NCBI GenBank assembly: GCA_947167345.1
Contig: CAMVHR010000001.1
Coordinates: 62,001-126,000 of the forward strand
Source: an uncultured Treponema sp.
GTDB lineage: Bacteria; Spirochaetota; Spirochaetia; Treponematales; Treponemataceae
Direction: 5' to 3'
DNA length: 64,000 nt
Part shown: positions 1 through 64,000 of the stretch, piece after piece
How the letters are laid out: every line of letters starts with the position of its first letter
Position numbering within the stretch: the stretch's first letter is position 1
Program-made: the position numbers and the translations under genes
The notes under the pieces: generated by a model
The model's database searches: none
What the model was told of the DNA's origin: nothing
The model's input: only the letters and a program-made list of their open reading frames with translations

Positions 1-1
1 T

Positions 2-616
2 TCCCTTAAATGGTTCAGGGACAATTTCTGTCATGAAGAAATGATTGCCGCTGAAGGAATGGGCAAAGATCCTTATTTTATCATGGATAAACAGGCTGAA
101 CGCATTCCTATTGGTGCAGACAGGCTTCTTTATCTGCCATATTTGATGGGAGAAAGAACTCCTCATCTTGACCCTGACTGTCGTGGTGTATTCTTTGGTC
201 TTTCTGCCATGCATACAAGACAGCATCTGCTGAGAGCCGTAATGGAAGGCGTTACATACAGTCAGCGTGATTCTATTGAAGTATTGCGCAGCATGGGCGT
301 AAAGATTAACGATATGTTGGCTTGCGGTGGCGGTGGTTCTAGCCCATTATGGCGCCAGATGCTTGCTGATGTTTATAACTGTCCTGTAAAAACTGTTGTA
401 AGTAAAGAAGGTCCTGCTCTTGGTGTCGCAATTCTTGCAGGTGTCGGAACTGGCATTTATAAGAGTGTCGTAGAAGGCTGTCATGCTGTCATTAAGACAA
501 ACGAGCCTCAGAAGCCAATACAGGAAAACAGCGTACAGTATGAAAAGTTCTACAAGCTTTATACTCAGTTGTATCCTGCTTTGAAAGACAGTTATAAAAC
601 TCTGTCGGCACTGTAA
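2..616 (+). CDS. xylB: Xylulokinase-type FGGY sugar kinase, C-terminal part
   Basis: The reading frame is open from base 2, so the gene starts before the window and about 204 codons are visible. The sequence matches the C-terminal actin-like ATPase lobe of FGGY carbohydrate kinases: GERTPHLDPDCRG, then the glycine-rich ACGGGGSSPLWRQMLAD segment, and GPALGVAILAGVGTG near the end. Xylulokinase phosphorylates D-xylulose for entry into the pentose phosphate pathway. The genes that follow on the same strand are a DUF4867 cupin and a fucose/arabinose isomerase-like enzyme, so the three probably form a sugar-catabolic operon. The substrate could be another ketose, since FGGY kinases differ by few residues and the N-terminal lobe is not seen. 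Confidence 0.82.
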   Translation, partial: SLKWFRDNFCHEEMIAAEGMGKDPYFIMDKQAERIPIGADRLLYLPYLMGERTPHLDPDCRGVFFGLSAMHTRQHLLRAVMEGVTYSQRDSIEVLRSMGVKINDMLACGGGGSSPLWRQMLADVYNCPVKTVVSKEGPALGVAILAGVGTGIYKSVVEGCHAVIKTNEPQKPIQENSVQYEKFYKLYTQLYPALKDSYKTLSAL

Positions 617-646
617 TTAATTGAATTGATATAAAGGTGGCTGTGT

Positions 647-1300
647 ATGAAATTAAAAATTAAAAGCGTTTTTTCAGATAATTTTTCTAGATACGGAAAA
701 GTATTGAAAGGTTATGATGTAAAGGCTTTGCTTGAGACTTTGGAAAGTACAACTCCAATGCCTGCTGATAGTACTGTATATGAACCTGGTGCAAAACAGC
801 TTGAAGACCTTCCTGTGGCAAAGGACTTTAGCTTGAATGCCTATGGCGGAATGCCGATTCAGGTTGGATACTGTAATGGTTTCAATACAAAACTGAATTG
901 TCTTGAATATCATAGGGGCAGCGAGTTGAACATTCCTTCTCGTGATGCAATTCTTTTGCTGGCTTCTGTTGAGGATATAAAAAATGGAAGAATCAATTCT
1001 AAGAACGTTGAAGCTTTCCGTGTTCCTGCCGGTACTGTTGTGCAGGTATATGAAACAACACTTCATTATGCTCCGTGCTGTGATGTACATGGGGCAGATG
1101 TGTCGGAAGGTTTCCGCGTAATAATTGTTCTTCCAAAAGATACTAATACTGCAAAACCAGAAATTACCATACATGATGCAGAGGATAAACTCCTCTGGGC
1201 TAAAAATAAGTGGCTTATAGCCCATCCAGCTTCTGCAGAAGCAAAGCAGGGTGCTTATGTTGGCATTACTGGCGAAAATATTGACATTGCAAAAATTTAG
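647..1300 (+). CDS. DUF4867 family cupin-like protein
   Basis: A 217-residue soluble protein without signal peptide, recalled as DUF4867. The middle part (GYCNGFNTKLNCLEYHRGSE, then VPAGTVVQVYETTLHYAPC) has the spacing of a cupin barrel, with candidate metal ligands in EYHRGSE and ETTLHYAP. An AAAGGTGG ribosome-binding site lies just upstream of the ATG, and the gene starts 30 bases after the kinase, so the two are likely cotranscribed. Its place between a pentulose kinase and a sugar isomerase suggests a role in sugar isomerisation, epimerisation or lyase chemistry, but that is inference and no biochemical function is assigned here. Confidence 0.72.
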   Translation: MKLKIKSVFSDNFSRYGKVLKGYDVKALLETLESTTPMPADSTVYEPGAKQLEDLPVAKDFSLNAYGGMPIQVGYCNGFNTKLNCLEYHRGSELNIPSRDAILLLASVEDIKNGRINSKNVEAFRVPAGTVVQVYETTLHYAPCCDVHGADVSEGFRVIIVLPKDTNTAKPEITIHDAEDKLLWAKNKWLIAHPASAEAKQGAYVGITGENIDIAKI

Positions 1301-1376
1301 TGCGGCTATAGTATAGTGCGCTATAACACTGTATGCTATTAAAGATAGATATTATCTGATAGGTAAGGAGAATACC

Positions 1377-2885
1377 ATGGAAAAGATGACAAATATTCCA
1401 GATGTAAAACTTGGAATTATTGCTGTGAGCAGAGACTGTTTTATAATCTCTCTCTCTGAAAAAAGACGTGCTGCTATTGTTAAGGCTTTTGGAAGCAAAG
1501 GAAGTCTTTATGAAGCAAAAACAACAGTAGAAAATGAAAAAGATATGCTTAAGGCTGTTGAGGAAGTAAAGAATGCAGGTTGTAATGCACTTGTAGTATT
1601 CCTTGGTAACTTTGGTCCGGAAACTCCTGAAACAGAAATAGCTCAGCACTTTGACGGTCCTTGCATGTTTGTTGCTGCAGCTGAAGAGACTGGCAAAGAC
1701 TTGATTAACGGTCGTGGCGATGCTTATTGTGGAATGCTTAACTGTTCATATAACCTTAATCTCCGCCACCTTAAGGGTATCATTCCTGAATATCCTGTTG
1801 GAACAGCAGAAGATATTTCACAGATGATTGTAGAATTCATCCCTGTTGCAAGAGCAATCATTGGATTGAAGAGCCTTAAGGTCATTACATTCGGTCCTCG
1901 TCCTCAGGACTTCTTTGCATGTAATGCCCCTATAAAAGGATTGTATGACATTGGTGTTGAAATTGAAGAAAACTCAGAACTTGATCTTCTTATTTCTTAC
2001 CGTGAGCATAAAGATGACAAGCGCATTGATGATGTTGTAAAAGACATGGCAGCAGAGCTTGGTGTTGAAGGCAACAACTATCCAGAAATGCTTCCTCGCA
2101 TGGCACAGTTTGAGTTGACTTTGCTTGACTGGGCGGAAAATCACAAGGGCAGCAAGGAATATGTTGTATTTGCTGACAAGTGTTGGCCTGCATTCCCTAA
2201 GGAATTCGGTTTTGAGCCTTGCTATGTAAACAGCCGTCTTGCTTCTCGTGGCATTCCTGTAGCTTGTGAAGTTGATATTTACGGTGCATTGTCTGAGTAC
2301 ATCGGAACATGTGTATCTGGTGAAAGCGTAACATTGCTTGACATTAACAACTCTGTACCTCAGGATGTTTACGATGCAGAAATCAAGGGAAAGTTCTCTT
2401 ATCCTTATGTTCTTAATGATACATTCATGGCATTCCACTGTGGTAACACTCCATTCTGCCGTCTTGCAAAAAGCTCAAAGCCTGGCGTAAAATACCAGCT
2501 TATCCAGCATCGTCTGCTTGAACCAAAAGATTCAAAGCCAGACTTTACAAGAGGTACTCTTGAAGGCGACATTGCAGCAAGCAAGATTACATTCTTCCGC
2601 CTGCAGGCTCGTCCAGATGGAAAACTTCAGTCTTACATTGCACAGGGTGAAATTCTTCCTGTCGCTACACGCTCATTTGGTGGCATAGGTGTATTTGCTA
2701 TTCCTGAGATGGGACGTTTCTATCGTCACGTTCTTATTAGCAAGCAGTATCCACATCATGGAGCAGTTGCTTTCAGTCATGTAGGAAAGGCTTTGTTTAC
2801 TTTGTTCAACTACCTCGGTGTAGAAGACATTGCATACAATCAGCCTAAGGGAGTTCTCTATAAGGGAGAAAATCCTTTTAACTAA
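1377..2885 (+). CDS. L-fucose/L-arabinose isomerase family protein
   Basis: A 502-residue cytoplasmic protein of the fucose/arabinose isomerase fold. The N-terminal half has the Rossmann-like segments of this family (LGIIAVSRDCF, NALVVFLGNFGPETPE). The C-terminal half carries the acidic metal-binding region (NSRLASRGIPVACEVDIYGA) and a C-terminal domain ending PHHGAVAFSHVGKALFTLFNYLG. Members interconvert aldoses and ketoses such as L-fucose/L-fuculose or L-arabinose/L-ribulose with a divalent metal. AAGGAG at about 1363-1368 supports the start. The substrate cannot be settled from the sequence. Clustering with a xylulokinase-type gene suggests a pentose or deoxyhexose, and a strong terminator directly downstream closes the operon. 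Confidence 0.78.
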   Translation: MEKMTNIPDVKLGIIAVSRDCFIISLSEKRRAAIVKAFGSKGSLYEAKTTVENEKDMLKAVEEVKNAGCNALVVFLGNFGPETPETEIAQHFDGPCMFVAAAEETGKDLINGRGDAYCGMLNCSYNLNLRHLKGIIPEYPVGTAEDISQMIVEFIPVARAIIGLKSLKVITFGPRPQDFFACNAPIKGLYDIGVEIEENSELDLLISYREHKDDKRIDDVVKDMAAELGVEGNNYPEMLPRMAQFELTLLDWAENHKGSKEYVVFADKCWPAFPKEFGFEPCYVNSRLASRGIPVACEVDIYGALSEYIGTCVSGESVTLLDINNSVPQDVYDAEIKGKFSYPYVLNDTFMAFHCGNTPFCRLAKSSKPGVKYQLIQHRLLEPKDSKPDFTRGTLEGDIAASKITFFRLQARPDGKLQSYIAQGEILPVATRSFGGIGVFAIPEMGRFYRHVLISKQYPHHGAVAFSHVGKALFTLFNYLGVEDIAYNQPKGVLYKGENPFN

Positions 2886-2924
2886 TTTGCGCTAAAATGG
2901 TTTTTGTTTAGCATACTCCTCTAG

Positions 2925-2956
2925 CGGCAGGTTCTGTAAGGGCCTGCCGTTTTTTA
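2925..2956 (+). terminator. Intrinsic terminator of the sugar operon
   Basis: The arms CGGCAGG (2925-2931) and CCTGCCG (2943-2949) are perfectly complementary with an 11-base loop and are followed at once by six T. It lies 40 bases after the isomerase stop codon. Confidence 0.9.
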
Positions 2957-2978
2957 TGTAACATGCTGTTATTATGGA

Positions 2979-3007
2979 TTGACCTGTTTAAAATTTGCAA
3001 GTATATT
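2979..3007 (+). promoter_or_regulatory. Sigma-70 promoter for a probable leaderless transcript
   Basis: TTGACC (2979-2984) and TATATT (3002-3007) are separated by exactly 17 bases. The ATG at 3014 begins six bases after the -10 box and no Shine-Dalgarno sequence is present, so transcription would start at or next to the start codon. Confidence 0.65.
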
Positions 3008-3013
3008 TACAAA

Positions 3014-4156
3014 ATGTCATATACGTATAGAAACATTTTATTTGTTGCATTTTTTTTATATATCAGTGCTTTAGCTTTTGGTGCTTCTTCTAATAAGACG
3101 AACGTAACTGTTGGTGTTACTCCTCGCGAGGAAAGTGCAGGTGAGGATCCTGTTTTTGGAGGAGGGTATCTGATATTTGATTCAACCATGTCTACTGATT
3201 ATGTTACTGCGGCAGGCAAGTTGTACTGGCGGTTTAGCAGTGCTGCAAATAGTGACGAGGAAAGTCATAAAATAGATGTAAAAAAAGCTTATATAAAGAT
3301 CCGCCCGTTTGGTACTGTTGTTGTTGAAGCTGCCTTAGGAAAACTGTATTCCTATGCTTTGCCTGGTTCTTTTTTTCAGTTGACTGAAATATACACTGGT
3401 GCGTCCCGCTGGGGAAAGACTGGTGTAGGCGTTCAGTTTAACTATGCGGGATTTTCAGGAGGGCTTGCAGTGCCTGTAACCGAAAGTTATGTTGCATTTA
3501 AAGATTCCAGGGGATTGCATGGAGGTTTATCGTATGACTTTGCTTCTGTAAATCCTGCTATTCCAGTAAAGATAGGAAGTTCCATCTGTTATGATTTTGT
3601 TGCAGGAACAAAAGCTACAAAAAAAACAAAAGGAACTCCAGAAAAACAGGAATGGAGTGCAACCTTTTCAATTTTATGGGCACCAAAGTTTAACGGACTT
3701 TTAAAAGCTCTTTCCATATATGCTTCTTATTCTGACAATGCAGAACCTTATGTTGCAAATAGCAGTTTTAAGAAGGTAACGAATTACAGTAAAGTCGGCA
3801 AGGCTGATTTTGCATCTTTAAACATAAAAGCTACGGTTGGTGCAGTACAGTTTGCACTGGAAGGTGAGATGGGCCGTTCCGTAGAAAGTGATTACATTCC
3901 TTTATATATAGGAATGCAGGCTGTAATTCCTCTTATAGAACACTTGTCATTTAAGCCTCGTGTATTCTATTATGCTGCCTTAAGTACGAAAGATGAAGAT
4001 TTGTCACGAGTGGCGTATGAACTGTATCCTCGCATGATATTCAACATGAACAGGCATACTGTTTCTGCAGGAGCCGATTTTTCTTACATAGAAATGGATG
4101 CTGATGAGTTTGAATGGGAATGGAGCATTCCTTTATACTACGAGTGCAGTTTTTAG
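3014..4156 (+). CDS. Predicted outer-membrane beta-barrel protein
   Basis: A 380-residue secreted protein of unknown family. The start at 3014 is chosen because it gives a typical signal peptide (MSYTYRNILFVAFFLYISA, cleavage near AFGA-SS) and because the promoter ends six bases before it; an in-frame start 51 bases upstream would spoil both. The rest is rich in alternating hydrophobic and polar stretches, glycine and aromatic residues (for example GVQFNYAGFSGGLAVPV, FKPRVFYYAAL). The chain ends LYYECSF, and a terminal phenylalanine is the usual signature of an outer-membrane barrel. A porin or barrel-type surface protein is likely; no named function is supported. Confidence 0.6.
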   Translation: MSYTYRNILFVAFFLYISALAFGASSNKTNVTVGVTPREESAGEDPVFGGGYLIFDSTMSTDYVTAAGKLYWRFSSAANSDEESHKIDVKKAYIKIRPFGTVVVEAALGKLYSYALPGSFFQLTEIYTGASRWGKTGVGVQFNYAGFSGGLAVPVTESYVAFKDSRGLHGGLSYDFASVNPAIPVKIGSSICYDFVAGTKATKKTKGTPEKQEWSATFSILWAPKFNGLLKALSIYASYSDNAEPYVANSSFKKVTNYSKVGKADFASLNIKATVGAVQFALEGEMGRSVESDYIPLYIGMQAVIPLIEHLSFKPRVFYYAALSTKDEDLSRVAYELYPRMIFNMNRHTVSAGADFSYIEMDADEFEWEWSIPLYYECSF

Positions 4157-4173
4157 GAATGGCTCCATTTTTT

Positions 4174-5502
4174 TTAGTTAAACAGTTTTCTGCATTCAAG
4201 ATAAAAACGCTTTTCGCTGGCTTCACCCATGCTAAAGCTCTTTCTTGGTAACGGACCTCTGCTGTTTATTGTTGCAAAGAATGAATCTTTTGCTACTGGT
4301 GGCAGCAGAATTGATACCGTACGCTTTTCCTTTCTGTCCTGTGCTCCAAGACGGAATACTTCATCACTTCCGTGAATGTAGTCGATCGAAACTTCTGCCT
4401 TGCTGTCTTTATTGCAACTGGCTATGCATTCATCAAGAACCGGTTGAAGCCTGCTTACGGCAAGTTCCTTTACAGGTGTTTCAAGTAGTATGAATTTGTC
4501 TTTGCCATCTTCTGTTTTTGATACGAATCCGAAAAAAGCTGAGGAGTTTTTTACTTTGCGTTCAAGTTCGTCTGCCGATGTACATGATGACATTGTTCCA
4601 CCGAGTTTGTTCTGTACATAAGATGAGAGCTTGTCTGCATCAATGCCGAATAGCACTCGATGAATTGGTTCAAACGTAAGTCCCTCATCATAAATGTTTA
4701 CAATTTCTACAAGTGCATAACGTACAGGAGAATCTGAGAGTCCTGTTTCTGCCTTGTATTCATCCCAAACGGCTTTTGCTGTTGCAAGGGAATGGTTTCC
4801 GTCTCCTACTGCAAAAAGAAAAGAAGTTCCGTCTGGTGCAGAGTTTGCCTTTTTTAAGTTTTCAAGTGCAGAATGAACACAGTCCATGTCTTGTTCCGAA
4901 GAGACTGTCCAGCCTGTAATGTGTCCTGCATCAAGCATAAGGTCGCTGTCGTAGACTGGCTCATTATTCTTTACAAGTTCTCCAGTCTTTTCTACTAAGG
5001 AATGAGAAGGGTCGTTTACAAGCAACATTATGTGAGGACTTTCAAGGGATGCATTCTTTCGAATTTCCTTACGAGGAGGAATACGGCTTTCAATTGTGGC
5101 TTCTGTTGCCCGGATAAGCGCCTTTGACATAGGCTTCCATTCGTAGCAGTCAAGATCTACTGCTACAACGAGTCCTTTGCGTATTCTGCCGTAACCAGTT
5201 TTCCTTTCTATGTATATGAATTCTTCCTTTTCATCGTCAAAAATGCCGTCTGAAAGATAGTTTTTCATTGTCTTTCGTATATTCTGAATGCGTTCTGTTC
5301 TGTCAGGACTTTCAAGATATACTTCTGGAAGTATAAGGTTTAGGGTTGAAGGACTGTTGCCTGCACAATCTGCAGCTTTCTTCCAATATGAAATGTCCTG
5401 CGTATACTGATCACAGGCTATTACGCTCCAGACTGACATATCCTTGTTTTTAGGTAATAGAATTTCTGGAACTTTTATACCAAACTCTGCAAAATTTTTC
5501 AT
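4174..5502 (-). CDS. DUF1015 family protein
   Basis: A 442-residue cytoplasmic protein recognised as DUF1015 from its opening (IKVPEILLPKNKDMSVWSVI, then ACDQYTQDISYWK) and from VGDGNHSLATAKAVWDEY, which includes the family's conserved GDGNHS motif. The length fits the family. The biochemical role of DUF1015 is not established to my knowledge. It is transcribed away from rpoN across a 46-base intergenic gap and converges on the outer-membrane protein gene. Confidence 0.85.
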   Translation of the reverse strand: MKNFAEFGIKVPEILLPKNKDMSVWSVIACDQYTQDISYWKKAADCAGNSPSTLNLILPEVYLESPDRTERIQNIRKTMKNYLSDGIFDDEKEEFIYIERKTGYGRIRKGLVVAVDLDCYEWKPMSKALIRATEATIESRIPPRKEIRKNASLESPHIMLLVNDPSHSLVEKTGELVKNNEPVYDSDLMLDAGHITGWTVSSEQDMDCVHSALENLKKANSAPDGTSFLFAVGDGNHSLATAKAVWDEYKAETGLSDSPVRYALVEIVNIYDEGLTFEPIHRVLFGIDADKLSSYVQNKLGGTMSSCTSADELERKVKNSSAFFGFVSKTEDGKDKFILLETPVKELAVSRLQPVLDECIASCNKDSKAEVSIDYIHGSDEVFRLGAQDRKEKRTVSILLPPVAKDSFFATINSRGPLPRKSFSMGEASEKRFYLECRKLFN

Positions 5503-5536
5503 AAAAAAGAGTGTATCAGTAAAAAGTTTTTTGTGC

Positions 5537-5542
5537 TATAGT
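5537..5542 (+). promoter_or_regulatory. Probable -10 box of rpoN, leaderless arrangement
   Basis: TATAGT sits six bases before the ATG at 5549, with no ribosome-binding site between. No convincing -35 box is seen 17 bases upstream, so the call rests on the -10 box and on the same layout elsewhere in the window. Confidence 0.45.
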
Positions 5543-5548
5543 AAACTG

Positions 5549-6961
5549 ATGGCAGGTTTTGATTTACAGCAAAAACAGCAGCAGTCTCAGGTTCAGGTGC
5601 TGAGCCAGCAGCAAATTCAATCTCTTTCCATTCTTTCTTTGGGGACTGATGAGTTAAGGGATGCTGTCTATGAAGAAGCTGAAAGGAATCCTGCACTTAT
5701 TGTAAAGAATGCCGGAAGAAAAAAAGAGCGTGTAACCAGTGTAAAGGTTGGTTCTGCAACTCTTGCCGGCCTTCAGGCAAGCGAAAACTATCAGAATGCA
5801 CTGGAAGCAAAAGCTGATACAAGGCAGTCTTTGCAGGACTGCCTTTTAGAACAGCTGAACATGATGCGGCTGTCTGATGCAGAGTATGCTATTGGTGAAA
5901 AGCTTATAGGAAATCTTGATTCAAAAGGCTGTCACATACTTGCTCCAGTAAGTCTGCTTGATAAAAATGATTCTTCTCAGACAGAAGAAGTTCTTTTTAA
6001 ATGCCTTACGCTTATACAAAGGTTTGAACCTGTCGGCACATGCGTAAAAAACATTGAAGAAAGCCTTGCCGTTCAGGCTTCTGTCAGAAAAGATTGCCCT
6101 TTTGCTGCCCGTTTTATTCTTGACGGGCATTTTGATTTTTTGAATCCCCCTCAGGTAGATAAAATTCTTAAAAAAATAAAAGACTATCAAAAGGAACGCA
6201 AAGTTTTGTTCGGTGTGCAGGTGGCAGAACCTTTCATTGATATGAACGTAACGGAACAGGATGTGTCGGAAGCCCTTGCTTTTATACGTACTCTTGATCC
6301 TTATCCAGCACGTAATTACAGTGCGCAGGATGTTCATTACATACAGAGTGATGTTTCTGTTGTGCGGTTGGGCGAAGCTCTTGAAGAAAACTTTGATAAG
6401 GGCATTGTTACTGTAAACGATATAAGCTGGAAAGTGAGCCTGTCAAATGATTTTTCATTTGACATGGAAATAAATCCAGCCTATACACGAAATTCTCAAA
6501 ACATGTCAGAAAAAGATAAGTCTGTAATTCAAGATGGAATAAAGAGAGCCGAAAGTTTTATTGCTTCCATAGAGATGCGTCAGAATACTGTTTTGCGGGC
6601 ATGTTGCCTTATAGTAAAACGTCAGCATGGCTTTTTTGAAAAAGGTCCGGGAAATTTAATTCCCCTTAAGCAGGTTGACATTGCAAATATTATGGGCGTT
6701 CATGAAAGTACAATTTCAAGAATGGCAAACAGCAAGTATATAGAGTGTGAATGGGGATTGTTTGACATAAAATATTTCTTTGTAAATGCAGTTTCAGAAG
6801 ATGTCAGCAAAGATAGAATCCTTCAGGAAATTGGAAAAATAATGGAAGAACATAAAGGTGACGGGAAAAAGTTAAGCGACCAAAAAATAAGCGATATTCT
6901 GAAGGAACGCGGCATTACGATTGCCCGCAGAACCGTTGCAAAATATCGCTCCAGCTTATAG
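5549..6961 (+). CDS. rpoN: RNA polymerase sigma-54 factor RpoN
   Basis: A 471-residue sigma-54. It opens with the glutamine-rich region I that contacts activators (LQQKQQQSQVQVLSQQQIQS). The core-binding region follows, then the helix-turn-helix region (VDIANIMGVHESTISRMANS), and the chain ends with the RpoN box ARRTVAKYR (residues 460-468), which reads the -24 promoter element. The start at 5549 is preferred because upstream in-frame codons would add residues outside region I. RpoN needs an AAA+ activator, and none is encoded here. hpf lies convergent immediately downstream; rpoN and hpf are neighbours in many bacteria. Confidence 0.95.
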   Translation: MAGFDLQQKQQQSQVQVLSQQQIQSLSILSLGTDELRDAVYEEAERNPALIVKNAGRKKERVTSVKVGSATLAGLQASENYQNALEAKADTRQSLQDCLLEQLNMMRLSDAEYAIGEKLIGNLDSKGCHILAPVSLLDKNDSSQTEEVLFKCLTLIQRFEPVGTCVKNIEESLAVQASVRKDCPFAARFILDGHFDFLNPPQVDKILKKIKDYQKERKVLFGVQVAEPFIDMNVTEQDVSEALAFIRTLDPYPARNYSAQDVHYIQSDVSVVRLGEALEENFDKGIVTVNDISWKVSLSNDFSFDMEINPAYTRNSQNMSEKDKSVIQDGIKRAESFIASIEMRQNTVLRACCLIVKRQHGFFEKGPGNLIPLKQVDIANIMGVHESTISRMANSKYIECEWGLFDIKYFFVNAVSEDVSKDRILQEIGKIMEEHKGDGKKLSDQKISDILKERGITIARRTVAKYRSSL

Positions 6962-6987
6962 AATTTCAGAACAATAGCAAAAAAGTT

Positions 6988-7278
6988 TTACTTCTTTTCC
7001 TGAATCTTGTCCTTTTCCTTCTTTACTTTCTGGTCAAGCACGTCCATAAGCTTGTTCAGTGCTGCAGCAAAGTCAAAGTCATCGCTGGTAACATGGGCAT
7101 TTGCACCCCAGCGGAAGTTTACAGTTGTATCAAAATAATATTTTTTATCTTCCTTAACGTGCATTATAAGATCCACGATTAAGTTGTCTGCATAATCAAT
7201 GCGCTTTAATTTCTGGTTAATCAGGTCAGACTGATCACGTTCCAAGGTGAATCCCTGTGCAGAAATTGATTTTGTCAT
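6988..7278 (-). CDS. hpf: Ribosome hibernation promoting factor, short form
   Basis: A 96-residue protein of the HPF/RaiA (YfiA) family with the compact beta-alpha-beta-beta-beta-alpha length. Recognisable segments are the N-terminal strand (SISAQGFTLERDQSDLINQK), the central YYFDTTVNFRWGANAHVTSD, and the helix DFDFAAALNKLMDVLDQKVK. Such proteins bind the 30S decoding region in stationary phase and inactivate or dimerise ribosomes. The C-terminal extension of long-form HPF is missing. An AGGAG ribosome-binding site precedes the ATG. It is convergent with rpoN. Confidence 0.85.
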   Translation of the reverse strand: MTKSISAQGFTLERDQSDLINQKLKRIDYADNLIVDLIMHVKEDKKYYFDTTVNFRWGANAHVTSDDFDFAAALNKLMDVLDQKVKKEKDKIQEKK

Positions 7279-7399
7279 ATTGTATTTTCTCCTGTAATTG
7301 ATTAAGATTTAAGAAATTCTGGCAAACTGCCGTTCTTATATTAAGTATACAATGCATTACCAGAAAAATCAAATCTTTTATCATGGATAAGATTTTGTC

Positions 7400-8143
7400 A
7401 TGAAAAAAAAAGTTTTCCCATTATTACTTCTCGTTTTATTAGGAATTTCTTCTGCATGGACTGCTTCTGATTCTCGGAAGAAGTCTGATTATTATAATTA
7501 TGATAATACGGACGTTACGTTTAATATTTCGGCAGGAATAAATTCTGGTTCAGGTTTTGAACCGTATACGTTTATGGCTCAGCCTTATGCACAGATTGAT
7601 ACAAAGTATTTTCAGCTGTATACGGGCGTTCAGATGTCCGGTGAAATATTTCATGCTACTACAGGCGGTGTTTTTTGGCCTTTGCGACTGCGAAAAATGC
7701 GTCTGGGAGCAGGAATGGTCTATCATTTTAATTATTTTGATGATGTAAGCCTGTGCCACGACCTTCTGTTTAATTTGCATTATGAAGTTCGTCCGACTTA
7801 TTGGTTGGGATTCAAGATGAATGCCGGATATTTTTATAAAGCCCGAAGAATATTTGCTGTATCTGACTATGTGGGCTACATTAAGAACAACAGTGTTGAT
7901 TTTTCCATTGAAACAGATTTTTTTCTTCCATATAGCATAACGTTATATACCCGCATTAGTTCCTATGAGATGTTCAGGTATATGGTATTCTGCGCACCTT
8001 CTTTTTCGTTTGGAATTACCAAGAGTCTTGGCAAGAGGCTTGACTTGACATTTGAGACAACATCCAGATATATAGATTTTTTTACGGTTTCTGCACGGTA
8101 TGATGATACTGAGCTGCGCCTTATAATGGGATTGCATTTATGA
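7400..8143 (+). CDS. Secreted beta-rich protein, probable outer-membrane barrel
   Basis: A 247-residue protein with a clear signal peptide (MKKKVFPLLLLVLLGISSAW, cleavage near WTA-SD). The mature part is rich in tyrosine, phenylalanine and short amphipathic strands (ITLYTRISSYEMFRYMVF, LDLTFETTSRYIDFFTVSA) and ends ELRLIMGLHL, like a small barrel. No family is recognised. Its stop codon overlaps the start of the phosphoesterase lipoprotein gene in an ATGA junction, so the two are translationally coupled and may act together in the envelope. Confidence 0.55.
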   Translation: MKKKVFPLLLLVLLGISSAWTASDSRKKSDYYNYDNTDVTFNISAGINSGSGFEPYTFMAQPYAQIDTKYFQLYTGVQMSGEIFHATTGGVFWPLRLRKMRLGAGMVYHFNYFDDVSLCHDLLFNLHYEVRPTYWLGFKMNAGYFYKARRIFAVSDYVGYIKNNSVDFSIETDFFLPYSITLYTRISSYEMFRYMVFCAPSFSFGITKSLGKRLDLTFETTSRYIDFFTVSARYDDTELRLIMGLHL

Positions 8144-9000
8144 TTTTTAAAAGGTTTTTATTGCTGTTTATTGTTTGTTTTTCAATAAGCTGTCTTTCTT
8201 GTAGCTATGGTTTTCATGAGGTTTTGGATCATGGTCCTTCTGTTGAAGAGCGCCTGTGTACTCTGACAGATATTTCTGCAAGTGCTGTTTCTGGCTCAAC
8301 ATATTCATTTCTGATTGTTACGGATGTACATTTCGGAAACTTTAAGACTCGTCATGATGATGATTTTTTTTCTGTTTTGCAGGCAAAGATTGCAGATGGA
8401 AGCATAAGCCCGGCACCGTCATTTGCTGTTTGCCTTGGAGACATTGCCGACCATGGAGAGCGCAGTGAATTTGTAAGCTATAATAATTTTGTTTCCAGAA
8501 TCGAAGGCATTACCGGTGGCAAGGTATACAGTGTAATTGGTAATCATGACTTGTATAATAGCGGCTGGGATCATTATGAAGATTTGGTGTATCCGAATGT
8601 AGACTTTTATCGTTTCGTAATAAATAATATAAGCTATTATTTTCTTGACAGCGGTTCCGGTTCTTTGGGAAAACAGCAGTTTAACATGTTTAAGTCAGCA
8701 ATGGCATCTGATCCCAACTACAAGATTATATGCAATCACTATCCTGCCTATGGAACAAGCGATTTTTTTGCAAGCTACTATTCGCTGCAAAATACTCTGG
8801 AAGCAGACCAGCTTCTTACGATTCTTAAAAAATGTAAGGCAATTGCCTATCTTTCAGGGCACATGCATGCAGAGCACAGTACTAATTTTGGCACTTTTAC
8901 AGAATATGTAGTTCCTGCATATCTTTCAAACGGAAAATTTGCCGTCATGACTGTGAATGAATCCAGTCATTCTGCCTCTTATCGGACTTATAGCTATTAG
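8140..9000 (+). CDS. Metallophosphoesterase lipoprotein
   Basis: A 286-residue calcineurin-like phosphoesterase. The N-terminus is a lipoprotein signal (FIVCFSISCLSC, lipobox LS-C), so the enzyme should be membrane-anchored outside the cytoplasm. The metal-binding motifs appear in order: DVHFGNF, GDIADHGE, GNHD, NHYP and GHMHAEH. The substrate (phosphomonoester, phosphodiester or nucleotide) is unknown. It overlaps the preceding barrel-like gene by four bases and is followed by the separate htpG promoter. Confidence 0.85.
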   Translation: MIFKRFLLLFIVCFSISCLSCSYGFHEVLDHGPSVEERLCTLTDISASAVSGSTYSFLIVTDVHFGNFKTRHDDDFFSVLQAKIADGSISPAPSFAVCLGDIADHGERSEFVSYNNFVSRIEGITGGKVYSVIGNHDLYNSGWDHYEDLVYPNVDFYRFVINNISYYFLDSGSGSLGKQQFNMFKSAMASDPNYKIICNHYPAYGTSDFFASYYSLQNTLEADQLLTILKKCKAIAYLSGHMHAEHSTNFGTFTEYVVPAYLSNGKFAVMTVNESSHSASYRTYSY

Positions 9001-9020
9001 TTCCGAAACTATAAAAAAAT

Positions 9021-9049
9021 TTGCCATATATTGATAAATTCATTATATT
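9021..9049 (+). promoter_or_regulatory. Sigma-70 promoter of htpG
   Basis: TTGCCA (9021-9026) and TATATT (9044-9049) with 17-base spacing. The leader carries an AAGAGGAGC ribosome-binding site. No CIRCE inverted repeat (TTAGCACTC type) is present, so HrcA control is not indicated. Confidence 0.7.
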
Positions 9050-9091
9050 ACGGGTAGCTATTATGAAAAATAAGAGGAGCTTTTTGCAATT

Positions 9092-11062
9092 ATGGCAACA
9101 TATCAATTTCAGACAGAAGTAAACCAGCTTCTTAAGCTGATTATCCATTCAATGTATTCAAACAAAGACATTTTTCTTCGTGAAATTGTCTCAAATGCTT
9201 CAGATGCTTTGGACAAGCTGAAGTATCTTACCGTATCAGAAGATGCCTACAAGAATATCGTTTTTGACCCTCGTATTGACATTACTTTTGATGATTCTAA
9301 AAATGTCCTGACTGTTCAGGATAACGGTATCGGTATGGATGAAAAGGATCTTACCGACAACTTGGGTACAATTGCACGTTCTGGTACAAAGGCTTTTATT
9401 GAAAAACTTTCTCAGAGCGGTTCAAATAATTCAGATTTAATCGGCCAGTTCGGTGTTGGATTTTACAGTGCATTTATGGCTGCTTCTAGAATTGACGTTT
9501 ACACACGAAAGGCTGGCGGTGACGGAAAGGTTTGGCACTGGACTTCTGACGGTACAAACTCTTATGAAATAGAAGAACTTGATTCAAGCAAGGCTGCTTA
9601 CACACAATATGCCTTTGACAAGGCAGATAAGACTGGCTCTGCAATTGAAATCCATTTGAATGACGACAGCAAGGATTATGCAAGCCGCTGGAAGATTGAT
9701 GACCTTATCAAGAAATATTCTAATCACATTGCATTCCCTATTTATCTGCATTACACACAGACAAAGTATGACAAGGAAGGTAAGGCTGACGGTTCTGAGA
9801 ACAAGACTGAGCAGATTAACAGTGCAAGTGCTTTGTGGCGTAAGAGCAAGAGCGAGTTGAAGAAAGAAGATTACAATGAGTTCTACAAGACCTTCTCACA
9901 TGATGGAACTGATCCTCTTATTCATCTTCACACTCATGCAGAAGGCACTATTGAATATACAACTTTGTTCTATGTTCCACAGGTTGCTCCTTTTGACATG
10001 TACAATGCAGACTACAAGAGTGGCGTAAAACTGTATGTAAAGAGAGTCTTTATTACTGATGATGACAGGGAACTTCTTCCTTCTTACCTGCGTTTTGTGC
10101 GCGGTGTAATAGATTCTGAAGATTTGCCTCTTAACGTGAGCCGTGAAATCCTTCAGCAGAACCGCATTCTCGATACAATTAAAACTCAGTCTGTAAAGAA
10201 GTTGCTTTCTGAGTTTAAGAAAATCGGTCAGGATGCTGATAAGGCTCGCAAGAGCGAAAAGCCGACTGATGATGAAAAGGCTCTGATTGAAAAGTGGAAT
10301 AAGTTCGTAAAGTCCTACAATCGTCCTATGAAGGAAGGTCTGTATTCTGACTATGCAAATCGTGACGAAATTGCAGAAATCGTACGCTTTAAGAGTACTG
10401 ATGCAAGCGGTACTGGTGACGACAACTGGACAAGTTTTGCGGACTATGTTCAGAGAATGCAGAGCGGACAGAAGGCAATCTACTATATTACAGGTTCTGA
10501 CGAAAAGAACTTGCGTGAGTCGCCTTTGCTTGAGGCTTATAAAAAGAAGAACTTTGAAGTTCTTATCATGCCAGATGACATTGATGACATTGTTATTCCT
10601 GGTTACGGCAAGTACAAGGACTTTGAGATTAAGGCAATCAACCGTGCCGGAAGCGATGAAGAACTTGGCGTAGACAAGGATGAAGCAAAAAAGAAGGAAG
10701 AAGCATTTAAGCCTGTTCAGGAAAAGATAAAGAAGGCTTTGGGTGATCGTGTTAAGGATGTTGTTTTGAGTAAACGCCTTTCTGACAGCCCATGCTGCAT
10801 TGTCATTGATGAAAACGATCCTTCTATTCAGATGGAGCGCATGATGAGGGCAATGGGACAGGGCAACGGAAATCTTGTAAAGCCAATCCTTGAAATCAAC
10901 GGTGATCATGCTCTTGTAAAGAAGCTTGAAGGCCCTGTTACTGACGATTTTGTAAAGCAGGTTAGTGAGGTTCTTCTTGATCAGGCATTGCTTGTAAGCG
11001 GTGCTGAGATAAAAGATCCTACAGACTTTGTAAAAGCTGTCAACGACCTTTTGACAAGATAA
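9092..11062 (+). CDS. htpG: Molecular chaperone HtpG (Hsp90)
   Basis: A 656-residue bacterial Hsp90. The GHKL ATPase domain shows NASDALDKLKYL, DNGIGM (from residue 77) and GQFGVGFYSAFM (from residue 118). The middle domain carries the conserved SYLRFVRGVIDSEDLPLNVS and REILQQNRIL segments, and a C-terminal dimerisation domain follows. Length is close to other bacterial HtpG proteins. It is a single-gene unit with its own promoter and terminator and acts as an ATP-driven cytoplasmic chaperone. Confidence 0.97.
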   Translation: MATYQFQTEVNQLLKLIIHSMYSNKDIFLREIVSNASDALDKLKYLTVSEDAYKNIVFDPRIDITFDDSKNVLTVQDNGIGMDEKDLTDNLGTIARSGTKAFIEKLSQSGSNNSDLIGQFGVGFYSAFMAASRIDVYTRKAGGDGKVWHWTSDGTNSYEIEELDSSKAAYTQYAFDKADKTGSAIEIHLNDDSKDYASRWKIDDLIKKYSNHIAFPIYLHYTQTKYDKEGKADGSENKTEQINSASALWRKSKSELKKEDYNEFYKTFSHDGTDPLIHLHTHAEGTIEYTTLFYVPQVAPFDMYNADYKSGVKLYVKRVFITDDDRELLPSYLRFVRGVIDSEDLPLNVSREILQQNRILDTIKTQSVKKLLSEFKKIGQDADKARKSEKPTDDEKALIEKWNKFVKSYNRPMKEGLYSDYANRDEIAEIVRFKSTDASGTGDDNWTSFADYVQRMQSGQKAIYYITGSDEKNLRESPLLEAYKKKNFEVLIMPDDIDDIVIPGYGKYKDFEIKAINRAGSDEELGVDKDEAKKKEEAFKPVQEKIKKALGDRVKDVVLSKRLSDSPCCIVIDENDPSIQMERMMRAMGQGNGNLVKPILEINGDHALVKKLEGPVTDDFVKQVSEVLLDQALLVSGAEIKDPTDFVKAVNDLLTR

Positions 11063-11082
11063 AATTTATTTGATTAAAATAT

Positions 11083-11133
11083 AAAAGACTTTCATTCTGT
11101 GCCTAAAAAACATAGAATGGAAGTCTTTTTTTG
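11083..11133 (+). terminator. Intrinsic terminator of htpG
   Basis: A long hairpin pairs AAAGACTTTCATTCTGTG-type sequence after 11083 with CATAGAATGGAAGTCTTT ending near 11127, allowing one mismatch, followed by a run of T. The A-rich left flank could also serve the opposite-strand gene that ends at 11161. Confidence 0.85.
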
Positions 11134-11160
11134 TTTCGTACTGAACAATGGAGTTTGCAT

Positions 11161-13860
11161 TTAATCCAATTGCTTCCAATTTTCTTCCTTAAAAATATCA
11201 TCATGAACGGAAAACCAATGACCATCGCTTGTGTCGAAGGTTGTTCCGTTATTTTTAACCACATCAAAATGATGTGATGAAGTTATAATTTGCGGATGGA
11301 GACTCTTTTCGTCATTACTTATAAGTTTGCCTGTAAAAGGATTTATCGGATTTTCTATTATATCTTTAACGGCAAGTGTTGGCACATCTGCATTTGTCAT
11401 AAATTCGTTAGAAACAGAAAATTCTGTAGTTCCAAAATCTTTTACCATCAATAGAGGATTATAAGCCTCAACATCAATAAGTGGATTTTTCATTAACATA
11501 TAGTCAAATTGCCCAAGCATATATCCATGATCTGCAACAAGAATTATGCGGGTATTATCATACACTCCATTTTCACGCATAAAGTCAAACCATTTTCCCA
11601 AAGCCATTAATGATGCGACATTTACATGATAAGATTGGGCTTGAATATCTTCTCTATCCATTTCTATATGCCCATCAGCTGCGGTTTTGAAATTTGAATT
11701 ATCTATTTTTTCAGCAAGAATATAATCAGGTAATTGTAAAAATACAGGCTCATGAGCAGCTTCATTAGAAATAGAAATAAAATAATTCCCAAAATCTTCA
11801 TTTACTGCAGTAACTTTTTTCAATAAAGTAATAACAGAGTATGCCTTAATAAATCTTTCAGGATATATTCTTCTCAAAGACAAGAAATATTCCCCATCAT
11901 CATAGAGCGTTTCTGAAACTAGCAATGGTAAAACTTTAAAAATACTATAGACAAAAAAATTTCTTCTATAAACCACTTCTCTTGATTCATCAAAATACAA
12001 TAAAGAATCATTCCGCAAAATTCCATTCAAGCGATGAGCATGAACATTAGGAATATCATCAAATATAGAAATATCAGGTATCCATTTATATCCAGCATAA
12101 GGCGGATCACATATTGTAACATCATAATTATTGTTGCTGAAAATTAAAGGCATCAGTTTGAGGGCTTCATTATGTTTATCAACAAGAAGTTCTTTGTCTC
12201 GTTTGTTTATTTCTGTCACAGTATACTCATAGCCACCGAAGAGAGCAGGACTTCCTGTATTAGTATGACATCCATAAGAAAGAGTGTTGGGATAATATGT
12301 AAATCCTGCAAACTGTTTTTTTAGCTCTGGTTTTTCTTCAAAAATATAAGGAATATACCCGTTAATTGCACGATCAAGCATAATCACTAATACATTTTTT
12401 CCTTTTTTGCTAAACGTAAATAAAGGCTTTTCAAAAGATTTGTTTTGTAAGTCTTTTATGTAATCCATATCATTTAAAAGTCTCTGAGCCTTAAAAACAT
12501 GAGATAAAGAAAGAATCCCTGCACATATAAAAAGAACAAAGCAAGCCATTGATACGATTTTCTTAAATTTAAAGATAAAAATCATAATTACAGATAATCC
12601 AGCAACAACGGCAAGATTTATGAGTTTTGCAGAATTTGAAAATGCAAGCTCTTTTTCATAAATAAAATATTGCGACAGAACTCCCAAATTCTTTCCGAAA
12701 CACATATAGTTCATAAGAAATACACTAGAAGCAATCCACAGTGTCATATCTAATACGGAACGTCTGTTTTTTGGAATCATGTGTCTTATTATTCCTGCCC
12801 ATAAAATGAAGAAACCTGCCGCATAACATGTTGAATTAATCAGATATAAAAGCGGATTTTTATAATTCTGCAAGTCAACGAATTCTGCGGGAGAACTTGC
12901 TATTACAGCAGATGGAATTAATATTCCTGTAAGTATGGTAAGGAACATTCCTTCCAGCAAAAACAAAATCTTTGAAGAATTATTTTGCATTTTTACTATA
13001 GGAAAAATGATACCTTTTTGATTTTTCATATAATATATAATCAAAGGAATAAGCATTGTAATTTCAAATAAAACCATTACAACCAGTTTTTTACGAGAAT
13101 TAAGGATTCCGCTCATAATAACGCTTGTAAACAGCAAAGAGCCTAGAACTGCACAAAGTATGGCTGCAACCTTATGAGGATTTCTCAGTTTATAAAAGAT
13201 ATTTTTCAAAAGAGAAAAAATGTTGTTGCATGTCCAATACACAACTAAACCAGAAGGCGAATTATACAGTAATATTAGAAAAATCAAAGACATGCCGTAG
13301 GTTTGAATTTTAGATTTCAATGGGAATCCTTTCAGATAAACAGCAGAGGAAATACAATTTATAATAGTCATTAATACTGGCAATATATTCAGAGAGTATG
13401 AGCCTATATGGACAAGTTCATCTGGTGTTCCTAAATCTTTTATAAATCCAAATGATGCACCTTTTAAAACTTCTAGATGTGAGAGAAAATGATATGCTGC
13501 AATAAAAAAAGGAATTTCAAGTAAAAGCGAAATGGAACCGTTCAATGCCTGAAGGGGTGAATAACCATTTTCTCGCCAGTAGGTCTGCAACATCATGAAC
13601 CTTTCATCACCTTTAAATGTTTTTTTTATGAGGGCTGTCCAGTGTGAAAGTTTTTTCTGCAGGTCCCGTTCTTTCTGCTGTACTGCGTCTGCACGTCGAT
13701 ATAATGGAAGTGTCAGTAGGCTTATTGCTATGCTAACACCTATTACGGCAAGGCCTTGGTTTGTTTCATGCTGACCAAGTATACGGAACATAGCCTCAAA
13801 AACAATTTCAACTACAAGTTCTATTGGTGAAATGATTATGTTGTATAAAATTGCTGACAT
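11161..13860 (-). CDS. YidC/Oxa1 domain fused to a sulfatase-superfamily transferase
   Basis: An 899-residue membrane protein with two parts. Residues 1 to about 230 are a YidC/Oxa1-type domain: an N-terminal membrane helix, the LTLPLYRRADAVQQKERDLQ segment, the hairpin ending YWRENGYSPLQALNGSISLL, LLEIPFFIAAYHFLSHL, and SPSGLVVYWTCNNIFSLL. Several more membrane helices follow, to about residue 480. From about 490 there is an extracytoplasmic sulfatase/alkaline-phosphatase-type domain: VLVIMLDRAINGYIP, a probable nucleophile threonine in CHTNTGSPALFGG, ISNEAAHEPVF and ILVADHGYMLGQFD. LtaS and lipid A phosphoethanolamine transferases have the same fold and move phospho-groups onto envelope polymers. 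A GAAGGAGA ribosome-binding site fits the start. The upstream gene is a CDP-glycerol glycerophosphotransferase homologue, so a role in building or decorating a surface polymer is inferred. Nothing at the joint suggests a frameshift or misjoin. Confidence 0.85.
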   Translation of the reverse strand: MSAILYNIIISPIELVVEIVFEAMFRILGQHETNQGLAVIGVSIAISLLTLPLYRRADAVQQKERDLQKKLSHWTALIKKTFKGDERFMMLQTYWRENGYSPLQALNGSISLLLEIPFFIAAYHFLSHLEVLKGASFGFIKDLGTPDELVHIGSYSLNILPVLMTIINCISSAVYLKGFPLKSKIQTYGMSLIFLILLYNSPSGLVVYWTCNNIFSLLKNIFYKLRNPHKVAAILCAVLGSLLFTSVIMSGILNSRKKLVVMVLFEITMLIPLIIYYMKNQKGIIFPIVKMQNNSSKILFLLEGMFLTILTGILIPSAVIASSPAEFVDLQNYKNPLLYLINSTCYAAGFFILWAGIIRHMIPKNRRSVLDMTLWIASSVFLMNYMCFGKNLGVLSQYFIYEKELAFSNSAKLINLAVVAGLSVIMIFIFKFKKIVSMACFVLFICAGILSLSHVFKAQRLLNDMDYIKDLQNKSFEKPLFTFSKKGKNVLVIMLDRAINGYIPYIFEEKPELKKQFAGFTYYPNTLSYGCHTNTGSPALFGGYEYTVTEINKRDKELLVDKHNEALKLMPLIFSNNNYDVTICDPPYAGYKWIPDISIFDDIPNVHAHRLNGILRNDSLLYFDESREVVYRRNFFVYSIFKVLPLLVSETLYDDGEYFLSLRRIYPERFIKAYSVITLLKKVTAVNEDFGNYFISISNEAAHEPVFLQLPDYILAEKIDNSNFKTAADGHIEMDREDIQAQSYHVNVASLMALGKWFDFMRENGVYDNTRIILVADHGYMLGQFDYMLMKNPLIDVEAYNPLLMVKDFGTTEFSVSNEFMTNADVPTLAVKDIIENPINPFTGKLISNDEKSLHPQIITSSHHFDVVKNNGTTFDTSDGHWFSVHDDIFKEENWKQLD

Positions 13861-13896
13861 AGAAATATATCTCCTTCAATGTATCCCTCAATAAGT

Positions 13897-15135
13897 TCAT
13901 TTTTTATTCTGCAAGACTCTTCTTTTTTCAATTAAATAATCTGCTGTAAGTTTTGCACTTTCACCGCAATGCATCCAACTTGATTTTTTTATTTCCTTGA
14001 CTCTTTCTGCCAAAGATTTATCTGTTAAAGCTTTGGCAATAATATTTTTCATGTCTGAAAACTGTTTTTCTTCAAGCGGTATTCCAATTTCTGGAAGAAT
14101 GCTGAATGTCCATAAAGGTTCTTTTATCCATGCTGCATCATAGGGGGCAGGATTAAATTTTGTATCTGCATATATAACAGGTTTTCCAAAAACAAATGCA
14201 TAATCAAATATGATTCCTGAAAAATCTGTGATAATTAAGTCTGCTGTATTAAGGATTTGAAAATTATCATCGTCTTTATTCCATTTTAAATTTTCATTCT
14301 CTGGATAGATATTTTGTAATTCCTCCATAAGTTCTTTTTCTGCTGTAAAAGACTGTGGATGTGGACGTATGATAATGTTATAGCCTGTATCAATAAGACA
14401 CTTTATAATTTTTTTACCATACTTAGAAAGAATTCCACTCGCTCCCCAAGATGGTGCTAAAAGTATTGTTTTTGCATTTTGTACAGATTTTCTGCTGTTG
14501 AAATTTTCAAGTTTATCCTGTAATGAATCCATGTAGGTACAGCCGACAATAGAAACTTCTTTTTTTGACAAATTTCGTAATTCTTCGATTTTACGAATTT
14601 GATTTGCTTGATATTCACCAGAGCATAATATTGCATCATAAAAATCAAGACCAAACATTTTGTAAGTGGTTATGTCATTGATCATGTGAACTATATGTAC
14701 ATACCACTCTACATTTTTACTTCTCTTCCATTGATACACATCCAGTCCAGGTGTTGTTGAAAGTACAATTCCGGCATTCATCATATTCAGTTTTGCGAAA
14801 GCTTTGTTTCCTTCGCCTATAAACTCACACTTTACATGCTCGTATTTTTCCTGTAATGCAGGATCATCATGTGAGGCTGTCCAGTAAACCAAATCAACCT
14901 TGCGATTTTCAAATTCATCGCAAATCGGTTTGAATACATTCCAATAGCGTTTGTGGTCACTGAAAATGACATACGGAATTTTTGTATCAGATATTTTTGC
15001 AGCATGCCCACCCGAAATTGCAAATTTAAGACGCAATATAAGCTTTTGCCCGAAAAAAACAATGGTACTTACAACTCCTATTAAGATTGAAAAAAGCATA
15101 CTGCCCGTTCCAGGGTCTATATACAGAAAAAACAT
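13897..15135 (-). CDS. CDP-glycerol:glycerophosphotransferase-like protein
   Basis: A 412-residue protein. Residues 1-36 hold a membrane anchor preceded by YIDPGTGSM, a short motif I recall at the N-terminus of several polysaccharide-related proteins. The rest resembles TagB/TagF glycerophosphotransferases: SDHKRYWNVFKPICDEFENR, DVYQWKRSKNVEWYVHIVH, then LLAPSWGASG, IIIRPHPQS and TADLIITDFSGIIFDYAFVF. Enzymes of this group move glycerol phosphate or other polyol phosphates from CDP donors to a lipid-linked acceptor at the cytoplasmic face. It precedes the YidC-sulfatase fusion by 36 bases in the same direction, which implies a shared transcript. The donor and polymer are unknown, and spirochaetes are not known for classical teichoic acids. 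Confidence 0.75.
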   Translation of the reverse strand: MFFLYIDPGTGSMLFSILIGVVSTIVFFGQKLILRLKFAISGGHAAKISDTKIPYVIFSDHKRYWNVFKPICDEFENRKVDLVYWTASHDDPALQEKYEHVKCEFIGEGNKAFAKLNMMNAGIVLSTTPGLDVYQWKRSKNVEWYVHIVHMINDITTYKMFGLDFYDAILCSGEYQANQIRKIEELRNLSKKEVSIVGCTYMDSLQDKLENFNSRKSVQNAKTILLAPSWGASGILSKYGKKIIKCLIDTGYNIIIRPHPQSFTAEKELMEELQNIYPENENLKWNKDDDNFQILNTADLIITDFSGIIFDYAFVFGKPVIYADTKFNPAPYDAAWIKEPLWTFSILPEIGIPLEEKQFSDMKNIIAKALTDKSLAERVKEIKKSSWMHCGESAKLTADYLIEKRRVLQNKK

Positions 15136-15194
15136 AGTGATACCTGTAAAAACAATTGAATTGCATTGATTTTATATAATCTTTTGATTTAAAT

Positions 15195-15229
15195 CAACTG
15201 TATTACAGTTGTTTTAACTGTGATACAGT
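15195..15229. promoter_or_regulatory. Tandem palindromic operator between the glycopolymer and XRE genes
   Basis: A perfect 17-base palindrome CAACTGTATTACAGTTG (15195-15211) is followed after four T by a second, degenerate copy AACTGTGATACAGT (15216-15229). A half-site CAACAGTTTG lies at 15243-15252. The first palindrome overlaps a candidate minus-strand -35 box (TTGATT, 15197-15192) for the 15135 gene. The array also lies just upstream of the XRE gene, so the XRE protein probably binds here and may control both directions. Confidence 0.65.
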
Positions 15230-15265
15230 GAATAAGAAATTACAACAGTTTGTCATAATACGAAT

Positions 15266-15613
15266 ATGACTCACATTCAGAAACTTTTTATTCAGAATCT
15301 AAGGTATTACCGTACAAAAGCAGGATTTTCTCAACTTTCATTTTCTGAAAAAATAAATTTGAGTCCAAATTATCTGAATGCCATAGAAAATGGAAAGAAT
15401 TTTCCATCATTAGAGGTCATGCAAAAAATTGTTGATACTTTAGATCTTCTTCCATATCAACTTTTTTTAGAATTTCCAGATAGCTCTTCAAGCATTGTTT
15501 ATGGAAAAGAAGAAAATAAGACTGCTGCAGAAATAGTTCAGGTCGCAGTTGACCTAAAACAGAAATTTACAAATCAGATTGATTCAATAATAGAGATGTA
15601 TTCAAAATCTTAA
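15266..15613 (+). CDS. XRE-family helix-turn-helix regulator
   Basis: A 115-residue protein. Residues 8-68 form a Cro/CI-type helix-turn-helix (NLRYYRTKAGFSQLSFSEK, then INLSPNYLNAIENGKNFPSL, ending LDLLPYQLFLE), followed by a short helical tail. A CATAAT box lies six bases before the ATG with no ribosome-binding site. It is divergent from the glycerophosphotransferase/YidC-sulfatase pair across a 130-base region holding two palindromes of the kind such dimers bind, so autoregulation and control of that pair are likely. It is convergent with the abiE genes, and a role there is less likely because they have their own operator. Confidence 0.85.
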   Translation: MTHIQKLFIQNLRYYRTKAGFSQLSFSEKINLSPNYLNAIENGKNFPSLEVMQKIVDTLDLLPYQLFLEFPDSSSSIVYGKEENKTAAEIVQVAVDLKQKFTNQIDSIIEMYSKS

Positions 15614-15651
15614 GTTGGTGCGACAATTTTTTTAGTATGTTCAATGTTTTA

Positions 15652-16515
15652 TCATTTTAATTGTGAGTCTGTCACTGAATGGAAAAAATCTTTTCCCCAA
15701 AGTGTAAGTTTAGAACTGTTTGCTATAAAAGGTATGACATCCTGTTTCGCACTTTCAAAGTCTACACTTTCAAACCGCTCATAAAGAAGCTGTTTTAATT
15801 TTTGCATTGTCAACTCATCTTCACTCTGCCATTTTCCGGTTTGCGCAAGGCGATTTTTTAAGTGAAAAAGATTTACTTTTGATCCACGTGAAAGATACCA
15901 AAGATAATCATAAAAGTCTCTTCCTTTTACTCTGTTTTTCCAAGAACGACAAAGAACTGCATGAATTTTTCCTGCAAAAAGTGAACTTTCATTATACATC
16001 TGTACGGCATAAGGACTTGGTAGCAGTGCATATTTTGTTTCGTATGTAGCTCCAGGTGGAGGATCTGTATCAATTTCAAATTTAATTTTTATAAGATCAG
16101 AACTTGATACACCAAGAATTCTTTCATCTGTCGGTATTATTCTTAAAAGGTGTGTTAAAGTTCCGCCCTTTATAAAAGCTGACTGAATGTTAGTTTCCTT
16201 TGATTTTTCTTTTCGCTCGACTGTAAGCTCAAAACCATTTGCCAAAAGTTCCTCGCGCAGATAAGAGAAATAAATATCAATCTGAAAACTTTCATCTTTT
16301 AAAAGAAGTGAAAAATCCATATCCTCGGAAAAGCGATCCAGCCCATAAAAAATTCTAAGAGCGGTGCCACCATAAAAAGCTGCTTTCTTAAAAAATCCCC
16401 CTCTGGAAAGACCGCACAGTGCAACTTCTTGTATTACTTCTTTTAATGCATTTTTGTATTCTATTGTATTTTTACATTTATATTTTTCAATCATCTGTTG
16501 TACTGCTGTTGTCAT
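15652..16515 (-). CDS. abiEii: AbiEii-type nucleotidyltransferase toxin
   Basis: A 287-residue DNA-polymerase-beta-fold nucleotidyltransferase of the AbiEii/MenT toxin family. The active site is intact: GGTAL (residues 49-53) followed by RFSEDMD (61-67) with its paired aspartates, a third acidic position in KIKFEIDTDPP, and the basic KNRVKGRDFYDYLWYL helix. Characterised relatives stop growth by transferring nucleotides, in some cases to the tRNA acceptor end. The gene overlaps the antitoxin gene by four bases (ATGA), as expected for a type IV toxin-antitoxin operon, which can also give abortive infection against phage. Full length and apparently active. Confidence 0.88.
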   Translation of the reverse strand: MTTAVQQMIEKYKCKNTIEYKNALKEVIQEVALCGLSRGGFFKKAAFYGGTALRIFYGLDRFSEDMDFSLLLKDESFQIDIYFSYLREELLANGFELTVERKEKSKETNIQSAFIKGGTLTHLLRIIPTDERILGVSSSDLIKIKFEIDTDPPPGATYETKYALLPSPYAVQMYNESSLFAGKIHAVLCRSWKNRVKGRDFYDYLWYLSRGSKVNLFHLKNRLAQTGKWQSEDELTMQKLKQLLYERFESVDFESAKQDVIPFIANSSKLTLWGKDFFHSVTDSQLK

Positions 16516-17120
16516 GCTTTGTTCTCCATATCTTTTGTATGCTTTTGTATTAAAGTTTGTAATAGTTTTAAATTTGTTGATTTATATAAGCCCGCTAACT
16601 CTAATAGAATTGTAGAATTTAGAGAATAAAAGTCATCTTCCTCTATCCTGAGATTATCGAACATATATTTGCAGAGCTGTTTTTCTGATGCTAGAGGCTT
16701 TTCTCTGTAAAGTGTGTCACACAAGCATTTTTCTTTTCCTGCAATTAAAAAGTTCCTGTTGCCATCAGGCATAATATAAACTTCGTAAGGATATGCTGTC
16801 TTTGGGACATCTCTATATAAAAATAATCCAAAACTTGTATTAAAAGTTTTTGTCTTATTCTTTCCAAATGTAGCAGACATAACCGTTACAACTTTTTCTG
16901 GAATTAAACTCCAGTAGGATAGTGCCGTCTCGAATGAAATATATGATGGACCATAGATTGCAGAAGATAGAAGAAAAGGAGATGTGTCTCTATCTGTTTC
17001 ATAAAGCCCCTTTACCACTTTGAAAAGTTTTCCTTCCTTTTCCAATGATAAAAGCTTATTTTTAGGAGCTTTGTATTCAACTTGTAATTCTTGAATTAGC
17101 TGAAAAGAAACTTTTAACAC
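16512..17120 (-). CDS. abiEi: AbiEi-type antitoxin and transcriptional repressor
   Basis: A 202-residue protein with the features of AbiEi: an N-terminal winged helix-turn-helix (LIQELQVEYKAPKNKLLSLE, EGKLFKVVKGLYETD) and a C-terminal domain with ISFETALSYWSLIPE, KCLCDTLYREKP and TNLKLLQTLIQKH. AbiEi proteins counter the AbiEii toxin and repress their operon by binding inverted repeats. The start is GTG at 17120, placed eight bases after a GGAGG ribosome-binding site. A perfect 12-base inverted repeat flanks its -10 box, which fits autoregulation. Confidence 0.82.
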   Translation of the reverse strand: MLKVSFQLIQELQVEYKAPKNKLLSLEKEGKLFKVVKGLYETDRDTSPFLLSSAIYGPSYISFETALSYWSLIPEKVVTVMSATFGKNKTKTFNTSFGLFLYRDVPKTAYPYEVYIMPDGNRNFLIAGKEKCLCDTLYREKPLASEKQLCKYMFDNLRIEEDDFYSLNSTILLELAGLYKSTNLKLLQTLIQKHTKDMENKA

Positions 17121-17129
17121 TGATATTTC

Positions 17130-17164
17130 CTCCAGTAAGTTTAATACTAATCAACTTACTGGAG
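17130..17164. promoter_or_regulatory. AbiE operator: 12-base perfect inverted repeat
   Basis: CTCCAGTAAGTT (17130-17141) and AACTTACTGGAG (17153-17164) are exact reverse complements with an 11-base spacer. The downstream arm covers the expected transcription start and part of the GGAGG ribosome-binding site of abiEi; the other arm lies in the promoter spacer. Confidence 0.8.
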
Positions 17165-17172
17165 AAAATCAA
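17144..17172 (-). promoter_or_regulatory. Sigma-70 promoter of the abiE operon
   Basis: On the minus strand, TTGATT (17172-17167) and TAGTAT (17149-17144) are 17 bases apart. The -10 box sits between the two arms of the inverted repeat, so repressor binding would block polymerase. Confidence 0.65.
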
Positions 17173-17187
17173 TAGTTTTTATTTTCC

Positions 17188-17215
17188 TTGCATAAATTTA
17201 TTTTTATGTTATAAT
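17188..17215 (+). promoter_or_regulatory. Sigma-70 promoter of the chemoreceptor gene
   Basis: TTGCAT (17188-17193) and a perfect TATAAT (17210-17215) with 16-base spacing, about 93 bases before the GTG start. It is close to, and divergent from, the abiE promoter. Confidence 0.65.
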
Positions 17216-17308
17216 TAAGAAATTACACTTCAATTACGCTTATTTTAAAATAGTTCCATCTTGCAGCTTTTGGCCGCAAAAATTGACCATTCTTACTGGA
17301 GGCTAATA

Positions 17309-19390
17309 GTGAAAAACAAGGCTCACATGTCGCTTAGAAGGGAGCTTTTAATTGGAACCGTCGGCTCAATGCTGATAGTCACTCTGTTTTTGAGCATTTC
17401 TTATATGCTCGTAATGAATCAAATCATAAAAAAGTCAACTGTAAATTCTGTTAACCAGACTATGGAAACTCTTGATGGAAAGATTTCTGATGTTTTGGAC
17501 AGATATAATGGAATTGTTGAAAACCTGTCTTCTGTCATTCCGATGCTTGAAAACCGTGCCCAGATAAAATCTGTAATACAGAATGTGGGAAAGGATTTGC
17601 CTTCCGATACACTCTTGTATTATGCAACCGCTGAGCAGATTTGGGATGGAGGTACTCTTATTTCTCACTCTGGTTGGGAGGCTTCTTCTGATTTTGACAT
17701 GCAGTCAAGGCTCTGGCACAAGAATGCTGTCAATAACCGCAACAAAATATGCTATACAGAACCTTTCCTAGATGTTAATACTGGTAAAATCATTGTAACC
17801 ATAAGTTACAGAGTACTTGATACTGATGGAAAACTTATTGGAGTTTCAGCCTTTGATATTGTTCTTGATTCTCTTTCTGATGCAGTCCGCAATATCCATC
17901 TTTCTGAAAACAGCCAAATAAACATAATTACACAAGACGGTTTGTACCTTACAAATGAAAATTCTTCTGCAATTATGGAAAAGAATTATTTTGATGATGC
18001 ATCCTTTACTTCTTATTCAAAGAGTTCGTATCTAGACGGTTCTGCAAAAGCCTTTGTAGAAGGCAAATCTTTTTATGGCATTCATCCTGTAACTGGAACA
18101 GACTGGTTTATTGTTGCCGAAGGACCTGTTTCAGACTTTTCTTCGGCATACATGAGTCTTATTGTCTATGTATTTGCAGGATTGATGTTCATCATCTTGA
18201 TAATGGTCTTTATAGATGTGACTCTTTCTACAAGAGTCTCAAAATGCTTTATGATTATTGCAGACGGTTGTGATGCAATTGCCAGGGGAGACTATTCCAA
18301 GACGTATCCTGATTTCTTTACAAAAGAAGCTTCCATGCTTGCTAACGGATTCAATACCTTCTCTGAAAGACTCAAGGGCATTGTAGAAAGCCTTAAGCGT
18401 TCCCGTGTATCTCTGACACAAGTAGGAGAGTCTCTTAAAAATGGTACCGTTGATACTCAGAACGCAATTAAGCAGGTGCTTTCAAGCATTGACGGAATGG
18501 CAGTAAACCTTAACAAGCAGAATGATGGTGTGGATCAGACTTCCAGAAGCGTTAATTCTGTTCTTGATAATATCCGTTCCCTTGAAAGTCTTGTTGATTC
18601 TCAGGCTCAGTCTGTGCATGGAGCTTCTGGAGCCGTTGAGCAGATGATTGCAAACATAAATGAGGTAAATCATTCTGTTGATAAAATGGCTCAGTCCTTT
18701 TCTACTCTTTCAAAGGATGCTGAAAACGGTGCTCAGACTCAAAATGAGCTTCAGCTAAAAATTGGTGAGATTGAAACCCAGTCAAATCTTTTGAGTGAGG
18801 CAAATACCGTTATTGAAAATATTGCAAGTCAGACGAACCTCCTTGCCATGAATGCTGCAATCGAAGCTGCTCATGCAGGTGAAGCAGGAAAGGGCTTTGC
18901 TGTTGTTGCAGATGAAATCCGAAAGCTTTCTGAAACTTCTACTTCACAGTCAAAGACTATTGGAGAACAGTTGAGCCGCATTCAGGCTACTATTAGTACT
19001 GTCATAGAAGCTACTCAGCGCGGTGTTCAGGGATACGATTTCCTTGCTGCAGAAATAAAAGAGATCGGAATGCTTGTAGAGCAGATAAAGGCTGCGATGT
19101 CTGAGCAGCAGACTGGTTCTGTTCAGATTACCGAGGCTTTGCGTGGCATGAATGACAGTACGGGGCAAGTTCAGCAGGCTTCTCAGAAGATGACGTCAGA
19201 AAGCCGCAACATCATGAAGGAAGTTTCTTCTTTGCAGGAAGAGTCTGTTTCCATGCGGAACGGCATGAATGAAATGACTTCCAGTGCTGAAAAAATTAAT
19301 GCTACAGGAGCGGCACTTTCAAAAATCTCTGCAATTGTAGAGCAGTCTATTGGAGAAATAGGACATCAGATAGATCAGTTTGAGTCTTAA
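17309..19390 (+). CDS. Methyl-accepting chemotaxis protein
   Basis: A 693-residue transmembrane chemoreceptor. The start is taken as GTG at 17309, seven bases after GGAGG; a longer in-frame extension lacks a ribosome-binding site. Order: first membrane helix (about residues 14-37), a periplasmic dCache-like sensor (with [33 protein letters not shown] and [16 protein letters not shown]), second membrane helix (about 285-305), HAMP region, and a long coiled-coil signalling domain. The highly conserved tip [20 protein letters not shown] starts near residue 506. It would sense a small molecule and signal through CheW/CheA to flagella. The ligand is unknown. A strong terminator follows directly, so it is probably a single-gene unit. 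Confidence 0.95.
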
Positions 19391-19410
19391 GTTAAAGTAA
19401 CTCATGTTTT

Positions 19411-19465
19411 GGGGTATTGTCTGATTTTATGCGGTTTTGCAGGCTTTCAGACAATACCCCTTTTT
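19411..19465 (+). terminator. Intrinsic terminator of the chemoreceptor gene
   Basis: GGGGTATTGTCTGA (19411-19424) pairs perfectly with TCAGACAATACCCC (19447-19460), followed by TTTTT and more T. Confidence 0.92.
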
Positions 19466-19471
19466 GTTTTG

Positions 19472-19500
19472 TTGTCTCTTTATGTGAAACATGTTACTAT
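19472..19500 (+). promoter_or_regulatory. Sigma-70 promoter for a probable leaderless transcript
   Basis: TTGTCT (19472-19477) and TACTAT (19495-19500) are 17 bases apart. The ATG at 19509 follows eight bases after the -10 box with no ribosome-binding site. Confidence 0.6.
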
Positions 19501-19508
19501 CATGTATT

Positions 19509-19880
19509 ATGAGACGACGTTTTTTTCTTTTATTTATATATTTCTTGTGTTTAGGAATGTTCACATTGAATTCATGTAAGGATGCTGCCGACATAATGTT
19601 TGACAATCCAAACATAGAATCTGCCGAATTTGAAAATGGCAACTATAAGAAAATCCTTGTAAAATTTGAGTTCATGCCAAGAGATGCCCGTCTGAAAGTT
19701 GAATTGTACGATTCTTCAGAGGTTCGCGTGTGGGTGCAGGAATTCAGCGCAGACAGCACTTCTGACAGAAACAAGTTTAGAATTACACTTTCTAATGAAG
19801 TTGCATCTGGATATAAAGTAAAGATTTCTCCAGCAGATAATAATTCGGATGTAAAAGGTTATTGCTGGTTAAGAAGATAG
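19509..19880 (+). CDS. Small lipoprotein of unknown function
   Basis: A 123-residue protein with basic MRRRFF, a hydrophobic core (LLFIYFLCLGMFTL) and a lipobox ending LNS-C, so it should be lipid-anchored. The start at 19509 fits both the signal peptide and the promoter; an in-frame codon 18 bases upstream is less likely. The mature part is short and beta-rich (KKILVKFEFMPRDARLKVEL). No family is recognised. It lies 16 bases before the GH120 gene, with an AGGAGG ribosome-binding site in between, so the two may be cotranscribed. Confidence 0.6.
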   Translation: MRRRFFLLFIYFLCLGMFTLNSCKDAADIMFDNPNIESAEFENGNYKKILVKFEFMPRDARLKVELYDSSEVRVWVQEFSADSTSDRNKFRITLSNEVASGYKVKISPADNNSDVKGYCWLRR

Positions 19881-19896
19881 ACAGGAGGTAATAAAA

Positions 19897-21918
19897 ATGC
19901 AGATTTATGTTGATGCAAAAGTAAAAAAAAGTGGAAATGGAACAAAAGATTATCCATTTAAAAGAATTTCGGAAGCTGCCAAAATTGCAAAGAGTGGAGA
20001 TGAGGTTCTCGTAGAACCTGGAGTTTATAGGGAGTATGTTGACCCTGCTAATGCAGGTACGGAAGATGCAAGAATTACATACCGTTCTACAAAAATGAAG
20101 CAGGCTGTAATTTGCGGAAGTGAACTTGTAAGCAACTGGACAAAACATGACGGCAAGGTTTGGGTAGCTCGCATTCCTAACGGTTTGTTTGGAAGTTACA
20201 ATCCATACACCACACTTGTAAGTGGCGACTGGTTCATACCATCATACATGGCACACACAGGAGATGTTTTTCTTAATGGAAAATCAATGTATGAAGTTAC
20301 ATCTTTAGACGGTGTTGAAAACCCTGTAGTATATGAAAAATCCTGGGATCCTGATTTCAGTGTTTACACTTGGTATACAGAACAGGATAAGGAAAAAGAT
20401 GAAACCATTATCTATGCAAACTTTCAGGGTAAGAACCCGAACAAAGAGACAGTAGAAATTACTGTAAGGGAAAATTGTTTTTACCCGTCAAAGGAAGGTG
20501 TCGGATATATTACATTGACAGGCTTTGTTGTAAGACAGGCTGCTACTCAGTGGGCACCTCCTACAGCATATCAGGAAGGCATGATAGGACCTCACTGGTC
20601 AAAAGGCTGGATTATTGAAGACTGCGAAGTAAGCGATTCGAAATGCTGCGGAATCTCGCTTGGAAAATATCTTCAGCCAAACAACGACAATAAATGGTCT
20701 AAATGGAAGTTTAAGGACGGCACACAGACAGAGCGCGACAACATCTGTCAGGCATTGAATGAAGGCTGGACAAAAGAAAGAATTGGCTCTCACATAATCC
20801 GCCGCTGCGACATTCACGATTGCGGACAGACTGGCATTGTAGGTCACTTGGGAGGCGTTTTCTCAATCATCGAAGACAATCACATCCATCACATAAATAA
20901 TAAGCAGAATCTTGCTGGTGCAGAAATTGGTGGAATAAAGATGCACGCTGCCATTGATGTAGTTATCCGCAGAAATCATATTCACAACTGTACTCGTGGA
21001 CTCTGGCTTGACTGGCAGGCACAGGGAACGCGCGTAACCCAGAACCTTTTCCATGATAATTGCCTTCCATTTGAGGCAAATGCAAACACAAAGAACATGG
21101 ATGCTCTTGGCGAAGACATCTTTATTGAAGTGTCTCACGGACCTACGTTGGTTGATAATAATATTCTTTTGTCTGACCATGCACTAAAGCTTGCAACTCA
21201 GGGGGTGGCTCTTGTGCATAACTTGATTGCAGGCTCGTTTACAGCCGTAGGACGTGGAGTGTTTAATGGTTCACTTACAAAGAAGTCTCCCCGCTATACG
21301 CCTTATCACTTACCTCACAGAACGGAGCTTGCAGGCTTCATGACAATCCTTCACGGAGACATGCGTTTTTACAACAACATTTTTGTTCAGCAGGAAAAAA
21401 GAGCTGGCTTGGAAGAAATTCATGAGCTTATGAAAGATAACGAATGGACTGATGCAAACCTTACTTGCGGAACTATGCCTTATGAAGAATATCCTTCTTA
21501 TGCAGAATGGGAAAAGCAGTTTGAAGGATATTGCGGCATGGGGTCTGAGCCAACCGATCGCTATTACAATCCTTTGCCTGTATGGGCTGGTGGTAATGTA
21601 TACTTTAACGGTGCGGTTCCTATGTCAAAAGAAAAAGATGCCGTCATAATCGATGCTCCTGCTACAATTAAGCTTGTTGAAAAGGATGGTACTTATTCCC
21701 TCAAGACAAATTTGTCCACTCTGCTTAAGGACCTTGATTGCCGCATGATTTCTACAGAAATGCTTGGAATGGCATTTGAAAGCGAGCAGAAATTTGAAAA
21801 CCCAGACGGAAGCCCAATAGTGTTTGACAGTGACTACTTTGGTAATCACCGTGAAGTTACACCAAAGGCAGGACCGTTTGAAGGTAATGCAAAAACTTTT
21901 GTTGTTGCCAATAACTAG
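19897..21918 (+). CDS. GH120 family beta-xylosidase, probably cytoplasmic
   Basis: A 673-residue right-handed parallel beta-helix enzyme. It closely follows, from memory, the Thermoanaerobacterium beta-xylosidase XylC that founded GH120: VEPGVYREYVDPANAG, FGSYNPYTTLVSGDWF, GDVFLNGKSMYEVT, WYTEQDKEKDETIIYANFQG, AATQWAPPTAYQEG, GQTGIVGHLGGVFS and IGGIKMHAAIDV are all family landmarks. The probable nucleophile is Asp372 in GLWLDWQAQG and the probable acid/base is Glu411 in IFIEVSHGP, matching the pair reported for XylC; the interval between them is longer here by an insertion. There is no signal peptide, so it likely removes xylose from imported xylo-oligosaccharides, feeding the xylulokinase route seen at the window start. 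An AGGAGG ribosome-binding site and a strong terminator bound the gene. Confidence 0.88.
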   Translation: MQIYVDAKVKKSGNGTKDYPFKRISEAAKIAKSGDEVLVEPGVYREYVDPANAGTEDARITYRSTKMKQAVICGSELVSNWTKHDGKVWVARIPNGLFGSYNPYTTLVSGDWFIPSYMAHTGDVFLNGKSMYEVTSLDGVENPVVYEKSWDPDFSVYTWYTEQDKEKDETIIYANFQGKNPNKETVEITVRENCFYPSKEGVGYITLTGFVVRQAATQWAPPTAYQEGMIGPHWSKGWIIEDCEVSDSKCCGISLGKYLQPNNDNKWSKWKFKDGTQTERDNICQALNEGWTKERIGSHIIRRCDIHDCGQTGIVGHLGGVFSIIEDNHIHHINNKQNLAGAEIGGIKMHAAIDVVIRRNHIHNCTRGLWLDWQAQGTRVTQNLFHDNCLPFEANANTKNMDALGEDIFIEVSHGPTLVDNNILLSDHALKLATQGVALVHNLIAGSFTAVGRGVFNGSLTKKSPRYTPYHLPHRTELAGFMTILHGDMRFYNNIFVQQEKRAGLEEIHELMKDNEWTDANLTCGTMPYEEYPSYAEWEKQFEGYCGMGSEPTDRYYNPLPVWAGGNVYFNGAVPMSKEKDAVIIDAPATIKLVEKDGTYSLKTNLSTLLKDLDCRMISTEMLGMAFESEQKFENPDGSPIVFDSDYFGNHREVTPKAGPFEGNAKTFVVANN

Positions 21919-21945
21919 CCATAGACAGAACAATTAGATATACTT

Positions 21946-21983
21946 GGTCAGTAAGAATTTTGAATTCTTACTGACCTTTTTTT
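21946..21983 (+). terminator. Intrinsic terminator after the GH120 gene
   Basis: A perfect 14-base stem, GGTCAGTAAGAATT (21946-21959) with AATTCTTACTGACC (21963-21976), has a three-base loop and is followed by seven T. Confidence 0.93.
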
Positions 21984-21996
21984 ATTTGGAGAAAGT

Positions 21997-23574
21997 ATGA
22001 TTTATAAATATGATCCGCAGTTAAAAGAAAAATATTGCAAAAGACTTATTTTGTATTATGTGCTGTTTTTTGTGGGATTTATGGCATCTTTAGCCGGTTT
22101 TAATGTTTTTATCTTTAATCTTCTTGGTGTTGGTGAAGCTCCAGAACTTTTGCATGTGTATGAAATTTTTGCCGTCTTTTTTCTCATTATATTCGGGCTG
22201 TCGTATAGAATGCTTGTCCGATATTATGATGCTGCAGAAGTTGAACTGACTGATGAGTTTATAGAGTATCGTCTTCCTTCTAAAAAAGTTTCAGTAAAAA
22301 TTCCTTTGAGTGAAATTTCAGCTATCTTAAAATTTCCGAATTTTATAGATAAAAATCGTCTTAGGGTTTCTGGCAAAAAATGGAAAGGTTTTACAGTTTC
22401 TTCGTATCTTACAGGTTTTGATGAGATAAAGGAAAAACTTCAGAATGCAAGACCTGACATAAAGATTTCTTCCATTACTCCTCACAAGTTTTTTTGGAGT
22501 ACTTTTTATGTGATAGGTGTTGTTTTGTCTTTAGCTGGATTTTTCTTTTTCAGACCTACTCTTATTGTAAGCTTTGTTATGTACCTTATTTACTTAGTAA
22601 TAAGAGCTTCTGTAATTTTAAGGAGTGAAGCTACAAAAACAGCAAAAAGGACAATTGTTATTACCTACATTTTTTATGCCGTCATTTTTGCCGCTACCTG
22701 TGCTTTTTTCCTTTTTAACGGTACTTTTAAGAAACTCGTGTTCAAAAAAGTTCCCGGACAGCTTCGCCTGCAGTGTTGGATTGTGGATGAACTGAACAAG
22801 TATGATAAAAATGGAAACCTCATCTATTACACAGATTTTGATTATGATGAATATGAGTATAAGTATGACGATCAAAACAGAAAGATTTATGAGAAATACA
22901 AAAAAGAAGACTATGAAGAATGGTTTGAATATGACGAAACGACAGGCCTTCTTGTTCGTGAGTGGGATTCTGACGGTTGGGAATGTAAAAAAGAATACAA
23001 CTCTGACGGTAAAGAAATTCATTATAAGACTTCTGCAGATTTTGAAGCTTGGACTTCGTATGAAGGAAATTCTGAAATATACAAGACCACTGAAAATTAT
23101 GAAACCCTTAGGGAATATGATGACGATGAAAACCTCATCCATTTTCGCAGTACAGAAGATGGCGTAGTAAAGACTGAATACTGGGTGGAATATGAAAATG
23201 GCAATCCTCTTCATGTGTGGTATGCTGACGGAAGGCAGTATTGGAATCAGTACGATGCTAAAGGTAATTTTGTGTATCAGCGGTGGCTGTCTGGTTATGA
23301 ATATTTATATGACTATGATGAAAACGGTAATAAAATCCATTCTGTGACTAATTTCATTAATCCCGATACAGGAAAAACTCAGAAGCAGGAAGAATGCTGG
23401 TACGAATATAACGAACATAATGACATGATTTATTATGAGTGTGACGGTACAGAATTTGTAAATTTATATGATTATGTATATGACAAAAACGGCAAAATTC
23501 TCAAAAGACTTAGTACGGCTGTAAAAAAAGAGGAATATCATGGAAATAGAGAAAATCGAGAATCAGGTAATTAA
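21997..23574 (+). CDS. Membrane protein with a PH-like segment and YD/RHS-like repeats
   Basis: A 525-residue protein of unrecognised family. Two membrane helices (about residues 14-40 and 54-75) are followed by a roughly 85-residue soluble block that looks like a bacterial PH-like or YcxB-like domain (FIEYRLPSKKVSVKIPLSEI, then LRVSGKKWKGFTVSSYLTG). Three more helices (about 165-243) come next, and then a tail of about 260 residues. The tail is made of short repeats of the form YDxNGNLIYY, YDDQNRKIYE, YNSDGKEIHY, YDAKGNFVYQ and YDENGNKIHS, as in RHS/YD or toxin-repeat modules. GGAGAAAG precedes the ATG. It overlaps the next gene by 35 bases. No toxin domain or RHS core is present. Function unknown; a surface or envelope role is a guess. 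Confidence 0.6.
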   Translation: MIYKYDPQLKEKYCKRLILYYVLFFVGFMASLAGFNVFIFNLLGVGEAPELLHVYEIFAVFFLIIFGLSYRMLVRYYDAAEVELTDEFIEYRLPSKKVSVKIPLSEISAILKFPNFIDKNRLRVSGKKWKGFTVSSYLTGFDEIKEKLQNARPDIKISSITPHKFFWSTFYVIGVVLSLAGFFFFRPTLIVSFVMYLIYLVIRASVILRSEATKTAKRTIVITYIFYAVIFAATCAFFLFNGTFKKLVFKKVPGQLRLQCWIVDELNKYDKNGNLIYYTDFDYDEYEYKYDDQNRKIYEKYKKEDYEEWFEYDETTGLLVREWDSDGWECKKEYNSDGKEIHYKTSADFEAWTSYEGNSEIYKTTENYETLREYDDDENLIHFRSTEDGVVKTEYWVEYENGNPLHVWYADGRQYWNQYDAKGNFVYQRWLSGYEYLYDYDENGNKIHSVTNFINPDTGKTQKQEECWYEYNEHNDMIYYECDGTEFVNLYDYVYDKNGKILKRLSTAVKKEEYHGNRENRESGN

Positions 23575-24094
23575 AGCTGTAGAAGAACTTTTGCAGGCTC
23601 ATCCCGTAAGGAAAGGTGGCATTCTTGTAATGGGCTGTTCTTCAAGCGAGATTGGAGGCGGTTTAATTGGGCATGCTTCTAATGCTGATATTGGCAAGGC
23701 TGTTTTTAGCGGTGCATGGAAGGTTTGTAGTGAGCATGGCATTTTTCTTGCGGCTCAGTGCTGTGAGCATTTGAACAGGGCTCTGGTTGTCCCTGTGGAA
23801 TGTGCTGAAAAATATGGATATGAGCAGGTTTTGGTTGTGCCGTGGCTTAAAGGTGGCGGATCGTTTGCTACGGCTGCCTATTACTGCTTTGAAAATCCAT
23901 GTGTTGTAGAAAGTATTCAGGCGGATGCCGGCATAGATATTGGCAGTACGCTCATAGGTATGCATCTGAAAAGGGTAGCAGTGCCGTTCAGACTGTCAGA
24001 AAGCCATATCGGTAATGCCTACGTTACTGCAGCCTATACACGTCCAAAACTGATTGGCGGTGAACGTGCCCGCTACACCGCTGAAATAAGGTGA
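23540..24094 (+). CDS. UPF0340 / TIGR01440 family protein
   Basis: A 184-residue soluble protein recognised as the UPF0340 (YwlG-like, DUF436) family from GILVMGCSSSEIGGGLIG, AAQCCEHLNRALVVP and the C-terminal RPKLIGGERARYT. The function of this family is not established to my knowledge. The start lies inside the preceding gene and is supported by AGAGGA five bases before the ATG; the 35-base overlap in another frame implies translational coupling. The length matches family members, so the overlapping start is likely genuine. Confidence 0.82.
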   Translation: MEIEKIENQVIKAVEELLQAHPVRKGGILVMGCSSSEIGGGLIGHASNADIGKAVFSGAWKVCSEHGIFLAAQCCEHLNRALVVPVECAEKYGYEQVLVVPWLKGGGSFATAAYYCFENPCVVESIQADAGIDIGSTLIGMHLKRVAVPFRLSESHIGNAYVTAAYTRPKLIGGERARYTAEIR

Positions 24095-24098
24095 CTTC

Positions 24099-24794
24099 AT
24101 GACAGAGATGAATGCTTACGATAAACTTGCCGTTCTTGTTAATGTTCTTCCTTTTATTTTTGGCGGTGTGGTCGTTTTTACATGGAGGAATCCGCCCCCT
24201 GTATTGGTGATGCTAATTGTTTTGTATCCTCTTATGTCGATGTTTGTGTGCTTTTTATCGGAGGGGAAAATAAGATATATTAAAGAAAAGAATAGTTTTT
24301 ATCCTGATGTATCACTCGGGATGATGGCCATTTTTATTCTTCAGCTTATTATTGCAGACAGATATATGACTGTAAATGTGACGCAGCTTTTGTTGTGGAG
24401 TACAGGATACGCTGTTGCATATATATTGATTGCATTTATATTTTTCGGTAAGGCTATGCTTTCAAGTCAGTTAGGACTGTTCATGTTTATTTTAGCCTTA
24501 CTTTATTCTGTAAATTCAGTCAAAGTTGTAAACGGGCTGTTTGATGTTTCTGAGCCAAAAGAATCTTTGGTTAGTGTTACAGGATTTTATTCTACCGGTG
24601 GACGAAGCAAAAGCTATTATCTTTATATTACAGCTTATGAATCTGATGATGATTCTTGTTATGTTCCTGAAAAAATAAAGGTTGGAAGAGTCCTTTATAA
24701 TAAAGTAAAGAAAGGTGATTCCCTAAAACTTTCCATGCATGAAGGTTGCCTGAACATTCCATGGTATACCTGTAAAAAGAATGGAAGACTGTGA
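24099..24794 (+). CDS. Membrane protein of unknown function
   Basis: A 231-residue protein with about five hydrophobic helices in the first 150 residues (LAVLVNVLPFIFGGVVVFTW, PVLVMLIVLYPLMSMFVCFL, LGMMAIFILQLIIA, GYAVAYILIAFIFFG, LGLFMFILALLYSV) and a soluble tail that begins SVTGFYSTGGRSKSYYLYI. AAGG lies seven bases before the ATG, and the gene follows the UPF0340 gene by four bases. The tail has two cysteines (SCYVP and GCLNIPWYTC) and may sit outside the cytoplasm. No family recognised. Confidence 0.55.
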   Translation: MTEMNAYDKLAVLVNVLPFIFGGVVVFTWRNPPPVLVMLIVLYPLMSMFVCFLSEGKIRYIKEKNSFYPDVSLGMMAIFILQLIIADRYMTVNVTQLLLWSTGYAVAYILIAFIFFGKAMLSSQLGLFMFILALLYSVNSVKVVNGLFDVSEPKESLVSVTGFYSTGGRSKSYYLYITAYESDDDSCYVPEKIKVGRVLYNKVKKGDSLKLSMHEGCLNIPWYTCKKNGRL

Positions 24795-24826
24795 ATTTTA
24801 CCAATTATGTTGCATATATTGCTTAT

Positions 24827-24848
24827 GCCATCCCTTTTATGGGATGGC
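24827..24848. terminator. Hairpin between convergent genes
   Basis: GCCATCCC (24827-24834) and GGGATGGC (24841-24848) form a perfect 8-base stem with a TTTTAT loop. The downstream T tract is poor, so its strength as an intrinsic terminator is uncertain. It sits between two convergent genes and could serve either. Confidence 0.5.
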
Positions 24849-24866
24849 TGAGGTTTTCAAGATGCC

Positions 24867-25331
24867 TTATTTCTTTTTAGTCATTTTGGCAGCGTAGATT
24901 TCTGTTTTGTTTTCACCGATAACAGATTCGTTGTTGATTTTAGCCCCATAAGGCAGCATTATGAACTTTCCGTTTTCTGGCGTAACTGCGTACATCAATA
25001 ATCCTTCACCGCCGGCGATTCTGGAATCGATTATCTTTATTGTTACTACTGTTGCAGATGTCAATCCTGTTGCATCTGCATATTTTTTATCAAGCTTTTC
25101 TTCTGTGGCAGTCCATTTTAGTGTTATTCCGCTGTCTGTGAAATTTTTATAAAAGGAGCCGCCTACGCTCCTGTCTTCGTTCAAAACTATTGTAAATGAA
25201 CGGCCTTTGTCTGTTCCTGCCCATGTTCCTGTAACATCCTGTGCAGTAGCTGCTTTTTGTGCATAAGTGGCAAAAATTAAGGTTTGTGCAAGAAATGCAA
25301 TTATAGTCAGCGTTTTGAAAATTTTCTTCAT
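24867..25331 (-). CDS. Secreted protein of unknown function
   Basis: A 154-residue protein with a signal peptide (MKKIFKTLTIIAFLAQTLIF, cleavage near TYA-QK). The mature part is beta-rich with a lipocalin-like opening (DVTGTWAGTDKGRSFTIVL) but no family is firmly recognised. AAAGGAG precedes the ATG. The protein has no cysteine in the mature part. It is divergent from the flavin reductase gene and convergent with the membrane protein gene. Confidence 0.55.
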   Translation of the reverse strand: MKKIFKTLTIIAFLAQTLIFATYAQKAATAQDVTGTWAGTDKGRSFTIVLNEDRSVGGSFYKNFTDSGITLKWTATEEKLDKKYADATGLTSATVVTIKIIDSRIAGGEGLLMYAVTPENGKFIMLPYGAKINNESVIGENKTEIYAAKMTKKK

Positions 25332-25426
25332 AAAAACTCCTTTGAAAGCAAAAACTTTCGAATGTTTCTATAGTATAACCTATATATAACTTAAAAGCTA
25401 TGCAGTTATATTAGTTACATAACAAT

Positions 25427-25454
25427 TTGCATAAAGATTTTTTTAGTGTATAAT
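25427..25454 (+). promoter_or_regulatory. Sigma-70 promoter of the flavin reductase gene
   Basis: TTGCAT (25427-25432) and a perfect TATAAT (25449-25454) with 16-base spacing; a GGAGGATCC-type ribosome-binding site precedes the ATG at 25480. Confidence 0.7.
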
Positions 25455-25479
25455 ATTCTCAGTTTTATCAGGAGGATCC

Positions 25480-28053
25480 ATGAAAAGGACAAATGTAAGA
25501 TCTAAGCTTGCAAAATCGGCAGTTTTAGCCGTAGTTGCAGCTGCCTTTCTGTCATCTTGCGGTGGTTCTGGAAAATATAAGGCCGGAACTTATACAGGAA
25601 CAGCAGAAGGTCGTAATGGAGACGTTGAAGTTACTGTAAAGTTGAGCAGTTCTAAGATTACGTCTGTTTCAGTTACAAAGCATGAGGAAACGCCTGGCAT
25701 TTCCGATGCAGCTATAAAAGATATTCCTGCTGCTATAGTAAAAGCTCAATCAACTAATGTTGATGCGATTTCGGGTGCAACGATTACATCTGATGCAATC
25801 ATTAAGGCTACAAAGGCCGCTCTTGCCAGTGCTGGCGCAACAGATACAATCGGTTCTGCATCTGCACGCAAGAATGCAAAACTTAAATACAAGGCAGGAA
25901 CATATTCCGGTTCAGCACAGGGCATGAACGGTGCTCTTGTTCTTGACGTTACGTTCAGCGATAGCAACATTACAGACATTAAGGTTTCATCATCAAAAGA
26001 AACTCCTCATGTTGGTGACCCTGTTTATCCAATCATGTTCAAGGATGCTATTGATGCAAACGGTTCTGGTGTTGATGTAGTATCTGGTGCTACATTTACA
26101 TCTCTTGCAGTAAAAAATGCTTTGAATGATGCAGCAAAAAAAGCAGGTGTTTCTAGCATTGATGACTTCAAAAAGAACACTGTAAAGCATGCGGCACAGG
26201 CTCCTATAGAAGAGTCTTATGATGTTGTTGTAGTTGGTGCTGGTGGAGCTGGTATTGCTGCCGCAGCACAGGCTGCACAGAACGGTGACACTGTTCTTGT
26301 AATTGAAAAGAATGCAGAAATTGGTGGTAACACAATCGTTTCTGGTGGTCAGTTCCAGTCTGTAATGCCTTATCTTTGTTGGGATCCTTCTAATCCTGAT
26401 GCAACAACTGGTGTTTATCCATTTGACGGAAAGACTTATAACAAAGTAAAGTCTGCTAACGGAAACATCACAATCCTTAAGGAAATCCTTGCATGGAACG
26501 AAAAGCCTTTTGACGGTTCTGATGCAGAAAAATGGTTTGTTGCCGGTGACATAGCAGAGCTCTCAAAGCATGGTGTTCATGCAGAGTATCTGCCTGTACT
26601 TCGTGAGCTTAAGAAAGAAATCAAGACTTACCTTGCATGGGCTCAGCCACAACTTAACAAGGGCATTAACGAGTCTCAGCTTACACTGTTTTCTACACTT
26701 AACCTTCATATCTTCCAGACATACTACGGTGGATTGCGTCCTAACCAGGATTACACAAAGTGGATTTACGGAAATTATGAACTTGTAAAGCAGTTTATTG
26801 AAGACGGTCAGGATCTTAAGCCTTGGCTTGAATCACAGGGTGCTACATTCGTAGAAGATCAGCAGCCAACACTCATTGGTGCTCTTTGGCATCGTGAAAA
26901 TCAGTATATCGGTTCTAACTTTGATGCTGATGGCGATGGAAAGAATGAAGTTGCACAGTGGGGGTCATACTTTGTTCCTCCTCGCAGAACATTGCTTGAA
27001 ACAAGCTCTACTGCAAAGAGTAACAAAATCATGCTCCGCACTGACGCAAAGGAACTTATTGTTGAGGGTGGCCGTGTTACAGGCGTAAAGGCTGTTATGT
27101 ATGACGGTACACAGGTTACTGCTCATGCAAAGAAGGGTGTTGTTCTTGCAACTGGTGGTTATGCTGCCAACGTAAAGAAAGTTCTTGAGACAAACGACTA
27201 CTGGAAGAGCGGAGCAATTACAAACAATACTCAGACAACAAACCGCTCATCACTTCAGGGTGATGGTATTACAATGGGTGAAAAGGCAGGTGCCGCAACA
27301 ACTGGTCTTGACTTTACTCAGCTTATGCCAATCTCTTGGATTGACAACGGACAGCTTGCATTTGGTGGCGGAAACTACGCTATCTACATAAACCCAACAA
27401 CTGGTAAGCGTTTTGTAAACGAAACTAGTGAACGCGATGTTCTTTCTCTTGCAGAACTTGCAAATGGAATTGAGCACGGCGGAACAATGGGTGTATTCCT
27501 TGAAATTGCAAACAGCGAACAGGCAATTCCAGGACCTTATCCTTACGGAACACCAAAGACTCCTGAAACTTGGGAAGCTGATGTAGACTGGAGACAGTAC
27601 ACACGTACAGTTGATCAGCTTGGTGATTTGTTCAAGCAGCTTGGACTTTCTCTTGATGCAGATGTTGTACGCAAGGAAATTGAGGAATATGACCATGCAC
27701 TTATGACAGGCAAGGAAGATACACTTGCTGTTGCAAAGACTGGTTGGACAGCCCTCATTGGAAAGGCAAACAAGAACGCTGACGGTTCATTCGATGTAAA
27801 TTCATATACACTTGACGGTGTTAAGCTTAAGATTCGTGTAATGGCTCCTTCAACACACCACACAATGGGTGGTCTTGCAGTAGACATTAACAGACACGTT
27901 CTTGATGCAAGCGGAAACATCATTAAGGGATTGTATGCAGCAGGTGAAGTTACTGGTGGCATTCACGGTGGTAACCGCCTTGGCGGTAACGCTATCGTAG
28001 AAATCTTTGTTTCTGGACGCACAGCTGCAAATGCAATTAAGGCTGACAACTAA
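25480..28053 (+). CDS. Lipoprotein FAD reductase with two FMN-binding modules (fumarate/urocanate reductase type)
   Basis: An 857-residue exported flavoprotein. The N-terminus is a lipoprotein signal ending AAFLSSC. Two FMN-binding modules of the NqrC/RnfG type follow. Each carries the SGAT motif whose threonine takes covalent FMN from ApbE: Thr101 in VDAISGATITSD and Thr205 in VDVVSGATFTSL. From residue 248 a fumarate reductase/urocanate reductase flavoprotein domain begins with DVVVVGAGGAGIAAAAQAAQ and ends with HHTMGGLAVD and GGIHGGNRLGGNAIVEIF. There is no heme domain. Such proteins reduce an unsaturated acid outside the membrane as a respiratory or redox sink. The substrate (fumarate, urocanate, a cinnamate or other) cannot be told from the sequence alone. 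It has its own promoter and a downstream hairpin. Confidence 0.88.
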   Translation: MKRTNVRSKLAKSAVLAVVAAAFLSSCGGSGKYKAGTYTGTAEGRNGDVEVTVKLSSSKITSVSVTKHEETPGISDAAIKDIPAAIVKAQSTNVDAISGATITSDAIIKATKAALASAGATDTIGSASARKNAKLKYKAGTYSGSAQGMNGALVLDVTFSDSNITDIKVSSSKETPHVGDPVYPIMFKDAIDANGSGVDVVSGATFTSLAVKNALNDAAKKAGVSSIDDFKKNTVKHAAQAPIEESYDVVVVGAGGAGIAAAAQAAQNGDTVLVIEKNAEIGGNTIVSGGQFQSVMPYLCWDPSNPDATTGVYPFDGKTYNKVKSANGNITILKEILAWNEKPFDGSDAEKWFVAGDIAELSKHGVHAEYLPVLRELKKEIKTYLAWAQPQLNKGINESQLTLFSTLNLHIFQTYYGGLRPNQDYTKWIYGNYELVKQFIEDGQDLKPWLESQGATFVEDQQPTLIGALWHRENQYIGSNFDADGDGKNEVAQWGSYFVPPRRTLLETSSTAKSNKIMLRTDAKELIVEGGRVTGVKAVMYDGTQVTAHAKKGVVLATGGYAANVKKVLETNDYWKSGAITNNTQTTNRSSLQGDGITMGEKAGAATTGLDFTQLMPISWIDNGQLAFGGGNYAIYINPTTGKRFVNETSERDVLSLAELANGIEHGGTMGVFLEIANSEQAIPGPYPYGTPKTPETWEADVDWRQYTRTVDQLGDLFKQLGLSLDADVVRKEIEEYDHALMTGKEDTLAVAKTGWTALIGKANKNADGSFDVNSYTLDGVKLKIRVMAPSTHHTMGGLAVDINRHVLDASGNIIKGLYAAGEVTGGIHGGNRLGGNAIVEIFVSGRTAANAIKADN

Positions 28054-28086
28054 TTTTTGGACTTAAAAACTAAGCCTTAAAAATGC

Positions 28087-28135
28087 AACAGGCTGTTTGC
28101 AAAAAAGTTGAATACTTCGATGCAGACAGCCTGTT
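28087..28135 (+). terminator. Hairpin after the flavin reductase gene
   Basis: AACAGGCTGTTTGC (28087-28100) pairs with GCAGACAGCCTGTT (28122-28135) over 14 bases with one G-T pair. The T tract after it is short, so termination is likely but not certain. Confidence 0.6.
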
Positions 28136-28170
28136 TGAGCGGTAAGCCAATAAGTTTTTATAGGTCAAAA

Positions 28171-28769
28171 TAAAAGCCATTGCGGAAAATCTTTTGCGGA
28201 AGACTTCTATAAAATCTGTTCGTGATAATCTTCCTAGATTGCAACGGCTTGCGATAAGTTCTTGATTATGAGAAAATCCGCCGTGAAATTCGTGAGCTGG
28301 CATAGTTTGCGGTGGACAATAAGCATGCGGATCCTATCTTTGTGAGCACATGAAGGATGAAGCCATAAATAAGCTTTGCACTAATCAGCCTCTTTCTAAA
28401 GATGACTTTGAAAGCTTGAATCATATTTTTAAGGAAAAACTTGGAAACGAAAAAATGTTTGAGCAGCTTTCAGAAGGAAAATCTCTTGGTGTGTTTATTC
28501 GCCGTGCTACTAAAATGGATAAGGATTCTATAAATGACTATTTTGCTGAATTCATCAATGATGCCAACATGAACGGTATGCAGATTGAATTTGTTCAGCG
28601 GTTAATAGACATTATTGTAGAACAGGGCGAAATTAATTTGGAAGCTCTTATGAAAGGGCGTGCTCCATTTGACAGGCCAAAATTCTTTATGCTCTTTGGA
28701 AAAGATGCACAAAATAAGATTTTTAGTGTTGTCCGTGGCATAAATGCCAATGCAGGGGAATCTGCCTAA
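28171..28769 (+). pseudogene. hsdR: Remnant of a type I restriction HsdR subunit (C-terminal part)
   Basis: The 139-residue open frame at 28350-28769 matches, from memory, the EcoEI-type R-protein C-terminal domain of type I restriction HsdR: NQPLSKDDFESLNHIFKEKL, GVFIRRATKMDKDSINDYF, AEFINDANMNGMQIEFVQRL and VVRGINANAG. A full HsdR is far larger, with a nuclease and helicase motor; none is here. Upstream the homology seems to continue in other frames: YEKIRREIRELA (from 28267), then a stop at 28303-28305, then FAVDNKHADPIFVST, then another shift into 28350. A further stretch, AIAENLLRKTSIKSVRDNLP (from 28176), is in a third frame and its assignment is weak. At least two frame changes and an internal stop show decay. 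No HsdM or HsdS is nearby. Its last four bases overlap the convergent ATPase gene. Confidence 0.75.
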
Positions 28770-30640
28770 ACCTTAAGTGCTCTGATTGCGTTTAATATTG
28801 CAAGTATCATGACTCCGACGTCTGCAAAAATTGCAAGCCATAAGTTTGCAATGCCCAATGCTCCAAGGACAAGGCATATTACTTTTATTCCAATTGCAAA
28901 TACAATATTCTGGTAGACAATGCCCAGACATTTTTTTGATATGTTGATTGCTTTTGAAATTTTTGCAGGATCATCGTCCATAAGAACAATGTCCGCGGCT
29001 TCGATTGCTGCGTCACTTCCTTTTGCACCCATGGCAATTCCTATGTCTGCACGTGAAAGTACAGGGGCGTCATTTACACCGTCTCCAACAAATGCCAGCG
29101 TTTTGTTTGGCTGCAGAAGTTTTTCAACTTCATTAACCTTGTCTGCAGGAAGCAGTTCGCTAAAGGTTATGTCTATGCCCAGCTCTTTTGCAACTGAGTC
29201 TGCAACGGCTTTTGTGTCTCCTGTGAGCATTACGGTTTTTTCTATGCCGGCTTTTCTGAGTGCTTTTATGGCTGCTTTAGAATTGCTCTTTATTCTGTCG
29301 GAAATGACAATGTGTCCTGCGTATTCGCCATTTACTGCTACATGAACTATTGTTCCGACTGAATGACACTTGCAGTAAGGAATGTTCATCATCTGCATGA
29401 GCTTTTCGTTTCCTGCTGCAATTTTAATTCCGTCTACTGTTGCGGTAATGCCTTTGCCACTTAATTCCTGTATGTCGCTTACTCTTGAAATGTCAATCTT
29501 GCTGTTGTAGGCATATTTAATGCTTTTGCTTATAGGATGATTTGAAGCACATTCTGCAAGGGCAACATACTCTAAGAGTTTTTTATCTTCCATTGGGGAG
29601 TGGTGTATTGAAACTACCTCGAATACACCTTCTGTGAGCGTGCCAGTTTTGTCAAAGACAACTGTTTTTACTTTTGAAAGTGTTTCAAGATAGTTTGAGC
29701 CTTTTACAAGTATGCCTTCATGACTTGCTCCTCCAATTCCAGCAAAGAATGAAAGAGGAATGCTGATGACCAGCGCACACGGACAGCTGATTACAAGGAA
29801 TGTGAGCGAGCGGTAAATCCAGCTGCTCCACATTGGTTCTATATTAAAAAGCATTCGTGCCAGTGGCGGAATTATTGCAAGTGCAAGTGCTCCGTAGCAT
29901 ACGATTGGTGTGTATACTTTTGCAAATTTTGAAATGAAGTTTTCTGATTTTGATTTTCTGGATGTGGAATTTTCTACCAGCTCCAAAATCTTAGAAACGG
30001 TTGATTCGCCAAAGGCTTTTGTTGTCTTTATTTTTATGAGGCCTGAAATGTTTATGCATCCGCTTATGACTTCATCGCCAGAACTTACGTTTTGAGGCAC
30101 ACTTTCGCCTGTAAGTGCTTTTGCATCTATTGTAGAATTTCCTTCTGTTACAGTGCCGTCAATCGGAATTTTTTCTCCCGGTTGGATTACGATAATGCTT
30201 CCGACAGGAACTTCGTCTGGACTTACTTGTTCCAATGCTCCGTCCTTTTCTATGTTTGCATAGTCTGGGCTGATGTCCATTAGGGCACTTATGTTTTTAC
30301 GGCTTTTACCAACAGCAATTCCCTGAAACAGTTCACCTATCTGGTAAAAAAGCATTACTGCAATTGCTTCTACATAGTCACCGTTTTTTGTGTAGATGGC
30401 TAGGGCAAAAGCACCAACCGTTGCTATTGCCATTAAGAAGTTTTCATCGAATACCTGTCTGTTCAGAATGCCTTTGAATGCTTTTTTAAGAATGTCTCCG
30501 CCTATAATTATATAGACTGCGACATAAAGAATTAGCTGCGGTATTCCTTGCAGGACTTTGCAGAACGGCAATTTTAATGTAATCAATGCAATTGTAGCTG
30601 CAATGATGCGTGTAAGCATCTTTTTCTGTTTCTTTGTCAT
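28766..30640 (-). CDS. Heavy-metal-exporting P-type ATPase (Zn/Cd/Pb type)
   Basis: A 624-residue P1B-type ATPase. The start at 30640 is chosen because it has an AGGA ribosome-binding site and gives the usual MTKKQKKMLTRI opening; a start 18 bases upstream would overlap the HMA gene. Features in order: membrane helices, the actuator loop ALTGESVPQ, the transmembrane metal site CPC (Cys286 and Cys288 in ISCPCALVISIP), the phosphorylated aspartate Asp330 in FDKTGTLTEG, and GDGVNDAPVLSRADIGIAMG in the hinge. The CPC site and overall form fit Zn, Cd or Pb export, though the metal is inferred. It has no N-terminal metal-binding domain; that module is the separate gene just upstream. Confidence 0.9.
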   Translation of the reverse strand: MTKKQKKMLTRIIAATIALITLKLPFCKVLQGIPQLILYVAVYIIIGGDILKKAFKGILNRQVFDENFLMAIATVGAFALAIYTKNGDYVEAIAVMLFYQIGELFQGIAVGKSRKNISALMDISPDYANIEKDGALEQVSPDEVPVGSIIVIQPGEKIPIDGTVTEGNSTIDAKALTGESVPQNVSSGDEVISGCINISGLIKIKTTKAFGESTVSKILELVENSTSRKSKSENFISKFAKVYTPIVCYGALALAIIPPLARMLFNIEPMWSSWIYRSLTFLVISCPCALVISIPLSFFAGIGGASHEGILVKGSNYLETLSKVKTVVFDKTGTLTEGVFEVVSIHHSPMEDKKLLEYVALAECASNHPISKSIKYAYNSKIDISRVSDIQELSGKGITATVDGIKIAAGNEKLMQMMNIPYCKCHSVGTIVHVAVNGEYAGHIVISDRIKSNSKAAIKALRKAGIEKTVMLTGDTKAVADSVAKELGIDITFSELLPADKVNEVEKLLQPNKTLAFVGDGVNDAPVLSRADIGIAMGAKGSDAAIEAADIVLMDDDPAKISKAINISKKCLGIVYQNIVFAIGIKVICLVLGALGIANLWLAIFADVGVMILAILNAIRALKV

Positions 30641-30647
30641 AAAAATC

Positions 30648-30866
30648 CTATAATTCAATTTCGCAGTCTGATTCTACCTTTTTGCAGGCTTTCAGTACTG
30701 CTTTCATTACGGCTTTGTCATCTGCCCCTTCAGCAAACTCTACTTCCATTTTCTGTGTCATAAAGTTTACGGTTGCATTCTGAACTCCGGCTGTCTTTTT
30801 TGTAGCTTCTTCCATTTTGTTTGCACAGTTTGCACAGTCAACTTCAATTTTATATGTCTTCTTCAT
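30648..30866 (-). CDS. HMA-domain metallochaperone-like protein
   Basis: A 72-residue ferredoxin-like HMA protein with the metal-binding CANC motif (Cys11, Cys14) in VDCANCANKMEEATKKTAGV. Its second half is acidic (VEFAEGADDKAVMKAV). It lies directly upstream of the ATPase gene, whose ribosome-binding site overlaps this stop codon, so they are coupled. It most likely supplies the metal-binding function that is fused to the N-terminus in other ATPases. AAGGAGCG precedes the ATG. Confidence 0.88.
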   Translation of the reverse strand: MKKTYKIEVDCANCANKMEEATKKTAGVQNATVNFMTQKMEVEFAEGADDKAVMKAVLKACKKVESDCEIEL

Positions 30867-30988
30867 GTTTCGCTCCTTATACTAACATTTAAGCATAGGT
30901 TTAATGGATAGTGCAAGTTTTTTTTGCAAAGTATTGCTTTTTGGGATAAAATAATTTCTGAATGGAATAAAATAAGGTAGGTCTGTTT

Positions 30989-31714
30989 ATGCACTCTAAT
31001 TTTAAAATTGATTTTCTGAAAAAAGAACTTGCACAGGAGGCTATGTTTCAAGTTGTGGCCCAGATGTTTTCACTTCTTTCTGATACTACTCGCCTAAAGA
31101 TTTTCTGGCTGCTTTGTCATGCTCAGGAGTGTGTGAACGACATTGCCCAACTGATGGACATGACTATGCCTGCTGTGTCGCACCATCTTAGGGTGTTGAA
31201 AGATTCTGGGCTTATAGAAAGCTATCGTGATGGAAAGGAAGTGTTTTATAGTGCTCCTAAAACAGAAAAAAATAAGATTTTGCATGACATGATGGAAAAA
31301 CTTATGGAAATGTCCTGTCCTGATTTTGAAGGTAACCATGAGCAGATAAATGAAAATTCAAGATATATGGAAAATCAGGTTGAGGCAATAAAAAAAGTTC
31401 ATGAGCGGCTTACTGAAAATCTTTCAAAGCGTATTACGATAGATGAGCTTGCCCATGAATTTTATATGAATCCTACTACATTGAAGACTGTGTTTAAGGA
31501 TGTGTACGGAACTTCGGTTGCGGCACATATAAAGCAGCACCGCATGGAAAAGGCTGCTGAATTACTTTGTTCTACAGAAATGTCCGTAAACGAAATTGCC
31601 CTTGCCGTAGGTTATGAAAGTCAGAGCAAGTTTTCTGCCACATTTAAGGATTTTTATTCAGTGACTCCGAATGAATATAAAAAGAAGCATAGCTATTCCG
31701 CACTGAAAAATTGA
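30989..31714 (+). CDS. ArsR-type winged helix fused to an AraC-type DNA-binding domain
   Basis: A 241-residue regulator. Residues about 20-95 are an ArsR/SmtB winged helix (FSLLSDTTRLKIFWLLCHA, MTMPAVSHHLRVLKDSGLIE). Residues about 130-235 are an AraC-type double helix-turn-helix (ITIDELAHEFYMNPTTLKTV, MSVNEIALAVGYESQSKFSA, VTPNEYKKKH). The segment at the usual ArsR metal site reads QECVNDIAQLMD, keeping one cysteine. It is divergent from the HMA/ATPase pair across 122 bases, so it is the likely metal-responsive controller of that pair. An imperfect inverted repeat, CATTTAA with TTTAATG, lies at 30886-30905 in between. The fusion is uncommon and the effector is inferred. Confidence 0.85.
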   Translation: MHSNFKIDFLKKELAQEAMFQVVAQMFSLLSDTTRLKIFWLLCHAQECVNDIAQLMDMTMPAVSHHLRVLKDSGLIESYRDGKEVFYSAPKTEKNKILHDMMEKLMEMSCPDFEGNHEQINENSRYMENQVEAIKKVHERLTENLSKRITIDELAHEFYMNPTTLKTVFKDVYGTSVAAHIKQHRMEKAAELLCSTEMSVNEIALAVGYESQSKFSATFKDFYSVTPNEYKKKHSYSALKN

Positions 31715-31729
31715 GACGGCATCTTTAAA

Positions 31730-31758
31730 TGGACTAAAATCCGTAATCTTTCTATAAT
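31730..31758 (+). promoter_or_regulatory. Sigma-70 promoter for a probable leaderless transcript
   Basis: TGGACT (31730-31735) and a perfect TATAAT (31753-31758) are 17 bases apart; the ATG at 31765 follows after six bases with no ribosome-binding site. Confidence 0.65.
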
Positions 31759-31764
31759 GTACCC

Positions 31765-32535
31765 ATGTTTACTGTTTTGCCTGTTCATTTTCTGATTGTG
31801 TGTCCTGCTGTATTCATTGCAGGATTTATAGATGCCATTGCAGGAGGCGGCGGTCTAATTACCTTGCCTGCATATCTTTTTATAGGGCTTCCGTCTCACA
31901 ATGCAATTGGTACAAATAAACTTAGTTCTGCCATGGGTACAGTTGTTTCTACTACAGAATTTGCTTTGGACGGCTTTATAAACTGGAAGCTGTCTGTTTT
32001 CTGTATCCTTACCTCTCTTTGTGGTTCTTTCATCGGATCAAACCTTGCACTTCTTTTACCAGATAGAATTTTCAGCATTGTCATGATTGTATTACTTCCG
32101 TTTATTGCTCTGTATGTCCTTAAGAATAAGAAATTTCGCATTTCTGATAATCCGTTTGCTCCTGTAAAAACGCTCGTAATCTGCATGATTTGTGCATTTT
32201 TTGTCGGTATGTATGACGGGTTTTATGGACCAGGAACAGGCACGTTCATGCTTATTTCACTTACGGCTCTTGCTCGTCTGTCTTTAAACGAGGCCGCTGG
32301 AACTACAAAAGTGATTAACTTGACTGCAAACCTTACGGCTCTTGCCGTATTCCTTTTTAACGGAAAAGTTATTTGGAATCTGGGGCTTGTAGCAGGAATT
32401 TTCAGTATTGCGGGGCATTTTCTGGGAGCAAAAGTTTTTGTAAGAAACGGCACTAAAATTGCACGCCCTGTAATTATAGCCGTTCTTGTAATCTTGTTTT
32501 CAAAGATTGTTATTGAAAGATTTGTTGCAGGCTGA
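31765..32535 (+). CDS. TSUP (TauE/SafE) family permease
   Basis: A 256-residue membrane protein with about eight helices and the paired TSUP signatures: FIDAIAGGGGLITLPAYLFI near the start and YDGFYGPGTGTFMLISLTAL in the second half. Members export or import sulfite, sulfoacetate or other sulfur- and carbon-containing anions. The substrate is unknown. It stands as a separate unit after the ArsR-AraC regulator and before the lipoprotein pair; no functional link is evident. Confidence 0.87.
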   Translation: MFTVLPVHFLIVCPAVFIAGFIDAIAGGGGLITLPAYLFIGLPSHNAIGTNKLSSAMGTVVSTTEFALDGFINWKLSVFCILTSLCGSFIGSNLALLLPDRIFSIVMIVLLPFIALYVLKNKKFRISDNPFAPVKTLVICMICAFFVGMYDGFYGPGTGTFMLISLTALARLSLNEAAGTTKVINLTANLTALAVFLFNGKVIWNLGLVAGIFSIAGHFLGAKVFVRNGTKIARPVIIAVLVILFSKIVIERFVAG

Positions 32536-32605
32536 ATATAAATTAAAAATGCTTGTATATTTTAAGAATATTTGATATTTTAAGAAAAAAAATTCAGGAG
32601 ACAAT

Positions 32606-33421
32606 ATGAGAAAGTTTTTTGCATGTTCTTTAGCTGCCATTATACTGCTGGCAGGATGCAAGAAAGAAAATAATACTGTACAACAGTATTCAGAAGCGAA
32701 TAATGTTTCTGAATTCGTTTCAGTACCGCAGGTTACTCTGATAAAGTCTGTCATGATTGCAGGCGGTTACTGGAGGTTTGTTACAGATGGTGCCGATGAG
32801 GGCAAAATGAAATGGGTTGAATATGCTGTTCCTGGTACAGCTGTTCAGGCATACGGTAATCCGGATCCATCCAATTCTTCCGATGTAGTGGAAATAAAGC
32901 GTCAGGTTGTTCGCACTACAGACAATGAAAAAAGGGATTTTATTCACATTCAGTTTGAAGATCATGACTACTGGGTTCAGGATTATTCTATTGTAGTAAA
33001 TGCTGTGCCGGGCGTTATCATGGGTGATAGTGCATATATCTTTACCAAGCCAAGCCCTGATGCAATGGGTGACAAAAAGCTTGATTTAGGAACGGTAGTT
33101 GGTGTTTTAAACAATACAGAAGATTCAAATTCTCCTTATGCTGCAAAATTTGAAAAGGTTTATGCCTATGTAAATTCTCGCCTGATGGAAGGCATTTATC
33201 TTTCAAAAGATGTAGTAAGTACTGACAGTCGCGATTTGCTTGCCATGCAGATATATGAAAAATTGAATGCAAAGGCTTCTGACGGAAGTTTTGTATTGTC
33301 TGATGAAGTTGCTCGTGATGATTTGTTTGATACTGCAATGTCGTTTGATTTGCCAGATGCTGTTCATGATATGTTTCTTACGCTTTATGCTGTAGAACAT
33401 CAGGAGGAGGGAATTGAATGA
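32606..33421 (+). CDS. Lipoprotein with SH3-like N-terminal segment
   Basis: A 271-residue lipoprotein. The signal peptide ends LLAGC (lipobox LAG-C). The mature region has a beta-rich SH3-like block (YWRFVTDGADEGKMKWVEY, DYWVQDYSIVVNAVPGVIMG, DSAYIFTKPSPDAMGD) and a helical C-terminal half. It overlaps the next gene by four bases (ATGA) and seems related to it, sharing the order W..., YWV, a PG/KPAVI turn and DSA. An AGGAGA ribosome-binding site precedes the ATG. Function unknown. Confidence 0.6.
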   Translation: MRKFFACSLAAIILLAGCKKENNTVQQYSEANNVSEFVSVPQVTLIKSVMIAGGYWRFVTDGADEGKMKWVEYAVPGTAVQAYGNPDPSNSSDVVEIKRQVVRTTDNEKRDFIHIQFEDHDYWVQDYSIVVNAVPGVIMGDSAYIFTKPSPDAMGDKKLDLGTVVGVLNNTEDSNSPYAAKFEKVYAYVNSRLMEGIYLSKDVVSTDSRDLLAMQIYEKLNAKASDGSFVLSDEVARDDLFDTAMSFDLPDAVHDMFLTLYAVEHQEEGIE

Positions 33422-34200
33422 ATATCGTTAAGAAAATATGTGCATGTCTTTTGGGAATTATTTTGGCTGCTGTGAGTTCTGTGTATGCGGCAAGTGTACC
33501 AGGGGTGTTCCTTCAGGATGGAGGCTGGCTGTGGATGGAACAGCAAGATGGTGTAATGTCTGCTTCCGTAAAGATTGATGCAGGAACGGCTGTCGATGTC
33601 GAAGTTACGGGTGAAAAGGATTTATCTGGTGCTCCAGTTGCTAAAATAAAGGAAAGTGCCTACGATGGTTCAAAAGGTAAGACTTTGACTTTTGCAGAAG
33701 TAAAGTATGAAGGAAAAACTTACTGGGTAATTTCAAACCGCATTGCCCTTCAGAAAAAGCCTGCGGTTATTGTTGAAGATAGTGCCATGTATAATTCAAA
33801 GAGTCTTGCAGATGTAGTTAATGCGCATCTTGATATTGGCTCTATAGTGGCGGCAGGAAGTGTTTCCATTGCTACTGGCAACATAGACATAATAGAAGTA
33901 AGCTATTATTCGGATCGCCTATATGCTGTCCGTACAGTATATGTAAAGGCTTCAAAAGTAAGTACGGCAGTTGATGACATTACTGCTTTCAAGATTCTTG
34001 AGAATGCTTCAAAGACTAGTGACGAAGACAAAAAGAAAGCTCTTCTTGCTTCTGCTGATATGCTTACCATGTCCGAAAAGGTTCGTAGTGCCATAAATAA
34101 GGCTGTGGATGAGCTGTATGCGGAAGATGAAGACATGTCGCAAGACGTGTTGTCGCCAAGCGACATACTGTCTGTAGATGTTCAGTCTGATGAAGAATAG
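33418..34200 (+). CDS. Secreted SH3-like protein, probable paralogue of the upstream lipoprotein
   Basis: A 260-residue protein with a signal peptide (MNIVKKICACLLGIILAAVS, cleavage near VYA-AS) but no lipobox. The mature part repeats the layout of the upstream lipoprotein: an N-terminal GGWLWMEQQDGVMSASVK block, YWVISNRIALQKKPAVIVED, SAMYNSKS, and a helical tail rich in acidic residues. It starts in an ATGA overlap. No named family is recognised. The acidic end (LSPSDILSVDVQSDEE) and pairing suggest the two proteins may act together in the envelope. Confidence 0.55.
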   Translation: MNIVKKICACLLGIILAAVSSVYAASVPGVFLQDGGWLWMEQQDGVMSASVKIDAGTAVDVEVTGEKDLSGAPVAKIKESAYDGSKGKTLTFAEVKYEGKTYWVISNRIALQKKPAVIVEDSAMYNSKSLADVVNAHLDIGSIVAAGSVSIATGNIDIIEVSYYSDRLYAVRTVYVKASKVSTAVDDITAFKILENASKTSDEDKKKALLASADMLTMSEKVRSAINKAVDELYAEDEDMSQDVLSPSDILSVDVQSDEE

Positions 34201-34202
34201 TC

Positions 34203-34231
34203 TTGTAGAACAGCTTTTTTTTCGCTATTCT
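34203..34231 (+). promoter_or_regulatory. Sigma-70 promoter for a probable leaderless dnaX transcript
   Basis: TTGTAG (34203-34208) and TATTCT (34226-34231) are 17 bases apart. The dnaX ATG at 34238 comes six bases after the -10 box and has no ribosome-binding site. Confidence 0.55.
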
Positions 34232-34237
34232 ATATAA

Positions 34238-35884
34238 ATGGCTTATGAGGTAACAGCGACCAGACGAAGGCCGCAGCGTTTTGAAGATCTTGTCGGACAG
34301 GAATTTGTTGCAGAAACATTTAAAAATTCCATTCAGTCCGGCAAAATAGCACATGCATATCTGTTTTCAGGTCCTAGAGGCTGCGGCAAGACTTCTACCG
34401 CACGAATCCTTGCGAAGGCATTGAATTGTGAAAAAGGACCTTCTGCAACTCCGTGCGGACAGTGTTCAGCCTGTAAGGAAATAACTGCCGGATCTTCTCT
34501 TGATGTAATAGAGATAGATGGTGCTTCAAATACCAGTGTTAATGATGTTCGCCAGATAAAGGATGAAGTTCTTTTTCCTCCTAATACGTGTAGATATAAA
34601 ATTTATATAATCGATGAAGTTCACATGCTGTCAACCAGTGCCTTCAACGCTCTGCTTAAGACGATAGAAGAACCTCCGCCTTATGTCATCTTTGTTTTTG
34701 CAACAACTGAACTTCAGAAAGTTCCTGCAACGATAAAATCCCGCTGTCAGCAGTTTAATTTCCGCCTTGTCCCTATAGAAAAAGTAAAGGAGCAGCTTGC
34801 TCTTGCTGCAAAGGATGTTGGCATTAAGGCCGATGACGAGGCTTTGTACTGGATCGCTCGTGAATCTACAGGAAGTATGCGTGATGCCTATACTTTGTTC
34901 GATCAAGTTGCGGCATTCAGCGATTCTGAAATTACTTATGATAAAATAAGGGACAAGCTGGGACTTGTCGGCGTTGACCGCCTTAATGAATTGTTTGGTC
35001 TGTGTGTACAGAACAATACTTCTGAAGCTCTTCTTCGTCTTGATGATTATTTGCAGAATGGAGTAAGCATTGAACAGCTTATTTCCAACTGTACAGACTA
35101 TCTTAGGAGCCTGCTCCTCATAAAGGCTGGTATTTCAAAAGAAGCTCTGCTTGGTCAGTCTTGCGAGCGTTTTTCAAAGACTGTACTTGATGGCTGGAAC
35201 AGCATTCAGATAGAGCGTGCTCTTGATATATTCCTTTCGCTGTATAGGGACATTCGTTATTCCCTCAGTCCTCGTTATGAATTTGAACTTGCAGTAAGCA
35301 GGCTTTGCTGGCTTTCACAGTATGTTTCTCCGGCTGATGTAAAAAAAGCTATAGATGCTGTTAAACCCATGCTGTCTAAAGTTGCTTCTGCCAAAGAAAT
35401 TGAGGTTGAGGAAAATTCATCTTATGTAGCTGATGTTCAGGAGTATAGCGAATCTGTGGACATGGGGGCACCTGACGATGAGGGTGCTCCAGAGGAGGAT
35501 ATTCAGGCCCCTTTTCCTGATGGCGGAGCTGAACCGCCTGATACAAGCAGCATAAATGTTGATGACATAGACAATGTATTTAAGGCATTGATCGATGAAC
35601 TTTCGGTTGAAAATGCAATGCTTTCAGGAGCTGTTTCAAAGACTGAGAACAGAAAGCTTGAGGATGGTAAAATTACAGCTGTCATTGGAAGTCAGTTTGA
35701 ACTTATGCAGCTGCGTAATGGTGCGTCCATAATTTCTGCGTTCCTTTCTAAAATGTTTGGAAAGACAATGGCTTTTGAAGTATCTTTTGAAGATCGCAAA
35801 ACTGTTGAAGAAAATCAGCCTTTACCTGTACCTGTACAGATTTTACGCGATACATTTAAAGGCTCTGTAATTACATTAAAATAA
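34238..35884 (+). CDS. dnaX: DNA polymerase III gamma/tau subunit
   Basis: A 548-residue AAA+ clamp-loader subunit. Walker A is FSGPRGCGKTSTAR, the zinc module follows with CGQCSACKE, and Walker B region reads YIIDEVHMLSTSAFNALL with ATTELQKVPATIKSRCQQFN in the sensor region. The C-terminal part, from about residue 400, has an acidic linker and a small domain. It loads the sliding clamp in the replisome. It is followed by ybaB and recR at 17- and 3-base spacing, the usual dnaX-ybaB-recR order. No programmed-frameshift slippery heptamer was evaluated in detail. Confidence 0.95.
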   Translation: MAYEVTATRRRPQRFEDLVGQEFVAETFKNSIQSGKIAHAYLFSGPRGCGKTSTARILAKALNCEKGPSATPCGQCSACKEITAGSSLDVIEIDGASNTSVNDVRQIKDEVLFPPNTCRYKIYIIDEVHMLSTSAFNALLKTIEEPPPYVIFVFATTELQKVPATIKSRCQQFNFRLVPIEKVKEQLALAAKDVGIKADDEALYWIARESTGSMRDAYTLFDQVAAFSDSEITYDKIRDKLGLVGVDRLNELFGLCVQNNTSEALLRLDDYLQNGVSIEQLISNCTDYLRSLLLIKAGISKEALLGQSCERFSKTVLDGWNSIQIERALDIFLSLYRDIRYSLSPRYEFELAVSRLCWLSQYVSPADVKKAIDAVKPMLSKVASAKEIEVEENSSYVADVQEYSESVDMGAPDDEGAPEEDIQAPFPDGGAEPPDTSSINVDDIDNVFKALIDELSVENAMLSGAVSKTENRKLEDGKITAVIGSQFELMQLRNGASIISAFLSKMFGKTMAFEVSFEDRKTVEENQPLPVPVQILRDTFKGSVITLK

Positions 35885-35901
35885 AAACAGGAGAATATGA
35901 T

Positions 35902-36216
35902 ATGATGAATCCATTGGAACTGCTTAAAGATTTAGGCGGCATGAAGGAACAGTTGCAGAAGGCGCAGGAACAGCTTGGAACAATAACCGCTACCGGCTCT
36001 TCTGGCGGAAACATGGTGACTGTTACGTTGAACGGAAAATTTGAAATTGTAGATATAAAGCTTGACCCTATTTGTGTTGACAATCGGGATGTTCCTATGC
36101 TTCAGGATTTAATCCGTGCAGCTCATCATGCTGCCATGATTAACATACAGGAGCAGATCAAGAACCAGCTTGGACCTCTGATGTCTGCAAGCGGTCTTTC
36201 GTTTCCCGGCCTTTAA
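35902..36216 (+). CDS. ybaB: YbaB/EbfC family nucleoid-associated protein
   Basis: A 104-residue protein with the YbaB/EbfC arrangement: an N-terminal helix MKEQLQKAQEQLGTITATG, a strand block GGNMVTVTLNGKFEIVDIKL, and a C-terminal helix LIRAAHHAAMINIQEQIKNQ. Members bind DNA as dimers; EbfC of Borrelia is a studied spirochaete relative. It lies between dnaX and recR, as in many bacteria. Two adjacent ATG codons exist at 35902 and 35905, and the start could be either. Confidence 0.9.
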   Translation: MMNPLELLKDLGGMKEQLQKAQEQLGTITATGSSGGNMVTVTLNGKFEIVDIKLDPICVDNRDVPMLQDLIRAAHHAAMINIQEQIKNQLGPLMSASGLSFPGL

Positions 36217-36219
36217 TTT

Positions 36220-36807
36220 ATGAATGCTCTTGATGAAGTAACGGAAAGTTTTTCTCGTCTGCCTGGAATCGGCAAAAAATCGGCTTCGCGTATTGCAAAT
36301 TTTCTTTTAAAAGCAGATCCTGTTTTTATGCAACGGTTTTCAAACCAGCTTGCTACCTTGCAACAAAGAATACGTCCATGTTCTGTATGCGGTGCATGGA
36401 CAGAAACAGAAATTTGTCCTATATGTTCCGATCAAACCAGGGACCGCTCTGTTATATGTGTTGTTGAACAGCCACAGGATGTTTCTACTATTGACAATGC
36501 TCATGAATTTCATGGGTTGTTTCATGTGTTGGGAGGTGTCATTGCTCCGTTGGAAGGCGTAGGACCTGATCAGTTGCGCATTCATCAGCTTTTGGACAGA
36601 GTTCAGAATGAAAATGTAAAAGAGGTCATTATTGCAACTAATCCAACTGTTGAAGGGGATACTACTGCTCTGTATATACAGCGGCTTTTAAAAGACTTTA
36701 ACTGTGAAGTTACGCGTCTTGCAAGTGGTATTCCTGCCGGGGGAGATCTTGAATATATAGATAGGCTTACGCTTGCACGCAGCTTCAGAGGTCGTGTTAA
36801 ATTATAG
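36220..36807 (+). CDS. recR: Recombination mediator RecR
   Basis: A 195-residue protein with all RecR parts: N-terminal helix-hairpin-helix (SRLPGIGKKSASRIANFLL), a four-cysteine zinc site (CSVCGAWTETEICPICSD), and a Toprim domain (ICVVEQPQDVSTIDNAHEFH, NPTVEGDTTALYIQRLL). It ends with GIPAGGDLEYIDRLTLARSF. With RecF or RecO it loads RecA at gaps. It starts three bases after ybaB and converges on ppk. Confidence 0.95.
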   Translation: MNALDEVTESFSRLPGIGKKSASRIANFLLKADPVFMQRFSNQLATLQQRIRPCSVCGAWTETEICPICSDQTRDRSVICVVEQPQDVSTIDNAHEFHGLFHVLGGVIAPLEGVGPDQLRIHQLLDRVQNENVKEVIIATNPTVEGDTTALYIQRLLKDFNCEVTRLASGIPAGGDLEYIDRLTLARSFRGRVKL

Positions 36808-36822
36808 GACTTTTTACGGCTT

Positions 36823-38913
36823 TTAATTTTTCCGACGCACTACAAATTCTATTTTGGGCTTGGATTTTCGGATATCATTTTGCTTTTTGTATTTTTTATA
36901 AAGAACTTCCTGAGCTCTTACGGTCTGTTCTTTTTTCAGTGGTTTGTTCTGTTTCCATGAGCCGTCTTTCTGTAAAGTGTGACTATGTGTATTGTCTTGA
37001 AAATATAAAAAGAGGATGTCTTTTACATTTTTAAAGACGGTTCTGTCTGTTATTGGAATCATCAGTTCAATACGCTTGTCAAGGTTTCGTTCCATCCAGT
37101 CGGCACTGCTTATGTATAATTCTTCCGCACCGCCGTTTTTAAAATAGAATATTCGGCTGTGTTCAAGATACCTGTCTATTATGCTGATTACGTCTATATT
37201 CTCACTTTTGTTTGCAAGCCCTGGCTTTAATGTGCATATACCCCTTACGTTTAGTTCTATCTTTACACCAGCCTTAGATGCCTTGTATAGCTCTTCGATT
37301 ATTTCCCTGTGGCACAGGCTGTTCATCTTTGCAACAATGTGTCCCGGGTTTTCAGGTGTGCTAAGGCTTATTTCACGTTCTATCATTTCGATCAGTTTTG
37401 ACTTTAATCCTGTCGGTGCCATGAACATGTGGCTCATAGTCTTTACAATGCTGTAACCTGAAATGACATTAAAGAACATCTGCGCGTCTGTAGCAATTTC
37501 ATGGTTCGATGTCAGAATGGAAAGATCCTGATAAAGTTTTGCTGTTTTGGGATTATAGTTTCCTGTGCTTACGTGAAGGTACCTTCTCATTCCGTCAGCT
37601 TCCCTTCTGATGACAAGACATAACTTCGCATGTACTTTTAGGTTTACAACACCGTAAATAACTGTTACTCCTGCATTTTCAAGTTCTGAAGACCATGATA
37701 TGTTGCGCTCTTCGTCAAAGCGAGCCTTTAATTCAATAAATACTGTTACGGCCTTTCCGTTTTGAGAAGCTTCCTTCAAGTATTTTATGATGGGGCTGTC
37801 ATTACCTGTCCTGTAAAGGGTTATCTTTATGGAAAGAACATTTTCATCACGTGCCGCATCCTTTATGAATTTTATTATTGGATCATAGCTTTCATAGGGA
37901 ACGTTTATTAATACGTCTTTTTGCCGCAGTGTATTCCAGTAAGTTTCTTCTTCCGGCAAATCGGGAGAATAAAAATTCTTCCATTCAGGGTATAAAAGAT
38001 TTTGTATGTCATCCAGCTGGGTAAGGGTAATAAGTTTGCTAGGATTGACAATGCCATATACTTTGTATACATCATCATCAGAAAGTGACAGCTTTTCCTG
38101 CATAAAGTTGAGCAATGTCTGGCTTGTTGATGTACAGACCATGCGCACTGCAAATGATGACTGCCGTTTGACAAGAATATTCTTCATTGCCTGAATAAAT
38201 TCTTTTGATTCTTCATCTACAGCAGAATCCGCATCCCTCACAATCTGAAAGAACATGGTTTCCTTTACCATGTAGCCAGGGAAAAGCTCTTTTCCGCATA
38301 GTGAAATTATATCATCAAGAAGCGTAAACTGACGTGCAGAGTCATTTGTCGGAAGCCATACAATACGCTCGATGTTTGACGGCAACTGAACAAGTGCAAT
38401 GGGGTGCTCTTCTGACGGCTGCATCATATCATTCTTTATTTTATGAACGCCGCTCATCTGTTCTAGGATGAAAGATGCATACGTCTCCATATTTTTTATT
38501 AAGGGAAAAGAAGTTCCATCTGTTCTCAACGGGGTAAGTACTTGTGCAATGTTATGCCGGAAATAACTTTCAATGTAGGCTTTCTGTGCTGGAGTGTAGG
38601 TTTTTGCATCTATGTAAGAAATGCCTTCGTTTGCCAGTTCTGGAAGAATTTCATTTTTTAGAATGTCATACTGAATGTCTGTAAGCTGGTGGCATCTTTT
38701 TGAAATCTTTTTTAGCAGGGGCTTTTGCTGTGGTTTTTGTCTTTTTACAGATGCAATTCGCACTTGAAAAAATTCATCAAAATTGCTGGAAACAATACAA
38801 ATGAATTTTAGCCGTTCCAGCAGAGGAATTTCTTTTCTTGCGGCTTCATTTAGCACTCGTGCGTTAAATTCTATCCAGCTTAGTTCTCTGTTAATAAAAT
38901 CTGTTTCTTCCAT
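36823..38913 (-). CDS. ppk: Polyphosphate kinase 1
   Basis: A 696-residue PPK1. The N-terminal domain opens FINRELSWIEFNARVLNEA. The catalytic part shows GNDSPIIKYLKEASQNGKAV, FIELKARFDEERNISWSSEL and the catalytic histidine His428 in NLKVHAKLCLV, with HVSTGNYNPKTAKLY after it. Length is standard. The enzyme makes polyphosphate from ATP reversibly. It is last in a minus-strand row after ppx, 23 bases or so downstream, so synthesis and breakdown genes are paired. AGAGGG precedes the ATG. Confidence 0.95.
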   Translation of the reverse strand: MEETDFINRELSWIEFNARVLNEAARKEIPLLERLKFICIVSSNFDEFFQVRIASVKRQKPQQKPLLKKISKRCHQLTDIQYDILKNEILPELANEGISYIDAKTYTPAQKAYIESYFRHNIAQVLTPLRTDGTSFPLIKNMETYASFILEQMSGVHKIKNDMMQPSEEHPIALVQLPSNIERIVWLPTNDSARQFTLLDDIISLCGKELFPGYMVKETMFFQIVRDADSAVDEESKEFIQAMKNILVKRQSSFAVRMVCTSTSQTLLNFMQEKLSLSDDDVYKVYGIVNPSKLITLTQLDDIQNLLYPEWKNFYSPDLPEEETYWNTLRQKDVLINVPYESYDPIIKFIKDAARDENVLSIKITLYRTGNDSPIIKYLKEASQNGKAVTVFIELKARFDEERNISWSSELENAGVTVIYGVVNLKVHAKLCLVIRREADGMRRYLHVSTGNYNPKTAKLYQDLSILTSNHEIATDAQMFFNVISGYSIVKTMSHMFMAPTGLKSKLIEMIEREISLSTPENPGHIVAKMNSLCHREIIEELYKASKAGVKIELNVRGICTLKPGLANKSENIDVISIIDRYLEHSRIFYFKNGGAEELYISSADWMERNLDKRIELMIPITDRTVFKNVKDILFLYFQDNTHSHTLQKDGSWKQNKPLKKEQTVRAQEVLYKKYKKQNDIRKSKPKIEFVVRRKN

Positions 38914-38936
38914 TATTATTCCCTCTGATTGTTCTG

Positions 38937-40466
38937 CTAGAGTATTACGAGCGAGTAACCAAATACATTTTCAAACAAATCGCCTTTTTCTGCAAGGGCG
39001 AGTTTTTCAAGGTTCAGGTTGTAGTGTCCTTTTATGCGGATTGTAACTGTGTCTTTTGAAAAAGAAAGCGTAAAGTTCTTTAACTTCTGGAGGTGGCTTC
39101 TGTCAAGAGCATCTGCAACACGGAGTATTGCGCTTAGTTTTAAAACTGTAAGGCGGCTTTCTCTTGGAAGCAGCTTTATTTCTGCATTACGCTGCGGTAT
39201 TTCCACTCCTTTATGAAAGTATGCAATGTTTGAAATGAGCGATACGTCTTCTTTGCTCAATCCGAAAATTTCGCTGTGTGTAATTATGTATTTTGAATGT
39301 TTGTTGTGCTCTTTTGCTCCAATGAACATGCCTATGTCGTGAAGGATTGCACTTATCTGCAAAAGGACTCTTGTGTGTGGTGTGAGCCCCAATTCTTTTT
39401 CCATTGCGTCATAAAGTTTAAGGCTGATTTCCTGAACAAACATTGCATGTTCTTCATCTCCCTGATATTTTCTGAGAAGTGTTGTTGCACTTGCTATAAT
39501 CTGTTCTGTAAATTCCTGTTGAATTTCTTCTGACGGCTCTGACTGCTGGCTGATTAAAATTCCTTCCCTAATGGAAGTTTCAGGTACTATTATGGATTGT
39601 ACATTTGTAAGGCGTATAAAATGTTTGTAGGCAATGAGTGACAGTTGGAATGTTCTTGCTTCGTTATAGCTAAGCTTGAATTTTGCAACACATTCTTCTT
39701 CCGTGTAATGCCTGATTTCATCAACAAAGTTTTCAAAATCATTTCTTTGAATTTCCCACAGGAATGTTGAAATTGAATGTCCTGCAAAAATCGCTGCAAG
39801 CTTCATGTCGCTGCCGAGTGCAATAAACTGCTGAACATTGCTAAGGTTCATTTCGGTACTGAGCGTAAATCTGGTATTCTGAATGAATTCTTCTATAAGC
39901 CGGTGGGCATCGTCAATTGTTCCTGTCATAGCCCTTATCTGCTGTTCTATAATGACAGTGCCAAGCCTCATGCTGTGTGCTCCGACCATGCGCCCTTTTT
40001 CCATGAGCATCATTTCTGTAGCTCCGCCAGCAATTTCAAGAATGATTGAATTGCTCTGCTGTACGCTTATGGTCTCGTCTTTTAGGCATTCCGTAACGGC
40101 AATGTACATGAGTCTGTTCTCTTCAATGCCGTCAATGACCATTACATTGAATCCTGTCGTGATTTTTATGCGGTCTACGAAAGTGTCTCTGTTAAGGGCT
40201 TCGCGGACAGCTGTTGTTCCTACGACTGTTGTTGCAGTCCTGCTGATTTGCCAGCTGTCTAAAAGTTCTCCAAAGCGGTTAAGGATTTTTTGTGCGGAAA
40301 GGAGTGTATTTTTGCTGATTGCACCCGTAGTGAACACATCCCGTCCTATGTTTACGGGCAGTTCGCTGCGGTCAAGAATGTTACGCTTTTTGTCTTCTGC
40401 AATTTCGGCTACTAACAGGCGTATCCCCGTCGAGCCAATTTCAATAACCGCCTGAGGTGCCTGCAT
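38937..40466 (-). CDS. ppx: Ppx/GppA exopolyphosphatase with HD domain
   Basis: About 509 residues. The N-terminal ASKHA ATPase-fold domain has VIEIGSTGIRLLVAEIAED and ILEIAGGATEMMLMEKGRM. From about residue 320 an HD-type domain follows (RVLLQISAILHDIGMFIGAK, then EHNKHSKYIITHSEIFGLS). Such proteins split polyphosphate or the pppGpp terminal phosphate. The start is uncertain: ATG at 40466 lies 12 bases from GAGAGG, while a TTG three codons upstream lies only three bases from it; I chose the ATG. It is followed by ppk and preceded by a glycosidase gene, with the order suggesting one operon. Confidence 0.9.
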   Translation of the reverse strand: MQAPQAVIEIGSTGIRLLVAEIAEDKKRNILDRSELPVNIGRDVFTTGAISKNTLLSAQKILNRFGELLDSWQISRTATTVVGTTAVREALNRDTFVDRIKITTGFNVMVIDGIEENRLMYIAVTECLKDETISVQQSNSIILEIAGGATEMMLMEKGRMVGAHSMRLGTVIIEQQIRAMTGTIDDAHRLIEEFIQNTRFTLSTEMNLSNVQQFIALGSDMKLAAIFAGHSISTFLWEIQRNDFENFVDEIRHYTEEECVAKFKLSYNEARTFQLSLIAYKHFIRLTNVQSIIVPETSIREGILISQQSEPSEEIQQEFTEQIIASATTLLRKYQGDEEHAMFVQEISLKLYDAMEKELGLTPHTRVLLQISAILHDIGMFIGAKEHNKHSKYIITHSEIFGLSKEDVSLISNIAYFHKGVEIPQRNAEIKLLPRESRLTVLKLSAILRVADALDRSHLQKLKNFTLSFSKDTVTIRIKGHYNLNLEKLALAEKGDLFENVFGYSLVIL

Positions 40467-40484
40467 CTGTACCAATAACCTCTC

Positions 40485-41915
40485 TTACAGTTTGTCAATG
40501 AGCATGGAACATTTTCCCGAAGGAATCGGCAATGTCTTTTTCTTCTGATTGAGTATATTGATGGTAAAGTAGTAAAGTTTTTCGCTTTCCATCTGGATTT
40601 CCCATCCGCGGTTACTCTTGTTACTCAAAATTGTAATAAGGTTGCGCTTGAGGGAAAGCTTTTCAATACCCATTATTTCAAGATTAGGGATAACCCAGTC
40701 TACTGTTTTTCGAGGCAGGCTTATGCTCAGGCCTATGACGTTTTCGATCATAAGGGCGATTGTTGAAAGCCCCAGAAAGTGCAGAAAACGCTTTCTCGGA
40801 AAATCCGGCCAGCCTGTCATTATTGCAGGACCTTCTGCTTCTGGCAGATAGGCTTCGTACAGATCGCCTTTTTTTGACGTGTCCAGAGGGCTTAGACCTT
40901 CGAGAATAAAATACATGTGCCTGATTGCACATTCGCGTGCAAAACCGTATCTCTGATACTTTTCAAGGCCTTTGATGACCATGAAATTGAAAGTCGGGAA
41001 TACGGAGCCTTTGAATCCTTCTCCATTTTTACTGAATTCAGGATGATCCTTACTTAGTGTCGGGAACGGATGTTCTGTTCCAAATGTTTCAGGATTGCTC
41101 AGGTGAGAAATAAGATTTTCTGCCCTGTCGGCATTCGGCAGTTCTGCAAGCAAAGGCCAGAATCCTGCAATTGTCTTGTGAGGAAGCCGTTTTTCTTCAC
41201 TGTCCAAGTCATGATAAAAACTTGTTTCAGTATCCCACATAAGGCTGTTTATTCTTGTTTTCAGGCTGAAATACAGCTTTTTGTACTGAAAGCTCAAATC
41301 CTTGTCATTCAGTATGTCGCCAAGTGCAGACATGTGTGCGGCATTAATAGCTATGCAGCTGTTAAAATCTACAGGATAATATGTTCCGTTACGCGGTGAA
41401 TTTGTCATTGTAGATGCCTGATGTGGCACTGCATAAAGGCCGTTCTGCTTCTTGAACGTTGTGTCAATCCAGTTCATGTATTTGCACAATATCGGCATTA
41501 CTTCTTTTATTCGTCTTTTGTTTGCGCTTTTGTGATAAAGATTGTATTCTGCCCATGCAAAAAGTGGAAGTCCAATTCCCTCTGGATTTGTTTCGTCTAA
41601 AATAGGTTGATTTGTAGTTGCATCATATTTCCAGCGGATGGCACCGTTTTCTTCCTGTCTTTCATAAAAATAGTCAATATTTTTGTTTGCAGGATAATTT
41701 CGGTTTGAATAGACTAGAAAAAAAGATGAAAATATGGATTCTGATTGATCCAGTATGTATTTTCCATTTACAGGATAAATGAAATATCCGTCAGGTGAAA
41801 GTTCCCCTGTTTTTGGTTCAATCCAATAGTCTGAAAGCCAGTTCCATGTTTTATTGTAAATGTCAACAAAATCCTGATCGTAAAAGTGGATTTTGGGAAA
41901 ATCGTGCTTGTTCAC
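40485..41915 (-). CDS. Alpha-toroid glycoside hydrolase (trehalase/GH63-like)
   Basis: A 476-residue cytoplasmic protein with the six-hairpin (alpha/alpha)6 pattern of trehalase-type and MGH1-type glycosidases: IYPVNGKYILDQSESIFSSF, TNPEGIGLPLFAWAEYNLY, NSPRNGTYYPVDFNSCIAIN, KTIAGFWPLLAELPNADRAE and RHMYFILEGLSPLDTSK. A general trehalase/GH63-like call is supported, but the exact family and substrate are not. The C-terminal 80 residues form a small beta domain. It heads a minus-strand group with ppx and ppk. Whether that links sugar and phosphate storage is a guess. No signal peptide is seen. Confidence 0.65.
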   Translation of the reverse strand: MNKHDFPKIHFYDQDFVDIYNKTWNWLSDYWIEPKTGELSPDGYFIYPVNGKYILDQSESIFSSFFLVYSNRNYPANKNIDYFYERQEENGAIRWKYDATTNQPILDETNPEGIGLPLFAWAEYNLYHKSANKRRIKEVMPILCKYMNWIDTTFKKQNGLYAVPHQASTMTNSPRNGTYYPVDFNSCIAINAAHMSALGDILNDKDLSFQYKKLYFSLKTRINSLMWDTETSFYHDLDSEEKRLPHKTIAGFWPLLAELPNADRAENLISHLSNPETFGTEHPFPTLSKDHPEFSKNGEGFKGSVFPTFNFMVIKGLEKYQRYGFARECAIRHMYFILEGLSPLDTSKKGDLYEAYLPEAEGPAIMTGWPDFPRKRFLHFLGLSTIALMIENVIGLSISLPRKTVDWVIPNLEIMGIEKLSLKRNLITILSNKSNRGWEIQMESEKLYYFTINILNQKKKTLPIPSGKCSMLIDKL

Positions 41916-42042
41916 AATTGCTCCTGCAATAAATATAACTTTTTTTGGAAAAAAAGCAGTTGGTTTAACATATATTATATCATAAATTAAAAAAAAACGG
42001 TATAATTTCGTGAAAATTTATTGACTTTAAAGATGGTTTAAT

Positions 42043-44469
42043 ATGTATCAGTCCCGTATTTATCTTGAAGTTCGTGTTCTTCTGTCAGCAGTTCCAGGTG
42101 TTTTTACTGCTGTTGAATTAAATGATGGAAAAAAAGGCATTTTAAATGCAAAAGCAGATTTTTTGCGCAGAAATAATTCTCCTGTACAGCTGGCAAAAGT
42201 TGATGTTCAGCCGTCTGTACTGCATAAAGTTGCCCTGTTTGTAAATGCAGTTGGAGGCACAATGTTGAGCTCCGGCAAACTGGAGCATCTGACAGGGGCT
42301 TTGCCAGAACCTCCTGATGACAAAAATTTTACCGGTTATTCTATACGTGTTGCAGAAGGTGGAAAACTTGATATCATATATCACCAGAAGCAAAAGACTA
42401 TTAATATAGAAGAAATCCGTATAGAAGAAGATCGTGGCAAGCTTACTAGAACTGCTGGTAAGAAGGCTAAAATGGATTGGACATTTGCCGGTTGCCCTGT
42501 AATGCGCATACGTACGTCAAATGTTTTTGAGCTTGGTGGTGAAGCTGAAGTTTTTCTTCAGGAACTTGAAACTCTTTTGGCATATTTACGATTTACAACT
42601 GGCGATGTTCAGGAAAACGGCATAAGGTGTAATGCCTATGTTTCTTTGTGCGAATATCCTGAAGAACCTCTATATTCTGTTAAATTACGCAACTTGAATT
42701 CGTTTAATTTTGTCCGCAAGGCAATCGACAGTGAGCTTTCCAGACAGGAATCGGTTCTTTCTTCTGGTGAGAAAGTTTCTGCAGAAAGCCGTCTGTGGAA
42801 TGAGCAGCTTAATGCGACAGAATTCTGGCAGCAGCGGAAGCCTGATTTGGTACGCTTTGCTTTGGTAAATCCTCCTGTCAATGTTGCAATTTCTGATGCA
42901 GTCGCTTTTGAAGCTTCCGAAGTGGAACTGCCTGAAAAAAGACGTGAGCGCCTGCGTTCATCTTACGGACTGTCTCGCTTGCGCACTATGTTTCTGTGTG
43001 CCGAAAAAGACAGGGCTGATTATTTTGAGTCTGCCGTTAAGCATGGTGCTCCGGCAATGCTTGCCGCTCACTGGCTTGCAAGCGAAGTTATGAAAATCCT
43101 TAATAGAAGCGGAAAGTCTATAAGGCAATGCAAGCTTACTGCGGAAAAATTTGCCCGTGTTCTTGTTCTGCTTGATGAAGGCAAAATTCATAGCGGTATG
43201 GCAAAGGATATTATGCAGGCTGTTGCACTTGACGGCAGTGATGTTGATGAAATAATAAAAAAGCAAGGTCTGGTTCTTTTATCTACAAAAGAAGAGCTGG
43301 AACCTGTAATTGACAGTGTTCTTGCTGAATACCCTAAGAGCGTAGCTTCTTTAAAAGAAGGCAATATGGCTCCTCTTGAGTTCCTGACCGGTTGTGTCAT
43401 GAAAAAAACGGAAGGAAAGGCTGTTCCTACAGTAGTAAAGGCTCTGCTAAAAGAAAAACTTTCTATAAGCATTGTCTACGTTCTTACTATGGGCGGTTCA
43501 ATTACAGCTGAAAAACATGATGATGGCACAGTTGTTGCAGGAAGTTCTCAAAGCATTATGCAGAGTATTATGCCTTTGCTTGAAGGTGACAATGGAAATT
43601 TCCCGGTGCAGGTTGTTTCTGTTTGCGATATGCTCAGCGAAGAAACTGAGCCTAAAGATTGGGCAAAGCTTATTGCCGTCATAAAGGAAAAGATTGAGAG
43701 CGGTACTGCAAACGGCATTGTTGTGACACATGGTACTGATACCCTTTCTTATACGGCGGCATTGCTGTTCTGGCTTTTTTCTGCATCAGATGTACCTGTC
43801 GTGCTTACGGCTTCATCTTCCCTTTCCAAAGCAGAAGCTGGAGCAAATTTGAACCTTGCAATTCAAACTGCCCGTGAACGTAAGAACGGAGTCTGCGTTG
43901 TTTATGGAAACAAAATTCTTCCTGCATTGAATTTGAAATATGTAAGCAATGATACTGATGGGTTCATTAACTGGAATATGAAAAAGCCTGTATTCTTTGC
44001 TAATACTGTTTTGAGCCAGCAGTTTCTGTCTGTTTCAATGCCTGAAACGGAAATAATGAGTTTTATCCTTAATGAAGCTGCTGAACGGCTTTCCGTCATA
44101 AGGCTTTATCCTGGTCTGCTCATGAACAGGCTTGAAAAGATGATAGGTGATGAATCTTCTATAGATACTGTAATATTGGAGCTGTATTCTTCTGGAACAG
44201 GAAACATGAAGAATAGCGACTATTCGCTAAAAACATTTTTGACGAAAGGCCGACAGCATGGCATTACATTCTGCTGTACCTCTCAGCAGGAAAGTTTTGT
44301 TGATTTTTCGGAATATTCAACGAGCGCACAGTTGTGGCAGGCCGGAACTGTGCCATTTGGCAATTTGACGACAGAATCTGTAACTGCATTGTATTTTGCA
44401 GCTTCTCTTATTGCCGATAATCATAACGAGCTTGATGAAATCATGGAAAGTTCCATAGAGTTGCTGTAG
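42043..44469 (+). CDS. Degenerate GatB-like domain fused to a type I asparaginase domain
   Basis: An 808-residue fusion. Residues 1 to about 470 follow GatB (aspartyl/glutamyl-tRNA amidotransferase subunit B) in order: IYLEVRVLL, GYSIRVAEGGKLDI, EEIRIEEDRGKL, DWTFAGCPVMRIRTSN, GIRCNAYVSLCEYP, KLRNLNSFNFVRKAIDSEL, RLWNEQLNATEFWQ, ELPEKRRERLRSSYGLS and a YqeY-like tail (AEKFARVLVLLDEGKIHSGM). The catalytic GLEVH motif is altered to YLEVR and the cysteine zinc site of GatB is absent. Residues 475-808 are an asparaginase/GatD-type domain: LTMGGSITAE (residues 481-490) and THGTDTLSY with Thr565 and Asp566. The first catalytic threonine of GGT is replaced by serine (Ser486). In archaea, GatE and GatD carry these two functions as separate chains. 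Ammonia release for tRNA amidation is one possibility; loss of the GatB motifs makes it doubtful. Confidence 0.85.
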   Translation: MYQSRIYLEVRVLLSAVPGVFTAVELNDGKKGILNAKADFLRRNNSPVQLAKVDVQPSVLHKVALFVNAVGGTMLSSGKLEHLTGALPEPPDDKNFTGYSIRVAEGGKLDIIYHQKQKTINIEEIRIEEDRGKLTRTAGKKAKMDWTFAGCPVMRIRTSNVFELGGEAEVFLQELETLLAYLRFTTGDVQENGIRCNAYVSLCEYPEEPLYSVKLRNLNSFNFVRKAIDSELSRQESVLSSGEKVSAESRLWNEQLNATEFWQQRKPDLVRFALVNPPVNVAISDAVAFEASEVELPEKRRERLRSSYGLSRLRTMFLCAEKDRADYFESAVKHGAPAMLAAHWLASEVMKILNRSGKSIRQCKLTAEKFARVLVLLDEGKIHSGMAKDIMQAVALDGSDVDEIIKKQGLVLLSTKEELEPVIDSVLAEYPKSVASLKEGNMAPLEFLTGCVMKKTEGKAVPTVVKALLKEKLSISIVYVLTMGGSITAEKHDDGTVVAGSSQSIMQSIMPLLEGDNGNFPVQVVSVCDMLSEETEPKDWAKLIAVIKEKIESGTANGIVVTHGTDTLSYTAALLFWLFSASDVPVVLTASSSLSKAEAGANLNLAIQTARERKNGVCVVYGNKILPALNLKYVSNDTDGFINWNMKKPVFFANTVLSQQFLSVSMPETEIMSFILNEAAERLSVIRLYPGLLMNRLEKMIGDESSIDTVILELYSSGTGNMKNSDYSLKTFLTKGRQHGITFCCTSQQESFVDFSEYSTSAQLWQAGTVPFGNLTTESVTALYFAASLIADNHNELDEIMESSIELL

Positions 44470-44547
44470 CAGTTCTGGTACTTTCGTAATTTTTTTTTGT
44501 TATATGTGTTATTAATTTAGTAAGTCATATAAATATTGTGGGGATTT

Positions 44548-45993
44548 ATGGGAAAATTGAAAATTATTGCTGCATTATGTATTTGTGGTGCTGTTTTTTG
44601 TACGGACTCTTCTTTGATACTGTCTGCGTTCTGTGCCGGACGTACTGTTATGCCGGTGAATACGACACAGGATGTTGATACGGCAACTTTCTCTAAGAAT
44701 AATTTTATAGTAAGATTGCAGAATGTTCTTGCCTCGGGCAATGTAAAGGAAGCCCTTTCTTTGTATGATGAGGTTCCTGAAAATTTTGCAAATGATGTAG
44801 ACCTTCTTGTATTAAAGGCTTCTCTTCTTATAAGTGACAATCAGTTGAACACTGCGAAGGCAATTTGCCTTGACTTAAATAAAAAGAATCCGTCTGACGC
44901 AACGGTCATCGAATTGCTTGCATATATTGCAAAGCTACAGGGGGACAGTGGAAATCAGAACAAATATCTTAAAGCCCTTCTTGAACAGGACCAGTATAAT
45001 GTAACTGCAAATGTAGAAATGGCTCAAAGCATGTTTGAAAATAAGAATTACAAGCAGGCACGCCTTTATTATCAGAAGGCTCTTGTCCGCGAGCCAAAAA
45101 ATGAAGATGTTCTTTTTGGGCTTGGACAGGCTGATTATTTTCTTGGAAGCAAAGATCCTTCAAAAGATAAGGAAGCAGAATCAACATTTAAAAAGATTTT
45201 GGAAAATAATCCTGACTATGCGCCTGCCTACTCATATCTTGGAAAACTTGCAGCTGCAGATAACCGCTACAAGATTGCAAGTGACTATGTAAAGCAGGCA
45301 ATCGATATTGATTCTACAAACTATAATTATTTCATTGATTACGGAATGTATGAAAGCAATCTTGGTCATTATGATACTGCGATTCAGGCATGGTCAGATG
45401 CTATTGCCATTCAGCCGGAATATTTTCTTGCCTATGCATACAGGGCTGGCATTTATGATGAGCGCAATCAGGTAGAAAAGGCTGTGGCTGACTATAAAAA
45501 TGTGGTGACATATAATCCGAATTATTATTTTGCTTACGAAAGCTTAGGTATTCTGTCTTTGAAAAAAGGTGACTGGACAACAGCAAGGGAATCTTTTGAA
45601 AAGTGTTTTGAAATGGATAAGACAAATAATATTTCATATCCACTAATGATAACATACTGTTACTATAAGGAAGGAAACAAGATTAAGGCAAAAAGTTTCA
45701 GCGACAAGGTTTTAAGAAAGCTTGACCGTAATTCGATTGACTATGCAATGCTCCGTATCTGGCATGATGAATCTGGTGAAATGCCTCTACCTCAGAAGAT
45801 TTCTGCATTGGATAATGCAAGCAAAAAAGGTAAGATGTATTATTATCTGGGACTGTATTATGAAAGCTTTGGGGGAATTGAAATTGCTCGCGAAAATTAT
45901 GCCAAGGTTGTAAGCATGCGTAACCCTATGTTTTTTGAATACCGTCTGGCAGAATGGAGCTTAGGCACGGAAAATCTTGTTAAGGTACAGTAA
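44548..45993 (+). CDS. Tetratricopeptide repeat protein, exported
   Basis: A 481-residue protein with an N-terminal hydrophobic signal (MGKLKIIAALCICGAVFCTD) and about ten TPR-like helix pairs over the rest (NVTANVEMAQSMFENKNYKQ, YAPAYSYLGKLAAADNRYKI, DYGMYESNLGHYDTAIQAW, NYYFAYESLGILSLKKGDWT). The start at 44548 is chosen because a GGGG ribosome-binding site lies before it; an upstream in-frame TTG is less likely. TPR proteins of this kind act as protein-binding scaffolds in the periplasm or at the envelope; the partners are unknown. The TraB-family gene follows after two bases, so they are cotranscribed. Confidence 0.75.
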   Translation: MGKLKIIAALCICGAVFCTDSSLILSAFCAGRTVMPVNTTQDVDTATFSKNNFIVRLQNVLASGNVKEALSLYDEVPENFANDVDLLVLKASLLISDNQLNTAKAICLDLNKKNPSDATVIELLAYIAKLQGDSGNQNKYLKALLEQDQYNVTANVEMAQSMFENKNYKQARLYYQKALVREPKNEDVLFGLGQADYFLGSKDPSKDKEAESTFKKILENNPDYAPAYSYLGKLAAADNRYKIASDYVKQAIDIDSTNYNYFIDYGMYESNLGHYDTAIQAWSDAIAIQPEYFLAYAYRAGIYDERNQVEKAVADYKNVVTYNPNYYFAYESLGILSLKKGDWTTARESFEKCFEMDKTNNISYPLMITYCYYKEGNKIKAKSFSDKVLRKLDRNSIDYAMLRIWHDESGEMPLPQKISALDNASKKGKMYYYLGLYYESFGGIEIARENYAKVVSMRNPMFFEYRLAEWSLGTENLVKVQ

Positions 45994-45995
45994 AA

Positions 45996-47192
45996 ATGGA
46001 TACATCAACACAAAAACACCTATTATTAAATGGAAGAAATATAATTTTAGTTGGAACCGCTCATGTTTCTGAACAGAGCGTTCTTGAAGTTTCTGATGCA
46101 ATTGAAAAAGAAAAGCCTGATACGGTTGCCATAGAACTTGATGAAAAACGTTACGAAAGTCTTAAGGATCCTGAATCATGGCGCAAAATGGATATAATAA
46201 AAGTTCTGCGCAATAAAAATGGGTTCCTTATGATTGCAAATATAGTGCTGTCTTCGTATCAGAAAAAAATGGGGCTTGAGACAGGAGTTAAACCTGGTGA
46301 CGAAATGCTTTCTGCCATTAAAAAGGCTGAAGAGCTTAAAATTCCTTGTTCCATGGTGGATAGACCTATTGCCGTTACGCTCAGACGTGCTTGGGCAAAG
46401 AATTCTCTTATAGGAAAATGTAATCTGCTTGCTGCCTTGTTGGGTGCTGCGTTTTCTAAAGAAGAGATAACCTCTGAACAGATTGAAAATCTGAAAGTCA
46501 GAAGCGAAATGGATGGCATGATGGAAGAACTTGCTTCGACTATGCCCGGGGTAAAAGAAGTTCTTATTGATGAGCGTGACCGTTTTCTTGCAAGTCATAT
46601 ATGGGAATGTCATGGAAATAAAGTTCTTGCCGTTCTTGGTGCGGGGCATTTGAATGGTGTTATTCAGCATCTTGAAAAACTTGCTGCAACTCAAGAATCT
46701 TCAAACTGTTCTGATATCGATAGTGTACCTGAAAAAACTGTTGCCGCAAAACTTGCTGTATGGATTATTCCTGCTCTGATTGTTGCTCTGATTCTTGCCG
46801 GATTTATTTTGGGTGGAACTGCAAAGGGGTGGAATATGCTTAGTTCCTGGGTTTTGTGGAACGGCATTCTGGCTGCTGTCGGAGCTTTAATTGCAGGTGG
46901 GCACCCTCTTGCCATAATAGCCTCTTTTGTCGGTGCTCCTTTTACATCTCTATGCCCTTTTGTTGGAATAGGCATGTTCTCTGGCATTGTTCAGGCAATT
47001 GTGTGTAAGCCAAAGGTTGAAGACCTTGCCAGTATGCAGGAAGATGCAGGTTCCTTGAAAGGTTTTTATAAAAACCGCATTTTAAGGACACTGCTTGTAT
47101 TTATTATGTCTTCCATAGGCAGCAGCATTGGAACTTTTATAGCCGGTGCAAAGTTTGTCTCTATCATTGCTTCTTTGAAGCAGCTGTTTTAA
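45996..47192 (+). CDS. TraB/PrgY family membrane protein
   Basis: A 398-residue protein. The first 230 residues form the TraB-type soluble domain with the family motifs ILVGTAHVSEQSVLEV, TVAIELDEKRYESL and VLAVLGAGHLNGV near its end. The last 150 residues hold four or more membrane helices (AVWIIPALIVALILAGFILG, WNGILAAVGALIAGGHPLAI, ASFVGAPFTSLCPFVGIG). PrgY of Enterococcus limits pheromone activity, and this whole group may be metalloproteases, but the role in this organism is unknown. Its end overlaps the convergent radA gene by 29 bases. Confidence 0.85.
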   Translation: MDTSTQKHLLLNGRNIILVGTAHVSEQSVLEVSDAIEKEKPDTVAIELDEKRYESLKDPESWRKMDIIKVLRNKNGFLMIANIVLSSYQKKMGLETGVKPGDEMLSAIKKAEELKIPCSMVDRPIAVTLRRAWAKNSLIGKCNLLAALLGAAFSKEEITSEQIENLKVRSEMDGMMEELASTMPGVKEVLIDERDRFLASHIWECHGNKVLAVLGAGHLNGVIQHLEKLAATQESSNCSDIDSVPEKTVAAKLAVWIIPALIVALILAGFILGGTAKGWNMLSSWVLWNGILAAVGALIAGGHPLAIIASFVGAPFTSLCPFVGIGMFSGIVQAIVCKPKVEDLASMQEDAGSLKGFYKNRILRTLLVFIMSSIGSSIGTFIAGAKFVSIIASLKQLF

Positions 47193-48555
47193 ATGTTGCC
47201 CGTATAAGGGACTGAATGTCTTCAACGCTTATTGCTTCCCCGCTAATCGCTTGCGGGGCAAGCAGTGTTGTAAATCCCATTTCTTTAGCGGCCTTAACTC
47301 GTTCCTTCATTTTGGTTACAGGTCTGATTTCTCCAGCAAGACTCAATTCTCCTAAAATTGCAGTGTGTTCTGGTATTGGAATGTCTGTGCGTGCAGAGTA
47401 GAGTGCTGTTGCAAGAGCTGCATCTATTGCACTTTCGGTAAGCCTTATGCCCCCTGCAACATTTATGTATATGTCCTGATCACTAAAGCGAAGCCCAGCT
47501 CGTTTTTCGAGAACGGCAGCAACGCGGCTTATTCTGGCACTGTCAATTTTGTCTGAATACACTCTGTTCATGGACGATTTTGCCGGTACTGTCAGGGCTT
47601 GTATTTCTACAACAAAAACACGGCTACCTTCAAATACTGGAACACATGCAATGCCTGCAGGAATGCCGTTCTTTCTTTTTGTAATGAATAATGCATTTGG
47701 ATCTGCTACAGTCTGTAATCCATTGGCATCCATTACAAAAATGCCGAGTTCGTTTACAGACCCAAACCTGTTTTTGAGGGCATGAAGAAAGCGAAAATCA
47801 TCATTGCTGTTGCGTTCAAACGTTATGACTGTATCAACCATGTGCTCAAGGCTTTTTGGTCCAGCTATCATTCCGTCTTTAGTTATGTGTGCCGTCATGA
47901 ACAATACGCTGTTTCTTTCCTTTACCCAGCTTATGAGTTCGTTTGCACAATATTTGAGCTGATTGACTGTACCAGGAATCATTCCAGCCTGTACAGAATA
48001 TACCGTCTGAATGGAATCGATTATTACTACTGCAGGATTAATGCTGTCAAGGGCATCAAGAATGTCTTCGAGCCTCATCGTGCACAGAATTTCCATTGCA
48101 TCTACTGCAAGTGAAAGACGTACTGCTCTTGCCTTTATCTGCGAGGCTGATTCTTCTCCAGAAACATAAAGAATTCGGAAAGAATTTGCACTGTGCCGTT
48201 GTTTCATGATTTCGGAGACCGTCTGAATAAGCAGTGTCGATTTTCCTATGCCAGGTTCTCCTCCTATAAGAATTGCACTTCTTAATGTAGCACCCCCTCC
48301 AAGAACTCTGTCAAATTCACTGTCTCCTGTTGATATTCTGCCTTCATCTTCCATCTGTATCTTTGACATGGGGACAGGCTTTATTTTTACTGTTGTTCCG
48401 TCTGCCTTTAGCGATGGAGTTGATGCGTTTGGATCTGTAATGCATTCTTCAAGAGAATTCCATTCACCGCATTGGGGGCATCGCCCAAGCCATCCCGGCT
48501 GTGTATACCCACATGAAGAACATTTGTATACTATGCTACCTTTCTTTTTTGCCAT
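47164..48555 (-). CDS. radA: DNA repair protein RadA
   Basis: A 463-residue protein with an N-terminal zinc finger (Cys12, Cys15, Cys26, Cys29 in KCSSCGYTQPGWLGRCPQCG), Walker A LIGGEPGIGKSTLLIQ, the diagnostic KNRFG motif (LKNRFGSVNELGIF) and a C-terminal Lon-like domain (ILGELSLAGEIRPVTKMKER). RadA helps branch migration and recombination repair. It is last in a minus-strand group with recQ and a NusG-II gene, separated by 20 bases or less, so this looks like a repair-related transcript. It overlaps traB at its 3' end. Confidence 0.96.
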   Translation of the reverse strand: MAKKKGSIVYKCSSCGYTQPGWLGRCPQCGEWNSLEECITDPNASTPSLKADGTTVKIKPVPMSKIQMEDEGRISTGDSEFDRVLGGGATLRSAILIGGEPGIGKSTLLIQTVSEIMKQRHSANSFRILYVSGEESASQIKARAVRLSLAVDAMEILCTMRLEDILDALDSINPAVVIIDSIQTVYSVQAGMIPGTVNQLKYCANELISWVKERNSVLFMTAHITKDGMIAGPKSLEHMVDTVITFERNSNDDFRFLHALKNRFGSVNELGIFVMDANGLQTVADPNALFITKRKNGIPAGIACVPVFEGSRVFVVEIQALTVPAKSSMNRVYSDKIDSARISRVAAVLEKRAGLRFSDQDIYINVAGGIRLTESAIDAALATALYSARTDIPIPEHTAILGELSLAGEIRPVTKMKERVKAAKEMGFTTLLAPQAISGEAISVEDIQSLIRATFKTAASKKQ

Positions 48556-48575
48556 ACTACAACCTCTTTTTTATC

Positions 48576-48947
48576 TTAGAATGCAGATGCGTCTATTTCA
48601 CTGTCTTCCTGCTGTATGTGAATGAAAACACTGTTTGGCAGACATGCATTCCATTGTCCATTGCCTGATATGTGTCCTGCATTGACGCAATTTTTGTTTG
48701 GGCACGGAGAATCAACAAAGAAGGCTTGTCCGTCTTTTACCTGTATGATGCTCGTTCCCAAAAGACCTTCAACTTTATAAGTGGCATCTTTATCCAATGG
48801 ATAGATGTAATTTGTTTTTTCTGCTGTTATGATAAGCATTGGTTTTGAAGCAGAATCCTTTTTTACAGCCAAAAAAGAAAGAATTGTTACAGCAGCAAAA
48901 ATTAAAAATATAATAATGTCCACAGGTTTTATTTTTATGCGTATCAT
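48576..48947 (-). CDS. NusG domain II family membrane-anchored protein
   Basis: A 123-residue protein with one N-terminal membrane helix (IKPVDIIIFLIFAAVTILSF) and an outer beta domain of the NusG-II type (FFVDSPCPNKNCVNAGHI, GQWNACLPNSVFIHI) with the conserved CPNKNC cysteines. The domain is named for its resemblance to an insert in some NusG proteins; its function is not established to my knowledge. It sits 12 bases after recQ and 20 bases before radA on the same strand. Confidence 0.8.
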   Translation of the reverse strand: MIRIKIKPVDIIIFLIFAAVTILSFLAVKKDSASKPMLIITAEKTNYIYPLDKDATYKVEGLLGTSIIQVKDGQAFFVDSPCPNKNCVNAGHISGNGQWNACLPNSVFIHIQQEDSEIDASAF

Positions 48948-48959
48948 ATTGCTGTTTCA

Positions 48960-50399
48960 TCATATATCATCTTTTCGGTTTATGTCAATTTTTCCACTCC
49001 ATGGAAACCTCAACGTTTTTATGAAACCATTTTCTTCAAGAAGTCTGAGTATGGTTTCTATATCCTTATGATCCCAAATATTTACATGAAGAGCCTTGCA
49101 GTCATGTCTGTTGAATTCTTTTATTAATATATTTGACATTTGATTTTTGTCGTACAGCCTTCTGTTCTTTGATATGAAATGGAGTGCAAAAGCTGCGTCT
49201 CGGGCAAATGGCGCTGGTTTGCCTGTGTTGCAAATGTCGCACCCAGAGCATACTGCCTTTTCAGCCCCAAGGGCATCCAAAAGAAATTGCCTTCTGCATG
49301 TCTTGCTTTCTGCATATTCATTGAAAAGGGTTGATTTTTCTTTGTCTTCAGGACTCCATAATAAAAACGCATTTGCATCTTTTCCGTCTCGTCCGGCACG
49401 GCCAGCTTCCTGAATGTATGCTTCAATACTGGAACTTGGTTCAAGGTGTATTACTGTGCGGATGTTTTTTTTATCAACACCCATTCCGAATGCTACCGTG
49501 GCACAAAGACATGCATTGTCCTTAGGATAAAACCATTTCTCAACGTTTTGCTTTTCATCTTTTGTCAGTCCGGCATGGTAAAACTTTATGGTGTCATTAT
49601 TATAAAAAGCCATAAGTTCTCGTGCCATGTCCTCCGCTTTTTTTCGTGTTCCACAAAAGATAAGTACTGGTTTTTCAGCTTTTATTGCAAGTTTTAAGGC
49701 TTGCTTTTTTTTATTATAGCATTTGATTACATGATAATGTATGTTTGGCCTGTCACTTGCACTTTGCACTATATGAGCTTTACCGTCAAAAAGAATGTCT
49801 GCTATTTTCTGTAAGATTTGTGGCGATGCTGTTGCGGTGAATGCCGTAATGACAGGAGCGTTCAGTTGTCTTGCGATTTTTCCAAGAGTAAGGTATGCCG
49901 GTCTGAAAGTTGAACCCCATTCATATACACAGTGTGCTTCATCTATTGCAATGTGCTTTATATTGCACTCTGCCAGTTGTCGTACAAGCTCTTCGCTTTG
50001 CAGAACTTCGGGGTTAGCCAGAATTATTTTTACTCCCTGCTTTATTCTTATGAAATTATTTTCCCTTTCCTGTAATGATTGTCCTCCACGAAACACAACA
50101 TTGTCCAAGCCGGCTTCGCTCATTCTTCGTTGTTGGTCGGTCATAAGTGCTAAAAGCGGATATATTATTAATGAAGGACCATCAAGTACTATTGCTGGTA
50201 CAAGAAAGCACATGGATTTTCCGGCTCCTGTCGGAAGCAGTACGATTTGTTTGCAGCATTCATTTTCTTCAGGTTCGTGTACTGCATCAAGAATGTTTGC
50301 AATTACAAGCCTTTGCCAGGGGTACAGAAAATGTATGCCAAATGTTTTTTTTGCAATTTCTGTTACTTCATCATCAAATATTATAGTATCATTGTCCAT
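48960..50399 (-). CDS. recQ: RecQ-type ATP-dependent DNA helicase
   Basis: A 479-residue superfamily 2 helicase. The motor shows LLPTGAGKSM (Walker A), IAIDEAHCVYEWGSTFRP (DEAH, then the RecQ aromatic-rich loop), AFTATASPQI, TVAFGMGVDKKNIRTVIHLE and YIQEAGRAGRDGK. A four-cysteine zinc site follows (CRRQFLLDALGAEKAVCSGC). The C-terminal portion resembles a short winged-helix RQC region, and an HRDC domain is absent, so it is shorter than E. coli RecQ. It likely starts a recQ, NusG-II, radA transcript. TATAAT (50410-50405 on the minus strand) ends five bases before the ATG without a ribosome-binding site. Confidence 0.92.
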   Translation of the reverse strand: MDNDTIIFDDEVTEIAKKTFGIHFLYPWQRLVIANILDAVHEPEENECCKQIVLLPTGAGKSMCFLVPAIVLDGPSLIIYPLLALMTDQQRRMSEAGLDNVVFRGGQSLQERENNFIRIKQGVKIILANPEVLQSEELVRQLAECNIKHIAIDEAHCVYEWGSTFRPAYLTLGKIARQLNAPVITAFTATASPQILQKIADILFDGKAHIVQSASDRPNIHYHVIKCYNKKKQALKLAIKAEKPVLIFCGTRKKAEDMARELMAFYNNDTIKFYHAGLTKDEKQNVEKWFYPKDNACLCATVAFGMGVDKKNIRTVIHLEPSSSIEAYIQEAGRAGRDGKDANAFLLWSPEDKEKSTLFNEYAESKTCRRQFLLDALGAEKAVCSGCDICNTGKPAPFARDAAFALHFISKNRRLYDKNQMSNILIKEFNRHDCKALHVNIWDHKDIETILRLLEENGFIKTLRFPWSGKIDINRKDDI

Positions 50400-50433
50400 A
50401 TATAATTATATAAACTTGATACGTTCTTTTTGT

Positions 50434-51999
50434 TCATTTTTGTGGAAAATTTGCTACAATATATGTATGTTCATGGCTTTGGAACTTCTTTTTGCTGAAT
50501 TTGAACATGAGTGTGTCTGAGTCCGTTTTTCCTGCCTTTATGATGAACATCCCGTAGGGACGAATCTCATGCCTTGCGTTGAAGGCATAAAAAACAGGTC
50601 CGTCATATTTATATCCATAGTCATCATAATCAGATTTATGCAGACTCCACAGATAGGAACTGCTTTTAGTTCTGCATGCACAATCTATGGAATATGCCTT
50701 TAAAAGCTGTTGCATGGATTTACTTGTAGCATTTGTAATGGAATTTATGTCCGTGTACTGATTTGTGGCAAGCTTTCTAATTAGAGCTGTTCCACCATAG
50801 TTCCTGTACAGCCATGTTCCGAACGCATAGTTTGCCGCATACGAAAGCATTGCGTGATAGTGCGAACATCCCCTGTATTCAAGGCCGCATTCGGCGTATC
50901 CTGAGTTGAAAAGTGCAAGCCTTGAATTCAAGTTAGCATTTTCTTCATCCTCATTTATTATTTCCTCGCACAATAATGACATCATTTCGCTGAATGCATC
51001 TGCATCAGGAAGGTCATGTATCAAAACCTTTTGGTTGTAACTTATCATGTGCTGGAATTCATGTGCAAGAGTTGATATGCATACATCGATATCGGCTTCT
51101 GCCCACTGGGAGTCAATGTATATATATTTGCCTTCATTTGAGTAGTTTAGTATGCCATGTTCATAATCATTTTCACTTGGAAAATAATCCTTTGAATAAA
51201 AATATCCGACTACTCCGTTATTTTCCCTGTTTATGTCATATACGACGATATTAACTTTTGTTCCTGTTCCACTCATGTATTCAAGTCTTTTCGGTTCAAA
51301 GAATTTTCCATTGTAGTTGCAAAACATAAAATCAGATTCTTTTCCGAACAGAAACCTTATTTTTTCATACATGGCATCAAATGCCACGCTCATTTTTTGT
51401 GCAGCTTTCATTATTTTTTCTGGACTGCCGTCTCCGTCTACTGCCCAGACATAACAGAACTTGCCTTTTGAAGCCAATGTGGCAGATTTTTTTTTGTAAA
51501 TCGTCATGTCTGAATTTATGTCTACAAAAATATCCTTTCTGCACCCTTCGTCATATTCTTTTTGTATGATTACTTTGCTTTTTTTCTTGTTTGATTCTTT
51601 GTGCGCATCATAGGAATTTAGCTTTTCGGTTTTTCTGAATATTTTATGCGGACCAAATCCTGATGATGGAGTTGTTAAAGACTGTCTGCTTTGAGTTTTT
51701 TCAAACTCTTCTTTTGGATTTTTTACATTTAGTGAGATACCTTCTGCTTCTAAAACATATATGGCAGATTCTTTTGGAATAACCTTGTCTGAAGTATTTG
51801 TTTTTGTTATGTATATTTCAGTTCCTATAGGAACATTTTGAATTACAAGTCTGTCTGTGCCGTCTGAAAGCTCATATACGGCACTTTCATTTAGACGCTC
51901 AAAGTCTGAAAAGTCAATAATCCTGCCTTCTGCACTTTTTCTTGTACAGCATGAGGTGAGTTCTGCCAGTGCAAAAAACAGAATTAAAAGATTTTTCAT
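50434..51999 (-). CDS. Lipoprotein metallopeptidase (HExxH, M30-like)
   Basis: A 521-residue lipoprotein (signal FFALAELTSC, lipobox LTS-C). The zinc motif HEFQH is at residues 313-317 within STLAHEFQHMISYNQK. A downstream acidic region (DADAFSEMMSLLCEEIINED) could hold the third zinc ligand. Overall it resembles M30-type (hyicolysin) peptidases, though this assignment is by memory and partial. It starts one base after the alpha-2-macroglobulin gene, so a protease and a protease-trapping protein are encoded together. Substrate unknown. Confidence 0.7.
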   Translation of the reverse strand: MKNLLILFFALAELTSCCTRKSAEGRIIDFSDFERLNESAVYELSDGTDRLVIQNVPIGTEIYITKTNTSDKVIPKESAIYVLEAEGISLNVKNPKEEFEKTQSRQSLTTPSSGFGPHKIFRKTEKLNSYDAHKESNKKKSKVIIQKEYDEGCRKDIFVDINSDMTIYKKKSATLASKGKFCYVWAVDGDGSPEKIMKAAQKMSVAFDAMYEKIRFLFGKESDFMFCNYNGKFFEPKRLEYMSGTGTKVNIVVYDINRENNGVVGYFYSKDYFPSENDYEHGILNYSNEGKYIYIDSQWAEADIDVCISTLAHEFQHMISYNQKVLIHDLPDADAFSEMMSLLCEEIINEDEENANLNSRLALFNSGYAECGLEYRGCSHYHAMLSYAANYAFGTWLYRNYGGTALIRKLATNQYTDINSITNATSKSMQQLLKAYSIDCACRTKSSSYLWSLHKSDYDDYGYKYDGPVFYAFNARHEIRPYGMFIIKAGKTDSDTLMFKFSKKKFQSHEHTYIVANFPQK

Positions 52000-52000
52000 T

Positions 52001-55000
52001 CTATTTTATAGTCCAGACTTTGCCGTCTGTCCTTCCAAAAATTTCTTCCTCGTACATGCATTCAGCTGTTGCACACGGAGTTTTGTATTCGCCTTTGCGA
52101 ACTGCCCTGAACTGGAATTCTACCTGCTGCACTCCTGCAGGAAAGTAATCCCAGAAGAACTGTGTTTCTGCATCGTATATGCCTTTGTAAGAAAGACCCC
52201 TTGTTGCTTCTGTAAGGTTTTCAATAGTACCAGTTGTTACAAATGCACTATTCAGTATTTCGCATCCTGCTGGAACAGGAGCGCGGACGGCAACGTATTC
52301 TGCCCTTATTCGTGAAGATACTATTACTTTTTCGCGGTAAATGTTTCCTGCTGTAAGTTCACTTTCTTTTACAACTTTTCCTGTCTTTGCGTCAGTAATC
52401 TCGGTGTAAATGCATAGCCCCTCGTCTCTTGCTGTCTGTTTTTCTGCTGGAAGGGCATATTTCATTGATGCTGTGTAGAAAAGTGTACCCTTGCCTGACT
52501 TAGTAAATGTTACATCAAGATTTCTATCTTTTGGAGTTACTGTTGTTTCTACAGGCTTTGCCGCAACTCCATTAAAGGTCCCTCTCAATGTCGATGTGCC
52601 ATTTAAAAGTACATCTGCTGTAAAGTTCAGCTTTTCAAGATTATTGCTTTTGATATAGTCGTTTAGTGCAATAAGGACTCTGCTTGTGACTGCTGTTGAC
52701 TGCCAGCGTCCATTGTGTGCTTTTTGCATTTTCAAAAGTTCATAGACAATGTGCTGGTTAGTGCTGTCTTTTGCGTTAAGGCGTGTAAGAAGCTGCAGCA
52801 GCAATGCGTATCGTTCTGAGTCATCATTAAAGAAACACCAGTAATGTTTTTTGTACTTCTGAGAAATGTCAATTCCTCGGCTTGTCATTCTGGTGTATGA
52901 AAGAATTTTCTGATACAAGTCTTCTGCCTGTTTTCTGCTGCCTTTTGCAAGGTATGCAAGGGCTGCAAGCTCTAGAGTTTCAACATCCGCACCTTCACTT
53001 TCTGTAATTAAAGCCAATGAATTGTCCTTTATGTCAGCACCAAGCATAGCCGCGCCGTATAATGCATACGATGCCCTGTATAAAGTCCAAGGTTGCTTTG
53101 ATTCGTTCAAAGCCTTTTCTGCTTCCTTTACAAGATAAGCTGCCAGTGCTTTTTCATCTGTCTTTCCTGTCGGAATTCCGTTCTGTTTTGCAAGGGCTAG
53201 AATTTCAGCAATCCTCATTGATACAAACGGACTGCTTTCTTTTCCTCCCTTCCAGTAAGGAAAGCCTCCGTCTACCCTCTGTACCGGAGCCCAGCTGTAA
53301 ATTTCATGCTCTGCAACACCATTTGCAGATTTTACTTCACTGTTTAAGCCGAATACATCTATGTAGTCTCCGAATGCTACAAGAGGAAGTACGGCGGCAG
53401 AACGCTGTTCCATGCAGCCGTACGGATAGTGGAATACATAACTTACGGCTTCTCTGAGTACCCCGAGTCGGGTAGGATCAAGCTGAACATATACACTATA
53501 ACGTGAGTCCTCTGCATCATCTGGAATGATAATCTTTTCTGTTACAGAGTCTTCTGTACTTCCTGTTGTCGTTACTGTTTCATAAATGTAAGGCTTTTCT
53601 ATCTGGAGCGGTAGCAGAATCTTTTCGTTTATGTTACTGCCTGTAACTTTGAATTCTACAGTAATCCAGCCTTGCTTTATAGCTTTTATTGAGAACATGA
53701 GAGGCTGCGTTTTGTTTGCCGCAACCTTGATTTTTTGCAAATTCTTTTTATCTGCCACCAAGGCTGAGCCTGGAATCTTTTGTATGTCATCGCTGTTCTG
53801 CGTATAGTTTACGCCTTCATATACGCTAATCTCTACATTTACATTTTGGGCTTTGCCTGTAAGATTTGAAATGACTACTCCGAGTTCTGCCTTATCATCA
53901 GGGCGGAGCATTCTTGGCAGTGCAGTCCGCACTGAAATCGGTTCGCATACGGAGATTTCTTCTTCTGTCTTGCCGAATGCATTACTGTCATCGATGGCAA
54001 CTGCCGTTATTCTATATGAAGTGAGCGAGTCGGGGAGTGTAACGCTGCATGTAGCCTTTCCGCTCTTATCCGTAATTATGTATGGTTCAAAGGCGGCTGT
54101 AGACGCAAAGTTTGAACGTATTTTCATGCCGTCTGAGCCAGCTTCTTCATCAGAAGCAGCCATCATTGGAGCGGCTTCCATTTTATATACTCTTGTAGCA
54201 CCTTTTGCCTTGTTGCTTGTAGCAAAAAGTGCATCTTCCGCTGCACTTTCCATTTCGACTTGTTCCTGCATTATCAGAAGAGAGCGGGAGTCACCTCCCA
54301 GCGTGCGGTTGTAGAACCTGTTTCTGTCATAGAAATATGAAAGTGGATCCTCTACGTGATAACCAATAAGGTCAAGAATTCCCCTGTCTACTGCCATGAG
54401 TGTGATTGCGGCATTTTTAGCAGGTTTGCCGTTCTGTGTCGCTGTAATTGTAAATTTTGCCTTGTCTCCAGGCTGGTAGCTTTCTTTGTCAGGTTTTATG
54501 GATACGTCTATTTTTTTTGTGGCAGCATTTATATTTAAAGCCGTCACTCCGTAATAGCTTTTTGGTGCATCATTCCCAGTCCGTACTGAATATGTTGAGA
54601 CTGAAACATATATTACCGGTACGTAAGATTCTTCAATTTTTACGTCGATTATATTGGAAGGTTCTGTAAGAGTTACTGCTTTTTCTGAAAGTACACCCTC
54701 CCTTTCTATCGTGATAAGGTACGTTCCCTTTGGAAGTTCTGTTTGTGTGAGTATGTGTGCAGTATCTCCAGCATTGTATTCTTCCTTGTCAGGAGTAAGC
54801 CTTACTTGCTGGCTGTCGTTTGTGTCATGCACAAACCATCCGCTTCCTGTAACATAAAAACTTCTTTCTGTAATGACAGGATTCCCCTTTGAGTCATTGC
54901 AGGTCATCTTTAAAAGATATGCACCACTTTCTTTTGGCTTTACAGTTATTTCGGCAGGCTTTGCAGAAGACGGAAGTTTTACAGTCCTTGATTCTTCTAC

Positions 55001-57775
55001 AGTCAGTTGTTTTTCGTATCGTACTGAAACATATCCTGAAGGCTCTAATGTCTGGATTCTTTTCCAGTTTTCGCGTATAAGTTCTGCCTTTACTTCACCT
55101 GATTTTGGAAGTGCGTTCTTTGCGGGAAAATCTTCATCAGGTGTAATGCACACATAATCAAACTTTATGCTGTCACCTTTTTTTGCAAATCCCTTTACAT
55201 TTTTTTCGCTTCCTATGCCTATGTAGAATTGGGATGGATGGACAATGGCTGATGAACTTGTGCTTATTGCTTGGTTTCCACTGTCTGTAACTTGTGTCTC
55301 TACTGTATATCTTATAGGAATGCCATTGTTTTCTATACTGCCGGTTGTCTGTGATGTAGATGCCTTTCCGTCTGAGTCAAGAAGTCCGCTTTCAGTTCCA
55401 AGATATCCTTGGGTATATTGATGTGTGAGAGAGCCAAACCTCATGGACTTGTATTCCTTTTTCTGCGGAATAAATGAAGTTCCCTCGTATCTCCATTGAG
55501 AGCTGTAGTTGCTGTCGGCAAGGCTTCCTCCGCCAAGATATCTTGCGCTTATGAGTGCTGAAAGACTGTCACCGTAGATATATGTGCTGTCTTCAATGGA
55601 AGAATTTGCTTCAAAACGCAGCTTTTCAAAAAACTGTACGTTTACAGGAATGCTTTCGGATGTTTTTTGACCGTCACAGTTTCGTGTGTATACAATATTA
55701 TAATCCCCAGGCTTTATGTCCTCTGGTAATTTAAATGTTCCCCATGCACTTCCATGCTTGGAAAGTTTTCCTTTGTTTGTTCCATAAATCTGCCTGCTTC
55801 CCCTGTTATAACCTGTAAGCTCGATGGTAAAGTTTGATTCTGTTTCTGGAACAGCATTGTATGTGCCCTTTTTAAGGTTACGGTCTATTATTATGTAGGA
55901 AACAGTTTCCCCAGGCTTATAAAGTTTTCTGTCTGTAAACAAAAATGCAACCATCTGATTTTTTAATGTTGTTTCAAACTCTGGTCGCGGATTGCTGTAT
56001 AGATATTTTAAAGGTCTGCCCCAGTCATTGCTTGCATAAAGAATTCTGTCATTGTCTGTTTTTGCTTCAAAGAACATGCTTCTTGCTGTTGTAAGATTTT
56101 TTATCTGTTCTTCTGTAAAGTCTATTTCCGCAATGCCACTTGCATTCGTAGTGGCACTTGCAATGACAGAATGGCTCTGTACGAGACATTCTGCGTATGT
56201 CAGCGATTTGTCAATGAACATGACGCTTACTTTTGCATTTGCTACAGGTTTGCCTGTCTTCATGCTGGAAACGAGGACAACGGCCTTGTTGTATCCGTAT
56301 CGTGCTGTAACAGCAAGGTCTGTAACCTGTATGATCTGTTCATTTTCTGCAGTAGCTGTTTCAGTTTTGTATTCTTTTGATTTCCAATCCCTGTATCTGC
56401 ATTCATAGGGAATGTTCGCCTTAAAACGTACTGCACCCCTGTATTCCCCGTCAGAAATCGTAAGATATGGACGCAAGTCTATTTTTTCTGATGTAATTTT
56501 GTTCTTTTCAATCTTGTCAACATCAATTGTTATTGTCTTGGATGATGCTCCATTCTTTGAACCTGTCGCATCTGTAAGTGGCTCTATTGTATAATAAGCA
56601 GGAGCCTTTATGTTTTGGTAGGTGAATGATATGAACGGTGCAAACTGAGATTCAAGCGTCATAAAACCGCTGTTCTTAAATCTTACAAAACTCTTTGCGT
56701 CTGGGGCTGTTACCTTGAATGTGTAATCACTTGTAAGTTTTCTTCCATATATATCACTAAAATCTTTGTTTATGGTAATGCTGTATGTTTGCTCATAAGT
56801 GACAGGCAGTGAATGTATTGTAAGAGAATGTCCGCTTATCTTTATGTTTTCTTTTGTTATTTTGTAGCTTTTTGCTGAACCTGTATCACATTCTATGTGT
56901 TTGGCAAGTTCTTCTTCATTCCCATCTTTTAGTTCTGTGCTGAAATATACGTATACGGGCAGAAAGATGTCTTCACTGTACCATGACGGCTGTGTGTCAG
57001 TGTCGGTTACTTTGAACTTTACGATTGTGTGAAAGCTTTCACTTGTTTCTTTTTGTGAGGCATGGCAGTCTTTGTCGGCTAGTGCTCCTTTTTGCAGCGT
57101 TACTTTTATGTCTGTGTCTTCTGGAAGATCTTCCTGTACTGTAAGATGCACAATGTTTTTGTCTTCCTGTAAAGCTGTAAAATTAAAGTTTTTTGAATGA
57201 CCTGAATTTTCTGCCTGTACGGTAAGAAAATCCTTTACAACAGCTGCATTTACGGGTGCGTTAAAAAATACTGCTATGTCCTTTGCCAGCTGTACGGGTA
57301 CATTGTTTCTAGTTACGTACTGTCCGTTCTTTTCGTGTCCGTATCCTGGATGAACGGATGTTATTTTCAAGTCTTCAGTGTGGAATGTATATTCTGTCTT
57401 TCCCTGTATCTTATTGCCTTTGAGGGAAGTTGTGTTTGGGTTTATTTTTATGGTATATGTTTTTTGCGGAATTGCTTCTTCGTCACTTTCAAAGCTTAAT
57501 ATACTTGTGCCATACCAGCGGTACACTCCCTTCAGCTTTGGTTCTATGCTGACTATGGAAGATGTCGCGGTCGGATTCCCAAGAGCCTTAAGTTCTGTTA
57601 CCGGCTGTGAAAAGTGAATTTGTATTGCAGGATACTTTACGCTTGCAGGAAGTTCCCCTTGTGGAGTAACGTTCAGCACCTTGAATTCTGAATCTTCACC
57701 ATTTTGTGCATGAATTGCTGTTGTAAAAACGCTTGCTGCCATAATCATAAAAAATGTAAGTATACCCTTGTGCAT
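52001..57775 (-). CDS. Bacterial alpha-2-macroglobulin
   Basis: A 1924-residue exported protein with a signal peptide (MHKGILTFFMIMAASVFTTA, cleavage near IHA-QN). Multiple macroglobulin-like beta domains fill the first 1150 residues (for example YTIKINPNTTSLKGNKIQGK, FLFTDRKLYKPGETVSYI). The thioester motif is intact: CMEQ at residues 1454-1457 in YPYGCMEQRSAAVLPL. The complement-like helical domain follows (RVDGGFPYWKGGKESSPFVS). No lipobox is seen. Such proteins trap attacking proteases in the periplasm. The usual partner PbpC is not next to it; instead a HEFQH lipoprotein follows in the same operon. An AAGGA ribosome-binding site precedes the ATG. Confidence 0.93.
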   Translation of the reverse strand: MHKGILTFFMIMAASVFTTAIHAQNGEDSEFKVLNVTPQGELPASVKYPAIQIHFSQPVTELKALGNPTATSSIVSIEPKLKGVYRWYGTSILSFESDEEAIPQKTYTIKINPNTTSLKGNKIQGKTEYTFHTEDLKITSVHPGYGHEKNGQYVTRNNVPVQLAKDIAVFFNAPVNAAVVKDFLTVQAENSGHSKNFNFTALQEDKNIVHLTVQEDLPEDTDIKVTLQKGALADKDCHASQKETSESFHTIVKFKVTDTDTQPSWYSEDIFLPVYVYFSTELKDGNEEELAKHIECDTGSAKSYKITKENIKISGHSLTIHSLPVTYEQTYSITINKDFSDIYGRKLTSDYTFKVTAPDAKSFVRFKNSGFMTLESQFAPFISFTYQNIKAPAYYTIEPLTDATGSKNGASSKTITIDVDKIEKNKITSEKIDLRPYLTISDGEYRGAVRFKANIPYECRYRDWKSKEYKTETATAENEQIIQVTDLAVTARYGYNKAVVLVSSMKTGKPVANAKVSVMFIDKSLTYAECLVQSHSVIASATTNASGIAEIDFTEEQIKNLTTARSMFFEAKTDNDRILYASNDWGRPLKYLYSNPRPEFETTLKNQMVAFLFTDRKLYKPGETVSYIIIDRNLKKGTYNAVPETESNFTIELTGYNRGSRQIYGTNKGKLSKHGSAWGTFKLPEDIKPGDYNIVYTRNCDGQKTSESIPVNVQFFEKLRFEANSSIEDSTYIYGDSLSALISARYLGGGSLADSNYSSQWRYEGTSFIPQKKEYKSMRFGSLTHQYTQGYLGTESGLLDSDGKASTSQTTGSIENNGIPIRYTVETQVTDSGNQAISTSSSAIVHPSQFYIGIGSEKNVKGFAKKGDSIKFDYVCITPDEDFPAKNALPKSGEVKAELIRENWKRIQTLEPSGYVSVRYEKQLTVEESRTVKLPSSAKPAEITVKPKESGAYLLKMTCNDSKGNPVITERSFYVTGSGWFVHDTNDSQQVRLTPDKEEYNAGDTAHILTQTELPKGTYLITIEREGVLSEKAVTLTEPSNIIDVKIEESYVPVIYVSVSTYSVRTGNDAPKSYYGVTALNINAATKKIDVSIKPDKESYQPGDKAKFTITATQNGKPAKNAAITLMAVDRGILDLIGYHVEDPLSYFYDRNRFYNRTLGGDSRSLLIMQEQVEMESAAEDALFATSNKAKGATRVYKMEAAPMMAASDEEAGSDGMKIRSNFASTAAFEPYIITDKSGKATCSVTLPDSLTSYRITAVAIDDSNAFGKTEEEISVCEPISVRTALPRMLRPDDKAELGVVISNLTGKAQNVNVEISVYEGVNYTQNSDDIQKIPGSALVADKKNLQKIKVAANKTQPLMFSIKAIKQGWITVEFKVTGSNINEKILLPLQIEKPYIYETVTTTGSTEDSVTEKIIIPDDAEDSRYSVYVQLDPTRLGVLREAVSYVFHYPYGCMEQRSAAVLPLVAFGDYIDVFGLNSEVKSANGVAEHEIYSWAPVQRVDGGFPYWKGGKESSPFVSMRIAEILALAKQNGIPTGKTDEKALAAYLVKEAEKALNESKQPWTLYRASYALYGAAMLGADIKDNSLALITESEGADVETLELAALAYLAKGSRKQAEDLYQKILSYTRMTSRGIDISQKYKKHYWCFFNDDSERYALLLQLLTRLNAKDSTNQHIVYELLKMQKAHNGRWQSTAVTSRVLIALNDYIKSNNLEKLNFTADVLLNGTSTLRGTFNGVAAKPVETTVTPKDRNLDVTFTKSGKGTLFYTASMKYALPAEKQTARDEGLCIYTEITDAKTGKVVKESELTAGNIYREKVIVSSRIRAEYVAVRAPVPAGCEILNSAFVTTGTIENLTEATRGLSYKGIYDAETQFFWDYFPAGVQQVEFQFRAVRKGEYKTPCATAECMYEEEIFGRTDGKVWTIK

Positions 57776-57840
57776 TGATTTTCCTTAGAAAAGATTTTCT
57801 GTAGAAAAAACAGTTTCATGCATGTTTTTGTTACACGGCC

Positions 57841-57975
57841 AAAACGATTGGAATCGTTCTCTGAAAAAGATTCTAATCTCTCTGACAAAACGATTGGAAT
57901 CGTTCTCTGAAAACGATTCTAATCTCTGTGACAAAACGATTCTAATCGTTTTCTGAAAACGATTAGAATCTTTTT
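57841..57975. repeat. Three tandem 46-base hairpin units
   Basis: Units run 57841-57886, 57887-57932 and 57933 to about 57978. Each has a cgattNNaatcg palindrome and a second arm, so each can fold. The third is a perfect 15-base stem, GATTCTAATCGTTTT (57938-57952) with AAAACGATTAGAATC (57956-57970), a three-base loop and then five T on the plus strand. On the minus strand, the direction of the flanking genes, it is followed by GTTTT. The first two units carry a few mismatches. It sits between the thioesterase and alpha-2-macroglobulin genes and could end or pause transcription. Confidence 0.8.
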
Positions 57976-58732
57976 ATTGATATAACAATTCTGCCTCAAA
58001 TGATGTTCCGCTTTCCGTTTTGCCTGCTATGAAAATCTTTTTTTCTGCATCGTTAAAGTTTCCTGAAACTGTGAGCTTTTGACCATACATGGCTTCCTTT
58101 GAATAATTAATCTTAAAATCTGTAAATCGTTTTTCCTGATACTGTTCAGGAAGGGCATCCGTCAGGAATGCTCCATAGCGAGAATTGTTTGTGTGGCCGT
58201 TTGCATCAATGTCGGAATATCCTATTGTTCTTTCTGAAAGAACTGTCTGTTCCTGCGGCAATATAATTTTTCCAGGCCTAGGGCAGTCATTGTCCGTACG
58301 GAAATCAAAAGGCTTTCGCAGTGTAAAATTCTTTGTAGGAACTATTTTTCTTGCATTACAGTCTACGGCAAGCCATGTACTGTAGCCATTTACAAGAATC
58401 CTGCCGTTTTCATCTTTTATCTGGTAGCCGCGGCAAAGCTGTAATGCTTCCGGCTTTTCTTCCCATGTAATGATTTCTATGTTCTGATTTTCACCCGGCA
58501 ACTCAAAAAAGCGAAATGAACAGCGTGATACCAAAATATAGAATCCGTGTTCCATAAGAAATTCTCTGGAAAGTCCCCTCTGCCTGTAATCTTCTACAGC
58601 CGTATCTGATGTCAGCCTTAAAAGCTCTGTCAGCGAAAGCTTTCCGTTTTTGGTGCACTGTGAAAAATATACCATTGTCTTGTTATGAAATGTATTTTTA
58701 TCGTCTTCATGCCATAATCTGAAATCTGTCAT
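57974..58732 (-). CDS. Acyl-ACP thioesterase
   Basis: A 252-residue double-hotdog protein of the FatA/FatB type. Landmarks are NKTMVYFSQCTKNGKLSLTE, VSRCSFRFFELPGENQNIEI, INGY-like VNGYSTWLAVDCNARKIVPT and the catalytic-region YSDIDANGHTNNSRYGAFLT (Asp, Asn, His). The enzyme releases fatty acids from acyl carrier protein in the cytoplasm. Its stop codon overlaps the T tract after the tandem hairpins. A complete TTGATA/TATACT promoter lies directly upstream, with the ATG seven bases after the -10 box. Confidence 0.87.
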   Translation of the reverse strand: MTDFRLWHEDDKNTFHNKTMVYFSQCTKNGKLSLTELLRLTSDTAVEDYRQRGLSREFLMEHGFYILVSRCSFRFFELPGENQNIEIITWEEKPEALQLCRGYQIKDENGRILVNGYSTWLAVDCNARKIVPTKNFTLRKPFDFRTDNDCPRPGKIILPQEQTVLSERTIGYSDIDANGHTNNSRYGAFLTDALPEQYQEKRFTDFKINYSKEAMYGQKLTVSGNFNDAEKKIFIAGKTESGTSFEAELLYQ

Positions 58733-58739
58733 GCATGAT

Positions 58740-58768
58740 AGTATATATTTTTTTTATGTTCATATCAA
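58740..58768 (-). promoter_or_regulatory. Sigma-70 promoter for a probable leaderless thioesterase transcript
   Basis: On the minus strand TTGATA (58768-58763) and TATACT (58745-58740) are 17 bases apart; the ATG starts seven bases after the -10 box with no ribosome-binding site. Confidence 0.65.
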
Positions 58769-58816
58769 ATATGTTAACGGAAACTCGTCTTGATTTGTTT
58801 CCTTTTTGAACAAATA

Positions 58817-58845
58817 TTGCATTAGAATTGATGATGTGCTATAAT
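58817..58845 (+). promoter_or_regulatory. Sigma-70 promoter for a probable leaderless NusG-paralogue transcript
   Basis: TTGCAT (58817-58822) and a perfect TATAAT (58840-58845) have 17-base spacing; the ATG at 58855 is nine bases past the -10 box. Confidence 0.65.
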
Positions 58846-58854
58846 TCGGTTGCA

Positions 58855-59379
58855 ATGGATTATTACTGCATTATGGTAAAGACAGGCGGAGAGGAAGAAT
58901 TCAAAGCCGATGCCATTAAAAAAGCTTCTCAATATGCCCAAGGGCTTCAGTTCTGGTTCTTCAAGCGCAAGTTGCGTATTGGAGGAAAGAAAAACGGGCA
59001 TGTAATTGATGCCCCTTTATTCCCTGGCTATGTCTTTATGAGTGCAGAAAATATGGACGCTTATCTGTATGAGAAAATAAGGTCTGCAAGAAATTTCTAT
59101 CATTTTTTAAGCAGTAATGTAAATATCGTTCGTCTTCGCGGACAAGATCTTGAATATCTTCACCATTTAATCCGATTCGGAGAATCTTCCGGTTTTTCTC
59201 GCGCAATGTTTGATGCAAATGACCGTATTGTTATTGTAGACGGTCTGCTTTCGGGCTTTAAGGGTAGCATAATAAGCGTAAACAGGCGCAAGCAGCGTGT
59301 AAAGGTTCGCATTGAAATGTGTGGAAGCATCAATACCGTTGATTTGGGCTACGAGTGCATAAACAAGGTGTCATCGTGA
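58855..59379 (+). CDS. NusG-family antitermination paralogue (LoaP/UpxY-like)
   Basis: A 174-residue NusG-type protein. The NGN domain opens YYCIMVKTGGEEEFKADAI and includes APLFPGYVFMSAENMDAYL; the C-terminal KOW domain is DRIVIVDGLLSGFKGSIISV followed by NRRKQRVKVRIEMCGSINTV. The start at 58855 is preferred since an in-frame TTG at 58828 would lie upstream of the -10 box. It is not placed by the secE/rplK genes typical of housekeeping NusG, so a specialised paralogue is more likely. LoaP and UpxY proteins promote reading through long operons; which operon is served here is unknown. The alaS gene follows 57 bases later. Confidence 0.78.
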   Translation: MDYYCIMVKTGGEEEFKADAIKKASQYAQGLQFWFFKRKLRIGGKKNGHVIDAPLFPGYVFMSAENMDAYLYEKIRSARNFYHFLSSNVNIVRLRGQDLEYLHHLIRFGESSGFSRAMFDANDRIVIVDGLLSGFKGSIISVNRRKQRVKVRIEMCGSINTVDLGYECINKVSS

Positions 59380-59399
59380 AAATACCTTATGGTCAACGA

Positions 59400-59428
59400 T
59401 TGACTAAAAATGCGTTATAATCTAGTAT
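59400..59428 (+). promoter_or_regulatory. Sigma-70 promoter for a probable leaderless alaS transcript
   Basis: TTGACT (59400-59405) and TAGTAT (59423-59428) are 17 bases apart. The alaS ATG at 59437 follows eight bases after the -10 box. A second TATAAT lies at 59416-59421. No ribosome-binding site is seen. Confidence 0.6.
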
Positions 59429-59436
59429 AAACTACT

Positions 59437-61269
59437 ATGACTGTCAACGAACTGCGTTCTAAGTACATTGAATTTTTTAAATCAAAGGGACACGTTGAAA
59501 TCAGTGGAAAGTCACTGCTTCCTAACAATGATCCAACAGTTTTGTTTACGACTGCAGGAATGCAGCCTTTGGTTCCGTATCTTTTAGGAGAGCCACATCC
59601 TTCAGGAAACAAACTTACAGATTATCAGAAATGCGTGCGTACTGGTGATATTGATTCCGTAGGCGATCCAAGCCATCTTACTTTTTTTGAAATGCTGGGC
59701 AACTGGAGCTTGGGAGCTTATTTTAAGCAGGAATCAATAGCCTATAGTTTTGAATTCTTGACATCTCCAAAATATTTAAACATTCCTAAAGAAAAACTGA
59801 ATGTTACTGTTTTTGCAGGTGAAAATGCAGACGGTACTGTCATTCCTCGTGATGAAGAAGCAGCTGCTCGTTGGGAAGAAATGGGCATTGCAAAAGATCA
59901 CATTTTCTTTTTGCCTCGTGAAGACAACTGGTGGGGACCTGCGGGACAGACTGGTCCATGTGGTCCTGATACCGAGATTTTTTATGACAATGGTCAGCCA
60001 AAATGTGGTCCAGACTGTCGTCCGGGATGTCACTGCGGTAAATATCTTGAAATTTGGAACAATGTTTTCATGGGATATAACAAAGACGCTTCAGGACATT
60101 ACAATGAAATGGAGCGTAAGTGCGTAGATACAGGAATGGGAGTGGAGCGCACGGTTTCTGTGCTTAATGGTCAGAAATCTGTATACGAAACAGATGTGTT
60201 CCTTCCTATTATAAAGAGTATAGAAGAAGTGTCCGGTAAAAAATACGGTGAAAACGATTCAGATGATGTTGCAATCCGTATTATTGCAGATCATGCAAGA
60301 ACTGCTACTTTTATTTTGGGAGACCCTCAGGGGGTAACTCCTGCAAGAACTGGTGCCGGTTACATTTTGCGACGCATAATCCGTCGTGCCGTTCGTTACG
60401 GACGCAAGCTGGGAATTGAAGGTTCATTCCTTACAAAGCCTGCTCAGATAATTATTGATGAGTATAAGCATGCTTATCCAGAGCTTGAGGAGCATTCTGC
60501 GTTTATTCAGGAACAATTGACTCTTGAGGAAAATAAATTCAGCAAGACGCTTAAGGCTGGCGAAAATGAATTCCAGAAGCTTTTGCCTAATCTGCAGAAA
60601 AACCCAAAGAAAGTCATACCTGGTCGTGTTGCTTTCCGCCTTTACGATACATTCGGATTCCCGATTGAAATTACAGAAGAAATGGCGAAAGAAAACGGCA
60701 TGACTGTTGATATTGATGGCTTTAAGGCTGAAGAAAAGAAGCATCAGGAAGAAAGCCGTACTTTGAGTGCCGGTGCATTCAAGGGTGGTCTTGTTGATCA
60801 CAGCGATGTGACTACAAAATATCATACCGCAACCCACTTGCTGCAGCAGGCTTTGGTTAATGTCCTTGGTGATGAGGTTGCTCAGAAAGGTTCTAATATT
60901 ACGGCAGAACGTATGCGTTTTGACTTTAGTTTTCATCGTGCAATGACAAAAGAAGAAATCAAGCAGGTTGAAGACATCGTAAATGAACAGATACAGAAAG
61001 ATTTGCCTGTGTCTATGGAGATTATGGGGCTTGATGAAGCAAAAAGTCAGGGTGCCAGAGCTTTGTTTGGAGAAAAATATGAGAATCAGGTAAAGGTTTA
61101 TACCATAGGAACAAAAGATGACTGGTTCAGTAAGGAAGTGTGTGGAGGACCGCATGTGCAGCATACGGCTCAGATCGGACATTTCCATATTGCAAAAGAA
61201 CAGTCTTCTTCTGCCGGAGTGCGTCGCATTAGGGCAACGATAGAAGGCGGGCTTCCGCTTGATAAATAG
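59437..61269 (+). CDS. alaS: Alanyl-tRNA synthetase, short form
   Basis: A 610-residue AlaRS. The class II catalytic core shows YIEFFKSKGHVEISGKSLLP, LFTTAGMQPLVPYLLGEPHP and FFEMLGNWSLGAYFKQESI; the tRNA-recognition helices follow. The editing domain keeps its zinc ligands: His463 and His467 in YHTATHLLQQAL and Cys569 and His573 in CGGPHVQHTAQIG. The chain ends just after this domain (RRIRATIEGG). Typical bacterial enzymes run near 870 residues, with a C-terminal C-Ala domain; it is missing here. The 107 bases downstream hold no remnant of it, so this is the natural form and not a frameshift. I believe other treponemes also have a short enzyme but did not check. Confidence 0.95.
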   Translation: MTVNELRSKYIEFFKSKGHVEISGKSLLPNNDPTVLFTTAGMQPLVPYLLGEPHPSGNKLTDYQKCVRTGDIDSVGDPSHLTFFEMLGNWSLGAYFKQESIAYSFEFLTSPKYLNIPKEKLNVTVFAGENADGTVIPRDEEAAARWEEMGIAKDHIFFLPREDNWWGPAGQTGPCGPDTEIFYDNGQPKCGPDCRPGCHCGKYLEIWNNVFMGYNKDASGHYNEMERKCVDTGMGVERTVSVLNGQKSVYETDVFLPIIKSIEEVSGKKYGENDSDDVAIRIIADHARTATFILGDPQGVTPARTGAGYILRRIIRRAVRYGRKLGIEGSFLTKPAQIIIDEYKHAYPELEEHSAFIQEQLTLEENKFSKTLKAGENEFQKLLPNLQKNPKKVIPGRVAFRLYDTFGFPIEITEEMAKENGMTVDIDGFKAEEKKHQEESRTLSAGAFKGGLVDHSDVTTKYHTATHLLQQALVNVLGDEVAQKGSNITAERMRFDFSFHRAMTKEEIKQVEDIVNEQIQKDLPVSMEIMGLDEAKSQGARALFGEKYENQVKVYTIGTKDDWFSKEVCGGPHVQHTAQIGHFHIAKEQSSSAGVRRIRATIEGGLPLDK

Positions 61270-61302
61270 ATTAGGATTGTAACTAAATTTTTTTTAAAAG
61301 GT

Positions 61303-61360
61303 TTATTTAATGAAGTAGGACGGCGTGGTTAGTACATGACCTTTAGTCTTTATTAAATAA
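61303..61360 (+). promoter_or_regulatory. Structured leader upstream of the SurA-like gene
   Basis: TTATTTAATGAAG (61303-61315) pairs with CTTTATTAAATAA (61348-61360) over 13 bases with one G-T pair, enclosing a 32-base apex. A run of eight T precedes it (from about 61288). It sits just before the GAGG ribosome-binding site of the next gene. No known riboswitch class is recognised; it might also be a weak terminator or RNA stabiliser. Confidence 0.4.
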
Positions 61361-61376
61361 GATCGAGGATTTTTAT

Positions 61377-62465
61377 ATGAAACGTCTTTTTATAGGAATA
61401 GCTTTTTCTCTTACGGTTGCAGCTTCTGTATTTGCTCAGAAGAACTCGGATTTGACACCACTGGCTGTAATTAAGCATAATAAGTCAGAGACTGTTACTG
61501 CTAAGCAGCTCCGTTCCCGTATTGAATTCTTGAAGAAGGAAACTGGAGTTGAATCATTTACTCTTGATCAGAAAAAACAGATTCTTGATTCTTTAATTTC
61601 TGAAAAACTTGTAGCACAGGCTGCTGCAAAAGAGGGAATAACAATTTCAGATAGTCAGGTAAATGCGGCATTCCTTAATACTTTCAGTCAGCAGCTTGGA
61701 CAGCAGGTAACTGAAGCCCAGCTTTCTGATTTTATTGAGCGTCAGACAGGAAAAACTCTTGGCGTTTATATGAAAGATCAGACTGGTATGTCTCTGGAAG
61801 AGTATAAGGAATATCTTAAGAACCAGCTTGTTGCACAGCAGTATGTTTTCAAGAAGAAGGAAGCTGAGCTTAAGAAGGTTATAGCTACTGATGATGAGAT
61901 TCGCAGTGCTTACGAAATGAACAAATCTACATTCGTATGGAATGATATGGCTAAGTTGTTCCTTGTAATGGTTCCTAAGGGAACTGATGCGGCTACTGCA
62001 AAAAAGCTTGCTGATGATCTTCGCGCACAGTATCAGAAGAGTAAGTCTGCAGAAGAAAAAATCAAGCTTTCAGAAGATAATGGTAAAAAATATCAGGCCG
62101 GATATCTTGTTGTTGCAAAGACTTCTTCACAGGCTCAGCAGCTCGGCTGGTCTTATGACAAGCTTATGGAACTTTTCAGCAGAAACAAGGGCTATGTAAG
62201 TGAATTGAGCGTTACAGATAATGACTATCAGTTCTATAGCGTTGTTGAAAAGTATAATGCAAAAATGCTTGAATTGAGTGATGTTGTTGAACCTGATTCA
62301 ACAATTACTGTATATGACTATATCAAGCAGCGTCTTTCTGCACAGAAGCAGAGTCAGTTCCTTACTGCTGCAGCACAGGAGATTGCAAAATCTCTTGAGA
62401 CAAAGAATTCTGTAGACAGAAAGAAGACGGGCCAGGCTCTTGATAAAGTTCTGGAATCAATGTAA
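61377..62465 (+). CDS. SurA/PpiC-like periplasmic chaperone
   Basis: A 362-residue protein with a signal peptide (MKRLFIGIAFSLTVAASVFA, cleavage near VFA-QK). The next 150 residues follow the SurA N-terminal chaperone pattern (LRSRIEFLKKETGVESFTLD, ILDSLISEKLVAQAAAKEGI, ISDSQVNAAFLNTFSQQLG, KEYLKNQLVAQQYVFKK). A parvulin-like region comes after (AKLFLVMVPKGTDAATAKKL) but the usual PPIase signature is weak, so chaperone activity is more certain than isomerase activity. Such proteins help outer-membrane proteins fold, matching the barrel-type proteins in this window. GAGG precedes the ATG. nusB follows 18 bases later. Confidence 0.78.
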   Translation: MKRLFIGIAFSLTVAASVFAQKNSDLTPLAVIKHNKSETVTAKQLRSRIEFLKKETGVESFTLDQKKQILDSLISEKLVAQAAAKEGITISDSQVNAAFLNTFSQQLGQQVTEAQLSDFIERQTGKTLGVYMKDQTGMSLEEYKEYLKNQLVAQQYVFKKKEAELKKVIATDDEIRSAYEMNKSTFVWNDMAKLFLVMVPKGTDAATAKKLADDLRAQYQKSKSAEEKIKLSEDNGKKYQAGYLVVAKTSSQAQQLGWSYDKLMELFSRNKGYVSELSVTDNDYQFYSVVEKYNAKMLELSDVVEPDSTITVYDYIKQRLSAQKQSQFLTAAAQEIAKSLETKNSVDRKKTGQALDKVLESM

Positions 62466-62483
62466 TACAGGCAGGAATATTCC

Positions 62484-62891
62484 GTGTCACGCAGAAAAGG
62501 AAGAATACTTGCTTTTCAGGCTCTCTTTTCCTATGATATGGGAGGTGAGAGCCTCGATGAGCTTTTGACATTAAAGTGGGCCGATGAAAATTTAGATCAA
62601 GAAACCTGTGATTTTGCCCGAATTATTATAGCAGGGACTATTAATCATCTTGATGATATTGATGAGATTATAAAAAGCCATCTTACAGGAAAATGGGAAT
62701 TTGATCGTGTTAACAGAGTTTCGGTAGCCATTCTCCGCATAAGTGTTTTTGCTTTGAAATATCAGCCTGACACACCTCCTCTTATTGCGATTGATGAGGC
62801 AATAAGTCTTTCGAAGGATTTCGGTACAGATGATTCATTTAAGTTCATAAATGCAGTCCTTGATAATATTCGAAAAGAGTTGCAGTCTTGA
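62484..62891 (+). CDS. nusB: Transcription antitermination factor NusB
   Basis: A 135-residue all-helical protein with the NusB landmarks RRKGRILAFQALFSYDMGG, FDRVNRVSVAILRISVFAL, PPLIAIDEAISLSKDFGTDD and FKFINAVLDNIRKEL. It acts with NusE in rRNA antitermination and binds boxA. The start is GTG at 62484. It follows the SurA-like gene by 18 bases and overlaps the next gene in TTGA, indicating coupling. Confidence 0.95.
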   Translation: MSRRKGRILAFQALFSYDMGGESLDELLTLKWADENLDQETCDFARIIIAGTINHLDDIDEIIKSHLTGKWEFDRVNRVSVAILRISVFALKYQPDTPPLIAIDEAISLSKDFGTDDSFKFINAVLDNIRKELQS

Positions 62892-64000
62892 ATGGAAAAA
62901 AATCTCACGTTTTAGTTTATTTTCTCGTCTTTATTTTAACAGCTTTGCTAGTCGGAGCTGTTTTTATTGCTTTTAGGCTTCGTTCTTCTCATTATGAGGG
63001 TGCTTCAATTTCTACAGAGTTTGATCTGATTGACTATGACATAAAGCAGGGAAATCATGTCCATGCCATTGCGGCTTTGAAAAGGGTTGAAAAAAGGGCT
63101 TTGGACATATCTGAACGCATAGGAATTTATAAGCGGTACATGACTCTTGGAGAAACTAAGCGAGCCGAGCGTTGTCTTGTAAAAGCTGTCAGGCGTTATC
63201 CTAAGAGTATTGAGCTTACTGCCATATATGGCAATTTTTTGCTAAGGCAGAATAGGCTTGAAGAGGCTATTGCCAAAACTAAGGTTCTTGTAGATACAGA
63301 GTATGAATCCGTGTATGCCGAAGCCTTTTTGAAAAAGGCACGTACCCTGCAATATGATGCTGATTCATTATTTTCATCTAAAAAGCACTTTTTTTCTTTC
63401 ATGTCAAAAAAAAGCAAGACATCTGTTGATGATGAATTTGAATACAATTTGTTTACAGACAGTCGCTTTATTCCTGTATATAAGGCTGCTTCCAAGTCAG
63501 GAGTTTCCCAGTGGCTCATAAATGCGGCGTCATTACTGATGCATTCTGGAGATTATTCTGCCGCAGCTGATATGTATACTGCTTTTGTTCCATCGTATCG
63601 CGATGCCTTGTTCTGGGGGCTTGTGTTTTATGATGCCGGCAGGTATGCCGAAAGCCTTTCTGCATTGCAGTCAGCCGACAGTCTTGATGCTTCCATGGAT
63701 ATAGCAAGTGCAATTGAGCTTCGTGCCCTGGAGTCTGATAATTATTACATTCTTGATGATGATAAAAAGGCTCAGGAAATGCGTAAGGAGATTTTGGATG
63801 TGTATTCTCCTTATATGCAGGCATTTTGGGCTGATAATGTTCCGGTTGTCAAAAGAATCCTGCCTTTGCTCTTTATGAATACTGCTTTGTATGCCCGTGA
63901 TTCAGGTGATTTGCGTGAGCAGTATGATAAGTTGTATGATCTTGTAAACTATTATCCTTCTTATGAGCCTGGACTTGCTGCTTATGCGGAATATGCAATT
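62888..64000 (+). CDS. Membrane-anchored TPR protein, truncated by the window end
   Basis: An open frame of 371 codons that runs off the window. The start is TTG at 62888, sharing bases with the nusB stop (TTGA). No in-frame ATG lies closer, and an ATG at 62892 in another frame stops after seven codons. A single N-terminal membrane helix (VLVYFLVFILTALLVGAVFI) precedes tandem helix pairs typical of TPR arrays (AIAALKRVEKRALDISERIG, KRAERCLVKAVRRYPKSIEL, LMHSGDYSAAADMYTAFVPS). It probably binds partners at the outer face of the inner membrane. Function unknown. Confidence 0.7.
   Translation, partial: MNGKKSHVLVYFLVFILTALLVGAVFIAFRLRSSHYEGASISTEFDLIDYDIKQGNHVHAIAALKRVEKRALDISERIGIYKRYMTLGETKRAERCLVKAVRRYPKSIELTAIYGNFLLRQNRLEEAIAKTKVLVDTEYESVYAEAFLKKARTLQYDADSLFSSKKHFFSFMSKKSKTSVDDEFEYNLFTDSRFIPVYKAASKSGVSQWLINAASLLMHSGDYSAAADMYTAFVPSYRDALFWGLVFYDAGRYAESLSALQSADSLDASMDIASAIELRALESDNYYILDDDKKAQEMRKEILDVYSPYMQAFWADNVPVVKRILPLLFMNTALYARDSGDLREQYDKLYDLVNYYPSYEPGLAAYAEYAI

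Follow-up and report, generated by a model that had tools for sequence, protein, structure and literature searches.

The known enzymes of the PF04464 family use CDP-glycerol or CDP-ribitol, and the phosphoethanolamine transferases EptA, EptC and MCR move an amino-phosphate headgroup. In a setting of the lic or pnt type, LicD and a flippase are the late components to be expected. LtaS takes glycerol phosphate from phosphatidylglycerol with a catalytic Thr and Mn (PMC4192460). E. coli YidC, Oxa1 and Get1 are described as scrambling lipids in liposomes (PMC10491306). In a 2019 paper, the tailoring of phosphonates after C-P bond formation is said to 'remain enigmatic' (PMC6697681).

The window analysed here, a stretch of 64,000 nucleotides from an uncultured Treponema sp. 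(assembly GCA_947167345.1), carries a gene in which elements of these systems are joined, and next to it a gene for a TagF-like transferase. The two may together attach small groups, linked through phosphate or phosphonate, to glycans of the cell surface by lipid loading, crossing and transfer, a reading to which a probability of roughly 0.4 is given. Candidate groups are phosphocholine, 2-aminoethylphosphonate and, probably, phosphoethanolamine.

The fused reading frame

The fusion gene (11161..13860; this and all other features of the fusion and its partner are on the minus strand) is an open reading frame of 899 aa with an ATG start and no internal stops. It encodes a YidC/Oxa1 domain, seven helices and an LtaS/EptA-type transferase domain, as judged from the frame, from profile matches and from a predicted structure of the whole protein (pLDDT 89.1, pTM 0.82). 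The initial annotation had described one frame joining a YidC-like part, extra helices and an outer part of sulfatase fold, and all three kinds of evidence confirm it. Its remark that the two functions are normally separate holds for the parent families and fails for the present fusion family. The fusion is real. A chance or misassembled join is rejected: the same single frame is seen in each of 42 loci sampled from the phylum, and an unbroken match is given by 79 of the 80 loci taken from a genome collection.

With five core helices for the YidC part and seven for the middle region, the model and helix prediction would put the outer domain outside, on the extracytoplasmic side. The middle region (residues 227-480; 12421..13182) joins the YidC part to the outer domain by its seven predicted helices at 228-463. 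Compared alone with the PDB, it matched nothing down to the threshold of E 0.001 (best Z 6.8, within noise). Residues 283-899 of the whole model align to the PbgA/YejM-type structure 6xlp at Z 20.4, but with an rmsd of 15 and with the middle region alone unmatched.

The YidC-derived domain

Residues 1-226 (13183..13860) constitute a YidC/Oxa1-superfamily domain. Over residues 36-223 the Pfam profile 60KD_IMP scores 83.9 bits (cut-off 35) and the NCBIfam profile yidC_oxa1_cterm 84.6 (cut-off 84.3). In Foldseek the model matches E. coli YidC (6al2) with E 1.7e-5 and an rmsd of 3.8 over 218 columns, and the YidC fold assigned earlier to residues 1 to about 230 is thereby borne out. This part is the most conserved of the fusion; the mean frequency of the top residue in two alignments is 0.66 and 0.72, compared with 0.41 and 0.44 in the middle region and 0.50 and 0.61 in the outer domain.

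Fold and Pfam family are common to the fusion domain and the YidC/Oxa1 insertases, but a basic groove residue is not. It had been thought that a basic groove segment, LYRRADAVQQKERDLQ, is kept and that the insertase groove is retained as in YidC. The segment instead opens the first cytoplasmic loop, and it is Ser47 (13720..13722) that aligns with R366, the groove arginine of the E. coli protein. Among 112 fusion rows, at least one of them a duplicate (L007 and L066 are one contig), position 47 is N in 77, S in 22 and T in 13, and is basic in none, whereas the alignment shows arginine in YidC2 and E. coli YidC. The contrast is real and the mark not universal, since K or R is found at the equivalent position in only 14 of 25 canonical YidC rows (from 31 loci, six of which a search with the YidC part of the window protein did not recover at E 1e-3). 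The fusion domain also has its own invariant residues in the 112-row alignment, e.g. Y54, Y100, F119, D147, T165 and N212.

Could the fusion have replaced the cell's insertase? This is rejected, as a separate canonical YidC was found in 37 of 40 genomes; the three without one (G390, G394 and G403) may be incomplete. The lack of a basic position 47, the domain's own invariant residues and its presence in addition to a canonical YidC, from which it also differs in being fused, argue for a membrane function that has been kept and an ordinary insertion activity left behind. Lipid scrambling by E. coli YidC (PMC10491306) makes a membrane-crossing role of this domain plausible. The initial annotation had imagined a membrane gate or flipping scaffold for a lipid-linked polymer; the gate is plausible on these grounds, and the polymer is not what the gene context points to, which is small amino-phosphate headgroups.

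The outer transferase domain

Residues 481-899 (11164..12420) form, by Foldseek and structure alignment, a putative extracytoplasmic domain of the alkaline-phosphatase superfamily. Pfam Sulfatase (PF00884) scores 17 bits on residues 641-786, under its cut-off of 25. The fold is clear all the same: structure alignment of residues from about 486 to 899 gives Z 19-21 with phosphonate monoester hydrolase, choline sulfatase, LtaP and LtaS. Asp496 (12373..12375) and Asp777-His778 (11527..11532) are likely metal ligands, Thr533 (12262..12264) is the likely nucleophile and His703 (11752..11754) a conserved active-site candidate, the nucleophile and metal ligands being placed by motif and order, not coordinates. 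These residues, and Lys807 as well, are invariant in 42/42 and 71/71 rows. Fold and invariant residues agree with the sulfatase-superfamily domain, with metal and nucleophile motifs, of the initial annotation. The formylglycine motif C/S-x-P/A-x-R is absent from the window protein and, at positions 520-550, from all 42 and all 71 rows. Given the Thr and Mn chemistry of LtaS (PMC4192460), the invariant residues and the missing formylglycine motif make transfer through Thr533 likely. The domain's putative place in the LtaS/EptA-type phosphotransferase class is well supported by the alignments and the model.

Resemblance to LtaS and LtaP extends to the order of membrane helices followed by an outer domain, to the Thr nucleophile and metal ligands and to the fold (Z 19-20). 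Unlike them, the fusion has a YidC domain in front, a TagF-like partner gene and another headgroup context, and its middle helices are without a PDB match at E 0.001. EptA, EptC and MCR have the outer-domain fold in common with the fusion (EptC 6a82, Z 18.9; MCR-1 is among the Foldseek matches), but the fusion carries YidC and showed no sequence match to them at the thresholds used. Does the outer domain occur without YidC? In 40 genomes, strong matches were all in long YidC-bearing frames, barring broken or truncated copies; one weak match (1.9e-4) is in a 492-aa frame of genome G386.

The TagF-like partner gene

A conserved neighbour lies 36 bp upstream of the fusion (13897..15135) and encodes a 412-aa TagF-like transferase. 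It matches PF04464 at 43 bits (cut-off 22.1) and begins with a conserved IDPGTGS membrane segment plus a hydrophobic stretch. Genes of this kind are seen in 106 of 122 fusion loci, and 97 of 112 full-length copies have a complete fusion on their own strand no more than 150 bp away, with the TagF-like gene first in 60 of these close pairs and the fusion first in 37. Choosing the longest ORF passed over the fusion in L081, L101, L119 and L137, four loci where a longer frame overlaps it.

Partner distances correlate with those of the YidC domain at r 0.82 and with those of the outer domain at r 0.71, with partial correlations of 0.48 (YidC), 0.31 (middle) and 0.13 (outer); the pairs compared are non-independent, and the YidC part is slower-evolving, which could raise its r. 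The closer agreement of the partner with the YidC part than with the outer domain is compatible with the partner being physically linked to the YidC part. Directly upstream of the pair, at 15652-17120 on the minus strand, are genes for an AbiEii-type toxin and an AbiEi-like antitoxin.

Headgroup-activation genes

Modules for headgroup activation are present in 53 of the 122 loci and absent from 69, the window locus included; 42 of the 122 are shorter than 18 kb, and at 18 kb or more the module is absent in 40 of 80. One type would make CMP-aminoethylphosphonate (PEP mutase, phosphonopyruvate decarboxylase and a PntC-like enzyme), another CDP-choline (choline kinase, a LicCA-like enzyme and an EamA transporter) and a third, by analogy, CDP-ethanolamine (an NTP transferase fused to a CobD-like enzyme). 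In whole genomes, PEP mutase genes are within 10 kb of a fusion in 21 of 34 cases, where at most 0.62 is expected by chance; for 12 of the 34, the nearest fusion is over 11 kb away or on a different contig. Choline kinase, searched in the genomes of 40 of the 80 collection loci, every one fusion-bearing, is within 10 kb of a fusion in 17 of 22 cases, and none of eight below-cut-off matches is near. From these counts, CMP-aminoethylphosphonate or CDP-choline modules accompany the fusion. The 30 kb examined at the window locus contain no headgroup module, but the genome's other fusion (L004) has a complete aminoethylphosphonate module, made up of PEP mutase, phosphonopyruvate decarboxylase and a fused, PntC-like enzyme.

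The activation enzymes adjoining the fusion are those of the lic and pnt pathways (LicA/B/C/D for phosphocholine; PntC for aminoethylphosphonate, PMC6697681). What differs is the late part. Among the 53 module loci the TagF-like gene is present in 52 and a LicD gene in 4, so that the TagF-like gene and the fusion appear in place of LicD and a flippase.

Is each fusion tied to one headgroup? On the fusion tree, drawn from the 91 of 122 loci with a TagF-fusion pair, 40 of them with a single headgroup label, modules change 13 times (mean of shuffles 17.6; minimum 2). The idea that every fusion clade is strictly specific for one headgroup is rejected on this count. As modules swap among near relatives, the pair is probably not bound to one headgroup, and may tolerate several or act on a shared carrier.

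Distribution and origin

Three genes of the YidC type are present in the window genome, one of them canonical (626 aa) and two of them fusions, that of the window and another on contig 35. Of 98 genomes of the genus, 74 have a fusion-grade match (best E of 6e-93 or lower), 22 a weak YidC-like match only and two none. In the wider phylum the fusion is found at full length in several families, some genomes having five to seven matching places. In the genome collection at least 577 relatives were confirmed, mostly in Clostridia and spirochaetes. The 80 loci kept from these are mostly from Lachnospiraceae and other Clostridia, with Treponema, Schwartzia (class Negativicutes), Coriobacteriales and Solobacterium also represented. 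The fusion is recurrent in many gut bacteria, next to genes for the activation of choline phosphate or aminoethylphosphonate.

How did the window copy originate? It is 42-47% identical to most of the 80 collection loci (63 and 51% to two rumen Treponema) and 30-40% identical to all but two of the fusions of its own phylum. The tree of 91 fusions has a branch (support 100) with the window copy on its clostridial side, and the second copy of the genome groups with other spirochaetes, a placement that suggests gain by lateral transfer. A tree of the YidC domain from 30 fusions and 25 canonical proteins is split between the two by one branch (100/100), the canonical branches being long. An apparent single origin of the fusion is the simplest reading of that split. 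A plasmid or phage gene is rejected: residues 230-899 gave no plasmid match, and the 10 records from a phage collection all match the YidC part alone.

Copy number varies widely. A tandem array in locus L086 (1-20817) holds six long fusion copies, 59-76% identical among themselves, and two genomes (G391 and G413) have about ten copies each. Short or broken copies stand beside intact ones in L191 (G151) and L213 (G084), as if the gene were often gained and lost.

Proposed role and other explanations

In the decoration proposed for the pair, the TagF-like enzyme would act at the inner face of the membrane, moving a headgroup from a CDP or CMP carrier onto a membrane lipid. Having given up ordinary insertion, the YidC-derived domain would let the headgroup of this lipid cross the membrane. 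Fold and invariant residues suggest that the headgroup would then be taken onto Thr533, with metal at Asp496, Asp777 and His778, and handed to a glycan in the manner of LtaS. Several observations weigh against this reading: the 69 of 122 loci, the window locus among them, that have no module; the 13 module changes between close relatives; the CDP-glycerol or CDP-ribitol used by the known PF04464 enzymes; and the 12 of 34 PEP mutase genes distant from fusions or on other contigs.

Some of these points would suit a polymer. The TagF-like enzyme would build a chain like a poly-alditol phosphate on a lipid, the YidC domain would export it and the outer domain extend or modify it, the headgroup modules being incidental. 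The partner's PF04464 membership, the LtaS/LtaP-like fold and the interchange of modules among near relatives are all in keeping with this, and about ten fusions in some genomes could mean a diversity of chain types. However, no gene for CDP-glycerol or CDP-ribitol synthesis is found among the annotated frequent neighbour clusters, choline kinase and PEP mutase being strongly linked instead, and a polymer is considered unlikely. It is more doubtful still that the YidC domain acts as a chaperone, which would only help to insert or hold helices of the transferase itself, or the membrane hairpin of its partner, and would move no lipid. A retained YidC fold, the partner's conserved N-terminus with its hydrophobic stretch and partner distances that follow the YidC domain most would all be explained, but position 47 is never basic in the 112 rows, the canonical YidC of 37 of the 40 genomes could serve, and other LtaS-type enzymes are not known to need a YidC-like domain. 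Least probable is a hydrolase, i.e. an outer domain that is a sulfatase or phosphodiesterase trimming surface groups. The fold is indeed common to sulfatases and phosphonate monoester hydrolases, with equal Z; against this, the aligned rows have an invariant Thr nucleophile and no formylglycine motif, and membrane anchoring and adjoining activation genes suit synthesis.

Under the preferred headgroup decoration, the TagF-like and fusion pair is a widespread, concrete candidate for the phosphonate tailoring steps mentioned above and for a LicD-free addition of phosphocholine. In titles, the starts of abstracts and open PubMed Central text, no description of a YidC-sulfatase fusion was found; the parent families are known, and, as far as that open text goes, their combination in one chain, together with the partner and the surrounding genes, is not in print. 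A more far-reaching idea, somewhat improbable as it stands, is a one-chain lipid scramblase-transferase, an Oxa1/YidC fold turned once from the insertion of proteins to a dedicated role in lipid-headgroup crossing, which with its TagF-like partner would supply the late phosphonate and phosphocholine tailoring of surfaces in gut Clostridia, Treponema and relatives. Were the crossing role true, it would be a natural case of an insertase fold in lipid transport, and lipid scrambling by insertases would become testable with a physiological substrate.

Other genes of the window

Two further loci of the window are worth mention. An 808-aa frame at 42043-44469 (plus strand) has GatB_N and GatB_Yqey domains joined to an asparaginase domain and resembles a fused GatE-GatD pair. 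At 50437-57775 (minus strand) a bacterial alpha-2-macroglobulin of 1924 aa adjoins an M30-type peptidase.

Follow-up and report, generated by a model that had tools for sequence, protein, structure and literature searches.

In Deinococcus and Thermus, asparagine is made on tRNA by a nondiscriminating aspartyl-tRNA synthetase (ND-AspRS) together with the transamidase GatCAB, which in Thermus is stabilised by its ND-AspRS, one of archaeal type (PMC4206432). The 64-kb stretch of Treponema DNA analysed here (the window) holds a gene that joins a GatB-like protein to an asparaginase-like domain; a literature search with poor coverage of subscription journals found no published description of a fusion of this kind.

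An intact GatB–asparaginase fusion gene

The fusion gene (42043..44469, + strand) is a single intact frame of 808 aa with an ATG start. Its GatB half (residues 1–473; 42043..43461, +) consists of a degenerate cradle/kinase domain and a YqeY-like tail, as recognised by Pfam and NCBIfam models, and is followed by an asparaginase/GatD-like domain (residues 478–808; 43474..44466, +). Matches to Pfam GatB_N (residues 97–265, E 4e-25), GatB_Yqey (residues 326–473, E 7e-41) and Asparaginase (residues 478–647, E 1.3e-28) exceed their cut-offs, and Asparaginase_C matches weakly (residues 684–801, E 7.5e-06, 26.3 bits against a cut-off of 34.6). Among PDB structures, the first half is related to GatB of S. 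aureus, T. maritima and A. aeolicus, and the second to asparaginase I and GatD. These domain matches and the intact frame bear out the preliminary description of the locus in placing a GatB-like protein and an asparaginase, in that order, in one chain. It was also accurate about the sequence motifs, that is, YLEVR at residues 7–11, GGS at 484–486, an intact HGTDT at 563–567 and the absence of the CxC…CPxC zinc cysteines from the window protein. Several other fusion members (L007–L010, L049 and L051) keep the zinc cysteines, whereas the window's genus has lost them.

The window protein lies under the curated NCBIfam cut-offs for GatB equivalogs (250.5 bits against 338 and 231.8 against 314.8), and GatE models score far lower on it (49–73 bits against cut-offs of 319–456), so that the first half is GatB-like and does not fit the single-chain GatE–GatD analogue that had been proposed. 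The asparaginase half is likewise under the cut-offs for asnASE_I (105 against 260.5 bits) and GatD (91–93.5 against 310–324 bits), and by score is about equally close to both. An AlphaFold2 model built from the window protein and two 85–87% identical copies from metagenome-assembled genomes (MAGs) only had a pLDDT of 37.

Estimates of dN/dS for six pairs were 0.04–0.10 in both halves of the fusion, and 0.02–0.05 for plain gatB in two of the same pairs; some of the pairs approach saturation at synonymous sites, which makes these values approximate. Together with the intact frames in the window's order, this selection on both halves means that the fusion is not a product of chance.

Operonic and orphan forms

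About 70 fusion relatives were found, of two kinds and every one from the window's class, Spirochaetia. The samples comprised the window's kin and 393 genomes of its phylum, within which the confinement to Spirochaetia holds, and then 395 genomes of the class, which added families. We aligned 50 fusions and scored them at key positions: 31 orphans from Treponema's order, each intact and about 780–850 aa long, and 19 operonic forms from other families. The nearest named copies of the window fusion are in rumen Treponema MAGs. Most genomes in the window's genus lack the gene, and one relative within that genus, with a genome 99% complete, has it broken into several short frames (G127:C21:43634-45448, L061); the gene is therefore dispensable rather than essential.

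Outside Treponema's order the fusion lies in an operon with the layout gatC–gatA–gatB::asparaginase–nondiscriminating AspRS. In all neighbourhoods read of kinase-intact fusions (L058, L060, L062–L068 and L158–L171), gatA is directly upstream and AspRS directly downstream, and gatC is seen where the locus reaches far enough. The AspRS is nondiscriminating according to two NCBIfam equivalogs (530 bits against a cut-off of 353, two examples tested), and the fusions themselves exceed the GatB cut-offs, with 519–565 bits for TIGR00133 and 593–627 for NF004012. A GatB_N search of five operonic genomes found no GatB besides the fusion in any of them; AsnRS is encoded in all five and GlnRS in four. 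Among 11 operonic-fusion genomes tested for asparagine synthetases, five had no AsnA or AsnB match (G254, G407, G428, G496 and G546), four had AsnA (clear in G336, G370 and G366, below the cut-off in G477) and in the other two AsnB alone matched, partially or below the cut-off. All 19 operonic forms have an intact kinase site, and all 19 have Ala at the position of the asparaginase primary nucleophile, Thr12. The operonic form thus looks like a system for tRNA-dependent asparagine synthesis with a pseudo-asparaginase attached. A search for RNA families in seven related loci matched SRP RNA alone and revealed no known T-box or riboswitch family near the operons.

Several variants accompany this pattern. 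In the single-contig genome G254, gatA (L065:10188-11644) is split into two overlapping frames of 351 and 190 aa within an otherwise intact operon, possibly through a frameshift or a sequencing error. Four loci (L071–L074, in G301, G392, G064 and G381) have the same gatC–gatA–gatB–AspRS operon with a plain gatB that has no asparaginase domain; two of them (L072 and L073) also have the glycoside-hydrolase neighbour described below, which indicates that the domain was lost or gained more than once. Free-standing asparaginase matches in these genomes are mostly short, only two being full-length. The short frames, of about 166–228 aa (L113, L122, L125 and L129, and by length L131, L132, L134 and L135), have an intact GGT motif where read, and several of their host genomes also carry the fusion; they are probably short-chain asparaginases as in PMC10949315.

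In Treponema's order the fusion genes stand alone, with gatC, gatA and AspRS absent from every locus read. Wherever the locus extends far enough, they adjoin a divergent glycoside-hydrolase gene that also flanks the operons, and ppx and ppk lie near both orphan and operonic fusion loci. On comparison of neighbourhoods, the corresponding anchors in the window are an MGH1-like/trehalase-like glycoside hydrolase (40485..41915, −), a Ppx/GppA phosphatase (38937..40475, −) and a polyphosphate kinase (36823..38913, −). Given these shared surroundings, the most plausible reading is that the window gene descends, in place, from the gatB of the operon. Elsewhere in the window are a 1,924-aa bacterial alpha-2-macroglobulin-like protein (52001-57775, −) and, adjoining it, an M30-peptidase-like protein (50434-51999); no RNA families and no tRNA genes were found in the 64 kb.

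Orphan-bearing genomes have a second, plain gatB elsewhere, which in the window's family adjoins the sole gatA. As the preliminary description had advised, we looked for GatCAB, GlnRS and AsnRS: the window genome encodes a canonical gatC–gatA–gatB operon (G000:C32:23440-26799; L070, L097), whose gatA and gatC are the only ones in the genome, as well as AsnRS, AsnA and AsnB; GlnRS was not detected in it. In the GatB tree, the orphans form a clade (support 100/100, stem 1.11) nested in the spirochaetal GatB group; the plain GatB found in the window's family groups instead with T. maritima, outside the spirochaetal set, a moderately supported placement (83/71) that is suggestive of replacement, as if by transfer.

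Kinase site and asparaginase-like pocket

Comparison of the two kinds of fusion revealed a set of fixed substitutions in the GatB kinase site (S. aureus GatB numbering taken from the PDB alignment; E125 and E150 also count out directly). Of the Mg2+-ligand positions H12, E125 and E150, the window protein has R, E and R: Arg11 (42073..42075, +) replaces His12 and is Arg in 31/31 orphans against His in 19/19 operonic forms, and Arg155 (42505..42507, +) replaces Glu150 and is Arg in 29/31 against Glu in 19/19. Arg126 (42418..42420, +) stands at the His122 position (R 31/31, H 19/19), Asn197 (42631..42633, +) at that of Asp192 (N 30/31, D 19/19), and Lys214-Leu-Arg216 (42682..42690, +) covers Glu210 and Lys212 (K 31/31 against E 19/19; R 30/31 against K 19/19). 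E124 and E125 are still Glu in 31/31 orphans, the S153 position is Thr in 31/31, and N213 and N215 are also kept; all of these listed positions are canonical in 19/19 operonic forms. The Arg of the YLEVR motif pointed out in the preliminary description is thus invariant in the window's order, and all 19 operonic relatives read canonical GLEIH.

In yeast GatB, H36, E156 and E186 bind Mg2+, and E34, T189, N230 and S232 bind ATP (PMC4027206). Judged by motif and spacing, the Mg2+ ligands would correspond to H12, one of E124/E125, and E150, and the ATP contacts to E10, S/T153 and N213, among others; on these equivalences, two of the three metal ligands would have turned to Arg in the orphans and the ATP-contact residues would have been retained. 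Its fixed set of Arg and Lys residues suggests that the former kinase pocket may bind an anion, such as a nucleotide or tRNA, without Mg2+.

These changes are confined to one half of the protein. Twelve columns are fixed differently (at least 90%) between orphans and operonic forms; every one of them lies in the GatB half, and six are the polar kinase-site positions H12R, H122R, E150R, D192N, E210K and K212R. Of 206 GatB-half columns conserved in operonic forms, 48 are kept in orphans and 12 switched; for 81 such columns in the asparaginase half, the counts are 49 and 0. The stem at the orphan switch measures 0.89 for the GatB half against 0.24 for the asparaginase half. In the GatB half, total within-group length is 12.0 (19 orphans) against 3.6 (11 operonic forms); in the asparaginase half it is 8.3 against 8.1. 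The GatB half thus sped up on becoming an orphan, and the asparaginase half kept its pace.

The Thr12 position of the asparaginase half, Ser486 in the window protein (43498..43500, +), is Ala in 21 of the 31 orphans, Ser in five (the window protein and its nearest relatives), Thr in four and Val in one; Ser, Thr and Val occur in orphans only, and over all 50 scored members Ala accounts for 40. The GGS motif singled out in the preliminary description is therefore a feature of the window's kin. Homologues with canonical motifs, which that description had regarded as evidence against its reading, were found for the GatB half and not for the asparaginase half. The rest of the pocket is kept: S58 in 50/50, T89 in 47/50, D90 in 50/50 and K or R at K162 in 50/50, and the Thr89–Asp90–Lys162 triad is present in the window protein as HGTDT (43729..43743, +) and K632. 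E. coli asparaginase II with the T12V substitution is inactive and binds L-Asn like the wild type (PMC7567106), which shows that losing Thr12 alone need not abolish binding. With the pocket as the constant part and the kinase as the changed part, the simplest account is that the domain is a module that binds a ligand, probably Asn or Asp.

Candidate functions and comparison with known systems

On balance, we favour a reading of the window protein as a double pseudoenzyme that arose from a native gatB::pseudo-asparaginase and acts as a ligand-responsive binding or regulatory protein; the Treponema fusion probably regulates by binding an amino acid and does not catalyse a reaction. The ancestor would have been a native gatC–gatA–gatB::pseudo-asparaginase(–ndAspRS) operon, of which the window gene is the surviving last part. 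In this ancestral form, which would persist in other Spirochaetia families, GatB would be an active transamidase subunit, and the nucleophile-less asparaginase fold attached to it would be expected to bind Asn or Asp, most simply to sense the product of the tRNA-dependent route to asparagine. The locus in Treponema's order would then have lost gatC, gatA and AspRS, with amidation done by another gatCAB, and the GatB kinase site rebuilt by fixed substitutions that turned Mg2+ ligands into Arg, after which phosphorylation of aminoacyl-tRNA by the known mechanism would no longer be possible. What is left would be a presumably non-catalytic protein under strong purifying selection, whose asparaginase-like half would bind Asn or Asp and whose GatB half would bind tRNA, a nucleotide or another anion, with a regulatory role exerted through some putative partner. 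A more specific version, in which the pseudo-asparaginase on GatB is an Asn sensor that tunes GatCAB and ND-AspRS and was freed in Treponema as an Asn-responsive tRNA- or nucleotide-binding regulator, we put forward tentatively, as one possibility. A product sensor would leave the survival of the gene in genomes with both AsnA and AsnB unexplained, GatCAB there probably serving tRNA-Gln.

Readings that keep the protein catalytic fare poorly. The preliminary description's single-chain GatDE-like amidotransferase is very improbable. The domain content does resemble GatB/E plus GatD, and the asparaginase half is as near GatD as asparaginase I, but the kinase Mg2+ ligands are lost, as is the nucleophile in most members, and the window genome has a separate, complete GatCAB and no second GatA. 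Moreover, the intact relatives, far from working without GatA and GatC, keep gatA and gatC in the ancestral operon, so that the asparaginase-like domain is no substitute for GatA as an ammonia source, and with the nucleophile missing from all 19 operonic forms, no GatD-type activity could supply ammonia. It is also improbable that the window protein is active in a new form, as an asparaginase or glutaminase with Ser486 as its nucleophile. Ser in the window protein and its nearest relatives, Thr in four other orphans and the kept second triad would allow residual hydrolysis in those members; however, the domain is equally conserved where the position is Ala or Val, which means that the function shared by all members cannot need the hydroxyl.

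Two further alternatives dispense with the ligand. Decay of a functionless relic would match the patchy distribution in the genus, the one broken copy and the loss of the kinase site, but it is largely excluded by the low dN/dS in both halves, the intact frames of nearly all copies and the appearance of new invariant residues. An unlikely but more substantial alternative is a purely structural asparaginase-like domain that senses no ligand and gives dimerisation or stability to GatCAB and, later, to the orphan. Solved asparaginases are dimers or tetramers, a tendency to dimerise that such a module could exploit; the loss of the nucleophile from every operonic form would be expected, and the stabilisation of GatCAB by the Thermus ND-AspRS (PMC4206432) offers a precedent. 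Against it, S58, T89, D90, K162 and the HGTDT loop vary less than structure alone would require. Regulation by a ligand-binding double pseudoenzyme accords with the lost partners, the fixed kinase switch and the selection in both halves, and in this respect the preliminary description's suggestion of a repurposed or regulatory protein fits the evidence. One locus thus presents a natural series, from a plain GatB through an active GatB with a dead asparaginase to an orphan in which both activities are apparently gone and selection persists. The series opens two questions to direct tests: whether a pseudoenzyme domain exerts feedback control on asparagine formation by transamidation, and how a subunit of a core translation enzyme can be turned to another use after losing its partners.

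Among described proteins, the window protein shares its family with bacterial GatB, the GatCAB subunit (NF004012/TIGR00133), over the whole first half including the YqeY-like tail; it differs in its added C-terminal asparaginase-like domain, its score below the cut-off, its replaced Mg2+ ligands and the absence of adjacent gatA and gatC. The asparaginase half aligns with similar scores to archaeal GatD (TIGR02153) and type I asparaginase (TIGR00519), and combines an S-E-[DE] motif, as in GatD, with HGTDT; unlike either, it falls below the curated cut-offs, has no nucleophile in most members and is joined to GatB. With archaeal GatE the window protein has in common the kinase and the YqeY-type tail, but it scores low and its Pfam domains include no AspRS-like insert. 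The operonic relatives come closest to the arrangement in Deinococcus and Thermus, with gatC–gatA–gatB beside a nondiscriminating AspRS, and AsnRS and mostly GlnRS in the genome; they differ from it in that their GatB bears a pseudo-asparaginase, and the window genome differs further in having lost the operon form.
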